Source of the DNA: Arctopsyche grandis
Lineage: Eukaryota; Arthropoda; Insecta; Trichoptera; Hydropsychidae
Reading direction: 5' to 3'
DNA length: 64,000 nt
NCBI RefSeq assembly: GCF_051622035.1
Contig: NC_135357.1
Span: forward strand, 31,600,191-31,664,190
The stretch's first letter is position 1. The number at the start of each line of letters is the position of its first letter. The position numbers were made by a program, and so were the translations under genes. The notes below the pieces were generated by a model. It had not been told where the DNA came from and searched no databases. It saw only the letters and a program-made list of their open reading frames with translations. Below are positions 1 to 64,000 of the stretch, piece after piece.

Positions 1-295
1 TTAATAGCTACTGATCTACTGATCATTTTCTATTCTATAATTTTAATTTAATTTTGTTAGTGATCATAGTATTATATTATTATAATGTTAATATGTACAG
101 CGTAATAGGAAAAAGAGCTCAAAAACCTATTTACAATTCTTATAAATGCTCATAACACATATAATACATTATATTAATTAAAGTCGATGACCTAAATCAG
201 ATTGTGTTTAGGTAATCTGTGTGTTATACCTGAAGGGTATAGACATTTTGTTGTAATCACCGAAACTCTTCACAAGTGTCTTAGTATGGTTATTC
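1..295 (-). repeat. LINE 3'-UTR fragment plus adjoining repeat, copy 1
   Basis: Roughly the first 125 bases match, in reverse orientation, the 3' untranslated part of the LINE remnant at 59.4-60.0 kb (shared landmarks: CTACTGATCTACTGATCATT and AAAAAGAGCTCAAAAACC). The whole stretch to about 295 is nearly identical to 1330-1623, including a shared block around CCTGAAGGGTATAGACA. It lies in the intron before the first visible Kazal exon. The copy runs off the left edge. Confidence 0.7.
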
Positions 296-405
296 TTTTA
301 TGATCAACTTGCAATGTTAGGAATACTTCATATACACTTCCTTCCGGTATAGTATGTACGATTTTAGTGAATTTGATCTCATGTTAGCATTATTTCTGTT
401 TGCAG

Positions 406-3400
406 GGTCGGAATAGCACTGTCACACGTTGGTGCTTGCAACAACATTTCAGCACACAGAGAGAACTGTCCAGTGGATTGTGGACAAGCACCCTTAGATG
501 GTCCAATTTGCGGCAGTGACGGCAACGTCTACAAGAACACTTGCCAAATGAAACTGTTGACTTGCGGGTGAGTCCCATACAAGACGTAACGGGTCTACGA
601 ATTCGCATCTTTCAGCACTTCCTGGAAGTCTCCGAATCAATAAACGATCTGAGGCAAAAAAAAATAATAGAAAACGTTCACGACTGTTCATAAGATGTCT
701 ATCTATGTATCTTCACGAGCCGTACAAATTGGTAATGGGTCGATATCGCTTAACGGGGTCTCAGACGGACAGAACATCTGTCAGAGCGACAGTCTGGGAT
801 TTTTTCCAAACAATTTCGGACGACAAGACGCCGCCGGAAGTCGAGTCTTTTTTTGCGGCGTCAGTCCATCAGCCGGTGTGATGGACGCGCAATTAGAACC
901 AACGGCAATTCGGATCAAGAACCTCGATTTTTTTCGCGTTTTTGTCAAGTTGAAAATTTTCCCATGCTTTTTTCTCGGTACTTATTGTTCTTGTTGTTTC
1001 TCTTTTCAGACAAGGTGTTGTAAGGACGAACAAGAAGTACTGTCAGACGACGAGGCACTGCAGGGAGTCCTGCTGGAGAGTGGCAAGACCCACCTGTGGT
1101 TCTGACGGACAATTGTACTCGAACGCTTGCAGTATGAAGTCTAAAAATTGCGGGTAATTATTTTAAAGTCTCATCTGTATCGAATGATGCATAATAGTGC
1201 ATGTAGGGCAAAACTTCTGACAATTTTCGTCAATTTTTTTAATCACTATAAAAGTAGATATTTTGCAAAATATGTTTCTGATTTTTAAATGCTTTTTATT
1301 ATTACGCAATTATGTTCACAATACATCTTATATCTATTTTAATAGCTACTGATCTACTGATCATTTACAATTTTAATTTAATTTGGTTAGTAATCATAGT
1401 ATGATATTATTCAAATGTTAATGTAATAGGAAAAAGAGCTCAAAAACCTATTTAAAATTCTTATAAATACTCATAATACATCCAATATATAATATTAATT
1501 AAAAACTCTAAAGTCGATGATCTAAAGTAGATTGTGTTTAGGTAATCTGTGTTTATACCTGAAGGGTATAGACATTTTGTTGTAATCACCGAGACTCTTC
1601 ACAAGTGTGTTAGTATGGTTATTAGTAGACACCAGATAGTCACAGTGCTATCCATTGTTCCATTGTTGTAAATCCTTTGTAAAAAAGGTTCGGCAAACCT
1701 TTAACAATGCATTTACAACCGTTGAACAATACGCGGCACCTTCTGGGTCCGGTGACTAGTTATTAGTAGAGTACGGACCCAAAACACGCCGCTCATTGTT
1801 CAATTGTTGTAAATGCTTTGTAAAAAAGGTTCGGCAAACCTTTAACAATGCATTTACAACATTTGAAGAATGAGCGGCGCGCTCTGCGTCCTGGCTTTAA
1901 TTATTTATTTATTTATTTATTTTAAACAGACCATTGTGGCATAACAGGAATTCCTAAAGCGCCACGACAACCTTTGTATTGAGTTGTTTTAATATCTTTT
2001 ACATGTATTAAATCGAAACTGCGTCTGTAATTCATTTCTGATTGGCTGTCATCAAAGTCGTTTCTGATTGGCTGGATTGGTCAAAGACGTTTGTGATTGG
2101 TCGGTCGTTAAATGATATTAATTTTTTCGATTCAAATAAATTAAATAATTTTTAATGGTTCGACAGTATACTAGACTGCATGTCCATTTCAAGTTACTTT
2201 TATTATATCCGTGCTAAAACGGAAGAGATCAACAAAAGTGGAACCGAGCGAAGCCAGGTAGCACCAATAGTAAGCATATAGAATCTGAGCTGGTTTCCAA
2301 TATTATAGAATGATTATTTTTAATTCCAAGTTGAATCAACAATATTTGTAAGAAAGTCGATTTGACCGTACATTTTAAATTAATAAAAATAAAAATAGAA
2401 ACCCCGTGACTGAGTCAATATTCTTTGAAAACTATTGGTATCTAAAACTTGGCAAGCAGATGGGTCAATACATTGTATGTCTGTGTGTATTGGAGCATCG
2501 TTCAAATCCACAATAGTAGACATTAACCATCCTCGATAGGGTTGATTTTCGCCTAGCACACGCCATTTCGAGCTCGTGTCTCGACCCAGACTATCTGCAA
2601 TCTGGTGCAGATCCCGAACAGCGCCTTTCTTTATCTGATTGCACGGAATAAGATCAGATATGTGTGGCGCAGCGGTCGTCGCTTCCAAATATGATCCAGC
2701 ATGGTCGATAACGACCGGTCCTAGATTGCCGCTTTTGCTTTTATTCGCTACTGCTGTTTTCCGCAACTGGTTGATTGTCGTTCGTTTCCAGGAAGCACGT
2801 GTTCGAAGTGCCGATGGCCTTCTGCGTGTCCCAGGAGAGGACCTCGGGTGGAGAAGCCTGCCCTTCGGACTGCAACACGGCCAAAGACAAACCGGTGTGT
2901 GGATCAGACGAAAACGTCTACAGGAACGAGTGCGAAATGAAGATGCTCAACTGTGGGTTAGTATAATATATGCATCCTGTGGCCTTGAATGCGCCATAGA
3001 ATTAATTAAATCCTCCTAGTACATACTTTTCAACACAATCGACCCTGCACACGTTGTAAATAAGATACCCACAACTTGGTTAGCTGACTTTTGAACGTGC
3101 TATCTCCACATATGGAGTATTGGCATCCAACATTACTTTGCACATCAGCATGTGTGGATTCGTCATTACAATTTGCTCCATCAACTTATACTGAAGGATA
3201 CAAGTACTTGTAGTCGTCATCCCATTTATGAAGGCTCACCCCCACTCTACAAAAAAGTGCGCACGCAATTATTATTGCCCTTGCGCACATTTTCTAAATC
3301 GTGGGGGTAGGCCTTTATAAATGGAATAATCTCCATGCTGTTTTAAACATTAAAATCCAATTCAATTTCGTTTCTAAAAGTTTTATTTAATTTGACTATT

Positions 3401-6400
3401 TTAGTTTATTTTTTGTTGTTTCATTATTTTAGACTAGCAAAAGTACTCAACTCCGTCAGAAATATAATAAATATAATTTGAAGCTATAATCCATCTGCTG
3501 TAGGAACACGGTTAGGAAAAACGTACTGCTGTCCCTTACAACGCTTCTTGACCAATAGCATTTTTTTATCTTTTATTCAATCAATCAATGTACACAATAT
3601 ACATATCAATAAATCATATATACATATAAGTTAATACATAATTCGAAACCATACCTGACATCTATGGTCAGACATTGCAAGCATCGTATACAATACGATC
3701 AATAAACATCGCATTCAAGACGATCAATAATGATTTATATACAACAATACGAATTTTATACAATAAACATCCACATAAACATCTATGGAGAGAAACCCGG
3801 CAAATCCTGAAATATAACACAATAACTCAAGATTTCGCTAGAGAAAGCCAATTTTGTAGGAATCGTTTCAATGGAGATCAGAAAAATTGGCAAAATCTGA
3901 TAAGAAACGACCGATCTGGTTACAAACCAAGGTCTGGCCATCAGCAACCAGTGTGACTCGGACTCATAACCACACTGACCATCGCATGACCTGCCTACCA
4001 CTATTTTATGCTGCTGGTTAACATTATATTTATTAGCACATAGTAGAAATGCAATTGGTCAAGATACGGTGTAAGGGACAGCGTGTACGTTTTTCCTGTG
4101 CTTTCCTACACGAAGCAACTATAAGTCACATATGTTAATTGTCGATTTCACTTGAACAGTCTTACCAACCCCCTATCTAAATCATTAGAATGGGCATTGG
4201 TAAGACTGCGTCTATGTCTATCAAAATGGTGTCCAGTCAAAAGCGCTCGGTACAAAAGCGCCCCGACGTAACCACCCCGACATAACATCTCTACGGTCGC
4301 TTTCCTTGTGTCTGAGAGTCATGACTTTCCTTTCTTCTAATTTCCATAATACGGCCCGTCACAACCCTGTCGCCCTGTCCTGGTCAGTCCATCTTGTTAG
4401 GGATTGTCCTTTTCCTCTGTTTCCCTCAACGAAATAGCCGCGAGGCGTCAAAAAAACGGAAGACAAAACCGCGAGATACAAGCAAAGCGTGCAAAATCGT
4501 GCCAGAATATATGTTTTTTTTTTATTTTATATATATACCAGGAAGGCCTTACAGGTAAACCCTAATGCGCCTTCCTGACCAATTACAAATTTACAAATTA
4601 CAATTCAGCATTTTTTTTATATAAATCACTGAATTACGAGACACTGTAAAACTCGTAAATCAATGAGACATCTATTAATTTGTACACAAACTTATTTATT
4701 GTACATTAATTAATAACAAATTATAGTTGACATATTGTATAGGAGGGATTTTTAGCCAATTTTTTTTTTTTTTTTCGGGAACCGTTTCAACAATGAAATC
4801 AGAGAGAATTGGCAAACTATGATAGGAAACGATCAACCTGAAGTCACAAATCCAGGTCTTACCAACAGCATAGTCTAAAAAATCCATTTTCATTCGAGGC
4901 TCGTGCCCAGGGATCGAACCCGCCGCCTCTCAACGCTAATCGGAAGCTTAAGAGGGCTGTACACCCGAAACCTTAATTTTGTTACCGTTCCTTTCTTCGA
5001 TATATATATTGAGTGTATGTATATATTGAGTGAATGCGACAGTTGCGCTTCGACCAGATAAAACGTATTTTAAATTGACAAAATCGAGGTTTCGTATTCT
5101 ACTATTTTCACCTCCAAAACTGGACCAATTTTTAAAAAAAAATCATCATCGGTATGAAAAAGATACTTTCTGTGCATCTATCGGCGTATTTTTTTAAAAT
5201 CGACCGTTAAATAAGCACGCTGGACCCGTTTCGAGGGTGTAAAAAAGAGGCGATTTTATAGATGTTTGGCGCCTCCTATGTCCTATAAAAAATAATTAAT
5301 CAAAAAAATAAAACGATAGATGCACCCCAATGGTGGATATCCATAGCATATTAAAAAATAATTTCTCTAGTGACATAATTGAGGAAGGGAGAAGTATAGT
5401 ACGTTTGTATGGACAAGGTGCTGCTGTACAGCCCTCTTAACGACCGAGCTATGCTGCTGGCTGAAATATATGAAAAATCATTTTAATTTCGACTTTATTT
5501 GTAGAATTTTAGCGGTTTTGTCTCCAGCGGCTTTGACGCCTCGCGATTACATCGGGGTACCATCAAAATAGCATTAAAACATAATATATGTATGTTTTTT
5601 ACACAAGAATTTGTAACTCAATGGATCCTTTTGCTAGTAGTTCATAAATAAGTTTTGGCAAACACCGTTTGAAACTCAAAAACAAATAACCATAACTTAT
5701 TTTAATTCTATGAATCAAAGGATTGCTTCAGTTGGTTTATTATAGCAATGAATGTATCAAAATCGTTTTAGTATAAAAGACGACGATGCAATCATTTTTA
5801 TTATAAAAATGATATAAAAACGTTGATTCGTTCGTCTTGTGTGGTCTTCTTAATGGACGAGACCTTTAAGAGGACTGAATTTAAATTTGACTCAGACTTC
5901 CTTGAAGAATGCTGATTGAAATTCCTAAACGCTCTCCGCTTTGAAGAAAAGGTCCTTTTGTGTCCCAATTTTTGTTAAAGGTCCCAATATGTCCCCCCCG
6001 TCATACCGGATTATCCTTCCTTCACGTCTGACTTCTACATATTAGATTCGCTCCAATGCAATGCAACGTCTAGTCTTTTCTTTTGGAATTCCTCAACCTC
6101 CCTGTTACAAAACTGCCAGCCTGAAAACGTGACCTGACAATCACGCAACTCTCTGGCTCCTAGTCCTTCTTTTGTCCGACTTAAATATGTAAAATTTTGA
6201 TTCCAGAACCGTCTCACGCAAACGGGTCATCAAAGTGGAGATGGAAAAATGCAGAAACAAACTAACCAAGTGTTTGAAGACCAAATGCGGCCACAGTTCA
6301 GATCCAGTTTGCGGCACCGATGCGGCCACATATCAAAATCTCTGTCAATTGAAAGTCGCCACATGCCTGTGAGTACTTACATAGCATATTTAATTCACAC

Positions 6401-9400
6401 GACGCCTTTCACTCGGAAGTTGTGATCAAAAAACCGAGATAAATGCAAAGTACTATATTTACATTTAGAGTCGCCACAGCATCTCCACAAGTTTTTATCA
6501 AATTCAACATTCACTCTGTGTTATTCTTTTAAATGATCTGTAAACTATATTTTAGACGGAAACACATCTCTGTAAGCTCATACAAAAATAACATGCGATT
6601 ATTTAGTTTTTTCTGAGGTTCAAGCGTTTTCTCATATACTATGCACATAAGTAAAATTTCTCAACCATGTACAGGTGTATGTATGTACATACATATGTAA
6701 CGAGCTCGTTTTCTAGTTATAGCGTAAACATTTTTTTAAATATAAATGAAAAGTCCTATCGTCTCAAATTATTTAACAATGGATTCGTAAAAAAAAATGG
6801 TTCTCAGAACGCCATTGTATAAAAATTTATATCAGAAAATTTTAGCTCGTTTATGAATTCGTTTTTGGGACGATTAACCAAACGTACATACATACATATG
6901 TACATAGGTATGTATATAAGATTTCAAAATTTCATCAAGTTCCATTATGATAAAGAATAAAAAATCGATTTAAATATAAATGATTTTTGGCGATAGTATT
7001 TTGATAAACGAGTTCAACTTTTCATATTATGGAAATACTACTTGTTTTACCCGGCTTCGCTCAGTATTTGTAATATAAACAGCTTAAACATGGCGAATCT
7101 AATAGTAAATGTTTATTTGGTTTTTTATTAAATTTATTTGAAACGAAAAAAAAATATATCGAATCGTCGTCATATAAACTTTAATTTGTTTTCGATGCTA
7201 CCAACCAATATTATATACTTAGATACAAAGTGTCTTTCGAAATTATATACATATACATATTAGATGTATTTTTGATGAAATTATTACTTTGTGAATTAAA
7301 ATAATCCTCCCTCGATATAAGTTTTAATATAATCACATTAAATAGAAGAAAACGAGCCATAATTGCACTTAATGGTATTCATAACATCACAACAGTATAT
7401 GAATTTTTAGTTAGCTGGATATTTGGCCGAACGGACATTTGTCAGGCTGACATGTAACCAAATAAAATTATTAATTCCGTAAGTTTATTTCCGATTTGAA
7501 AAAAAATTGAAAAACAGAAAAATTCATTGCAGAAAATTATTGTATTTATTATATTATAATGTAATTTTATGTTTAAAAAGTATAAAAATAATCGTAAAAA
7601 TCATAATAAAAATAAATTATAAAAGTGGATGAAAAAAATAGTCTTTTTACTATTTGCTAAAATATGAGCTCTACAGAAAAACCTTTCGAATAAACTTTAT
7701 AGACAACAATATTTTCTATTAAAAGCCACCAATGCTTTTGTTGTAAAATCGCAAAATTTGATTAAATCAAATTTTAAATATAGCAGCTTACGTATTATCT
7801 TTCTATTCCGGCTAATTTGCAATTATATTCAAGAAGTAATTTATTATTTGTAATTATATTCAACAATTAAATAAGTTTTCACTTTATATATTAAACATAA
7901 GATTTAGAGTGAAAATGTTAATAGATAATCATCTGTTAACCGTGTGATTCATACAAAGACAGAAAAGATTTATACGTATGATTTAAATGCGGTAGCGATA
8001 AGTCATGCTTTTGACTGTTCGCTTGCATATTCTTGTTGATCAATGAATCAATGCGAGAGAAAAAGACAGCTATATTTTCGTAAGCTATTGTTTTCGTCGC
8101 TTTTGGCGCGTGGCTATTGATTTATGCAGTCGCCTGTTGGCCTTACCTATGTTCGTTTGCTTGTCGATGCTTGTCGTTATTTTTTAATACAAAAATAGTC
8201 AAAAACATGCTATAGGACTAAAACTTTTTTATGTTGATGTGTAAAATGATTAATAAGATATATATTGAACCCATTTGTATTGAGAAAGTTGTATTTTCAG
8301 TAAAAAATACTGAGGTCTTGAAAAAATACTCGACCCCGGTTCGGGACACTCGTTCGATCTCGACGCTCCGTCCTTCAAAGGTTAAAATTAAATTTAAACA
8401 GATAAAAATTTCATTCCATCAAATGTCCGGTGGCCGAAATTTTCAGTACAAACCTAAAAAGTCAATTTTAATTGTGACAGTCATTAATAAATAAATAATA
8501 CAGAACGGTTGTAGAAATACGAGACAATTTTTTTTGGATCGTTATACGGGGTCCGTATAAGTGCCGAGTCACATTCGCGATTGCATTTCCGAAACGCATA
8601 AATTGAATCCGGAATTTTTATTACTCGCGTTTATTTATTTTTAGAAATAATTTATTAGCATGCCATCGACAGAGCCGCTTAGCTATGTAAATTCGCCAAG
8701 GACACTGCTCTTATAACGTTTATTAATAATGTACATAATTAATACGACCTCACGTTGAGTTGTGTGTTTTTAAAAATGTTACATACGGAGTGTTGAATAA
8801 TGAAACTAAAATTATTTATATACTTGTGTCGGCAATTAACGGGTTGCGAAAATCGCGTGTGTCGAATGACGTTGCGTGAGAATTACCGATACAAATTCGA
8901 ATTGTAAAATGTCGCCAAATTGAAGAATAGTTTTAATTTCATTGTATTTTTTTTGCTAAGCTAACCTTGCGTTTATTTATTGTGTTCTTTTCGTGTGTAG
9001 GAAAGGGATACAGATGGCACATATGGGAAATTGCACTGAAGTCTTGAGGCCTACACCGTGTCCCAGCGGTTGTGAAAATGAAGAAACTCCAACCCCAGTT
9101 TGCGGATCGGATGGTAACGTTTACAGGTAATTTTTTTGTATTTCAAGGTAACTTTTTAATCCTTGCTCTTTTCATTTCTTTGTTTACATTCATATTTATT
9201 ACGCTATAAACTGTACGAACTGCTGATTAATCAGTGGAAATTTTTAAAATTTTAAGCCCCCGTGTTTGCTTGAATTATTGTATACAATTTGCATTTTTTT
9301 CCAAGGTCACATTTTATTTTTATCGACTTGGTTTTATGTCCAGGTTTTGAAATTTTCAACTTATCTTAGTCAAAATTGTTGTGATTTTTTTTTTAATCTT

Positions 9401-12400
9401 TTCCAATTCTTCTTAAAATATTTCATAGAATCTCCTGATTTTACATCTTATTTATCATCTATATATATAAAATTGAATGTCTGTGTGTGTGTGTCTCGAA
9501 TAGGCTCCTAAACCACTGAACCGATTACGATGGAACTTTCAGGATTTGTTGTATGCATGTTCCGGAAGATTACTGTGAAAAAAAACGGGAATAAACATCT
9601 TAATAATAATATTCGTAATTACGATTTTATCTATATATGTAAAATTGAATGTCAATTTTATTTCAATAAGTCCAGAATCTCGGAAAAGCAGAATAAACGC
9701 CACCAGTATTTTTAAACGCAAAATATTTAATTTTTTGCGAAATATTTCTTGAAATGAAGAAAAATGGACTTACGTATAAAATATTCACCAACAACCTCGG
9801 TCGATGTTGAACCCTAGTGAGCTTTTATCGATAAACAGTCCTGCAAAATCGAATAAAACCAAAAAAAATATTTTTATTCAATATTTTGCGCGGCATTGTC
9901 CGAGTTGTCAGCGCGGAACTGTCGGAGCGGGTTTTTCGGCGCGGGATTGTCGTGCGCAGCTTTGTCGAGTCTCCGTCTATTGTTAACTTCGTAGAAAACC
10001 TTTTAATTGCTCTCTCGCACTGAGCCTTGTTGGAATGTGTATTGCTATTTGTCATTGCCCTAATGACCAACCTTCCTATTATTATAATATACAAATAAAT
10101 AAACTTTCTTCGATACGTTTACAATTCATGGTATGTATTATTCCGATCACCGATGTACGAATATCATCACAACACAAAAATTATATATAACGACTATTAA
10201 AATGCACAATTAAAACTCATACACAATAAATTCAATTTCAAAATAAAAGTGCATTTTTCGCCAATAATACAAAATAATACAATACTAACCAATAATACAA
10301 TTTTTTTTCAATCGAATATGTACACTCGCCTTTACAGATCACTGCAAAGCGACGAATATATGTACTTATACAGATACAATACAGTAGTATGTACAATTAA
10401 TACAAGCATTTTTATACAATGCGAATTCATACAAACATCATCCACAGTGACATCTATGGAGACACTTTTGCAGCATTTTATTATATAAATTAGCCAACCA
10501 TAAGACTAACTTGAGATTTGCAAGACAGATTGGAAATGAGATGCCAATTTACAGGAACTGTTTCAATGAAAACCAGAAAAATTGGTAAACTCTGAAATAA
10601 AACGATCGGCCTGGTCTCACAAACCAAGAACTGGCCAACAGCCACTAGTGAGAATCGAACCGAGACCACTCCTTTCGAAAGTATAATATGCTAACCACTA
10701 GCTCTCGAATACAAATTTCGAACTTTTCACTCGTTATAAATACTTTTTGTCGAACTTTGACCTCACACAGGTCACTCGTTATAAATACTTATTTTAAATT
10801 TTGACAGCATCGTTCAAATGGGTACATAATATTAAATTTATTACCAATCGAGTTTACATGACGGACTTGTTGCTTTGAAGCATTAAAGGGCTTTCTTTGT
10901 CTCGATTGCGACGCACACAAAATAGAACTTTGAATATTTCATGACCTGTTAACGAAAATCCTTCGGCGATAATTAAATATTAAATATTGACGGTTGATCG
11001 CGAGCCGTCCATGAAATTACAAACCCAGTCTATTTCCAACGTATCGAACTCGTACTCATACATAATATATGGACTCGTTAAAGATTGAAAGCTCTTAAGT
11101 GCACAATATCGAATATTCTAGTATTCGTTTTTTTTATTACCGTCGTAATGACGGCTATTAGGTCAATTATAGTCAGACAATTATTGACGTATGTACCGTG
11201 AGAACAACTGTCTGTGTCGCGTACAATAATTTGAAATTAGATATATGTATGTAGAAACGTCGTAAGTCATACAATATGTATGTATGTATAATATACTAGT
11301 ATTTTTAGTAATTATGTTTGTACTATGTAGTATCAAAAGTTGTACTATTTTTTTAAAATTTTGCTTATTAACCTGGCGGCAGCTCTTGACGTATCCTTAT
11401 GACGTAAATTGTATTTATAAAAGTTTTTTCATTGTTGTTTGTTTTCATATATAAACATGCTATATTTTTAATTCATCTCATATTTCTAATACATTCGACT
11501 AATGGTGCTTACGGACTAAACCAACGACGATTTTGGGCCAACTTTTTAACCAGCAGTAGCGTACAAAATATCGAAATAAAAATTAAATTTTAAAATTGAA
11601 ATTAAATATCAAAATCAAGCTAAAGAGCGAGATTGAGCTAAAATTAGACCATCGTTGATGTTTTGAATTGCAAAAATGTTTTGAATTACGACGATACCGC
11701 ATTTAAAACCAGAGAAATATTATAATTTCTCTGCGTACGAGCGAAAAAAAATATTGTTAAAGTCGTCACGAGATGTTACTGTATTTCCACTTGGATGATC
11801 GATAAAAAAAAACAATTCATAAAAAAACGCGGTGTCGGATGTCGGTGATTTGTCAAAGGGTTTTTTTTTCTTTCGTCGAAATAAAATTAATAATCACACA
11901 TTATCCGATAAATTTTACCTCTGAAATGATTTAATTACTTGATTTATTTCGACGAGAGAAACAATTGAAGAATAAAAAAATCCGTTTGATGTGACCGACA
12001 ACACCCCGGGTTAGCAAAAATCGTTGGATCACCCATACTAATACATGATATATTCTCAGTAACTGCGCATTACGAGGAAGTAAAAATAATAATTCTTTGA
12101 TTTTTTTTCGATCTTAGTGCGTATCTTCGTAAGTCAAAACATCTTCGACAAACAAAAGTCGAGGATTACCTGTATGTGATTGTTGATGATCTAATTTTAG
12201 GTCAATCTCGAAAATTTATTTAAATTGGGCATGTTCTGTTTTAACTTTCAATATTTAATTTTAATTTTAATATAATGATTATAATTTTATTTTGATACTT
12301 GAATTTAATTTTAATATAATAATAATAGTTTTAATTTTGATATTTAATTTCAATTTTTAAATTTAATTTTTATTTCGATATTTTGTACGCTACTGGTTTT

Positions 12401-15400
12401 TAAAGTTGGCCTGTGGGCCGTTCGTTGGCTTGGTGCGTACGCACCATTACTATCATGAAGGTCCCATTCATATCCCTTATATTTATTTATTTTACACATA
12501 TGTACATATATGAATGTATATGTATATGGTACAGTAAGGGCGAAATCACACAGGGAAGAACGGCACGTCGTGTGCAAGGCTCCCCGCTGTGGATGGTCTC
12601 CTACATTTCTTCAAGTATGGGATACATCGTTATCGATCATTGTCAAGCAAGCATACAATTTTACCGAAAACACTCCTGAGGGTCAATTTGGGGTGGGCGT
12701 GCTGGGCGTTCCATGAATATGTGAAAGGCACGGCCCATTTTATTCGCATTTATAAAAATATCTAAAAAAAAACCACGTGCCCCGTGCATCGCTGTGTGTT
12801 TTCGCCCTAAGAGTGTCAAATCTCGAATCAGTATTCACTGACAAGTAAGTGTGTACACTAGCTTTGGTTTTTAGTTAAGGCTTACGATGCTAGATTCCGC
12901 AGATACTCTTACTTGACAAAGTATACACTGACGCGCAAATTCATACACTAGTACATAAATCTGTTAACGAGTGAAATTTGAGTGGTTTGACAGCTGACCG
13001 GAGTTTGACGTTGCTCTTCCAATGAATGTTATGCTCAAGAATATAACTGGTTGTGTTCAAATAACTAATTTATTGTTGAATTGATAAGAAATATACCATT
13101 ATAAACAAGGTTAAATCCACTTTAGATGTTTTACAATTACATACATACGATTTTACTTACGATTTTAGGGTAGGCAAATTCAAGATGTGCGTACATACGT
13201 AACGTAAATACGTACGTAATCGTAATCATCGATAAAATCGAAAAAAAAAAATTGATTCCGATTAGGATTCAAGCCTATGACCTACTAGTAAAAAAATATT
13301 TTTATTTAAGTACTAGCTGAACCCGGCATTCATTGCAATGCCACAATAACGCATGCAATTCCCGTTCCCGTTCCCGTTCTCGTTCCCGTTCCCATTTGTC
13401 GGAAAAATGCAGGCAGCGAACACATTTGAAATTATTCAATTGTATGTTTATTTTACCCTAACAACGCAGGTCGCGACGCAAAAACATTTAAAATTATTGC
13501 GTTGCAATGCCACTCATTCCCGAATGCAAGCTTCCCGGAAATGCATACAACAAATCCTGAAAGTGCCACCGTAATCGGTTGTATGGTTTAGGAGCCTATA
13601 CGAGACAGACAGACAAACAGACATTCATTTTTTACAAACCTCTTCTTACTTCAGAAACAATTTGGTCGTGTGACAAAGTTTGGGTTCTTATCCGATCGTT
13701 TTCAAACTTTGCCATTTTACTCGGTTTGGTCATCAATATGAGTCGAAATGACGTCCGCCATTACGATGGTGAAAAATAGTCGTAATAGACAAGTTTGAAA
13801 ATATTCCGTCATATTTCTTCTTGACGTCTATCGTCCGAATTGATCGTTCAGATTGTTCGTTCAGTTTTTTCGTTTTAGCCTCTTCTTACTTTATATTTTA
13901 TTTTTGTTTTAATTTTTTTATTTTTCAATTAATCATGCACACTCGCCTAACAGATTGCTCCAAAGCGGCGAATGTGCTAAACAGATTAAGAATCGATAAA
14001 TTATATAATACATATATTATTAAATACATAATTAAACAAATGGTCACATTATTTATTATGCAACAATACGAAATATTTATATTTCAATAATCATCCATAG
14101 AGACATCTATGGAGAAAATCTGGCGAAACCTAAGAGATAATAATAACTCAAGGCTTTTCGCAATAGAAAATTGGATAAGAAAGCCAATTTTACAGGAATC
14201 GCTTCACATCAGAAAAATTGACAAATTCTGATAAGAAACAACCGACTTCGACAAACCGAGGTCTGGCCAGCAACGAAACTCCAGTGGGAAGCGAACTCGT
14301 GACCCCTAGCACGAGGGAATACAACACTAGACCACGCTGCTGGTTACTAGAGCACGTCGTATCCCTTTTCGCCGCCATCTCGCTATTTCAGATTTTAATT
14401 GTTTAAACGCCTATAACTTTTTCTTTTTGCACTCTATATTTTTTTTTATTTTATATATGTACATAGATTTACGTATATTTATACACATTGCAGATCTGAA
14501 TGCGACATGAGAAAGGCAACGTGCGGACAACACGTGGTGGTGGCTGGAGATGCTCACTGCAGGAACACGGCGAGATGTGGTTCCCCCTGTCCAAAAGGTG
14601 GTCCAGTCGTATGCGGATCCGACATCCGCTTCTACAGGAACGAGTGCGAGATGAAGAAGGACAACTGCGGGTCAGTACACGTGTGCATGCAAAGTTTCGC
14701 AATTCTCGCCGCTAGGTGGTGCGCGAGTGCACCGATTGGCGAAATAACCCCATCAACTCACCGCACGTTCCGGTGACACTCCGTGACGATCGATTTGGAC
14801 GTGCGTGACAGCGCCAGATCGCGTGCCAATCGTCGCTGACACGACAGACACGCCCAAGCGGTTTATCAAAACGTAACGAAATGTTTATCCGAAGCTTCCG
14901 CAGAGTCGCCGTAAGCGAAACTGAAACGATAATCATGACATGGTTAACTTGGCTAATTCAATCAGGGCGATGTGATAGCTCTACTAGTCTACTGATACAT
15001 TTTCGACACGTCGTGTTTTTGACATGCGTGCCATTGTTCGTATACGATATACTACATATTAAATGTTTTTCCAACTATATCATTGCTTATAGCGGGTTGA
15101 CACGATACGAGTGCACTCAGACCGAGTCCGCTAAATGAATCACTCGGACGTTGCCACGTTACGAGTAACGTCCGAGTGACCAAATTAGGGCACACGGTCT
15201 GAATGCAATCGTACTGTGTCAACCCGCTATTATATATGTACAATCAATCTTGGGACTATGTAATGTCTATCACATAGATCGCTCACTATTTTCTAACTGA
15301 AGGATATTCGGCTTTACTCTAATTGAATAATTCTTTTGGCACACTGGCAATACTGTATATTTTCTAATTGATGAACTACGGCTTTTTTGTTGTCCTAATA

Positions 15401-16873
15401 TATAGCTTGTTTCGATGAAAAATCCTAATGAGACTTACAAATGAAACGATCTATTGTAAAGACAAATCATTGGGCCTATACATCCTAATAAATCAAAGGA
15501 TGTGTTATACAATCGAAAAGCTCAATTGGTAGGCATATCTTTAAAATATGTAGTATAGGGGAGAAAGGAATAAAATGACAATGTGGTTTAATGCACGACT
15601 ATTTAATGTGAAGTGAATCAGGAAGGAAGTAAAGTCGTAGCCACCAACATGGTCGAGTTGGTCCAAATTCGCAGGATGACAGCCCAATCTCGACCATTTA
15701 GAGCCTCTACAATAGTTTTAACACTTGCTTACTGTTATAAAAAAACTGCTAGCCACTGTGCTGGACGACAAGCGTCCAGTTAAAAATGTGTTTAAATAAT
15801 GAAATATCGGCGAGGTAAATTATTTTAATTAACTATAAAAATCATTTTATCGTGTCTTAATTGTCAAATAACAAAAAAAATAATAAACGTCTGAAGCAGA
15901 GCCGTCATTCTAAGGCAGATATCATTCTCATACTGACTGTTGAGCGCGGCGTGCTAAATTCCCCCTCTCTCTTGCATCTGTTTTTATTATTTCGGATTAA
16001 ATAATTCGAATTATAGAGATTTTTATGAGATATGAAGAGATATAATAAAATGAATATAAAGACCGTGCATTCAGTATATTTGGAGAAATCAAATAAAATA
16101 TAAATCCTGGTCACTTGCTATCCATCACAGTGCGGCAATTGTTAATGAAAGTTCACTCTATTTTTATGTTACACCAAAACTAAAATACAGAAAAGTCTGA
16201 AAAATATGGCTGACTTTGATTTTTTATCAATTTGAAGCATGCTTATAGATAATTTTGTTTTCATTTCAGACGACACGTGTTTGTAGTACCTTTGAGCCGT
16301 TGCCTTGCCAGGTTCCACTTCAACGGATGTGCCAGAATCTGTCCCACAGAATATGATCCAGTTTGCGGAACTGACGATAAGACTTACTCCAATCGCTGCT
16401 TCTTAGAGATGGAAAACTGTCGTTCAAGGTAATATTAGCTTTATTACAAAAATACTTTTACTATATGTTTTTACATACCTCCTTTTAGCTTCACTTACGA
16501 TCATAATTCAGGAAAAAATTTGCCTCTTATCCGATCGTTTTCATATTTTGCCATGTTGCTCATTTTGGTCATCAATATCAGTAAATGTATCCTCCGCCAT
16601 TACGATGGAGAAAAAAAATCGTTTTAGACGCGTTTGAAATTTGAATATCTGAAAAGTGCCTGACGTTTATCCAGTTTTTAGTTTTAAACATAGATGGCGG
16701 TAGTAAAATAAAATTATTTGTATTTTTATTCAAAATAATAATTTTATATACAAATTATAGACTTAATTAATTAAATTGCATGTTTAAATGTTTACAGGAG
16801 TCTGGTGCAATGGAAGCATTTGGGAAGTTGCGACCAACCACTGGCCGAAGAACCCAAAAATTATTTATATTAA
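406..16873 (+). CDS. Multi-domain Kazal-type serine protease inhibitor, 5' incomplete
   Basis: Eight exons are visible: 406-567, 1010-1153, 2792-2956, 6207-6368, 9001-9126, 14494-14670, 16270-16428 and 16798-16873 (stop TAA 16871-16873). Every junction is GT-AG and in the same phase (each exon ends two bases into a codon), and joining them gives 389 residues with no stop. The first visible exon starts at an acceptor, so the start codon and any signal peptide lie left of the window. At least seven six-cysteine Kazal modules are seen, with the family hallmark C-G-(S/T)-D-x3-Y-x3-C ([12 protein letters not shown] in exon 1, [12 protein letters not shown] in exon 7). Exons 1-4 and 7 hold one module each; the fifth module is split between exons 5 and 6, and exon 6 also carries the sixth. 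Kazal modules bind serine proteases through a loop after the second cysteine; the candidate P1 residues differ between modules, so several targets are likely. The protein is presumably extracellular. It resembles insect proteins annotated as dipetalogastin-like; the exact orthologue is not assigned. Confidence 0.9.
1277..1623 (-). repeat. LINE 3'-end fragment plus adjoining repeat, copy 2
   Basis: This begins with the reverse of the LINE 3' tail (TTTAAATGCTTTTTATTATTA) and continues through the same landmarks as copy 1 (CTACTGATCTACTGATCATT, AAAAAGAGCTCAAAAACC, GGTATAGACATTTTGTTG). It sits in the intron after the second Kazal exon. Together with copy 1 it brackets exons 1 and 2, which suggests either a local duplication or two insertions of the same repeat. 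Confidence 0.7.
1627..1890. mobile_element. Two tandem fold-back MITE units
   Basis: Two units about 135 bp apart each contain a hairpin around AAAAAAGGTTCGGCAAACCTTT. The second has longer arms: GCCGCTCATTGTTCAATTG on the left and GAAGAATGAGCGGC on the right, imperfectly complementary. A fragment of the same element is at 57973-58040, where it abuts a zinc-finger pseudogene exon. No clear target duplication was found, so the superfamily is not assigned. Confidence 0.55.
2380..2766 (-). other. Unrecognised antisense open frame in a Kazal intron
   Basis: A 128-codon open frame without an ATG lies in the intron before the third Kazal exon. It is more GC-rich than the flanks and its composition is protein-like, unlike most open frames in the window. 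A stretch around [17 protein letters not shown] is mildly reminiscent of death-fold helices (W-x-x-L-G/A), but I do not recognise the protein. It could be an exon of an antisense gene, a captured gene fragment or chance. Confidence 0.25.
3500..4110. mobile_element. Fold-back element containing a SINE
   Basis: The left arm (TGTAGGAACACGG, TTAGGAAAAACGTAC, TGTCCCTTACA) and right arm (TGTAAGGGACA, GTACGTTTTTCCT, CTTTCCTACA) are imperfect inverted complements. The middle is occupied by a SINE in antisense orientation. This is a fold-back transposon that was later a SINE target. Its superfamily is not assigned because the target duplication is unclear. Confidence 0.6.
3548..4022 (-). mobile_element. 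tRNA-derived SINE, antisense copy
   Basis: This reads antisense to the SINE family best seen at 53289-53742. The body marker CATCTATGGAGAGAAACC, the block GGTCTGGCCA near the head, and the head end ATGCTGCTGGTTAAC are present. The 3' tail end is degenerate. Confidence 0.65.
4512..5463 (-). mobile_element. SINE with tail type A, split by a MITE
   Basis: The antisense tail CCAGGAAGGCC / GGTAAACCC / GCGCCTTCCTG starts near 4540, the body follows, and the B-box complement GGATCGAACC is at about 4911. The head resumes after an inserted piggyBac-type MITE (4952-5436) and ends GAGCTATGCTGCTGGCTGA. It lies in the intron between the third and fourth Kazal exons. Confidence 0.75.
4952..5436. mobile_element. 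piggyBac-type MITE, copy 1
   Basis: Terminal inverted repeats GAGGGCTGTACA and TGTACAGCCCTC are flanked on both sides by TTAA, the target site that defines the piggyBac superfamily. The element is 485 bp with no coding capacity. An inverted copy of closely similar sequence is at 25348-25860. Both copies are inserted inside SINEs. Confidence 0.8.
7036..7330 (+). repeat. Interspersed repeat family I (CTTGTTTTACCCGGCTTCGCTCAG)
   Basis: The block ACCCGGCTTCGCTCAG, followed by AACAGCTTAAACATGGCGAA, recurs at 18470-18542 (reverse) and 36972-37200. The class is uncertain; no terminal repeats or coding region are seen. The rest of the intron from 6369 to 9000 is AT-rich with short CATACATATGTACATA runs and shows no gene. 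Confidence 0.5.
9456..9600 (-). repeat. Interspersed repeat family II, reverse fragment
   Basis: This holds the end block AATGTCTGTGTGTG, TCTCGAATAGGCTCCTAAAC and ATTACGATGGAACTTTCAGG, which is the reverse of the 3' part of the family seen at 13313-13640, 29466-29728 and 36690-36966. It is non-coding and of uncertain class. Confidence 0.55.
10301..10710 (-). mobile_element. SINE with tail type B, antisense
   Basis: The antisense tail TACACTCGCC / TTTACAGATCACTGCAAAGCG is at the left end. The body carries CATCTATGGAGACA. Towards the right are AGAACTGGCCAACAGC and the B-box complement GAATCGAACC. The copy ends near GCTAACCACTAGCTCTCG without the usual head end, so it is slightly 5'-truncated. 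Confidence 0.65.
10711..12534. other. Intron sequence, no gene seen
   Basis: This part of the intron between Kazal exons 5 and 6 is AT-rich. An imperfect inverted repeat lies around 11830-12010 (GGTGTCGGATGTCGG on the left, GACCGACAACACC on the right) and may be an old MITE. Nothing else is supported. Confidence 0.4.
12538..12807. mobile_element. PIF/Harbinger-type MITE
   Basis: Inverted ends GGGCGAAATCACACAG and CTGTGTGTTTTCGCCC are flanked by direct TAA triplets (12535-12537 and 12808-12810). A 3-bp T-A/T-A duplication with G/C-rich ends is typical of PIF/Harbinger elements. Its interior (CGATCATTGTCAAGCAAGCA, TTACCGAAAACACTCC) recurs at 19625-19850 and 22440-22640. Confidence 0.75.
13313..13640 (+). 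repeat. Interspersed repeat family II with CCCGTT array
   Basis: It starts CTAGCTGAACCCGGCATTC, contains a hexamer array (CCCGTT units), and ends in AGACAGACAGACAAACAGAC before an AT-rich tail. Similar copies are at 29466-29728 and 36690-36966, with a reverse copy at 18828-19232. The open frames in it are short and repeat-derived. Confidence 0.6.
13890..14346 (-). mobile_element. SINE with tail type B, antisense
   Basis: The tail reads CACTCGCC / TAACAGATTGCTCCAAAGCG / GCGAATG in antisense. The body block CATCTATGGAGAAA and the head end CACGCTGCTGGTTA are present. The tail arms can pair over eight bases. It ends about 150 bp before the acceptor of Kazal exon 6. Confidence 0.7.
15092..15227. 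mobile_element. Short MITE with GCGGGTTGACAC ends
   Basis: Inverted ends GCGGGTTGACACGATACG and CGTACTGTGTCAACCCGC bound a 136-bp element with an inner hairpin (CACTCGGACGTT / AACGTCCGAGTG). It is flanked by TA. It is non-coding and lies in the intron before Kazal exon 7. The superfamily could be Harbinger or Tc1/mariner. Confidence 0.65.
15240..16260. other. Intron sequence, no gene seen
   Basis: AT-rich intron between Kazal exons 6 and 7. I see no splice-supported exon or repeat with clear ends. Confidence 0.4.
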
Positions 16874-17154
16874 AATTGTAGTCGAAAACTATCATTAATT
16901 AAAAGAAATGTTTCGATGATGAAAAATTACATTTTTTCACGACAGCCTTATTTTTCAAGGTTTTTATATACAATATATTTAATGGAAAAACGAAAATTTC
17001 CATCAACTCAAAATATAATAGCGCATATTTCTCCAATATTACTATATATAAATATTTAATGTAATTTATTGCCATCCAGTACTGCCATTTTAATGGATTT
17101 TTATTAGGTGTATACGAATCTTTCGAAAACGTATGTATTTTAGTAACGAAAATT

Positions 17155-17160
17155 AATAAA
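17155..17160 (+). terminator. Candidate polyadenylation signal of the Kazal gene
   Basis: AATAAA lies about 280 bp after the stop codon in AT-rich 3' untranslated sequence and is a plausible transcript end for the Kazal gene. No nearer AATAAA after the stop was noticed. Confidence 0.5.
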
Positions 17161-18024
17161 GTATTGAGAAATGTGATTTAAAACTCTTCCATATTTATTT
17201 AGACAAAGTATAATAATAATAAAAAAAAAAAAACAATAAGTAGTAGTTATGATAATAGGTCCGCTTCTAAATATTACTACAATATATACTATACGTATTT
17301 TGAAAATTTAATTTTAAACCTACGTTAGATTTGTAAGTTTTTTTTTTAATATATTTTAATTATATATATATATACGACGTGATAATGTGTGCTTGTGTAG
17401 TTGTAGGATCGTGTGAGTGTGTGTATGTAAACTGCCAATTTAATTAAGTTATTTATTGTTACTTACTCATTATTCGACTTTTTATATGTGTATCGAATCT
17501 CATTTAGTCCTTCCATTATATTTAACATTTGAATGTAAATAATTTATAATGATTTGTTATAAATTCAAATATATTATTAATTCATATATACAACGTGAGT
17601 TTTCATGGACGCACTTGTATGAGAACAATTCAGCCAGTGTGTCACAACCCCTAGTAGAGTGTAGACGCTTTCATACTCTTGGATTACTGTACGATCGTAC
17701 ACCCTTGATAATTAATTCAATAAATAAAAAAAATATAAGAAAGAAACACACACACAATAATAAATTGAAATATAAAAATAATTATATTGATTTTCTGGTG
17801 TTTATATGTTATAAATATACACACATACATACATAGCTGCAGTACAAATCTTCAACAATAAGTCAATATAAGTGACAGGTGAGTTCTAATAAAACAACTG
17901 TATATTTTTATGGCATTTTTTTGCTGCAGTACTAAATTTTTACGATTTATTTATTATTGCTGTTGTTTTATATCCATAGTTACAAAATGAAAAAAAATCA
18001 ATCAGCATTTGATTATTATAACGA

Positions 18025-18175
18025 AATTATGTTCACAATACATCTTATATCTATTTTAATAGCTACTGATCTACTGATCATTTTCTATTTTACAATTTTA
18101 ATTTAATTTTGTTAGTAATCATAGTATTATCTTATTCTAATGTTAATGTACAGCATAACAGCATTAAAAGTACAG
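18025..18175 (-). repeat. LINE 3'-UTR fragment, copy 3
   Basis: The block from TTCACAATACATCTTATATC to AATGTTAATGTACAGCATAA is the reverse of the LINE 3' end at 59.8-59.97 kb and matches copies 1 and 2. It is non-coding. Confidence 0.65.
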
Positions 18176-18469
18176 TACATAAGGCTTATTCAATATAACA
18201 TGCCTTTTTTTGCAAATTATACAAATTTTAGTAGTTTTCCAATTCAAATTCGATTTTTTAACCTCCGTTTACATACAGATTCTTAGAGAAATGTGTGCTA
18301 ATGTTGATATTTGCATGGATTACTTGAATTAACAGTAGCTTTGTATGATTTAGTCAATAAATTATACCATTGACTGTTTAGCTATTGACTATTTGTCAAA
18401 AAAATACTCACCTAATTACTTTATATTTTATTCGATTCAAATAAATTTAATAAAAAAACGAATGAATAT

Positions 18470-18542
18470 TTACTATTAGATTCGCCATGTTTAAGCTGTT
18501 TATATTACAAACACTGAGCGAAGCCGGGTAAAACAACTAGTA
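18470..18542 (-). repeat. Interspersed repeat family I, reverse fragment
   Basis: It contains TTCGCCATGTTTAAGCTG and CTGAGCGAAGCCGGGT, followed by AAAACAACTAG, the reverse complement of the start of the copy at 7036. Confidence 0.55.
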
Positions 18543-18827
18543 ATTTATATACTACTAATAGTTTATTTTAAAAATAGTGATTGAAATAAAATGACCATTC
18601 AATTCGCTGCTCATAAATGTGATTTGTATCAAATAAGTGGTTACGACAGTTCTATGAGAACTTGCACAATTTTAGTGTTATATTTAATTAAGTGGTGATT
18701 TTATTTCAATATATGTATATTGAGAGAAAGATGGTCTTAAAAAGTTTCATTCATCAAATAGTCAATGTGTGATTGAATTAATCAATTCTTCATTTTTTTT
18801 TATAAAAGCTCATATACATATGTTTGT

Positions 18828-19232
18828 ATCTATCTATATACGTATAGGTATGTATAAAAATCAATGTTTATCTGTTTGTCTGTCACGTATGCGTTCCTAT
18901 ACCATTCAACCGATTGCGATGAAACCTACAGGAGTTATTATGTGTATGTCCGCGATGGTTTCAATAAAAAAAATCCCCAAAAACGAGAACGAAAACGGGA
19001 AAAACGGGAATAAGTGGCATTGCATGGCAAATAATTTCAAATCAGTTCGCAACCTACGCTGTTTAGGTTAAAATCAACAAACAATTGAAATAATTGAAAA
19101 AGTGTTCGCCGCCTAGATTTTTCCGACAAATGGGAACGGTAACGAAAATGGGAACGTGAACGGGAACGGGAACGGGAACGAGAATTGCATGCGTTATTGT
19201 GGCATTGCAACGCTTGCCGGGTTCAGCTGGTT
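18828..19232 (-). repeat. Interspersed repeat family II, reverse copy
   Basis: It runs from an ATCTATATACGTATAGG start, through CACGTATGCGTTCCTATACC and an array of GGGAAC/GGGAAA hexamers, to TTGCCGGGTTCAGCTGG. The 100-residue open frame over it is made of repeat sequence and is not a gene. Confidence 0.6.
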
Positions 19233-19624
19233 ACGTATAAAAGATAACGCATACCTTCGAATGAATAAAATAATAAATACCACTCATCAAACAAGGAATC
19301 ATCAATAAAAACCACACATTCTTTTTTTGTCAACAAAAATCCATGGAAACATTGAAGAAACTTAAATTCTCATAATGGTTATTTTATTCAAATATATCCA
19401 ACAAATGAATAGCAATTACATTAATTGAAAACTTTTTATTTAAAACTTCAAACAAATGAATTAAATTATTTACTATCATTATTTTAAGTAACATATGTAC
19501 ATATATTATATTATAAACACATTTAAGATCATAAATATAATATCGCTATTCTGTATGTGTGTGTGTGTGTCTGTGTAAGATAACGCACATGTTTTTTTTT
19601 TAAATAAAATAGTTTTAGACATGC

Positions 19625-19850
19625 GAAAAAAATGTGGAATGCCTTGCACATACTCATGGAACGCCCAGCACACACCGTCCCAAAATCACCCCCCTTGAAT
19701 ATTTTCGGTAAAATTGTATCCTTGTATTTATCCTTGCTTGACAGTGATCGATAACGGTGTATATCATATTTGAAGAAATGTAGGAGAACCCCCCTGGGGG
19801 GGAGCCAAGCACATGACGTGCCGTTCTTCCCCGTGTGATTTCAACATACA
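19625..19850. mobile_element. Harbinger-type MITE, degraded copy
   Basis: The interior matches the element at 12538-12807 in reverse (ACGCCCAGCACAC, TTTTCGGTAAAATTGTATCC, GACGTGCCGTTCTTCC). The right end CCGTGTGATTTC lacks the terminal GCCC, so the copy has lost at least one end. Confidence 0.55.
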
Positions 19851-19869
19851 TACATATATACGTCATAGC

Positions 19870-21150
19870 TAAAACACTGCGAACAAAACGTACGAATATA
19901 ATAACGAAAGAAAAAAACTTATTTATATACTGCTAAGTCTCTGAGCATTTAGCACCGTCTATTTATTACCACCGAAAATTTATTTAATTATTTTTTTCTT
20001 CTGTTGGTGTTTTATATTGTTTATATGTACATAGGTAGTTTTTACCGTTTTCTTTTCATATTAAACAATTAAATATAAATATGAAATTAAATATATTTAA
20101 AAGGTATTTGAAAAAATTACATTACGTTTAATTTTTTACTTTATCTATGTATGTACGTAGTAACAATAGATGAAGTTTTGTCATCATGCGAAAATTCGAA
20201 CTCGAGATTTTGACTGATTCGAACTCAGAATCGATCACTGATCACGTTTTCATGATCTAGAAAAAATGTGTGTGTGTGTATTTTGGGGATATTTTTAATA
20301 CCGTTAGTTCTATCGAACCGAAACTTAGTATCGGTTAATGAAATTTTTATCGACACGTCGTAATTTTTTTTCAAATTTTTAAGTTGACCGGAAATGGTAC
20401 CTCCCCTTATAGGTGTCCTCTTTTTTTATTTTTATTTAATAACTTAATATTCCAACACCCGTGCGATGATATATTTCATCGAGTACAACACTAGTGTAAT
20501 ATAAACACATTTAAGATATACATAATACAACACATGAAATATATACATGCATGCATAAAAGGTTATCTCACTTATTTTTACTTCACAATGGTAATATCGC
20601 ACAAAAGTTACATGCAGATACAGGCACACAACTTGAATTTTGTGGTAGTTTTATTTTTATTCGGAGTTTGAGCTCTTTACGGTGATTTGGGTTAAGCGAT
20701 AGCCGGTCTGGGTTTCAGTCTGTGACACGTGGTGCCTGGTATGAATGAGACTTTCGGAACATCTCGTGCTATATAGCGTGCAAATACATATTTAGAATCG
20801 TTGAATTCCGGCAATATTTACCCCGGAAGTCGGATTTGTGCACGAGACCATAACTTTTCACCATCGCAATAAAAGGACGCCCGGAAAATCAATGAAAATT
20901 ATACGAAACGAGCGCGGCTTTCAAGGAGACCTACCAAAAAAAAACTACCTACATTTCCATCCCGTCTATTATATTATTATGGGTCGCACACAATACGGCC
21001 AATCAGTCGTTAATCGATACCTGTCGTATTTTTACTTGCGACTTATTTATTATTTCGGAATTTTTTTCTCGACGATCGATCGTTCTGTAAAAATGAAACG
21101 ATTTTCGCCAAGGCATCAATGGTGCTTTCATAAACGCGCCATGTTTTGTA
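19870..21150. other. Intergenic stretch, no gene seen
   Basis: AT-rich sequence without recognised features. A 106-codon open frame at 20838-21158 has no splice or similarity support. Confidence 0.4.
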
Positions 21151-21395
21151 AGTATTAGGGCGAAATCAGACAGCGGTGAATGTGTAGCATATGCGAAAAG
21201 GAGCCGCCGTTTTAATTGGTTTATCTCCAGGTTTAAGTGCTGTCGGCTAACAATGGAAACCCCCGAATGGACTTAGTGGTCGGTAACGGCACCCAGCCAC
21301 TTCCCGCTAGAGTTCTCAGAATTGACAGCACGAAAGCGTGGGAGTGCATGCCGAGACCGTGGGACTGCATATCTAGTACGTGACTATAACAATAG

Positions 21396-22174
21396 TGTTG
21401 CGTAGGGGTGGGTGGAGGATCCAAGTAAAAGGCCAACAGTCGTATCACAGCATTTATTGATGATTCAGGAGATACACGCACGGTCACTGCTCCGTCCAGA
21501 ATGAATTATATCGCCTACGTACCGCCTTATAAAGGGTAGATCTCTCAGGACGCCTAATCTGTTTACCTGTTGTATAGTCACGTATTCGGATATGTATTTC
21601 CACGACGTTGGGTCTCCCCGTACCGATTCTGAGAAATTTATTTTATTTTTTATTTTTATTTTACATATATACCAGGAAGGCCTTACAGGTAAATCCCAAT
21701 GCGCCTTCCTGGCCAATTACAAATACAAATACAGCATTTTTTATTATAAGTCGTTGAATTGCGAGACACTGAAAAAACTCGCAAATTAACGAGACATCTA
21801 TGAATTGTACATAAATTTTTATTGTACATCAATCAAATTTTTCAAATAGTGGTGACATAGTAGGTAGGAAGGATTTTTAGCCAATTTTTTTTCCGGGAAC
21901 CGTTTCAACAATGAAACAGAGAAAATTGGCAAACTCTGATAGGAAACGATCAACCTGGAGTCACAAATCCAGGTCTGACCAACAGCATACTCTGAAAAAT
22001 TCATTTTCATTCAGGGATAGAACCCGGCACCTAACTAATAACGGTCATTGTTTAGCCTAAATGCACTTAGAGTCCAGATATAATCTTTGGAAGTAAGTGC
22101 ATGCATTTAGTTAATCCGATAACAGATATCCGTTGGTCTAAGTGCAATTCGCTCAATCCACGGCGTACGTAACA
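21396..22174. mobile_element. Solo LTR A, split by a SINE
   Basis: It starts TGTTGCGTAGGGGTGGG and ends CGTACGTAACA, with the 4-bp direct repeat ATAG on both sides. The interior matches LTR B base for base over long stretches (GGATCCAAGTAAAAGGCC, CACGGTCACTGCTCCGTCC). A SINE interrupts it. TG...CA ends and a 4-bp duplication fit a Gypsy- or BEL-type LTR left by recombination. Confidence 0.75.
21637..22031 (-). mobile_element. SINE with tail type A inserted in solo LTR A
   Basis: The antisense tail ACCAGGAAGGCC ... GCGCCTTCCTGG, the body, and the B-box complement GGATAGAACCCGG are present. The interrupted sequence is GAGAAAT / AACTAATAACGG, which is continuous in LTR B. The head is truncated. 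Confidence 0.75.
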
Positions 22175-22351
22175 ATAGTAAACAAACGCGTCGAGGAAGA
22201 TGCAGTGAGCGACCTGCCTTTTATAAGCAGGTTACTTAGGCTATATGAAGGCATTCTGGACGGAGCACTGGCAGTGCGTGGATCTCCTTAATCACCCAAT
22301 AAATGCTGTGAATGCTTTTATTTGGATTCTCCACCCACTCCTACGTAATAA

Positions 22352-22712
22352 TAGTTTTAAACATATAGAAAAAATGTGACGTTCATGGCACGCGTGCATG
22401 GGATAGTCCTTTCAAAACGACACATTCGACCTGTGTCGTTGAAATTGTATGGTAGTATTTATCCTTGATCGACATTGATCTATACCAAAACGACCCCTTG
22501 GACCATTTTCGGTAAAATTGTATCCTTGCTTGACAATGATCGATAGCGGTGTATCCCATATTCGTTATCGATCACTGTCAAGCAAGGATTCAATTTTACC
22601 GAAAATGGTCCAAATGATCGTTTTAGTATGTGTTTTGGAATGTGTCGTTTTGAAAGGACTATTCCATGCACGCGTGCCATGAATATCACATTTTTTCTAT
22701 GTATATGTTTAA
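22352..22712. repeat. Long imperfect hairpin
   Basis: Arms of about 165 bp centre near 22545. The left carries GAAAAAATGTGAC, CATGGCACGCGTGCATGG and ATCCTTGCTTGACA; the right carries the complements TGTCAAGCAAGGAT, CCATGCACGCGTGCCATG and TCACATTTTTTC. The central sequence is shared with the Harbinger-type MITEs, suggesting two copies joined head to head. Confidence 0.65.
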
Positions 22713-22715
22713 TAC

Positions 22716-23118
22716 TATTGCGTAGGGGTGGGTGGAGGATCCAAGTAAAAGGCCAACAGTCGTTTCACAGCATTTATTGATGATTCAGGAGATACACGCA
22801 CGGTCACTGCTCCGTCCAGAATGACCTGATATCGCCTACATACCGCCTTATAAAGGGTAGATCTCTCAGGACGCCTAATCTGTTTACCTGTGGTATAGTC
22901 ACGTATTCGGATATGTATTTCCATGACATTGGGTCTCCCCGTATCGATTCTGAGAAATAACTAATAACGGTCATTGTTTAGCCTAAATGCACTTAGAGTC
23001 CAGATATAATCCTGGAAGTAAGTGCAAGCACTTACATAGTTAATCCGATAACAGATAACCCTTGAACGGTCACATAGTTTCTGGGATTCTATTCGCTTAA
23101 TCCGCAGCGTACGTAACA
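22716..23118. mobile_element. Solo LTR B
   Basis: A 403-bp copy of LTR A without the SINE. It starts TATTGCGTAGGGG (the expected TG is mutated) and ends CGTACGTAACA, with ATAC duplicated at 22712-22715 and 23119-23122. It has no coding capacity. Confidence 0.75.
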
Positions 23119-23169
23119 ATACTATCTAAAAAAATCCACGTGCCACATTCACCGCTGTCTGATTTAGTA

Positions 23170-25120
23170 TTTCATATATGAAATTTTGACTTAGTTTGAA
23201 AAGTATACGGAACGAGAAAACTATTCGACAGATTTTCAACAAACTTTCAATGGAATATTCACAATGTTTCAAAATCTATTTTATTATTCCAATAATTCAA
23301 TATAAACTCGTACGAGAAGTACATTTAAGGCGCAGACACTCGTAGCCATGCCATACAGCACGGCATGGCTAGGTAGACTCAAGCTGTAAATGGGAGTGTC
23401 TAAAGTCATTGTTTATTAGTACGATTTTATTATTTTGACAAGTTTCTCCAACATTTCTTCAAATATGGAAATCACCATTGTCGATTATTGTCAAACATAT
23501 GTCGATACAAGGATAATGTATCACCAAAAACACTCCTGAGGATGAGTTTTGATCTGGCATAGATCAGACATACTAGCGTTTTTTAGCCAGCAGTATGGCT
23601 CGGTGGTTGCGTTTATGTTTAGCACCGAGTGATTACTGGGTTCGATCTCGTGCTAATATTTAATACTCTGGTTAGACTTGGATATGTGTGACTCCAAGTT
23701 GATCGTCTCTTATCAGAGTTTGCTAATTTGTCTGATTTTCATTGTTTAAACGGTTCCTCATATTGGCAAAAATCATCCTACCAACGTCAAGTTCCTGATG
23801 ACTATTTTTCGAAACATGTATATAGATTCTACTCTGGATAATCTCAAATATTCAGTATTTATGTACATATATGTATATGTGTGCTGGCAGATATAATATC
23901 AAGCTTCTCAAAGTAATATTATTGTATATCAAATAAGACATATGTACTTACATAAAAATAAACAAATTTAATACTCGTTCGAAAAAAATTCAGTCAAAAT
24001 CTCAAGGCTGAATTTCCTTATGATCTCATAATATTGATTAAAATTATGCGAATACATATGTATATGTATGTAAGATCAGAATGCACACGGATTAGACCAA
24101 ACAGCGTTTAGTATACGTATATACGTCCTGCCAAAAGGCAGGTGCTCCATGTACGGTTATATACTAGGAAGTACACACTCCGTCCACACACACTAGGCAC
24201 TTTCACCAACTGCTCATTTTGCACGTTCAAAAATCTTTCCTACATTTATGACGTTTAATTTCTTGTACTGTACTGGGGCATGCACAATATAAAGTCAAAC
24301 AATAAACTATTTCAAACAATGAAAGTATTTCAAGTTCATATTTTGACTTAATATTCTATATTGAATTTGTAAATGAAAACGAATGTAGCTATATATCTAT
24401 GTATTATATATAGGTATGTATGTATTTACATGCAATGCGACATGTACCTGGACAACGCCTGATACTCACAAATCACAGAAACCATATGATATGCATTGAC
24501 TTACCTTGACCCATATATTTACATATACAGTGGCGGGTCTTCAAGGGCCCACATACATTTCTCCTTACTAAAATAGAAAATAGTTTTTGTTTATTGTTGG
24601 TGTCTCGTCGAGAGTCAACAAGTGTTTGTTTATGTGGTTCGTAATTCAGGTCGGGGCAGTCGCTTATCTGGCGTGGTCCCGTAGTCGCCAGCTTCAGTTT
24701 ATCTGCTACTCTTAACTGACACTTACGAGAGGTACTGTGTGTAGAGTGTGGACAGTCAATCGAAGCAGAGAAAAAAGATCCGTATTATCGAATACAGAAA
24801 GCCGCTTTTATTTCGCTGCGTAAAGGTCTCTTTGGGGCAGAATACACCAGCTCCGGTCGTCTATATTCCATATACGATTTGAAAAATACACGATACGGTC
24901 AACGTTTTTCGACATTTTAACTATATTTTCCAAGGTATGTTTAAATTGTTAATCACAATATGACATTTTATTCATTTCTTTTTTGCTTTTTCATTTTTGC
25001 TTTTTCAGAACACATAATAAACAAGGTTGGTAATTTGTTAAAAAAATAATAATTTTCCTTGCATAAAATATTTTAAGGGGGAGGAGGCTTTAGCCTTTTC
25101 GTGCCCCACCTCATTTTGTT
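23170..25120. other. Intergenic stretch, SINE fragment and possible hAT end only
   Basis: Apart from the SINE 5' part at 23585-23786 I see no gene. CAGTGGCGGGTC at 24530 resembles a hAT end and ends in GGCACG-like sequence near 25105, but no matching right end was found. Short CATACATATGTA runs are common. Confidence 0.35.
23585..23786 (+). mobile_element. SINE 5' half
   Basis: It begins AGCCAGCAGTATGGCTCGG with A-box-like and B-box-like (GGGTTCGATC) pol III promoter blocks and runs through GTTTAAACGGTTCCTCA. The tail is missing. Confidence 0.7.
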
Positions 25121-25129
25121 TATTTATTT

Positions 25130-26033
25130 TATTTTATTTTATTTCAATCAAACATGTAAACTCACCTTAACAGATCGCTCCAAAGCGACGAGCTTACTAA
25201 TACAAACACAATACAATAATACAATTAATACAAGCATTTTATACGATGCGAATGCATACAAACATCATCCACAGTGACATCTTTGGAGACATTTTTGCAG
25301 AATTTTATTACAGAAATTGGCGAACCTCAAGATGCTAAATAACTTAAGAGGGCTGAACAGCAGCGCCTTGTCCATACAAACGTACTTTACTTCTCCCTTC
25401 CTCAATTATGGCACTAGAGAAATTATTTTTTAATATGCTATGAATATCCACCATTGGGGTGCATCTATCGTTTTATTTTTTTGATTAATTATTTTTTATA
25501 TGAGCTAAGAGCCGCCAAACATCTATAAAATCACCTCTTTTTTACACCCACGAAACGAGTCCAGCGTGCTTATTTAACGGTCGATTTTAAAAAAAATACG
25601 CCGATGGATGCACAGAAAGTATCTTTCTCATACCGATGATGAAATTTTTTTAAAAATTGGTCCAGTTTTGGAGGAGAAAATAGTAGAATACGAAACCTCG
25701 ATTTTGTCAATTTAAAATACGTTTTATCTGGTCGAAGCGCAACTGTCGCATTCACTCAATATATATATATTGTCGCATTCACTCAATATATACATACACT
25801 CAATATATATATCGAAGAAAGGAACGGTAACAAAATTAAGGTTTCAGGTGTACAGCCCTCTTAAGGTTTGAAAGAGATATTGGAAAGGAAATGCCAATTT
25901 ATAGGAACCGTTTCCGAAAAATTGGCAAACTCTGAAAGGAAACGATCGACCTAGATTCACAAACCAAGGTCACTGCGCTTGAAAGCATAATATACTAACC
26001 ACTAGCCCACGCTGTTGATCACGAGCCGCCCCT
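25130..26033 (-). mobile_element. SINE with tail type B, split by a MITE
   Basis: The antisense tail GTAAACTCACC / TTAACAGATCGCTCCAAAGCG / ACGAGCTTAC sits at the left. Its arms can pair over 11 positions including wobble pairs. The body is interrupted by the MITE at 25348-25860 and resumes at GGTTTGAAAGAGATATTGG. The head ends near CCCACGCTGTTGATCACG. Confidence 0.75.
25348..25860. mobile_element. piggyBac-type MITE, copy 2
   Basis: This is an inverted copy of the element at 4952-5436. Ends GAGGGCTGAACAGC and TGTACAGCCCTC are flanked by TTAA on each side. Internal blocks such as AATTTAAAATACGTTTTATC match copy 1 in reverse. It is 513 bp and non-coding. Confidence 0.8.
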
Positions 26034-26039
26034 GCATAT

Positions 26040-27940
26040 ATAATATAAATTCATTTTCTAACACTTTTAGTACGACTAAAAACACACACTCGGTGTGAAC
26101 GCACCATTAGAAAGACGGAATCTTCTTTCCTGTAAATATTTAATTAAACAACACACTTGCCGAGCTAAATAAATACACTTGGGAAAATCTTCATTAGTAA
26201 TTCATCGAGTGGAACATCGCACGACAAGCCTAAACAAACCGAACTGACAAAAGTTTATTTACATAGCCCACATTGGAACATCCTCCAGGTGAAATTATTA
26301 TATATTTTATGAAAACACTGTGTTTTTATTTTACACAGAGGTGTACAGTACCGTTCATTTTATATAATATTTACGGAAATATATAACACACATACAATTT
26401 ATTGTGTACAATGGACGATGTTTGCATGCGCGATATCTGCATTTTGAAAAGTGAAATTTCAACTTGAACTGGTGATTTTATAATTATTTCACAGCACGAG
26501 CTGTTTTATATATGTATGTATGTGTGTGTGGTTAATTTATTATATATACCTTTCGTCTCTAATGCAGTGTCCTTGGTAAATTCAAATTAAAGTGCGGTAT
26601 TTTTTCCAACAGTCACGCCATTTACTGCTTCTATTACTAAAATTATATTAAAATTAAACTAAACTGTATTAATTCATGTCACAGTATTACTCAAAAATGT
26701 GTGACATGTCTTATAAATAATTCGTTCTAACGTTAAATTGGTGAATTGTGTGACGTTTGAACAAATAACTGGAAAATGCTATGCACAAAGTTTGATTTAT
26801 TTGAACGCCATCAAGGGGAGGCCCTACTTCCGGTAGATCAAAAATATACATTTTAAAATATTAATATTCAGAGTAAATAGGATTAATGATTAACGATTAT
26901 CCTCAAAATGCACAGACAATCATTAATTATCTAAAAAAATCATTAAATCCGATCGGGGATCGATATTGATTGCATATCAGTCAAAATTTCTCATAATTAC
27001 AATATTGCTTCTATCAATGCTTCCTATAAATATGTCAACGGATTATTGCGCATATTGCGCACAACAATCGTTGCCACAAAAATCGCAAATACGGAATATC
27101 TGGCTGGAATATCTCATTAGTACAATATTTCGCTTGGGTAGCTTTCGATTGATGGAGTTTTTGAGTGCCAGATGTTCCGTGATCGAGATTTTAGTGACGT
27201 GTGCGAAATCGCTTTTTGCGGAATAATCACCGAACCCTATAAATAATGTCAGAATGATGATAAATATATATTTTTTTATTTTACTGGTTTTCAATTTCTA
27301 CTAGTGTTTAGGCCGTTGACATTGCAACGAGTAGTTTCGGAGAGTTTGATAGTTTGGTATTTTGAAATGTTACCTATAATATAATATCCTATGTGTATGC
27401 TTTGATATAATATGAAAATTAGAACAAAGCATTATTAATAACTCAATTTAAGCCAAATCGTGGACTTATCACCACTATACTAGATCGGGGCATAACGAGC
27501 GACTTTATTACTCAAGCGTAGTTACTCCTGGTCAATTTTGGTCACCCAACTCGGTCAACCAGAAACGACCAAGAATCCGCTCACATGTGTTAATAGTTTA
27601 TTTTATTATGTAGTCGCCGGCAACTAATTAACGAGTGTGGTACTCCTCAATACAACGCTATACATTTCGAGAGATCATACTCTTCACTCAAGCAATACAA
27701 TCACTGTGACTAGACCAAAGTCCGGCAGCTGATCTCGCTGGTTGGGTGACTTTATGACTCGGGCAACCAGTGAGTTGCCCAGTGTGGCATGCTCCATATA
27801 ACTGCATGCATTTGATCTGGTTGCGCAACAAAGTCACCCAGTTTGGCACGGCTCTAAGGATGCAATATGCTCCTATATGAATATAACTAAGTTGTAAGAT
27901 TTTGAATTTGATTTGCAGATGATTTGGTTGTAGCCGGTTG
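26040..27940. other. Upstream region of the phosphatase gene, no gene seen
   Basis: AT-rich sequence. Around 27743-27858 a partial Harbinger-like piece is suggested by GGGTGACTTT...GCAACCAG and CTGGTTGCGCAACAAAGTCACCC. The open frames at 26966-27294 lie on both strands without support. The 5' untranslated region of the phosphatase gene probably lies at the right end. Confidence 0.35.
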
Positions 27941-27948
27941 GCGATCCG

Positions 27949-30900
27949 ATGGCCGTGTGGTGCGAGAGCGAGAGTGAGAGCGCTGGGGCGGAGGCGCAGA
28001 AGGGGGCGCAGAAGGGGGCGCAGAAGGGGGCGCAGAAGGGGGCGCAGATGGGGGCCGGCGCCAGTTGGGGGCAGAGCCGCGCTCAGTACAGCGCTTTGGG
28101 GGAAAGAGCCCGCCACTTGGCTCCGGAGCCCGCGCGCTGCGCCCTCCTCTGCGGGGGCTCCCGCTGCCGGTACGAGCGCCCCCAGAGATGGCCCCCCGAA
28201 CAACTCGCCCTTCAAGGAGTATACTCACACTGGTATTTCAAATTCCATTTTAATCAATTTTCTTAAACTCGTGCTTTTTTATAATTGATGTAACATTACA
28301 GGATCACAGATGATATATTAGCGATGGCTAGACCGAGCACTTCTTCAATAGCATCCTGGAACATTATTCAACAATTTCATAGGTAATTATAACATATGTA
28401 GCTAGAGTAGAGGCGCAGTGCACGAAAATTCGTGCTTGTAGTTTGTAGCTATACGCAAAACACGCCAGACTGCGCGCACGCTTCTCGCACCTCTGTTTCA
28501 TCAAACTACGTGCCTCTCTCTCTCTCTCTGTCTCTCACTCTCCCGGCTTATTTCGCATAGCTCTATGACCAGTGCTAAATTTTAAGGTGCCGGAACGCTC
28601 GATTTCTAAAAAAAAATGAGTTCATCTTTACAAGTGAGTTCATCTTCACTGACATCTTTTTTTTTACAAATTCTCGTCTGACTGTCGATGGCTGATCTAT
28701 GGCTTCTGAGCCATTTTTAGACATATTCCTTTGGTTTCTATGGTTCAAGAGGAGGACCGTGAAGTTTAATAAACATCAAGTTAGATACTTGTTCTATTTC
28801 TAATCTAGACCTAGTGTTACTTATAATATGATTCATGCAACTAAACCCTCTTTCACATTCAGAGGAACTACAATGAATGATTTTAGAATACTTAGCTAAT
28901 GTAGTTAAATCTGTCTGTTAAATGAATATGTCTAAATATTCCCTAAATGCTTGTAAACTTTTTCCGAAAAGATAATTTAAATCGTTTACATAGAGACTCG
29001 ATTTAATTTTTCCGTAACCTGGCAAAATATCGGCAATTTAAGTGGTAAAATTTTTCGAAAAAATAAAAATTTTATAGTTTTTTGATATTAAAAAGGTGAA
29101 ATTTGTATGCCGGAACGCGTTCCGTCTCGAAAATGTGATTTTTTTTTATGCCGTCCTGGCCCCACTACACCACTGTATAAGACATGCGAAACGCGCTCTT
29201 AAAACCCTTCAAAAAGATGGGCATAGCATACTAACTTTGACTAATTTTATATTAAAAACTAGCATTGGATAGCAGAAAGCCCCTTTTTATAGGAACCTTT
29301 CAATTCAGGACACGGAGCACAAAATTAGCGCTTATTGTAATAAAAATTATAGTTGCGTAATTTTTACAGTGCACACAGTCCACTAGTGTGATTATAATGC
29401 AATAATTATAATGCAATAATTATTTTTTGTTACACCGTTATTAATCTACAATGTTTTATATTATAACTAGCTGAACCCCGACATGCGTTGCAATGCCACA
29501 ATAACGCATGCAATTTCCGTTCCTGTTCCCATTTGTCGGAAAAACGCAGGTAGCGAACACATTTGAAATTATTGCGTTGCAATGACACTCATTCCCGTTT
29601 TTTTTTCACAGTAATCTTCCCGGACATGCACACAACAAATCCTGAAAGTTTCATCGTAATCGGCTCAGTAGTTTAGCAGCCTATTCGAGACATACACACA
29701 CACAGACATTCATTTTTATATAGATAGATAGATATACATACATAGATACAAGTTTTCATAAATACTGATATATCTACATTCATACACATTCATACATAAA
29801 ATTATATAATTTCAACTACAAAACATTCTTCCATTAAATATTCGATATAAATCAAAAGCATAGCATTAACGCTATCTCAATTATAAATCGATCCAGCTAT
29901 TTTATTACAAATATACGTACATACATAAAATGTATATTATAGAATAACATTTTGTATGAAAAAATATCAATGAAGGTCTTCGATTATATAGCATTTAATA
30001 TTCGATTTCAGTTGGGGTATCCGCAGTGTGATCAATCTTCAGACAGCCGGAGAACACGCTCGCTGTGGCCCACCACTAGAACCATCCGGATTCACTTATG
30101 ATCCCAGCATCTTCATGAACAATAACAGTTAATACACAAATCAAACTAAACAATTAATCAACATGATTAATTCGAATTAATCATGTTGTTTTTCAGTATA
30201 CTACTATAACTTTGCATGGGAAGACTACAGCACTTGTGGCCTCAGATCATTGTTGGACGCCGTGAAAGTCTTAGCATTCGCTGCATCCGAGGGCAAAGTC
30301 GCCATTCACTGTCATGCTGGTGAGCTGACATTAAACTATCACATTTATATGTATAATGAACGATTGTATGAATTTATAACGGGTTTGGTGCAAACGATCG
30401 ACAAGCGCCAGACAGACTGAACCACAGATTAACTGGATGGCTGCTTTAAATGCAATTCTCGTCTTCTCGAATGATAGATTGCACATCAGATGACGAGTAA
30501 CCTTTCGATGTGCACAGATGCAATTATTAAAATGGTAATTATTAAAATTGAGTTTGATCTTTCTGGCGAGTTTAATAAGGCAAAATTCGGAACTTAAGTA
30601 TCAGAAGCACAGAACGTATACAGGGTAGGTATGTCGGGACTTCGAGTAGATTTCGCTTAGTGTAAGTGCGAGCAGTGCGCACGCATAAGGTACACGTGTC
30701 GTTAATCTGTGGTTCAGTCTGTCTGGCGCTTGTCGATCGTTTGCACCGCATCGATTTATAACACAAGTATTATGTTTAGGATTGGGTCGAACGGGAGTGC
30801 TGGTAGCTTGTTATTTAGTTCACGCAGCACGGATGAGAGCTGATGAAGCCATCGGTCTTGTACGATTGAGACGCGAAAAAGCAGTTCAGACGACAGAACA

Positions 30901-33900
30901 AGTGGCTGCAGTTCATCAATTTGAACGCTATTTACTTCCGCAGACTGCAATCTTCAATATAAAGTAAAGAACTGGCTCGGTAGTACCGATCAGTACTATT
31001 ATAATATATTACAGAATGATTTTTAGATTAGTTTCATGTTTACATTTATAGGGAGCCTTTGAAGGATCGGAACAAATCCACTGAGTTTGGTTTGAGTCAA
31101 CATCTTCACCGGCAACGTGCTACATTGCACGGAATGGAGGAGAGAGTCTTTAGACATTTACCCAAAGTATGATTCAAAATTGCTTGATTGCAGAATATTT
31201 TACTTATAGGACAGGAGGTTATGTTGTGACCGTAACCCGGCCTATGGAAACTCGTTGTAGATAACAAAGGAAATTTATTTTCTTCAGTATACAAGTTTAT
31301 TGTCAGTGCAGAAAATTCACGGGGAAGTGGGCTAGTTGCCTGCTTCAGGGGAAAGCCTGACTGAACTGCCGTCTGTGGCTGCTGTACTGTTTTATATATG
31401 GACACGGTGATGTCATCTTGTTCTCGGGGATTCCTCCGGGTTCAGGGGTTTCCTTTGTATGGGTGTGCCACAAGGTTGCTTGATGGGTATTCATCTGGAG
31501 CGAGTCGAATCGCCTTTCGGTGGTCTGGATATGGGTGAGGTGATGTCATCTCGTTCTCGAAGATTCTTCCAGGCTCAAGGGTATCCTTTGTGTGGCTGTG
31601 CCTCAAGTTTGCTTGATGATTGTTTATCTGGAGCGAGTCGAATCGCCTTTATCGGTGGTCTGGATATGGGTGAGGTGATGTCATCTCGTTCTCGAAGATT
31701 CTTCCAGGCTCAAGGGTATCCTTTGTGTGGTCGCGTGCCTTGTGTTTTATGGGGTAATAGGATTTATGCTGTTTCGGTTGTTCCCTTGAACTCAAGGTTT
31801 GTTTATCTGGAGTGAATAGATGATTGCTTTGGCTTTGCTGAAAGCTCGTACAAGCTGTATTGTATTTCTACATACTGTACAAGTATTTCATTTTCAGATT
31901 GTGTTCTGCCTTTGTGAGCGTTTGCTAAAAGCATGTGATTGCGAAGACGGTGGCGGAGGTTCAAGTTTCTGCACTGCCGTCGGAAAGCCCGTAACCAGTA
32001 CATATCTAGCGAGCAGAGTGAGACGGGTGAAGAAACCGTGTGAAGATGATGAGCCAGAGCAAGAGTCCAAGACTGTAGTATTCGAGGATAGCATCGATCA
32101 GCCGATTTACTGTTCCTCTTGTGGAGACATCTGTTCCAGCTCGCCTAATTCCCCAAATAAAAAACTCGGTAATTATTATTATACATCCACCACTAAATAA
32201 TGAATGATGTATATTTAATGCAATGAAAAGTCCGAAGGGGATGTGAAATATTTTAGATATTTTTCTTGTCATTTTAAGAGATCGACTACAATAAGACTGT
32301 GAATATGCAAATGAAGCTGTATAAATCAGCGCCAACTCCTGCGTCTTCTCCGAATGATGTCTTAGATATTGTTGATGATGACGATGTCAACTTCATAGCC
32401 CCATCACAAATAGCAGAAGTATATTGCACAGTTTAATTTATATTGTAAATTAGTAAACTATGCAATTATAGTAATTTAAACGCTTTAGGCTTTGTTAGTA
32501 CAACACAATCGACTCTCCGAGGAACGACTCAGATACCTTCACGAGTTCCAAGTCGATCTGAACAATCGTCAAGCTGCAATAAATCGCATAAATACAGAGG
32601 TATACTTCGTATATATAATAGTGGTATATTATTTTAATTTGAAAGGACACTTATCTTTAAACTGCTGGTATTTTGATTAAAAACTGAGCCTCAGCGGAAC
32701 TGGGCAAACAAAATTTCCATTCATCCAAGCCTGTGGAGTCAGAGCATTTCAAGCGTAGCCCGAGTTGTAAAAAATCAACCGACTCCGACCCATTTTTATT
32801 ATTATTTTCTTTCATTAATAGTACTACGTATGTGTCAAATATGTAGTCTAATTTTATTGAAGTAAATCCACTTATAAATTTTAATTCAATAATTCTTTTA
32901 TAAAAATCATGATTTTAAATTAAATAATAAATAAAATCGTTGAATTGCAGGTATTTCGATGTTTTGTGGCCAAAACCGACTATTTCCTCCGTCTCGTACT
33001 TTTTATTACTCTCATTTTTCGCATTAATTTATTTGTGTATGAAATTCATACACATACACTATTAATGTACTTACTTTTTACATACATCCTTTTTATTTAT
33101 GTATACCTATTTCATTACCGATAATTCAATAAATTGGGTCACGTCAATTTTTAATTACTTTATATTTTGAAAATTGCTATTATTTTTATTACTAACAATT
33201 GTATACGTTGGCAACATAGAAGTAGAATGCATAGAATGGTCATTGTTAACAAAAGTACCGTCTAAAAACGAGCCATCGAAAAGAGAGACGGAAAGTCAGA
33301 AGAGAGACGAAGTTTTGCAAACAATGAACAAACTCTGCCGCGCAGAGTTTTTGTAGCAACATTTTTGGAGGCTGAGAGCAATTCTATGCATTCTCCTTCT
33401 ATAGTTGGCAAGAATAGTCGATCCTACTAAAATTGTTCAAGTTGGAGTTGGAGTTTGGAGTCAGAGTCGATAAATTTTAATCAGACTCTACAACCCTGCA
33501 TTTATCTAAATAAAAATGATAGATTGTATAATTTTTACTAATAGCAACACTATTTTAGATTCATTTGTTGTATGAAAAAATAAGTGATTTTATTTTGTTT
33601 TTTTATTTATTTGAAAAATTATATATATGTATTTAAAAAAAAATAAAGTTAACATACATATATTGTAATTAAAACTAGAGCCGATATATAACCTATGTAT
33701 TTAAAATTATTTATGGATATAATTTTCAGGAAGACTTAACAATTATCGGAGGTCTATTATGGGAATGGCTAGAAGGACTAAAGACTCCGGTCCTTGACCG
33801 AGAAGACTTAGCAATCATCGTAGTATGGGCGGAGAAACCGGCCAACTGTTTGCAAAGACTCAATCTAGTAACAACCATCAACCATAATAACAATACCCAA

Positions 33901-34229
33901 CACACAATATGGCAAATAAAAATCTAAACGCTTTTCAGGAAGACGCTATCCTGATAGAATATCTAGTGCGGTTCATAATGAGAATGAAACCGTTGAGCAG
34001 AGACACCCGGAACGCTTTGCTGAACCGACTCTGTGGTGCTCTCTGTCAGCAGGGCGTCCGAGTACGAGGCGTCCACAGACCTAGCGGCGTGCCGGCACTC
34101 AGAGCGGGAACGGCTGCTCATCTGATGCACTTCTTGACGGAATTGTTCCTGATTCTGCAGCGTCAGGCCGCGTCGTGCCCGTCTTGCGACAAACGAGCCG
34201 TCCTGCCGTCGAAGACTCGCATCGCCTGA
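27949..34229 (+). CDS. PTPDC1: PTPDC1-like dual-specificity protein phosphatase
   Basis: Eleven exons, all GT-AG and phase-compatible: 27949-28232, 28302-28382, 30012-30127, 30197-30319, 30780-30963, 31052-31166, 31898-32168, 32279-32418, 32489-32599, 33730-33867 and 33939-34229 (stop TGA). They encode 617 residues. The ATG at 27949 follows an in-frame TAG. The phosphatase signature HCHAGLGRTG spans exons 4-5 (Cys199, Arg205), and the general-acid segment AWEDY holds Asp170. The N-terminal block around CRYERPQRW...GVYSHW and the ITDDILAMARPST segment match the PTPDC1 family, as does the C-terminal helical region (GGLLWEWLEGLKTPV). Vertebrate PTPDC1 is a CDC14-like phosphatase linked to centrosomes and cilia; the same role is inferred here. 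Residues 15-35 are a GAQK repeat. Introns carry a hAT remnant, a fold-back element and a tandem repeat. Confidence 0.93.
27993..28052 (+). repeat. 12-bp in-frame tandem repeat (GAQK) in exon 1
   Basis: About five units of GGGGGCGCAGAA encode consecutive G-A-Q-K residues near the N-terminus of the phosphatase. The whole exon is strongly GC-rich in an AT-rich neighbourhood. A unit length divisible by three allows copy-number change without frameshift. Confidence 0.85.
28570..29175 (-). mobile_element. Deleted hAT transposon with C-terminal transposase remnant
   Basis: It lies in phosphatase intron 2. On the minus strand, bases about 28880-28735 translate to the conserved hAT C-terminal dimerisation region, with SSSECERGFSCMN followed by RSRLEIEQVSNLM and HGPPLEP. 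The right end CAGTGGTGTAGTGGGG (read on the minus strand) is a typical hAT terminus and the left end is CAGTGCTAAATT. Flanking octamers TCTATGAC and TATAAGAC agree at six of eight positions, consistent with an aged 8-bp duplication. The N-terminal and catalytic parts are deleted, so it is inactive. Confidence 0.75.
29466..29728 (+). repeat. Interspersed repeat family II
   Basis: It starts CTAGCTGAACCCCGACATGC and ends with TATTCGAGACATACACACACA and an AT-rich tail, as in the copy at 13313. It lies in phosphatase intron 2 and is non-coding. Confidence 0.6.
30381..30753. mobile_element. Fold-back element with 9-bp target duplication
   Basis: Arms of about 55 bp (GGTGCAAACGATCGACAAGC, CAGACAGACTGAACCACAG on the left and their exact complements on the right) flank an unrelated middle. 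ATTTATAAC is directly repeated at 30372-30380 and 30754-30762. It sits in phosphatase intron 4. A 9-bp duplication suggests a Mutator-like origin. Confidence 0.8.
31405..31800. repeat. Tandem repeat of about 133 bp, three units
   Basis: GGTGATGTCATCT begins at 31407, 31539 and 31674, each followed by related sequence (GATTC, CAAGGGTATCCTTTGTGTGG, GAGCGAGTCGAATCGCC). It lies in phosphatase intron 6. The 118-codon open frame across it is repeat-derived. Sequence just to the left (31230-31400) has an LTR-like look but no proven ends. Confidence 0.7.
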
Positions 34230-34408
34230 CCTAGAATCAGGCGGCCAAACGCCGTCAACTTCGACTGTTCCAAATCGAGGCGCACTCCGTCGAAGAAAAA
34301 AACGACTCGGCGCCGATCGAAACCTCGAAATTCCCAAAAATGAACTTTTAAACGTTCAAGACTTTATTTCGTCAAGTGGTCTTAATATACATACAGGTGT
34401 TTCATTGG

Positions 34409-34414
34409 AATAAA
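34409..34414 (+). terminator. Candidate polyadenylation signal of the phosphatase gene
   Basis: AATAAA about 180 bp after the TGA stop, in AT-rich sequence, is the first such signal downstream. Confidence 0.5.
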
Positions 34415-34419
34415 TTTTT

Positions 34420-36040
34420 CTACATCCTCAATGTCTTTCATTTGGACAAAGTTTTGCAAAAACAATCCGACTTGACTTTGCAAATTTATAGATCTTTTTT
34501 GTACAATATAAAAGCAAATTCATAGTATTTTATAAATAAATAAAAAAATAGTTACTATGCAGTTTGTAACGTTTAGGCATAATTATATTCATTAGCACCT
34601 GTATTTGCATTATTTTGTAGTATTTTATACATAATAAAAATTAAGTCAAAAAAGCATACTAATGTAATTCTTGAAGTACTTATTAACCCTTTGAGTGCTG
34701 ACGTCTTTTCTGTTGAAAGTCCGCCACGCTGAAAATTTCTTATAGAATTATTTGTAGCTAATCCAAACAAACCCTAGATAGCTACCGCCGAAGATTTCAA
34801 GTTTTTTAAAGGTGTGTTTAAACTCTCTAATATATCTTGCAACAATATAAAATAAACAAAAGTCTATTAATGAATGTATTTTTCCAAAACTAGTTCCATA
34901 TTCTTCATTGTTGTTTAAAATATAATGTTTACAATCTAAAATACTCAGCAGTTAGGGATTTCCATCGGGTAATTCTGCTATGTTTATAAATCCAGAAATT
35001 CCGATGTAAACCAGTCTTTATAAACATTGACACGGATTACACAACCCATTTTAAATGTATTTCCAATGCTACCTGGAAAGGCTTAGCGGATAGTATTCTA
35101 GTTTACTTTCTACATGCAAAATTTACACTGCCTATCGGCGTTTTGCAGGCCTATGGACTTGTCAGCAAAACGCCGATCAGCGTTGGTCAGCATTCTAAGC
35201 GTTAATTAATTAATAAAAATAAAATATCGTATTAAAAAAGCAGTAATGTAATCCTGCTTACTTTGAAAAGTGTTTACTTTCATTTATCTACACATTTAAT
35301 TTAGCTTGGCAGAAATATGCAAGGTATGGGATTCTAATTTGTCATAACATCATTATAGACAAACATTAATGCGTATGCTATATATATGCTATCAAGTTAA
35401 TCGACCAATAGGAGTCGAGATCAAGATCTGCCGAGCTAAGCGAAATGAAGTATATCTTTGTATACATACATATTATGTTAAGATAGAAAAGGACAAAATA
35501 AAAATACGACTCATGTTAACACATTTATTGAATAAAATTATGAAACGCCAGCATTATAAATTCACATCTTTTGAAATTGTACAATTCCAGCAATGACAGA
35601 TCATATACACATCAGATCAGAAGATTAATACAAACACCCGTTTGCAATTGTATTTAGATTCATCGACGTTCTCCTTCCATTTTTACCAAACACACACACA
35701 CACATTAAACAAATAGATATTAAGAAGACACAGACGACTACTCTCTCAATGAAAAGTGAATTTTATCTATCTAAAAGATGAACGTTGAAATACACAGCGA
35801 TTAGTACAAGTGAATGATGAAATGGCCGAGGATGTTTGTCAACACAGAACAGTAACCGTAACAATGCTATACGAGAAGTATAGTCTAGCAAGCTTGAATG
35901 AATTCAAAAATAAAAAGTTTAACAAAGATAAAAAACATAAAAACATTAAATGCTTAAATGAAAGAAAAAAAAGTTGAAATCAAGAAACAAGACTGGCCAT
36001 CTTTATAAAGAGGGGCAACAATGTTTCAACATTATTGCAC
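34420..36040. other. Intergenic stretch and FKBP12 3' untranslated region
   Basis: No gene is seen. TTAACCCTTTGAGTGCTGACG at 34683 resembles a piggyBac-type end like that at 37731, but no partner was identified. The right end probably holds the FKBP12 3' untranslated region. Confidence 0.35.
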
Positions 36041-36043
36041 TGA

Positions 36044-39000
36044 TTATTCAACACTGAGAAGTTCAACATCAAAGTTGAGCTCGGCGTTAGGTGGGATGAT
36101 TCCGGGATGACCACGGGCGCCGTAAGCAAAGTCAGGAGAGCACTTCAGCTTCGCTCGCTGTCCGACAGACATCTGAAACATACATCAAACATTAAGACAA
36201 CATTGTTCGCACACTGATGTCGGCGAGTTCCACTTACGTATAAATACCTGTGCTAAACCCTGCTCCCAACCTTTGATGACATCACCTTTGCCGATGGTGA
36301 ATTTGAACGGTTGCTTGCGTTGCCGAGAGCAATCGAACTGGGTGCCGTTGACGAGTGTGCCCGTGTAGTGGACGATTACCGTCTGTCCTGGCTTCGGGTA
36401 GGTCATACCTGAAAATAAAGCGCACAAAGAACGTGAATAAATATCAGCTTTGATGTTGTCTTTCTACTAGAAATAGAAAGGATCACACGGTAGAATGAAC
36501 AGACACATTAGTGAACATCTCCACACACACACACACACACACCCTTTGAACCAATCTGGATCAAAGATTGTAAAATTCAATGGTTTGCCTTTAATTTAAT
36601 CTTACTTTTTATAAAAAGTATACTAGTGCTGTGCCCGTTGATTTCAACAGGTGGCTTCGGAAAGGAATTAAAATATGTAATATTATATCATACTAGTTGA
36701 AGCAGGCATGCGTTGCAACGTCACGATAACGCATGCAATTCCCGTTCAATTTGTTGAAAAAATGAAGGCAGCGAACACGTTGGTTGCGACCCGAAAACAT
36801 TTGAAATTATAGTGTTGCAATGACACCCATTCCCGTTTCCGTTTTTTTTTCACAGTAATCTTCCCAGACATGCATACAACAAATCCTGAAAGTTCCATCA
36901 TAATCGGTTCAGTGGCTTAGGAGCCTATTCGAGACACACACACAGACATTCAATTTTATATATATATAGACTAGTTGTTTTACCCGGCTTCGCTCAGTAT
37001 CTAATAGTAATTGTTCATTTGCTTTTTTATTAAATTTATTTGAATCGAAAAAAATATACATCTAATCGAAACCATCGATTGTCGTCGTCATAGAAACTTC
37101 GATTTGTTTTTTGATGTTACCAACAAACCTTACATACTTGCATACATACATAGTTACAAAGTCTCTATCGAAATTATATATTTTAGATACATAATAGCGC
37201 TATTCTTTGTGTGTGTCTGTGTGAGATAACGCCCACCGTACTAATGTATAAACACTGCCAATAAAACGTATGAATATAATACGAACATAATAACAATGTT
37301 CATTCATTCATCAATGAATGTGGATGTGTATGTATGTGCGCTCCTGCGCAACGCATTTGACGCTGACGCCACCCGTTCCAACTGGCTCAATATCAGGAGC
37401 ACATGTCAGGCGCTCCACCCCCCCCCCCCCCCCCCAACTACCCTGCGTCTTAAAACGATCGGTCGTCACGCCACGTCCTTATATAAAATAAAAATAAATT
37501 GTGCATAACTTATACTCGTGGTATTCTAAAATTTGTTTTTTGAAATCTCCAAGCTTGTCGATGCACTCGCACATACCCACAAACATGCATCGCGTCCGTT
37601 TTTATATATAGTATATCATTATATTATATAGCTAAGCATTTATTATTATAATCACATACAAAAATCTATTTTAATACATAGGCAGCTTAGAATGGTTGAG
37701 TATATGAATATATAAATAAATATTGTTTAACCCTTTGACTGCTACAACAACGATAAATCGTTGTTTTGAAATCGGCGAAGATTGCTACGACGATCGTTGT
37801 TTTCGTCATTAATTGTCGTATTTCAATACTTTCTTTGAGCCACCAGCGCATCAGTGGCACGAAACATTTTTTTTGTATACGTATTTATATTTATTTTACA
37901 ATCAAGCTTTATAAACTTTATCAATTTTTTAAATAAAAGCTCTTCAATTTCGGGTTCATCATCAAAGTAAATTTCGGGTTCGTTGTCAATGTTATATAAG
38001 GAGTTATTACTTGGGAATTGATTATTGTCGATAAATTCATTTTCAGAATCAGTAGAGCTGCTGATTGGTCGAGTTCCTCGGCGAGGAGCTATTATTTCGC
38101 TTTCATCACTTTCACTGTCCGATATCATTTTGCAGAGTTAAAATAAATGGCAAAAAAACAATAGAAATCCGCTTTCAATTATATAGGTCACGAGACGTCA
38201 CGAATTCATGCAATCAATCGAATGCAACTGAAATGCATACAAAATGTTTATGATACATGTTGAAAAAATATTTGATTATTAGAAACTTCACATCCTTGTG
38301 TGTCTCGCTCACACGTACACAATTAAAACCAAGAAAGAAAGAGAGAAAGACCGCTACCTGTTTCGAATATATCGCATTTTGTTAGGATACATCGATGTCT
38401 AAAAATAGATTATTGAAAAAAATAAAGCGTCGGAAAATAATCGTCAAAACTTATTTAGTGTATATATGTAGGTATCTCTTTCGCACGCACGCATGTAAAA
38501 GCAAGACAGAAAGAGAGAGCACGAGTCCATAACTGCTTCTAAAAATGTATATAAAGTATTATAAAAATTACAAGCGTTCGGCGAAGTAAGTATGTAAAAA
38601 AAAATATTTTATTTAATTTTTTTCAAAATAATTACAAATGTTAGCATTTTTCGCTTGGACATTAAAAAACCTCGTAGCAGCCAAAGGGTTAAAAAAAATT
38701 TATTGGTTTTTTTTAATATATTTTGAAAATGGGTAGAGGGCAGTGTCACTGAAAAAGATATAATTTCACTAAAATAAAAATATAAATTTATAATTATAAA
38801 AAACACAATATTAAAAAACAGAAATGAATAAAAATCGCAGATATATACATTAAAAAAGCTTATAAAAAGAGCCGATGAATCTACGTGAACAATGGTCGCC
38901 ATTGATTGTGCTATGACTGTAGGTCTAGTTACGTCTCGGAAACGTCAACCGAATATGAGCCTTATATCAAGGTGCGATAAGGCGCACAATCGCATGGCAA

Positions 39001-39251
39001 GCTATTACTCACAGGGAAATACATTCGACATGTCACATTGGCAAGAAAAGGCGTTTCTTGTCCACGAGACTGAAGAAGCGCGTGGTCGCAGAGTTTTAGA
39101 GCAATTATACTAGGAATTGTAGTGAGTTGTCGGTGACACGTGACACGAGGCGGGGAAGAAAAGGATGAAATGGGGTGGGGTGGGGTGGGGTGGGGTGAGG
39201 TGGGGCGCACTCACCGTCTCCGGGTCTGATAGTGGTGATTTCGACGCCCAT
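36044..39251 (-). CDS. FKBP1A: FKBP12 peptidyl-prolyl cis-trans isomerase
   Basis: Three exons on the minus strand: 39251-39215 (start ATG), 36408-36248 and 36172-36044 (stop TAA). All junctions are GT-AG and in phase. They encode exactly 108 residues, the standard FKBP12 length. The binding-pocket residues known for the family are all visible: Tyr27, Phe37-Asp38, Phe47, Val56-Ile57, Trp60, Tyr83, Ile91-Ile92 and Phe100. FKBP12 catalyses proline isomerisation in the cytosol, binds FK506 and rapamycin, and associates with calcium-release channels and TGF-beta family receptors. Insects usually name it FK506-bp2 or FKBP12. The 2.8-kb first intron contains a deleted piggyBac-like element and other repeats. 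Confidence 0.95.
36628..37200 (+). repeat. Adjacent fragments of three interspersed repeat families
   Basis: A GTGCCCGTTGATTTCAAC fragment (also at 46079 and 62260) is followed by family II (36690-36966, ending ATTCGAGACACACACACAG) and then family I (from CTAGTTGTTTTACCCGG at 36972). All lie in FKBP12 intron 1 and are non-coding. A pure C run is at 37421-37435. Confidence 0.5.
37731..38688 (-). mobile_element. Internally deleted piggyBac-like transposon
   Basis: Ends CCCTTTGACTGCTAC and GTAGCAGCCAAAGGG are inverted repeats flanked by TTAA at 37727-37730 and 38689-38692. A 101-codon open frame inside encodes an acidic N-terminal region like those of piggyBac transposases. The catalytic part is missing, so the element is non-autonomous. 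Confidence 0.75.
37823..38128 (-). pseudogene. N-terminal remnant of a piggyBac-like transposase
   Basis: The frame opens with an ATG and the acidic-serine stretch [18 protein letters not shown], continues through a second acidic region ([18 protein letters not shown]), and stops after 101 residues. PiggyBac transposases typically start with such an acidic segment before the catalytic core. No catalytic aspartates or C-terminal cysteine-rich domain follow. Identification rests on the TTAA-flanked ends and the acidic style, not on a conserved motif. Confidence 0.6.
39173..39206 (-). repeat. GGGGT microsatellite just after FKBP12 exon 1
   Basis: Perfect and near-perfect GGGGT units lie within 10-40 bp of the exon 1 donor, on the intron side. 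Read on the transcribed strand this is CACCCC-rich. Confidence 0.7.
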
Positions 39252-39666
39252 CTTGAAGCAGAGAAGCGGTCTTGGGGTTGAAGGGTTGAAGGGTTGAAGC
39301 TGAAGCGAGTCGAGCGCTGAAAAATGCACGAAAGCCCGTTCGCCGGCCGCCGCCCGTCACCTCTCGCGTTCGCACTGCGACAACCGACACCACTGACGCC
39401 GGCGGCTCCTAGCGCCACTATTGCCGCCCATGCACTGTCGATTGCTGCGTTTACATTTGCACATTTTCTACATTTTACAGTGACTATTTTCATTTCAAAT
39501 ACAATTTTAAGCATCTTTGTGAGTATTAGATTTCAAACTGGCCATTTACCGTATTTTTCAACAACAAACTTCAATTTTTACTCTATGTTTTAAAAGCAAC
39601 TAAGATTTTCCATGTTTATTTTTTCTATTTCGCGACCGTTTGCAATAGGAATCCTGATTGATCAAC

Positions 39667-41208
39667 TGTAGGAATACATGGTAAACACATACTACTAATT
39701 TTTAACCTACGCACCAATTACAAGTCAACCCCTAAACACGACTACAGGACCCGACCTCCAGAAAAGGGCAGGTCGACCTCTAAAAACAACTGCAGGACGC
39801 GACCTCCAGAGAAAGTCAAGTCAACCGCTAAACAGGGAAGAACAAGTCAACCCCCAACCAGCTGCAGGACATGACGAGTTGACCGTATATAAACCCGCCA
39901 CAGTGGACTCAACAGGAGAGTTCAGCCAGACCTCCCACTGCATACAAACAACTACCCTTCTTCGCTACGACTACACTGTACTTGTTGAACACTTGTATTA
40001 ACTATACAATAAAGATATTCTTCAAAACTCAACCGAGTTTCTATATGCCGGAAAATGGTCGAAACATATTACCCGTCCCTATACAACTGTGGGAATCCCA
40101 ATGCACTAACAACTGGAGATTAAAACAATTAATAAATTAACAAGTGCCAACGCACCACGCACTCACTCTACTTGACCACGTGTGCATGCAGCTGTAAGCC
40201 ACCTGCGACCGAACTTGACCACGTGTGCACACAGCTGCAAACCACCTGCGACCAATTCACTTAAGCCAAAAGCGTATAAAAGGGAGTTTTGACAAGAAAA
40301 CTTCAATCAACATCCAGCTTCTGACCAGCCACTACTACACTACGCTGACCTGGAGGATCAACCAGCAAATGAGCCAGAGACCTTCTGAACATAGCCGACT
40401 ACCGAGCCAGCAACACTCTGCCACATCCAGAGACACCTGAACATAGCCAAATGCCGAGCCAACTACCCTACAATGGAAGAACGTTTGCAACTCAGCCGGA
40501 TCCAGAACAACGACACATTACAGATCCAGCGGCCGCACGACACCAGTCAGCAGCCAATAGCCGTCTCGAGAACACTACGAATCCAGCCGCTTCAACAACA
40601 TATTTATACACTTGTATATTCAAACAATAAAATACCTTATCCAAACAAACAGCAGTAATAACTACTAAAACACAGACGAACTCGTCTATATAACCATGGC
40701 GGACTGTTGGTGAAGAACACCTTCACAACTAGATCAGTCCCCATACAACTGTAGGCATATAGTACAACTGAAATGATCTCATCAGGTCACTGCGACACAT
40801 ATCCAGGAAAGTCATTAACGCATGGCACACGCTCGCCTCGTCAAAAGGTCGACACGTGTTTCTATACACGTATCTGGGAAACAAAGGAAGAACACACTGA
40901 ACCCATAAAAACCACGAACTACGTCCAGGCGTATGAACCCATAAAACATAACTCGGGCAGCGCGAGTACCAAGAACAAAAGATGTGCACACGACACACTT
41001 CAACCCAAAACGTTTATAAAGCAACGCAGCAACCTCCACCGGCAGAGTGAGCCTCTGGAGTTCAAACAGATCACTTCTCCGAAGAAACCTCTTCGTACAT
41101 ACAATAACCATTGTACCAATTGAACAAAAATAAACGATCCTCTTTCAAACTACACAACACGTGTTTCGTTAGACCGGGATACGGTCAACATACCTTCCCT
41201 GTCTTACA
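39667..41208. mobile_element. Cluster of three LTR-like units in tandem
   Basis: Units start at 39667 (TGTAGGAATACATGG), 40088 (TGTGGGAATCCC) and 40750 (TGTAGGCATATAG), each preceded by CAAC. The middle unit is related to the LTR at 51-53 kb (CATCCAGCTTCTGACCAGCC, and two to three copies of the CATAGCC...GAGCCAGCAACAC repeat). The last ends GGGATACGGTCAACATACC ... GTCTTACA, the same end type as at 52.89 kb, and is followed by CTGGTGACCCCC, which resembles sequence seen after insect 5' LTRs. No gag or pol reading frame remains. The cluster separates FKBP12 from Derlin-1. Confidence 0.6.
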
Positions 41209-41830
41209 CTGGTGACCCCCTCACCTGTCTTACACTGATGACCGCCGACTACTAAATTGGCGATCTTACACAACTATAAGAATATAAGACAAATTGTGCT
41301 ATCCTGAATCAAAAACAATACACAAGTCGTACGATGACATAATCGCACTTCTGTACAAACATGCAGAGGTAGCCTCGCCTGGAATTATCTGTGCGACCAA
41401 TTTTCGTGCGACAGAAGATCCGTGCGAGCGACTTTCCTGTTAGCGATTGACATATGACAAGGAATCATAGAACCGTATGTTTCTGACCTGGCCAGATCTG
41501 TAGAGGGCAAATTTCCCTTCCTGCCACACTTTGTCCTCCTCGCCTGTTAAGAGGAAACATAAATCAAGAACCCTCACTGTGACTACATAAATATTTAGAC
41601 TACGCCCTTTAAAATATACTTTTACCATTTAATAAACACAAGGAAGTGTAATAAAGCGACAAAACATCAAAGTTTGTATCAATTAGCCAAAGCAATTGAT
41701 ACAAAGCGTGGCAATGTTGGCAGCACATAACACGTAAGCGGCCACCGCGCCGATCAAGTGGCAGTGGCAGTGGAGAGTGAGGTTCGCTGGCGCTGGCGCT
41801 GGTCTTCTGACGTTTCACACCAATCAATCA

Positions 41831-44173
<2,343 letters not shown>

Positions 44174-44855
44174 TCCTCGGAATAATTTAATACGGATAAA
44201 ATTGTACATATAATATTTTTATAAACGTGATCAGATCTCTCGATATTCCCATGGAATTGTTTATTTTTTGTTATGTCTAATTTGAAACGTGTTATATTTT
44301 ATGTTTATGACACGTTGCAAACCTTTTTTATGTAACGAAAATATAATACCATGTATGTATAATATAATTTATATTATATTTGATCTGAACATTGAAGCAC
44401 CGGTTTTATTGTATGTAAAATAATGCCTATATGTCTACGAGTATATGGTTTTGGAATATTCAGAGATCTCCACTTAACACATCCTGTGATAAGGATATAC
44501 ATACGTCGACTTTGATTACTCTCGGCTGCCGTGTGTTTTCCGTTGCGCTAACATTCTCATCATTGTAATAATTTAGAATTGATATTCCACATTTGACTAT
44601 AGTAAAAGGACATTGGACATTTTTTAATTATAATAGTTATCTATATCGAAAAGACTGAGCTTTTGACGAAACGCAATTTAGCAACGGAAGGTTGTACGAC
44701 GAATCACAGTCGCGTAATCAGAGCGATGTATTTAATTTAAATGTTTGTTGAATGCGCGAAGACTGCACGTTTGAGAGCTATAGGTTTATATATTTGTTAA
44801 TTTGTTCATTTTTTTTCTTACCGCTGTTTAGTTACGTTTATAATAATGTATTTCT

Positions 44856-44861
44856 AATAAA
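44856..44861 (+). terminator. Candidate polyadenylation signal of Derlin-1
   Basis: AATAAA in a T-rich region about 680 bp after the stop. Nearer variants were not obvious, so the transcript end is uncertain. Confidence 0.35.
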
Positions 44862-45025
44862 AAATAATTTAATAACAATTCAAATTTTTTTTAAATGTAC
44901 CATATTATTCCCAAGAAAGCATTTTTTCAATTATTTGTTTTATTTTTCAAATTTCATGAAACGATTGAATTTTTTAAATTTATTTTATTACAAATATATG
45001 TACATATGTAGAAGAATTTTATGTA

Positions 45026-45443
45026 TGTATGTGGTAGATAATCCTGACATATGACGCTGTTCAGGACCACGGTTGGGATGTGGCGGTTGAGATGAAGACC
45101 AAACACGTGCCTTTTCAGTCATGTTGTTTATTACGATGGTATGTGAGGTGGTTTGACGACCAACCGCTCGGAGCACAGGTCCAACTGCGACTACCTATTA
45201 CATCTCTGTCTCTTTCATCCCTTAGGGCTGGGCCGCACTGTGCGACTTGGTTGAGGGCGACCAGACAAATGCATGCAGGTAGATGGGACATGCCACACCC
45301 GTCAACTTGTTTGTCGCACACATTTCCATACATTCGTTCGTGTCGCGCAACTAGTCGGCCGACAAAGTTGCACAGTGTGGCCCGGCCCTTACCCACAATC
45401 GGTCATAACATATATCAGCCTTTCGTTCAATTCCAACCCTACA
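45026..45443. mobile_element. Solo LTR-like element, copy 2, with nested MITE
   Basis: GTGGTAGATAATCCTGACA ... AACCCTACA matches copy 1 in Derlin-1 intron 1. The extra length is a Harbinger-type MITE at 45225-45388. The 171-codon frame across it is repeat sequence. Confidence 0.7.
45225..45388. mobile_element. PIF/Harbinger-type MITE nested in a solo LTR
   Basis: Ends GGGCTGGGCCGCACTGTGC and GCACAGTGTGGCCCGGCCC are inverted repeats flanked by TTA on both sides (45222-45224 and 45389-45391). The sequence is absent from the sister LTR at 43125, which shows the empty site. This is a classic Harbinger terminus. Confidence 0.85.
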
Positions 45444-45732
45444 TATGTATATGTTACAGTCGAAGTGTATTTTCAGTTGTAATACATTCATATTCGAATT
45501 CAATTCAACTAGTAAATTATATCTCTACAAACGCAAATACTTTCAACAATGTGCGCCAGTATGTAAACCCTGGTAATAGAGAAAAGACTACATAATCTCT
45601 ATTTCTATCCTCCGAGTATACACATACGAATGCATCCAATGCTCGGATGCGCCCGTATAACCAACAAGCACCTAGAAACTTTTCGACCTTCTTTCCATCC
45701 ATCCAGTACTCTTCTGTATCCCTCATATATAT

Positions 45733-46074
45733 TGTAACGTGGGAACATTAGTGCATTCGTGGATGAACAATAGAGACCCCGGTTAAGGCTGACGGGACTC
45801 AGTAAGTACCCGAACAAAGGATACGCTGGAGTTCTCACAGACCTGGGCGAGTGCGTGCGCAAACAATAAACTCGCCAGGGTAGACTACGTGCCAATACAA
45901 TAGACATATTAATAGATCGGGGAAGCTGTGCTGCACAATTTTTCCTTTATACGGTGGTACACACGGTAGATCACATTATTCTGGAGTGAGCGGTGGTTCG
46001 ATGAGGACCTCTGAGATCGTTGAATAAATGCTTTGAAGCGACTTTGGCTCCTGAACCCACCCCTACGCAACATT
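45733..46074. mobile_element. Divergent LTR related to the 21-23 kb solo LTRs
   Basis: It reads TGTAACGTGGGAAC ... CCACCCCTACGCAACA, the reverse of the TGTTGCGTAGGGGTGGG type of end. The interior is diverged. The target duplication is unclear. Confidence 0.5.
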
Positions 46075-46078
46075 ATTA

Positions 46079-46500
46079 ACTAGTATTGTGCCCGTTGATT
46101 TCAACGGGTGGTTTCGAAAAGGAATTGAAACATGAATAAAAATAAAGTTATATGTTACATATATATGTAAGTATAATGTAAGGTAATTTATAGGTGCACT
46201 CGCACGTAATATTAATCTTAATAAAAAGTGGCACATTATACACTTAGCAATCTAACCTGTTCGAAATGATGAATGAATGTATGTGTGTGTGTGCACCTCT
46301 AGAATCCAGAATCGAAATCGAAACGGCTGGTTTCGGAAAGAAATTGATGCACGAATTACGAAGTGATTTTGTGCATCACCAACGCCACCAAAGCCCTGGG
46401 GGCTTCGCCCCCAGCACCCCCGAGGACTCCAGCGCCCTTGGGGCTCCGCCCCCAGCGCCCCCGCCAACTGAGAAAAGAAACGGATTGGCCACCAACGCCC
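46079..46500 (+). repeat. Interspersed repeat with GC-rich hairpin units
   Basis: It starts CTAGTATTGTGCCCGTTG, contains GTGGCACATTATACACTTAG and a short TG run, and ends in GC-rich units such as GGGGGCTTCGCCCCC that form perfect small hairpins. A similar arrangement is at 62260-62600 and the start recurs at 36628. The class is uncertain. The open frames in both strands are shadows. Confidence 0.55.
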
Positions 46501-46685
46501 AACACCACCATATACTCAAATTGTAAATATATCTAAGTCAAAATAAAACTTTAATTTCTGTAGTGAATATGTGATGACTCTGATTGTCTTCCGTGCGTTT
46601 TAGCGTAGTTATGGAGATGTACCGCGTAATATTGAAACAATTTATTTATTCGTAAAGGCGCTTCTATTATTATAATATGTTTCTG

Positions 46686-46862
46686 ATGATTAATGTACAA
46701 TTCATAGATGTCTCGTCAATTTGCGAGTTTTCAGTGTCTCGTGATTCAGCGACTTGTCTAATAAAAGTGCTGCATTGTTTGTAATTGGCCAGGAAGGCGC
46801 ATTGGGGTCCACCTGTAAGGCCTTCCTGGTATATATGTAAAAAAATAATAATAAAAATAAAC
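46686..46862 (+). mobile_element. SINE 3' end with tail type A
   Basis: It carries CATAGATGTCTCGTCAATTTG, then CCAGGAAGG, the loop CGCATTGGGGTCCACCTGTAA and CCTTCCTGG, followed by an AT-rich tail. The stem is perfectly paired. The head is missing. Confidence 0.75.
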
Positions 46863-47134
46863 GATCAATTTCGATTTCAATAAAATTTATTCAAGTAGTT
46901 TAAATTTTAAACTAAATAAACCTAATCCAGCATGTGAACATCATCGATCAAATCTGTTTCTACAATATTGCATTACATATATAACGTAGATCTGACAGTG
47001 CAAACGTTCCAGTGCAACTTAGTACGCAACTGAAAACATACGTAGATGTTAAGAGAAAAAAAATAAAAATACCCAGTCACACAAACATGGCTTAGTATTT
47101 ACATCGTTCGCATATGCATATGTGATGAGTTAAG

Positions 47135-50100
47135 TTAGTGATGCACGTCTTCCGCTGTCGGTTTTCCATAAGTTTTCTCCCACCGCTCTACGAATTCCTT
47201 CTTCCTCTGTTCTCGGCGAGCGAAATATTCAGGATATTGCGCTTTCTCCAACGGATGCCAGTGATCGAGGACCCAATCGGGTGGGATCACTTCTCTCTCG
47301 AAAGCCACGCCGCCAGGACTGTGCGGGACTGAAAACATATTGTCGATCAATTAAACATGCTACATGCCGACTAGCATATTTAATTTGTGTGCGGTGCTAC
47401 TTTAGTATGCGGTCTACCGTAGCATGCGATCTACCTTTGAATCGCAGTCGACTATTTTTTTTTATTTGTATCGTAGCAACGAAATGTTTATTACAATTTT
47501 ATTTTTTCCTGCCGCTCCATAATGTTTTCGAAGCATTTCTATCAAAATATCGTCAGCAGATACATATCTCTTAACCAAATCTTAAATTAATAGGGCCAAC
47601 CTTAACTTAACCTAACCTATCCTGACCCTTAACCGTTTGCCCGCGGCAAACAAAAGTCTGTAGCGCGGCTGTCTTCCATAGAATTTCTGAACTTTGCACG
47701 GGATTTTGAGCCTTATATGCGCCTATTTCAACTGTTTTAAGGTTCAAAATTGGTTGAATATATTACTGAGAGTTGAATGCCATCTATTCAATTTGCTTAA
47801 AATGAATATATACCAGTCAAAATTAGTTTTTTGTGGAACCATACTGAAACCTCGTTTATGTGACGTCACGTCTGTTGAACATTGGCGACGATACGTCTCA
47901 ATTGTATGAAGAATGATTATTTGACATTTAAGCCAAAACTACAAGATATATTATGTATTTTATTGTTTAAAATAATACTTTATGTATAAATTAACATATC
48001 TGATTATTTGAGTAAATATTAAAATCTGTATTTAAGGTCGAAAACTGGATTGCCAAATTCGCGAAAAAGGTGCCGCTATATTTATTGCCGCGGGCAAAGG
48101 GTTAAATAAATGAGTGTTGGCTGCTAAGGTATGTTTTTTATATGAAAATATTGATGAAATAAAACTTAAAAAAAAAATTATATCTTAGCAGCCAACACTT
48201 ATTTATTTAAGGGTCAGGATAGTTTAGTTTAAGTTAAGGTTGGCCCTATTCATATAAGATTAGGTTATTAGGGTCAGTATTATTCAGTGAGACCGCATAT
48301 TAAAGTAAAAATGTGAAGGTAGATCGCATACTAAAGTGGATATGTGAAGGTAGACCGCATACTAAAGTAGCACCTTGTGTTGCTTACATTTTCTAGGAAT
48401 GCCATGTTGTCTCTGGAACAGTTCTTCTTCCCCATCCGTTAAAAATTTCCTCGCTTTAATCATATCGTGCTCGTTTTTGTTGGCATCGAATCGAGCACGG
48501 AGCAGTGTAGCTTGATATCGGTATAGATGGCTTAATAAAATAAAAATTATATTAAAAAATTGTATTACATACGTTATTTTCAAAAGTATTTCAATTAATA
48601 TGAATGTTTTAGTATTTTCAGAAAGATTTAATGATCATGTTTCATAAGTATGTACAATATTATTGAGGTTTTATTTTATTTTACAAGCATATATATACCA
48701 AGAAGGCCTAACAGGTAAACCCTAATTCGCCTTCCTGGCCATACAAAAATTTTAATAAAGCATAATAGAGACATATATGGATACATTTTTGATAAACTTA
48801 TATATTCAGAGCATTTTTCATATGAATCGTCAAATTTTTGAGACATTTATGGACAAATTTGCAGTATATTTTAGGAATTCGAGACGCTGAAAACTCGAAA
48901 ATTGTGAGAAATGGGTAAAGGTTGCCAATTTGTAGGAACTGTTTCAATTAAGCGAGCAGTTTGGCTTAATGGTAGCGTATATGTTTAGCACCATGCGATC
49001 ACTGGTTCGATCCGCCAAAACTGCTGGTTAGATTTGGAGGTTTTGTGACTCCAAATCGATCGTTTCTCTATCAGAGTTTGCCAATTTGATCTGATCATTG
49101 TTGAAACGGTTCCTCAAATTGGCAAATAAATCCTTTCCTGTTGTCACAAAAAATGTTATGTATAATTATAAATAAGAGTATAATTTGTAAAAATTATGCA
49201 CAAAATCTAAATCTATACATGTCTCAATAATCATCTGTATTTATTCTGTGTATAAATTGTAATAATTGTGCAAAAAATCTAAAATCCATAGATGTCTCAA
49301 TGGATTAATTATGTACTTAATTAATTGTTAAAATTAATTCAATGGTCCTTTCGGCCGTATATGTATATATATGTAAAGTAAAATGTCTGGCCGTATATTC
49401 CATGTATGGTTTCGAATTATGTAATGATTGTGTATTGAAAATATATATAATTTCTTGATTTGTATAGTACACTCGTCACATTGTAGCGATCTGTAATGAC
49501 GAGTGTACTTTGATTAAATAAATTAAAATCAGATAAATTGGTAAAATCTGATAGGAAACGACCGAGCTGGAGTCACAAACCAAGGTTTGGCCAGCAGCAA
49601 TCTGTGGGACTCGAACCCGTTACAACTATGTTCGAAAGCATATATGCTAACCATTAGTCCACGCTGCTGGTTGAAATCTGAGATGAAATCAATATCACAA
49701 ATGATAATCATACTTATACAGTGAACGAAATTCTATAATTATATTAACCAGCAGTATGGCTCGGTGTTTGCGTTTATGTTTAGCACTGAGAGATTACTGG
49801 GTTCGATCCCATGCTAATTTTTAATAATGCTGGTTAGATTTGGATATTTGCGATTCCAAGTCGATCGTTTCTTATGAGAGTTTGCCAATTTAATTGATTT
49901 TCATTGTTGAAACGGTTCCTCAAATTGGAAAAAATCATCCTACCCACTACCACAAATATCTGAATTTGATTTATGCACAATATGTAAAAATGAATGTACA
50001 AGTCTATAGATGTCTCAATGGATTGATTCATTAATTAATTGTTAACTTCGTGTTCTTCAGCTGAAGCCTCGCGAAATACAGTGGTTTATGTAATAAAAAT

Positions 50101-50767
50101 GCTATAATGTTTGTAATTAATTGTCTAGGAAGGCGCATTGGGGTCTACCTGTAAGACCTTCTTGGTATATATCTATGTAAAATAAAATAAAATAAATGAG
50201 TTTTTCATTAATAACCTTTCAGTATAAACAGCACTCCTTTAATAATTTTAAATTTTAACATATACATTGGACTAAGATACTCCACAAATGTACGTCGAAT
50301 GATCAACAAAACGAAAGGCAATCAATCAAATGCACATAAGAATTGGGTCACATATGCGGAACTATTTGTTTGAATAGTCACTACTTTTACAAGTAGGTGC
50401 AAAATTTCGGACTAACAAGCCTTTCGACGTGGAAATCTATACATATATTTTGGTAGTGTTTTTTTGTTGGAAACCTGACTCGAACATATAATGAACGATT
50501 TGTCAAATGTGGTCGTCGCCATTGTAATCGAACGAATGACTTGTTTCCGAAGCTGATACCTTCTGTGACTTCGACACGTCCAATGTGCGGTATAGCGATA
50601 GTGAGCATGTGTTGTCAAATGAGTGTTACGTAAGTGTAATAATAGTGTAGAAGAGATGAGAACCGATTGGACATAAAGGACTCGGCATTCCTCAAGGCAC
50701 TCTTGTAGAGTTGGCAGACCCTGCGCTGGTGGGAGACCAGACCCAACACTGGCAGCTTCACCGACAT
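47135..50767 (-). CDS. NDUFB9: NADH dehydrogenase 1 beta subcomplex subunit 9 (complex I LYR protein)
   Basis: Three minus-strand exons: 50767-50664 (ATG start), 48530-48388 and 47328-47135 (stop TAA), with GT-AG splice sites and agreeing phases, giving 146 residues. Exon 1 carries SHQRRVCQLYKSALRN, the LYR-family helix (LYK here, as also in mammals). Exon 2 has LLRARFDANKNEHDMIKA and the EEELFQRQHG segment. Exon 3 has PHSPGG, PPDWVLDHWHP and EKAQYPEYFARREQRKKEF. All match NDUFB9 (B22) in order. The protein is an accessory subunit of the mitochondrial complex I membrane arm and binds acyl carrier protein through the LYR motif. It is shorter than the human 179 residues, mainly at the C-terminus. 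Intron 1 is filled by SINEs and intron 2 by a fold-back element. Confidence 0.94.
47393..48374. mobile_element. Large fold-back element filling NDUFB9 intron 2
   Basis: Left arm blocks GGTGCTACTTTAGTATGCGG and GGTTAGG-like AACCTAACCTATCCTGACCC are complemented on the right by GGGTCAGGATAG and CCGCATACTAAAGTAGCACC. The centre, CCTGACCC TTAA GGGTCAGG, is split by piggyBac-type sequence. A second inner hairpin pairs GAGTGTTGGCTGCTAAG with CTTAGCAGCCAACACT. The right end lies 13 bp from the exon 2 donor. The flanks show only an imperfect TTGTGT direct repeat. Confidence 0.7.
47633..48101. mobile_element. piggyBac-type MITE nested in the fold-back element
   Basis: Ends CCGTTTGCCCGCGGC and GCCGCGGGCAAAGGG are inverted repeats flanked by TTAA at 47629-47632 and 48102-48105. 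The interior is non-coding. Confidence 0.7.
48664..50203. mobile_element. Cluster of four SINEs in NDUFB9 intron 1
   Basis: 48664-48945 is antisense with tail type A. 48951-49525 is sense, with a head at TTTGGCTTAATGGTAGCG, a B box GGTTCGATCC and tail type B whose arms TACACTCGTCA and TGACGAGTGTA pair perfectly. 49526-49682 is an antisense head and body. 49746-50203 is a sense full-length copy with tail type A. Pol III A- and B-box-like blocks are recognisable in the sense copies. All lie in the first intron, opposite or parallel to the gene. Confidence 0.75.
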
Positions 50768-50926
50768 CTTGACAGCTCTCGAGCCGACCGACCAGCTAGA
50801 GCTACTGTCAAATGTCAATCGAGCAACACTGCCGCCAACCTCATCATTAGTTACGTCTCAACTACACTAGTCTATTTTTATGGCCAAATGTACGGTTCAT
50901 AATTAGAGACAGATGCTGAAAATTCC

Positions 50927-51000
50927 TTTTTATTCAACAAATCAATGTACAGATCGCTCCAATGTGACGAGTATACTATACAGATCAAGAAACACACCAA
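50927..51000 (-). mobile_element. SINE tail type B fragment
   Basis: GTACAGATCGCTCC ... GTGACGAGTATAC is an antisense type B tail. The body is missing; a fold-back element starts 55 bp further on. Confidence 0.55.
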
Positions 51001-51103
51001 ATGATATATTAATACCTAATTATTACATATTTCTAAATTATACATGACATTTACCGGTCTCTCTAACGGGACCGAAAGTGAAACGCCCGGAAACGCAAAG
51101 ATC

Positions 51104-52890
51104 TGTGGGAATCTCGTCACATCCATCAAAACATTTACTGCGACGCAGAATACATTCCCAAAACCAGTCGAAGCACACCTGCAGTCATTAAACTAAACTC
51201 AAGCGGAACGGTGCCGAAACCTTCTAGTAAGTTCTACCCCTACAAGTCGAGTGGAACAAAACTGGTCGAAGCACACCTGCAGCCATTAAACTGTAGGAAT
51301 CTCGTCATCGTCATCGTCATCAAAACATTCGAGAATATTCCGCAACAACAAACTACATTCCCGAAAACCAGACGTCGCACACCTGTAGCCATTATATTAA
51401 ACTCAAGCGGAACGCCCCTACCAGTCGAGTGGAACCAAAACGGTCGAAACACGCCGCCACCATTAAAATACATCGAGCGGAACGGCGCCAATCGTTCCAG
51501 AAAATTCTACCCCTCGACAAAAGAACATTCCTCGCTTACGCATCAACAAACCACCACCATGGGTCAGGCGATTCCAGAAACACTATAAAAGGAGGTACAA
51601 CCCAAACAACGCGAGTCGACCCACAGCAGCAAGCGCCGACACACAGCAACAGAGAGTCGACATCCAGCTCCTGACCAGCCACCACTTCACTACGCGGACT
51701 TGGAAGATCAACCAGCCGAATGAGCCAGCAACACACTGCCGTATCCCGAGACCTTCCGAACATAGCCGAATGCCGAGCCAGCGACACTCTACCGTATCCA
51801 GAGACTAGCCGAACATAGCCGAATGCCGAGCCAGCGACACTCTACCACATCCAGAGACCTCTGAACGACATACTTTTACCAACAATTAATCATACTTGTG
51901 TATACGTGTTACTACCAAATAAATACCATATTCAACATACAGCTGTATTAATACCGAACACAGACGAACCTGTCTACAATACATGGCGGACTGGTGGTGA
52001 AGAAGACCTTCACAACCAAGACTAAGTCCCCATAAAACTAACATCGAGCGGAACACCCCTACCAGTCGAGTGGAACCAAACCGGTCGAAGCACACCGCAG
52101 CCATTAAACTACATCGAGCGGAACGGTGCCAATCATTCCAGAAAATTCTACCCCATCGACAAAAGCACATTCCTCGCATACGCATCAACAACAGCCAGCA
52201 ACCAGAAACACTATAAAAGGAGGTCCAACCCAAACAACGCCAGTCGACCCACAGCAGCAAGTGTCGACACACAGCAGCAGACCAGTCGACATCCAGCTCC
52301 TGACCTACCACCACTACACTACGCGGACTTGGAAGATCAACCAGCCGAACGAGCCAGCAACACACTGCCGCATCCAGAGACCTTCTGAACATAGCCGAAC
52401 GCCGAGCCAGCAACACACTGCCGCATCCAGAGACCTTCTGAACATAGCCGAACGCCGAGCCAGCAACACACTGCCGCATCCAGAGACCTTCTGAACATAG
52501 CCGAACAACGAGCCAGCAACACACTGCCGCATCCAGAGACCTTCTGAACATAGCCGAATGCCGAGCCAGCAACACACTGCCGCACCCAGAGACCTTCTGA
52601 ACATAGCCGAACGAACGAGCCAGCAACACACTGCCGCATCCAGAGACCTTCTGAACATAGCCGAACAACGAGCCAGCAACACACTGCCGCATCCAGAGAC
52701 CTTCTGAACATAGTCGAACGCCGAGCCAGCAACACACTGCCGCATCCAGAGACCGCTGAACGACATACTTTTGCCCAAATATTCTAATACCTTTGTACAA
52801 TATTGAGGCAAACAATAAAACTTTATTAAAACAAGCACAACAGTGTTTCGTTAGGCTGGGATACGGTCAACACATCCTACCCCGCCTACA
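51104..52890. mobile_element. Two tandem LTR-like units inserted in a fold-back element
   Basis: The insert starts TGTGGGAATCTCG and ends CCCGCCTACA with GATC duplicated on both sides, as expected of an LTR retrotransposon remnant. Two TATA-like promoters, CACTATAAAAGGAGGT, lie at about 51584 and 52209, and AATAAAAC polyadenylation-like signals follow at about 52814, so two LTR units are fused. Sequence is shared with the 40-kb cluster. No gag or pol frame is present. Confidence 0.75.
52350..52765. repeat. 53-bp minisatellite, eight units, inside the LTR
   Basis: Units begin GAGCCAGCAACACACTGCCG and contain CATCCAGAGACCTTCTGAAC and ATAGCCGAAC. Most are 53 bp and one is 54. Two to three diverged units occur in the 40.4-kb LTR and two at 51.72-51.86 kb. 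Because 53 is not a multiple of three and no antisense frame contains a stop, three overlapping antisense open frames of 132-309 codons arise. Confidence 0.9.
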
Positions 52891-53288
52891 GATCGAAAAT
52901 CGAAAGATCCTAAGTCGAAAGATCAAAAAAAAAGGGTGCATGGTAAACGGTACTATGTATATATAATATATATGAGTGGCATGCGGTGAAATTATCTCTC
53001 TTTTTGTCATACAGCCTTGTTTAATGTGCGCGCGCAGAATACGGGAGGAAAAGCCTGTTCCTCTTGTTCCTGTTGTATCCTGCTCGAGCAAATTAAGTGA
53101 GTATGTATGACGGGGGAGAAACCCTTTTTTATCTTTCGATTTTCGATCTTTGCCTTCCGATATTTGCGTTTTCGGGCGTTTCATTTTCGGTCCCGTGAGG
53201 TAGACCCGACATTTACATATGGTCAAACATTGCAAACATCGTATACAATACGATCAATAAACATTTATACTGTATACAAAAATACGAA

Positions 53289-54113
53289 TTTTTTAGCCAG
53301 CAGTATGGCTTAATGGTAGCGTGTATGTTTAGCACTAAGTGATCAGTGGGTTCGATCCGCCATACTGCCGGTTAGATTTGGGGGTATTTGTGACTCCAAA
53401 TCGATCGTTTCTTATCAGAGTTTGCCAATTTTATCTCATCATTGTTGAAACGGTTCCTCAAAATTAACAAAAAATCATCTTTCCTGTTGTCACAAATCTT
53501 CTGTATTTATTGTGTGTATAATTTGTAAAAATTATGTACAAAATCTAAATCCATAGATGTGTCAATGGATTAATAATGTAATTAATTAATTAATTAATTG
53601 TTATTTCGTGTTCTTCAGCTTCTGTAAATACAGTGATTTATGTAATAATAAAATGCTGCATTGTTTGTAATTAATTGTCCGGGAAGGCGCATTGGGGTTT
53701 TCCTGTCAAGCCTTCCTGGTATATATCTATGTAAAAATAAAATACGATAATCATCCGCAGAGACATCAATGGAGAGAAACCCGGCAAACCTTGATATATA
53801 GCAGAATAACTCAAAACTTGCGAGCGAAATAGGCGAGGGAAAGCCAATTTGGCAGGATCCGTTTCAATGAAAATCAGATAAATCGGCAAACTCTGATAGG
53901 AAACAACCGACCTGGTCACAAAACAAGACCTGGCCAGCAGCAGCCAGTGGGACACGAACCCGTAACCACACTGTTCATAGCTAGATATGCTAACCACTTA
54001 CGTCTCGTAATTCAGCGACTTGTATAATAAAAATGTTTGTAATTGGCCAGGAAGGCGCATTGGGGTTACTTGTAAGGCCTTCCTGGTATATATGTAAAAA
54101 ATAAATAAATAAA
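53289..54113. mobile_element. Three adjoining SINE copies
   Basis: 53289-53742 is a full-length sense SINE: head AGCCAGCAGTATGGCTTAA, B box GGGTTCGATCC, body, and tail CCGGGAAGG / CGCATTGGGG / CCTTCCTGG, then an A-rich end. 53743-54000 is an antisense head and body. 54001-54113 is a sense tail type A with TAAATAAATAAA. This is the best reference copy in the window. Confidence 0.8.
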
Positions 54114-54639
54114 AAATATACACCAGGTCTTTAAAGCAATCTCACAGAAAAAATCAGTGCCTGTCGAAAATCAGGTAAAAGGAAATATGAATAATATTAA
54201 AAAGTTATTAATTTAAATTCAAAAGTACTTATTTGCAAAAAAATAATGCTGCAATGACATGATAGGTTAATTCTATGTACAATGAAAATGCGTCATTGTG
54301 GTTAAATACATATATACATATGTATATGTAGAGACATAAAAAATGTATTCAAAAGAGCATATAAAACATACAAGAGTAAACGTCATAAGCAAAAAAAACT
54401 TAACTTTTAAAATTAGATAATTAATTATAAATATTTCAAAGTAATAAAAAATCATAATCAATACAAAAAAAACATCTGACTATTGATTCCAATATTTTTG
54501 GCACAGAAATACTTGATTTTGAATTAAAGACTGCGAAAACAAAAATCTATAAAAATTGCACATTTTTTGTTGCTGTGTTATTGACAATAATTGCACAATT
54601 ACAAATTATTATTAAAATGTCACAAATTCAAATCTCAAA
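54114..54639. other. No feature seen
   Basis: AT-rich intergenic sequence between the SINE cluster and the LINE remnant. Confidence 0.4.
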
Positions 54640-55150
54640 AGGGGACAACGACCTTGAATCTGAAATAACATTGCAATTTGTCAAGCTGAACAGTAGGCGA
54701 TTATTAATAGACCATTCACCTAGAAATCCTCACATAGACTCATTCACATAGAAGTCATCCTGCAAGCCCTCGAAGTCGGAATGATCACTAATTATTCTAA
54801 AAATCTTCAAGTCGTCAGCAAAAATGAGAAATTCAGAGTGATTGATCGACATACCAATTTTATTAACAAACAAAATAAGCAATGATGGACCTAGGTTGAA
54901 CCCTGTGGTACACCAGATGAAGCGTGATATTCATCCGATAGATAAATACAAGAAACATACTGCTTTCTGTTCGTTAAGTAATCACTAAAAAGCCTTGTAA
55001 AAAACGGACTAAATTATCAGCTGTTTCACTAGAACTATCCCACTGGCGAACCTTAAAGTATGGGTTCTGTTTTTTGCTATAATAATATTAGATAGATCAA
55101 AGAGCGACAAATGAAAAGATCGAAGAATGTCGATATAGTGACAAGCCCTG
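54640..55150 (-). pseudogene. Non-LTR retrotransposon reverse transcriptase remnant
   Basis: On the minus strand the sequence encodes FSDYLTNRKQYVS, then SSGVPQGS (the RT motif before the active site), and, after a one-base frameshift near 54892, LGPSLLILFVNKIG and FLIFADDLKIF with the catalytic A-D-D. This order is diagnostic of a jockey/CR1-type LINE. The reading frame is broken upstream as well, so it is a dead fragment. Confidence 0.85.
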
Positions 55151-55329
55151 CTAAAATGGGTTCATTTTAAAAATCGAAATCTGAATTTTCCTTATGTCTC
55201 CCTTGATCTAATCCCCCCATTGAACGAATATTTCCGTTAGTGAATTAACTATATGTGGACCGATAGAAAACCCAATTAAAAATAGACATGCATTTATACC
55301 AAATGCAACTTTGAAATAAGCTGTATTTT

Positions 55330-55520
55330 TTGAATTTTCTAAAGCACGAATCTTTTCAAGCACGAAAGTTCATTCTTGTGAAAAATACCAAAAGTAATTT
55401 CAAGAATGTTTATACATGTTTTTCATTCCAAATTGACCCTTTTTCACTTCAAATTGATCCTTTTTCATTTCAAATTGACCCTTTTTCATTTCAAATGAAA
55501 CCTTTTCCATTTCAAATAGT
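55330..55520. repeat. Short tandem repeat of about 27 bp
   Basis: Units of the type TTTCAAATTGACCCTTTTTCA repeat about four times near 55430-55510. They are not part of a supported gene. Confidence 0.6.
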
Positions 55521-55708
55521 AAACATAAATGTAAATTTGGAATTAAAAACCTATATGATTGTTTAAAACTCAAAATTTTTTATGCTAACATTTTAAAATA
55601 CATAAATGTTTGTAACTTAAAAAGCATTTTAAGTTACAAAAAGATTATTTTTATATCTTTTATTTTCTCCAAAAAAATATGTTCACCGTATTTACATATG
55701 TATATGAC

Positions 55709-56025
55709 GGTTACCTGACAGCTCGTTCACAGATTTTCCGTAAACCGAGGATGCGCTCCAGGCATTACTTATACGGCCATCTCTTTCTCACCCCGTCTGT
55801 TCACCAAGATCTCGTTTACTATGCCATTACGAATGCAGCCTACTCTTTCACAGACCGTCTGTTATCGGTGAACAGACGGTCTGTGAAAGAGATGGCTGCA
55901 TACGTAATGGCATAGTAAACGAGATCTTGGTGAACAAACGGGGTGGGAGAGAGATGGCCGTATACATAATGCCTGGAGCGCATCCTCGGTTTACGGAAAA
56001 TCTGTGAACGAGTTGTCGTGTCACC
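55709..56025. mobile_element. Nearly perfect fold-back MITE with 9-bp duplication
   Basis: A 317-bp palindrome with arms of about 158 bp meets at 55867 (GACCGTCTGTT / AACAGACGGTC). It is flanked by GTATATGAC at 55700-55708 and 56026-56034. Ends are GGTTACCTGACAGC and, inverted, GGTGACACGACAAC. It lies just downstream of the zinc-finger pseudogene. Confidence 0.88.
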
Positions 56026-56862
56026 GTATATGACATCTGAATCAAACCACTTGGGAAAAAATCTTGAATTTTCAGATGAAAGTTTTTTGAGAAACAAACG
56101 ATTTAACACATTATACGTGAAAAAGTAAGATTTTCAATTCAATGGTTTAAAACAAATATCATGTTTGAACGATTTTTCTATTGTGACATCTCAAATGTTT
56201 CACAAGGTAACATTTTTCAGCAAACGATTTAAAACAAAGGTCACATTTGTGCGGCTTTACTCCAGTGTGGGTTCTGGAGTGTGCGGCAAAATTATATTTT
56301 CGAGCAAAGGATTTGGAGCAAGTAGTTCACTTGTACGGCCTTTCCCCAGTATGACACCTTTCATGTATCGTAAGTTTAGATTTATTATATGAGCAAATAA
56401 TTTGAAACAAATGTCACATTTGTGTGGTTTTATCCCAGTGTGACATCTCAAATGTCTCAAAAGGATGCAATTTGCAGGAAATGGTTTAAAATAAATATTA
56501 CACTTGTACGGCTTTTCTCCCGAATGAGATCTTTCATGTATCATAAGGTGAAATTTACGATCGAATGACTTGAAACAAACATTAAAATTATATATTTTTC
56601 TTCATGTGTGTGCCGAGACTACTCTTTTGAGTGTACGATTTTAAACAAATGTCACAATTGTATAGCTTTTCCCCAGTTTGAGATTTAATATGTGTACTGA
56701 GATTATTCTTTTGAGAAAAAAAATTTAAACAAATTTTACATTTGTATAATTTGTCACCGGTGTGAGATCTCATATGTCTCACAATGGAAGATTTCGCAAT
56801 AAATGATTTGAAACAAATATCTCACGTATAAGGCTTTTTCCCATTGTGTAATCTCGCATGTA

Positions 56863-57573
56863 CAGTGGCGTAGCTACCGCGCCCGCAGACCCCGCAATGC
56901 GGGGGGGCGCCACGAAGCGCGCCTTTTTCACTGATTTTTTAATTTGTTACGTTTTTTTTAAATAACTTTTTAAAAACTTCTCTTATTTTTCAACCTTGTT
57001 GTACTATATGTATGTACATAGATTATTATACATATTTTGAATTGTAATTGATATATGCCAATAGGGCTCGAAGACTGCCGTCTTTTTCCATCTTTTGAAC
57101 GTCAGTGCCACTGTTCCTATTTGCTGAGAATTCTCTTATTCTTAGATATATTTTTTCAATGTGTAAACAATAAAACAAAATTAAATGATTAAAACCAATA
57201 AAATTCATAAATTTTTCGCTGTCACCATTAACCGCTTAGACGCCCAGCCGACGCGCTGAGCGTATAATAGATACGGCTGTTTGCGCCTTAAGGCGCTTTG
57301 GGCAGCTAAGCGGTTAACAGGTGGGAAGTTTTTAAGGAAAATTCACCATCAGTTACTTTAAACAGATTGTGCACTGCTTGTTGGTCGTCCAGATTAAACT
57401 ATTAATGCACTTCGATATATACATAGGTACATATACCAATACGTAAAAAAGGTATAAATTATTAATTTGGAAAGTTATTTTGCTGTAAGTAAATAATATG
57501 AATATATGGGGGGAGGGAGGGGCGAATTAAAATATTTTGCGGGGGGGCACCAGTAATTCACACTACGCCAATG
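56863..57573. mobile_element. hAT-type non-autonomous element in the zinc-finger pseudogene
   Basis: Ends CAGTGGCGTAGC and, inverted, CATTGGCGTAGT are flanked by the exact 8-bp duplication CGCATGTA (56855-56862 and 57574-57581). Removing the element rejoins a zinc finger in frame. The element has G-rich ends (GCGGGGGGGCGCC near the left, GCGGGGGGGCACC near the right) and no transposase. Confidence 0.9.
57232..57313. mobile_element. Short piggyBac-type MITE nested in the hAT element
   Basis: Ends CCGCTTAGACGCCCAG and CTTTGGGCAGCTAAGCGG are near-perfect inverted repeats flanked by TTAA at 57228-57231 and 57314-57317. At 82 bp it is little more than its ends. Confidence 0.7.
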
Positions 57574-57972
57574 CGCATGTACCTTTAGATGTAATTTGCG
57601 ATCGAATACTTTTAAGCAAATACTACATTTGTGAGATCTCACGAGTGTGTTAAATCAGAGTGTGTTAAAGTTTTCTATAATTGAGCTTCTTTTGATGAAA
57701 TTTCAATATTAATTTCATCTACCGGTCGAATTTCTGCACTAAAAGTGGCTTTCCTTACAAGTATCTGTAAAATAAAACGAACATTGTGTATATTTAGTTA
57801 CATATGGTATTATTACTAATATAATGTAGTCAATTGACCAATGAATTTTTCTTAGAATCAACCTGTTGTAAAGCATTAATTTCCCAATGATTCGTCTCGT
57901 CATTGACACGGGAATTAAACACTTCTGATGGAGAATTAGCACTCGGCTCATTTTTCCATATTAAATCTTCCA

Positions 57973-58040
57973 AGAACCTTTTTTACAAAGGATTTACAAC
58001 AATTGAACAATAGACGGCACGCTTCCGGTCCTACCTCTAA
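57973..58040. mobile_element. Fragment of the 1.6-kb fold-back family
   Basis: ACCTTTTTTACAAAGGATTT followed by ACAACAATTGAACAATAG matches one arm of the units at 1627-1890. It appears to truncate the pseudogene exon. Confidence 0.5.
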
Positions 58041-58704
58041 TGATGTATATGTATATCATTATTTAATGCAAGGTCACGCAAATCGTATTGAAAATTCGGA
58101 AGTGCGAGGTATCGAACTTGCAAATTTTACCAAGCTGCGTCATTTCGATTCACTTTCTCCGACCTTCTTAGCGACTCTTCTTACATCACGACCACATCAA
58201 GTAGGCGAAATTCACTTATAACATCGCTCACGTAACAGTCCTAGTCGGCGAAAAAAAACACGCATGTCCAACATCCCACAACATATCCGCAAAAACCCGT
58301 TTGATCACAATTTTTGAGTAAATCAATATACCACATCGCCTCTTAGTAATCTCCATATTCACAACGGACAAAATCTCTTGATTACTAATTCATTGTTATT
58401 ATTATATATTCGATTATGCAATGAGATTGTTCAGAATGGTTTTTATTTTACTACTTAGCATATTTATTTGGTTCGGTGATTATTCGGTGATTATCACAAA
58501 GCGCTCTCCCAAAACTTACTAAAATCTCTATAACGGAACATCTGGCAGTTGAAAAGTCCATTATACTAACGAGAACTCGAGTGCCAAATATTCCGTATTC
58601 GCGATTTTCATGAAAAAAATTGTCTTTTAGGCGATCGCAATGTGACTAATAATCCAATTATCATTTATTTATAATTTATAATATTTTTTCATGATGGATA
58701 TTAG

Positions 58705-59092
58705 CGGTCTCCATCACGGGCCCGAATGTGAAACGCCCGGAATCGCAAATATCGGAAGGCAAAGATCGAAAATCGAAAGATCTTAAGTCGAAAGATCAAA
58801 AAAAGGGTGCATGGTAAACGGTACATACTGGCTTAATTTGCGCGAGCAGGATACAACAGGAACAAGAGGAACAGGCTTTTCCTCCCGTATTAATGTGCGC
58901 GCGCAGAATACGGGAGGAAAAGCCTGTTCCTCTTGTTCCTGTTGTATCCTGCTCACGCAAATTAAGTGAGTATGTACCGTTTACCGTGCACCCTTTTTTT
59001 ATCTTTCGACTTAAGATCTTTCGATTTTCGATCTTTGCCTTCCGATATTTGCGTTTTCGGGCGTTTCACATTCGGGCCCGTGAGGTAGACCC
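58705..59092. mobile_element. Fold-back element with 9-bp duplication, complete copy
   Basis: Ends CGGTCTCCATCACGGGCCC and, inverted, GGGTCTACCTCACGGGCCC are flanked by GGATATTAG at 58696-58704 and 59093-59101. Arms extend about 190 bp (AAGATCGAAAATCGAAAGAT, GAGGAACAGGCTTTTCCTCC and complements). It is the same family as 51055-53207. Confidence 0.88.
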
Positions 59093-59414
59093 GGATATTA
59101 GATGTATCCTCAAAATAAACAAGCACAGACACTCATAAATTTTCTAAAAACCATTCAATCGTAAATTTTTTGTAATTATATTTAAATCCCTTTGACTTTC
59201 ATTTTCTTCTAATGTTTTGCCCGTTTTGGAATGAAATTGATACATGATTTGAAGATTAGTAAAAACTTATTATTATTGTACTGTATTCCCAAGAAAATGT
59301 GACGTCACTTCGAAGAGTTACAATGAGTTAGATAAGATGGAATATGAAAATTGGATCAAAACTGCTTTGATACCTTAATTTAGTAAAATTGGAGACATAT
59401 GTATAGCTGGATCA

Positions 59415-59990
59415 ATATGTCTGGCTCTATTATATGGTCACTCTATCAAGATATTTTCTCCCTGATGTTGGAACGAGCCCAAAGAGTATTCCTCAGATTT
59501 TTATATCTGACGACTTTTTTTTTTTTGAGAAATATTTTATAAAATTCTATAAACATCTATCCTAGAGAAGCTAAAATTTTTAGCCCCTGAAAATCATAGT
59601 TTTGCGAAAACGTGAGATCTTGCTACCCATAAGGGCTCGAACAAACATCCCCTCTCGAGAGCTGTTAACTTACTGGCACATTCTTTGGGTCTTTTCCATC
59701 CCAGTTATGTTGAGGTGGTAGATCACATTTTACTTAGCACGATATTATTATTATTTCTATTGCATACTTTATATATTTTTTATTCTCTTGTTTATAAATA
59801 GGTTTTTGAGCTCTTTTTCCTATTATGCTGTACATTAACATTAGAATAATATAATACTTCAATTACTAACAAAAATATAATAAAATTGTATAATAGAAAA
59901 TGATCAGTAGATTAGTGGCTATTCAAATATGTATATATAAGATGTATTGTGTCATTATTAAGTAATAATAAAAAGCATTTAAAAATCAAA
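59415..59990 (+). pseudogene. LINE ORF2 C-terminal remnant and 3' UTR
   Basis: Encodes SIIWSLYQDIFSLMLERAQR and VFLRFLY, the segment just after the reverse transcriptase core in jockey/CR1-type elements, followed by a degraded stretch ending near LLTYWHILWVF. The 3' untranslated part (GGTTTTTGAGCTCTTTTTCC ... TAAGTAATAATAAAAAGC) is the master for the reverse fragments at 1-170, 1277-1460 and 18025-18175. Confidence 0.75.
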
Positions 59991-60027
59991 ACTCTCTTGT
60001 TTATGCTAATCGTAGTTGTATTCTAAC

Positions 60028-60095
60028 CACAGTGACGCATTGGGGTTATCTGTCAAGACACTGTAGGATTGATTTTTAAAATAAAATAAAATATG
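60028..60095 (+). mobile_element. SINE/LINE tail type C
   Basis: CCACAGTG, loop ACGCATTGGGGTTATCTGTC, then CACTGTAGG and a TAAAATAAAATAAAAT tail. The loop matches tail type A but the paired arms are of different sequence. No SINE body is attached. Confidence 0.65.
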
Positions 60096-60250
60096 TATGA
60101 ATCACCATTTTGCTCTAAGGACATGATATGAACATATATGTAAGTATAGACGGATTTTTTTTCCTAAATTTTACAAGTATACCTGACATTTATTTATCTA
60201 AGGTCAATATTTAATCCCAATTTCCTTATGTTTTGCCTTAACACTTGAAG

Positions 60251-62077
60251 GAAAAAGAATCGACAGAACACCGGTTCCTACAGTTACATATTAGTGGTCA
60301 AAATTTCGACAATATACTCAGTCGACTTCTACACCTGATGCTGAGCGATCGTTTGCTACTCAAATCTATAGCAAACTTTTTATATAATCAACTTTTTCCT
60401 ATTTGGCAAATCTTCGGGGAGTTTTCTGACACGTTCCAATCAACAAGTGAGTGAAATAACATTTATTAGTATTATTTACAATATATTATTTGTGATTATT
60501 ATTCAAATATAAAAAAAAAAACGAGTGAGTACTGAGTAGACACTTTCAAATTGATCTTTTTTATGATAGTGAAGCTTATAAATTTAAAGGAAAATAAATG
60601 GCAGCGAATAATTTAACAAATGTATTCAATTTCGGCTCATTGTTTGTGTAATCTATTGTATGTAGATCGTTCCACAATAAGCTTAGTATCTGCGCTAAGC
60701 AAATGAGTGAATGTACGTATTGAATATGATTATTCAATAATAATACAAAAAAAAAACAGTAAAATATCTATTCAATCTATTATCTTAAGCACCAAATAAA
60801 ATAATTTAAAATGTGTGATTTATTTAGTTCGGTTTAATTTTTGTACAAAATAAACAACCGGAAAATATGTATCAGTACTTCCTATAAATTTGAATGCGCG
60901 CAACAAATTTATCGATCTATTTATAATGTTTTTTTGTCATTTTTTTTTCAATCGATTAGAATGTCAATGAGAAACAGACCCACAAAAAAATAAATAAATT
61001 CATGACTCACAAAACAACTTCGCAAAAAGTTTAAGTTAAATGTGTAATTGAAAAATTACTGCCATTATTAAAAAAGATAAGGAAAATAGCAGCATTACTG
61101 TGAAAGGGGATTATAATTTCATATTCACCCTAAATTATATGTACATACAAAAACTTTCACAAAAATAAACGATTTTAATTGAAGGTCTGCAAATGAATAT
61201 GTATGTATGTATGTGTGTATTTTCGAGGAGAAACCAAGCTTCACGACTTTCTAACTGTGATACTTTTAATGATTGTATTCCATTAAAATTATGAACGCCT
61301 GAAAGATAACAAAAGTTCATAACAAACAGATAAATATCAACTTCACCAAATACGAAAACAACGCACTCACCTTAAAAATATATAATACACATGTAATTAA
61401 AATAATAAATTATATGGGAGTGTTTTGCGAATCGTGTTGCACAACGAGTCGCCAAGTTTCACAAATGGACGGATGTTCAATGCGTTTAACAATTATTTAA
61501 ATTGCGCATTGCACAAATTGCATCCCTCTCCATAATATGGCAGGTAGCAGAAGAGGTTTCAAAATCGATAATTGAGTATGGCCGGTTGTATTTCTGTTGC
61601 GACACTGATTCAAATGTCAAACGCATTTGGCCGTCATCTAGAACGGATTTCTCGAAAAATTTGAATACGAATCTAGATATGGGTGGACATTTCATTTAAC
61701 TCACCAAAAATCTATGAATTCATGCTTTGAATATTGGTCTTTTAGCTGAAATATCACGGACACATACACAGCAATACTTTCAATGCTTGTTTGTTTTCAA
61801 ATCAGAACCATTACAATTGGTAAATGAATGTATTTCATGGTATTCTAATGTAGCGGCTTTACGACATGGTCGAGTTTTGGTCACCATTCTGCGAGCAGCG
61901 ACCAACTCGGTCATGTTGGATTGCCGCTACTTTACTTCTTTCCCGCCCAACACATTAAATAGTGGTGTTTTCACCAATTCCGTCGTTTCACTCCATACGC
62001 CCCCCATACTGACATTCTGTAAAAAGTTAATCCGAGAAATTCTGGGCAATTTGGCTATTATTCAAAAAAATAAATAA
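60251..62077 (+). CDS. Unrecognised gene, last two exons
   Basis: Exon 60251-60446 begins after an AG acceptor and ends at GTGAGTG; exon 61746-62077 follows the acceptor TTGGTCTTTTAG and ends at TAA. The phases fit (one base carried over), giving 175 residues. The first part is helical and leucine-rich (FDNILSRLLHLMLSDRLLLK); the second includes YFQCLFVFKSEPLQLVNECI and a C-terminal LTFCKKLIREILGNLA. No signal peptide, motif or family is recognised. Upstream exons are not found in the window; a candidate start is not visible. AATAAA overlaps the stop region. It could be a poorly conserved meiotic or structural protein, but no function is claimed. Confidence 0.45.
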
Positions 62078-62259
62078 TACACCATAGGGCCTCCAAAAAC
62101 CATGAAAATAATTTAAACATTTTTTTTAATTTAATAAATATTAATACTTCGAATGTCTGAAAAATGCCATTATTTATTTGGGGGGGGGGGGGGGAGACGG
62201 TACCTAAACTAAAATTGCGCCTAAGGCCCCTAATAATAAATGGACAGTAAATATAATAA

Positions 62260-62397
62260 ACTAGTGTTGTTCCCATTGAAACACGAATAAAAATAAAGTT
62301 ATATGTAGTATAATGTATGATGTAAGGTAATTATTAATCGTAAAAAAAGTGGCACATTATACACTTAGTAATCCAACCCGTTCGAAATGATGAATGA

Positions 62398-62469
<72 letters not shown>

Positions 62470-62635
62470 CCTAGGGGCATCACCCCCCGCGCTCCCGACG
62501 CCTCTAGTGGCCTGGAGGCTTCGCCCCCAGCACCTCCGTTGCCCTGGGTGCTTCGCCCCCCCCACGCTTCGGGGTCTTCGCCTCCGTCCGAGACGCCCGG
62601 CGTGGCCGACGATCCCACCGCAAATGTGAACGCGC
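62260..62635 (+). repeat. Interspersed repeat with TG run and GC-rich hairpin units
   Basis: Matches 46079-46500 (CACGAATAAAAATAAAG, GTGGCACATTATACACTTAG, CGTTCGAAATGATGAATGAATG) and ends in GC-rich units such as GGAGGCTTCGCCCCC. A G run at 62179-62194 precedes it. The open frames over it on both strands are shadows of the repeat. Confidence 0.55.
62399..62468. repeat. (TG)n microsatellite, 70 bp
   Basis: An uninterrupted TG run within the repeat above; the copy at 46.3 kb has a much shorter run. Confidence 0.95.
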
Positions 62636-62886
62636 TCGATTACTCGGCTGTGATTGGACTGCTCCCATCGTCTGACACATACATACAAACATACATACAT
62701 ATTTACTGACACATTGTTTTTATTATATACGATGATCACTAAATAAAATAAATCGGATATCATTTGATCGGTATTTCAATTAAATGAACATTTTATTTTG
62801 ACAGTTGGATTATGAAACCGTCATTTGACGGTTGTTATTATGCATGATGAAATGATTTTCTTGGAATATGATTTTTTAATTTATAG

Positions 62887-62980
62887 AACGGAAATTTTGA
62901 TGAATCCTATAGAAGTATTTACTGACGACACTGATAAATCAAGTGACCAAATTCATATAAAAGTACTAGACATCGGATAG
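62887..62980 (+). other. Possible terminal exon
   Basis: After the acceptor-like TTTTTAATTTATAG, one phase is open to a TAG and reads TEILMNPIEVFTDDTDKSSD and on to VLDIG. The acidic, non-repetitive composition is exon-like, but no upstream exon is identified. Confidence 0.2.
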
Positions 62981-62989
62981 TGTTTTTCT

Positions 62990-64000
62990 ATTGTGAACTT
63001 CGAAGAAAAATATTTTTTTACATGCTTTTTTTCTTGTTATTTGTTACATGTATTTTTATTTGGGATTGCCTTAATGGGTATCCTATTTATAATAATTACT
63101 GACCATTTAATTTAAAAGTTACCGAATGGTTGTATTTTATCACTAACCAAAACTTTGACACCGCTTAGAGACACTATTTTTTTGACTTTAAGCAAACGGT
63201 TGATATTGAGAATTGATGATTATAATTAAATTAATTCAAAGAAAAATTTCGTACTCCAAAGGTTAATGATGACTTAAAAGAGTGGGTACATTAAAATGAC
63301 AATTAACTTTTTTTTAAAAAAATAATTGGTTACTTCATAAACAGTGTTTCTGAATTTAGACAAATTTTATATGTACCTATAGTTATGTATGTCTTGAATA
63401 TAAACAGACAAAGCAATGCATGATTTTTAAAACTATTTATGAAAACGTATAAACAAATATTCGTTCAGTTTGTAAACTAACAAAATAAAAAAATAGGAAT
63501 ATGTAAACATTTCTTGGTATGCGTGGTAAATATTTTATTTTAAAATCGAACAAACAGATTATACCGTTTATTTCTTTCAACTTCATAGAACCGAGTCTAA
63601 AAACCGGAACACATACGCAAAAAATGCTTTTGTTAATAATACTCAAAGTAATTTAAACATAATAGAATAAATCTATTTCGGTACTTGTTGAGTATAATAT
63701 ACATAATACAAATAATAAGAATCCTTTGACCTCAACTTAAAAATATTGTAAGCGTTTTGCTCGCAGTTTTCCTCATAGATTTCCGCCAGCAAATATAGTA
63801 AGTCTCTTTGAAATACAAAGCAAACATTTGTTTTTGCTTGGACGTACATTGGCTTTCCGTTAATTAATGCTAAAAGACTTATTAAATACGTTGATTAAAT
63901 ACGTACGTGAACAATACGTGAATGCATTATATTATATTTGAACATAAATTTAGTGGTAATGGAATGAATAACATTATACATGCAATCAAATGGTAATTTC
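62990..64000. other. No feature seen
   Basis: AT-rich intergenic sequence at the right edge. No splice-supported exon or clear repeat is visible. Confidence 0.4.

Follow-up and report, generated by a model that had tools for sequence, protein, structure and literature searches.

The hairpin at positions 53679 to 53719 of the 64,000-nucleotide stretch of DNA analyzed here, the whole of which we call the window, is one copy of a conserved RNA element that ends the LINEs of one clade; that a single conserved RNA element was involved had already been proposed in a preliminary description of this DNA. The element is very probably the 3′-terminal RNA recognition hairpin, of the stringent type, of this EN-RT LINE clade, borrowed by tRNA-derived SINEs. 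Parts of this reading are supported by sequence comparison, namely, the place of the hairpin behind LINE reading frames, covariation of the stem between families, and exchange of 3′ modules. Being conserved and ending LINEs of one clade, the hairpin is likely to serve as a recognition site of the LINE reverse transcriptase, the role suggested previously and the one to which its place at the clade LINE ends points. In the mechanism that we propose, the LINE ORF2 protein would read the tip and would require the outer stem only as paired; with the tip read and the stem paired, ORF2 would copy the RNA of its own LINE as well as that of any SINE bearing the same tip, and reverse transcription would start at the (AAAT)n or (AAAAT)n repeat that follows the outer helix. 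LINE stems would drift through paired changes, SINE bodies would acquire new tails as 3′ modules, and the A and B SINEs would be cross-mobilized by this LINE clade.

The hairpin at 53679 to 53719 (plus strand; tail A, subtype A2) matched the letters and coordinates reported earlier exactly. Its 5′ arm CCGGGAAGGC (53679 to 53688) and 3′ arm GCCTTCCTGG (53710 to 53719) enclose the tip GCATTGGGGTTTTCCTGTCAA (53689 to 53709); it scored 51.0 bits with covariance model R1 (E = 6.9e-14), and its minimum free energy was −23.0 (RNAfold; z = −4.09). R1, whose training set of 25 tails included nine from the window and which was built on a first version of the inner fold that was later replaced, found 14 matches in the window, 7 of tail A, 4 of tail B, 1 of tail C, 1 of D2 type, and 1 doubtful. 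The tail positions reported earlier thus held for seven A, four B, and one C copy, except that the A copy at 48.7 kb (48690 to 48742) was found by R1 on the minus strand. The remaining A hairpins lie in SINEs at 46785 to 46837 (plus; also found by the descriptor scan; minimum free energy of −26.5, z = −3.69), at 50121 to 50172 (plus; subtype A2, in a SINE at ~49.77 to 50.18 kb, also found by the descriptor scan), at 4530 to 4582 and 21664 to 21716 (both minus), and, in what by inspection is apparently a 5′-truncated SINE copy, at 54043 to 54094 (plus). Tail B hairpins of SINEs were matched by R1 at 10313 to 10364, 13930 to 13980, and 25149 to 25200 (all minus; the last copy contains wobbles and one double change from C-G to A-U) and at 49464 to 49515 (plus). 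The tail C hairpin (60023 to 60074, plus) forms the 3′ end of a LINE remnant. The D2-type hairpin (1923 to 1974, minus; E = 4.3e-10) was absent from the earlier list; its tail type is that of the D2 LINE in locus L004, and it is probably the tail of a truncated LINE copy. A weak R1 match at 54241 to 54305 (minus; E = 0.0027) begins like tail C and is then interrupted; it sits downstream of a LINE RT fragment (54649 to 55013) on the same strand.

A strict descriptor, consisting of the inner motif and at least 8 of 11 stem pairs, occurred at 9 places in the window, whereas 100 dinucleotide shuffles averaged 0.01 such places and never held more than 1, which excludes chance for the window hairpins. 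By itself, the 10-mer CGCATTGGGG was not enriched in the window when up to 2 mismatches were allowed (31 versus 24.9 expected; 13 of 100 shuffles reached this number). Rfam returned no match at its gathering cutoff. In 20 stretches of 10 kb over contigs C1 to C4 (200 kb), 23 R1 matches were found; if this density holds throughout the assembly searched (475.7 Mb, 189 contigs), there are roughly 55,000 copies genome-wide, an extrapolation in which R1 was partly trained on those same stretches.

When 25 tails were aligned by sequence and folded with RNAalifold, the fold common to them rose from an outer helix through an internal loop to the inner helix UGGR:YCUG, which is capped by 4 to 5 nucleotides (nt). 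The outer helix has ~11 bp and a family-specific sequence; the internal loop is roughly 4 by 4 and GCNU/UNAR-like; the cap is often GNNA or GNNNA; and a short (AAAT)n or (AAAAT)n repeat follows 3′ of the outer helix. The plain loop of the preliminary description was therefore abandoned, since the tip is itself structured (internal loop, UGGR:YCUG helix, and cap), and so was the inner fold TTR:YAA with a TG bulge on which R1 had been built, superseded by UGGR:YCUG after RNAalifold. About 20 nt of the tip are common to ten stem types. The inner R:Y pair was A-U in 12 of the 25 tails, G-C in 12, and G-U in 1 and was broken in none. Folding of 12 single tails with RNAfold returned the same plan or a near variant in 10; the minimum-energy structures of the C tail and of the B copy at 25.16 kb were different folds. 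The LINE G stem is imperfect (6 bp, a 2 by 2 loop, and 3 bp) and little better than shuffles (z = −1.65), and the SINE B′ tail was mildly more stable than shuffles (z = −1.91). On the LINE-only alignment, RNAalifold recovered the outer helix in part only (8 pairs).

The expectation that LINEs of the genome would carry the same 3′ stem-loop was borne out in copies chosen by protein alone. The tail was present after the open reading frame in 9 of 9 copies of LINE E and in 5 of 5 copies of LINE G, each set taken from at least 150 places. For LINE F, 12 of 20 copies, again from at least 150 places, had a sense-strand R1 match (E ≤ 0.026) on the 3′ side, the side examined, with a model that included one F tail (L018); 8 had no sense R1 match, and one of the 20 loci (L089) had an antisense match. 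The LINE F query carried two wrong residues at its start, and most matches begin at residue 3 or later. Three loci left out of these counts (L085, L092, and L093) look tailed by eye. RT-like frames were also found upstream of several tails, and a C-terminal profile detected 8 distinct loci (E < 1e-4), 7 of which had the motif 158 to 386 bp downstream; the sequence of the eighth (L027, plus strand) runs for 73 bases beyond the match and is then cut off. This association is suggestive only, because the loci were mostly noticed through their tails: the profile was made from L001, L011, L018, and L025, all noticed in that way and matched by construction, L030 was fetched by its tail, the window case is tail C, and L004 alone was not chosen by its own tail.

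The frames of LINEs E and G encode 972 and 960 amino acids (aa), respectively, and both contain RVT_1 and Exo_endo_phos domains (Pfam); in the PDB, the clade LINEs matched proteins of L1 and R2 along with other RT proteins. Protein identity among LINEs E, G, and D was 43 to 46%, versus 26 to 31% to the LINEs of L032/L033 and of L027. R1 gave no hairpin match in L032/L033, one LINE family outside the clade, and the hairpin was also absent from the L027 LINE, likewise outside the clade, which ends in another hairpin. The pairing of a C-like tail at L027:1229- with an upstream RT frame was dropped, since the LINE in question has a different hairpin at its end. On the minus strand of L027 (~8430 to 8710 of the reverse complement), this LINE ends in a G/C-rich hairpin, CTTGGGC...CCCAAG, and (AAAT)n; the genome may thus contain a second system of recognition. 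LINEs G and E are recently amplified: the places listed for LINE G (at least 150) were all 98 to 100% identical over 52 aa, many with 960-aa frames, and 48 of at least 150 LINE E places were identical over 81 aa. The D-tail locus L031 also has, on the minus strand, a 457-aa frame with CCHC knuckles that is LINE ORF1-like.

Tail C, described earlier as a SINE tail, turned out to belong to a LINE. Upstream of it lies a decayed C-terminal coding remnant (59423 to 59741, plus strand) recognized by protein matches, with a C-terminal peptide match at 59562 to 59741 (E = 1.7e-5) and 46% identity to LINE D at 59423 to 59506 (E = 4.5e-4), and this peptide remnant ruled out a SINE at 60036. At ~59.8 to 60.0 kb, the 3′ end of a LINE that we label jockey-like lies inside the 3′ untranslated region of the tail C LINE remnant; by comparison, this insert (59800 to 60000) resembles L032/L033 and ends in TTTAAAAATCAAAA.

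The place of the hairpin at LINE and SINE ends also bears on an unlikely alternative, in which it is kept for formation of the transcript 3′ end, RNA stability, or binding of a host protein and not for recognition by ORF2. Both in LINEs and in SINEs, it directly precedes the terminal A/T-rich repeats, and the outer helix is visibly constrained mainly to pair, as that alternative would have it. LINEs and SINEs, however, are normally transcribed by different polymerases, so that a signal for reverse transcription is more likely to be common to both than one for processing, and the element tracks one LINE clade and is absent from the two other LINE families examined. Moreover, in zebrafish, ORF2 reads L2 hairpins that are built in a similar way, according to the parts of the source considered here (PMC4176376). 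Recognition by ORF2 remains the reading that we follow.

The hairpin at 53679 to 53719 ends a SINE (53290 to 53745, plus strand) that consists of a tRNA-like head with A and B boxes recognized by inspection only, a shared core, the A2 tail, and an A/T-rich end, flanked by a 9-nt repeat, AAAATACGA. A second SINE (48948 to 49515, plus strand) was found by R1 and alignment to have the same head and core but tail B. The two elements (48.95 to 49.51 kb and 53.29 to 53.74 kb) matched over 286 nt at 86%, with an additional, overlapping match of 150 nt at 80%, after which there was no match. Since the B and A2 bodies are alike and then diverge, the tails have been exchanged as 3′ modules. The earlier statement that stems are swapped thus holds for the whole 3′ module exchanged between these SINEs but for nothing beyond that. 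The A and B boxes of the window SINEs were seen by eye; ARAGORN found no tRNA in the window, and when 7 window SINEs were screened for target-site duplications with a crude test for exact matches, 1 had them. A core, TCGATCGTTTC.TATCAGAGTTTGCCAATTT..TTGTTGAAACGGTTCC, at 53380 to 53476 of the window and in other SINEs, is common to SINEs with different tails, and this shared body may be a conserved central SINE domain.

Sequences flanking the stem were compared between SINEs and LINEs in 42 tests in all. The after-stem flank of SINE B′, a consensus of three copies, matched LINE G and LINE C better than nearly all shuffles (as good in 0 and 1 of 1,000, respectively). Its before-stem flank gave weaker matches (28 of 1,000 for LINE G and 202 of 1,000 for LINE C), and the SINE B′ stem is unlike the LINE G stem. 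The flanks of SINE B compared with LINE G showed the same trend (42 and 36 of 1,000). SINE A flanks had no consistent LINE match, the best of 14 tests being 13 of 1,000 (LINE E). The terminal repeat points in the same direction as the flank link between B/B′ and LINE G: the longer run was AAAAT in 16 of 26 B/B′ tails (reverse in 6, ties in 4) and in 3 of 3 C/G tails, and AAAT in 21 of 24 D/E/F/H tails. The 19 A tails were mixed (AAAAT in 9, AAAT in 6, ties in 4).

Of 18 exact A tails preceded by unusual sequence, none had clade-LINE coding sequence upstream (E < 0.1); 17 had SINE sequence upstream, and 1 (L044) had antisense SINE sequence only. Likewise, none of 20 B tails, from at least 25 places with the exact B tip, was preceded on its own strand by coding sequence of a clade LINE, and all 20 had SINE sequence upstream (only 34 nt in L055). 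LINEs with stem A or B may still exist beyond these 18 and 20 candidates. One B tail locus (L057) had an antisense clade-LINE match (E = 0.017). In another (L071:641-751), a B-tailed SINE is directly followed by a perfect match of 22 aa to LINE D, so that the SINE was seemingly inserted in a LINE D copy. The lack of stem A or B from every LINE searched and of a consistent LINE match for the A flanks would suit a scheme in which SINEs A and B depend on a LINE from a different clade, their tip being only a relic, and the clade studied here mobilizes only itself. We consider this improbable, because the A and B tips are those of the clade and because the repeat unit of B/B′ and the after-stem flank of B′ are common with LINE G; we therefore retain cross-mobilization by the hairpin-bearing clade as the preferred reading.

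Covariation of the stem between families was assessed in an alignment (A1) of 25 hand-picked tails with a visible hairpin, a choice that raises the pairing percentage. In A1, 91.7% of cells were paired, compared with 68.1% after shuffling and at most 49.3% after sliding; cells with changes on both sides numbered 102, compared with 31.5 after shuffling, and the covariation score was 0.674, compared with at most 0.239 after sliding. The slid control preserves relatedness without undoing the hand-picking, slid and re-dealt controls correct the selection only partly, and the shuffles of A1, like those of the LINE-only alignment (A4), do not preserve relatedness. On two stricter measures, the A1 values were weak: 10 pairs had a both-sided change versus 8.6 in shuffles (reached by 72 of 500), and 34 further pair types were found versus 30.8 (reached by 29 of 500). 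Between families, then, pairing is retained while the stem sequence varies, with these two measures weak. A4 omitted the 8 F loci (of 20) in which the model had no sense match, which raises the pairing percentage, and contained one row (L030) cut at wrong coordinates and missing part of the 3′ arm. It had 26 both-sided cells versus 7.8 in shuffles, a score of 0.297 versus at most 0.105 after sliding, and 8 pairs with a both-sided change versus 4.8 (reached by 7 of 500 shuffles); its further pair types were at shuffle level (18 versus 17.6; reached by 246 of 500).

The several stem types described earlier were confirmed, but there are more than three. We compared ten, among which B and B′ are nearly alike and the family B stem is a majority consensus that occurs exactly in 0 of the copies collected. 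Within these ten, the arms of the same type paired at 98 of 110 positions, whereas re-dealt 3′ arms averaged 68.8, and 98 pairs were reached by 0 of 100,000 re-deals. For the seven LINE stems, 66 of 77 positions were paired, and 91 of 100,000 re-deals did as well. Pairing was poor in type H (only 5 of 11 positions), and stems A and B, when crossed, formed 4 of 11 pairs. A series of LINE stems, E3 (GCCACAGTGAC/GTCACTGTGGC), F2 (GCCATAGTGAC/GTCACTATGGC), and F1 (GCTATAGTGAC/GTCACTATAGC), differs at each step by one both-sided change, with the rest of the 11-bp stem constant. The E3 stem (L079 and L080) is fully paired; E1 (L072, L073, and L078) and E2 (L074 to L077) have one stem mismatch each, and these mismatched stems look like intermediates.

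Changes within families gave a different picture. Among 35 A copies, double changes were paired in 1 case and unpaired in 1, compared with 0.54 paired expected, and among 25 B copies, they were paired in 4 and unpaired in 3, compared with 4.56 expected; in neither family was there an excess of compensation. The single-copy compensatory changes reported in the preliminary description were thus not above chance. One of its examples, the copy at 25.16 kb, is among the four paired double changes in the 25 B copies, and the other, at 53679, is a one-sided change giving a G-U wobble; since double changes within families are at chance level, such examples are no evidence. The null result fits constraint on the source elements with free decay of dead copies; it is expected under neutral decay of copies, yet it is not itself support. 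The notion of a stem free to drift accordingly holds between families (covariation score of 0.674 versus at most 0.239 after sliding; series E3-F2-F1) but finds no excess within them.

These patterns also bear on two further alternatives. That the hairpins are inverted repeats or cruciforms of SINE and LINE ends acting at the DNA level (e.g., as targets or in recombination) and without a function as RNA is very improbable: nine window places do have at least 8 of 11 stem positions paired, but the stems contain G-U pairs, the inner helix has conserved U-G and G-U pairs that would be unpaired in DNA, and it is the arms that vary while the tip sequence is conserved. That the tails are unrelated and their loops alike by chance, the null given in the preliminary description itself, is extremely improbable, for although stem A differs from stem B (crossed arms form 4 of 11 pairs) and the bare 10-mer is not enriched, a tip of ~20 nt is common to ten stem types, the full descriptor exceeds shuffles ~900-fold, the 25-tail model detects the hairpin downstream of LINEs that were selected by protein alone, LINE stems form the series E3-F2-F1, and the ten types pair far better with their own arms than with re-dealt ones.

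Recognition of a 3′ hairpin by ORF2 has a precedent in zebrafish. As reported in the parts of Hayashi et al. (2014; PMC4176376) considered here, ZfL2-1 and ZfL2-2 need a 3′ hairpin for mobility and their ORF2 reads the loop; exchange of the stem was tolerated, at about half the rate for ZfL2-1, and loss of pairing abolished mobility of ZfL2-2. The comparative pattern found here is what a rule of a loop that is read and a paired stem that is exchangeable predicts. Furthermore, by our reading, the region between EN and RT in LINEs E and G contains two tryptophans at a spacing of 19 residues, comparable to W325 and W344 of the zebrafish element in that source. The present case differs from the portrayal there in that the variation is natural and within one genome, the tip comprises an internal loop and UGGR:YCUG, and the clade is not assigned to L2. 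For plant L1-clade LINEs and monocot SINEs, the consulted portion of Ohshima (2013; PMC3747384) reports a conserved loop and flank with a variable, compensating stem, which resembles our element in that a conserved loop and variable stem are common to LINEs and SINEs. The loop there is UCU and the flank CGAG, and the LINE clade is a different one; by reading, CGAG follows the stem in none of our ten stem types, and UCU occurs only in the D cap. A conserved loop with a variable compensating stem in LINEs and SINEs is thus already known from plants; the system described here is rich in stems and in young LINE copies.

In the eel, UnaL2 and UnaSINE1 share a hairpin followed by short repeats, and an internal loop in the stem matters, according to the sections of PMC5135761 consulted; the loop there is GGAUA and the repeat TGTAA, whereas our tails have GNNA-like caps and AAAT or AAAAT. 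In insects, HaSE1/HaRTE1 (PMC3272025) and PxSE5/PxLINE1 (PMC8010984) involve SINEs that have a tRNA or 5S head and a 3′ tail resembling that of a LINE, and tail exchange is mentioned in PMC8010984; in the passages of these two papers used here, the partner is assigned by 3′ sequence similarity and no variable-stem hairpin is described. The openly accessible literature searched contained no description of this tip. Five tail strings were also searched for in paper texts; 48 papers contained one or more of them, and among the 20 matches listed, titles were unrelated except for one on insect enhancers.

A tentative extension of ORF2 recognition, which we regard as possible but rather doubtful, is that recognition by the clade is confined to the upper part of the hairpin (internal loop, UGGR:YCUG, and cap), with the outer stem as a near-neutral paired spacer, and that SINEs are copied by several LINE families simultaneously in a many-to-many network. 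If this is true, SINEs can carry stems seen in no LINE, in contrast to the usual arrangement of one SINE with one partner LINE. In the sources consulted, the choice of RNA by LINEs and the switching of partners by SINEs are addressed by few assays (e.g., in zebrafish, eel, and silkworm) and by plant sequence comparison. This genome represents a natural mutagenesis of the handle: young copies are numerous, at least two LINE families (E and G) have been copied recently, and ten stem types carry one tip. The set of hairpins suggests which letters to test and predicts cross-mobilization, and it offers a structure-based route to LINE/SINE pairs that plain 3′ sequence identity misses.

Elsewhere in the window, positions 51389 to 52755 contain direct repeats, including five matches of a 206-nt unit that are partly 53 nt apart; these repeats overlap a repetitive frame of 326 aa on the minus strand.
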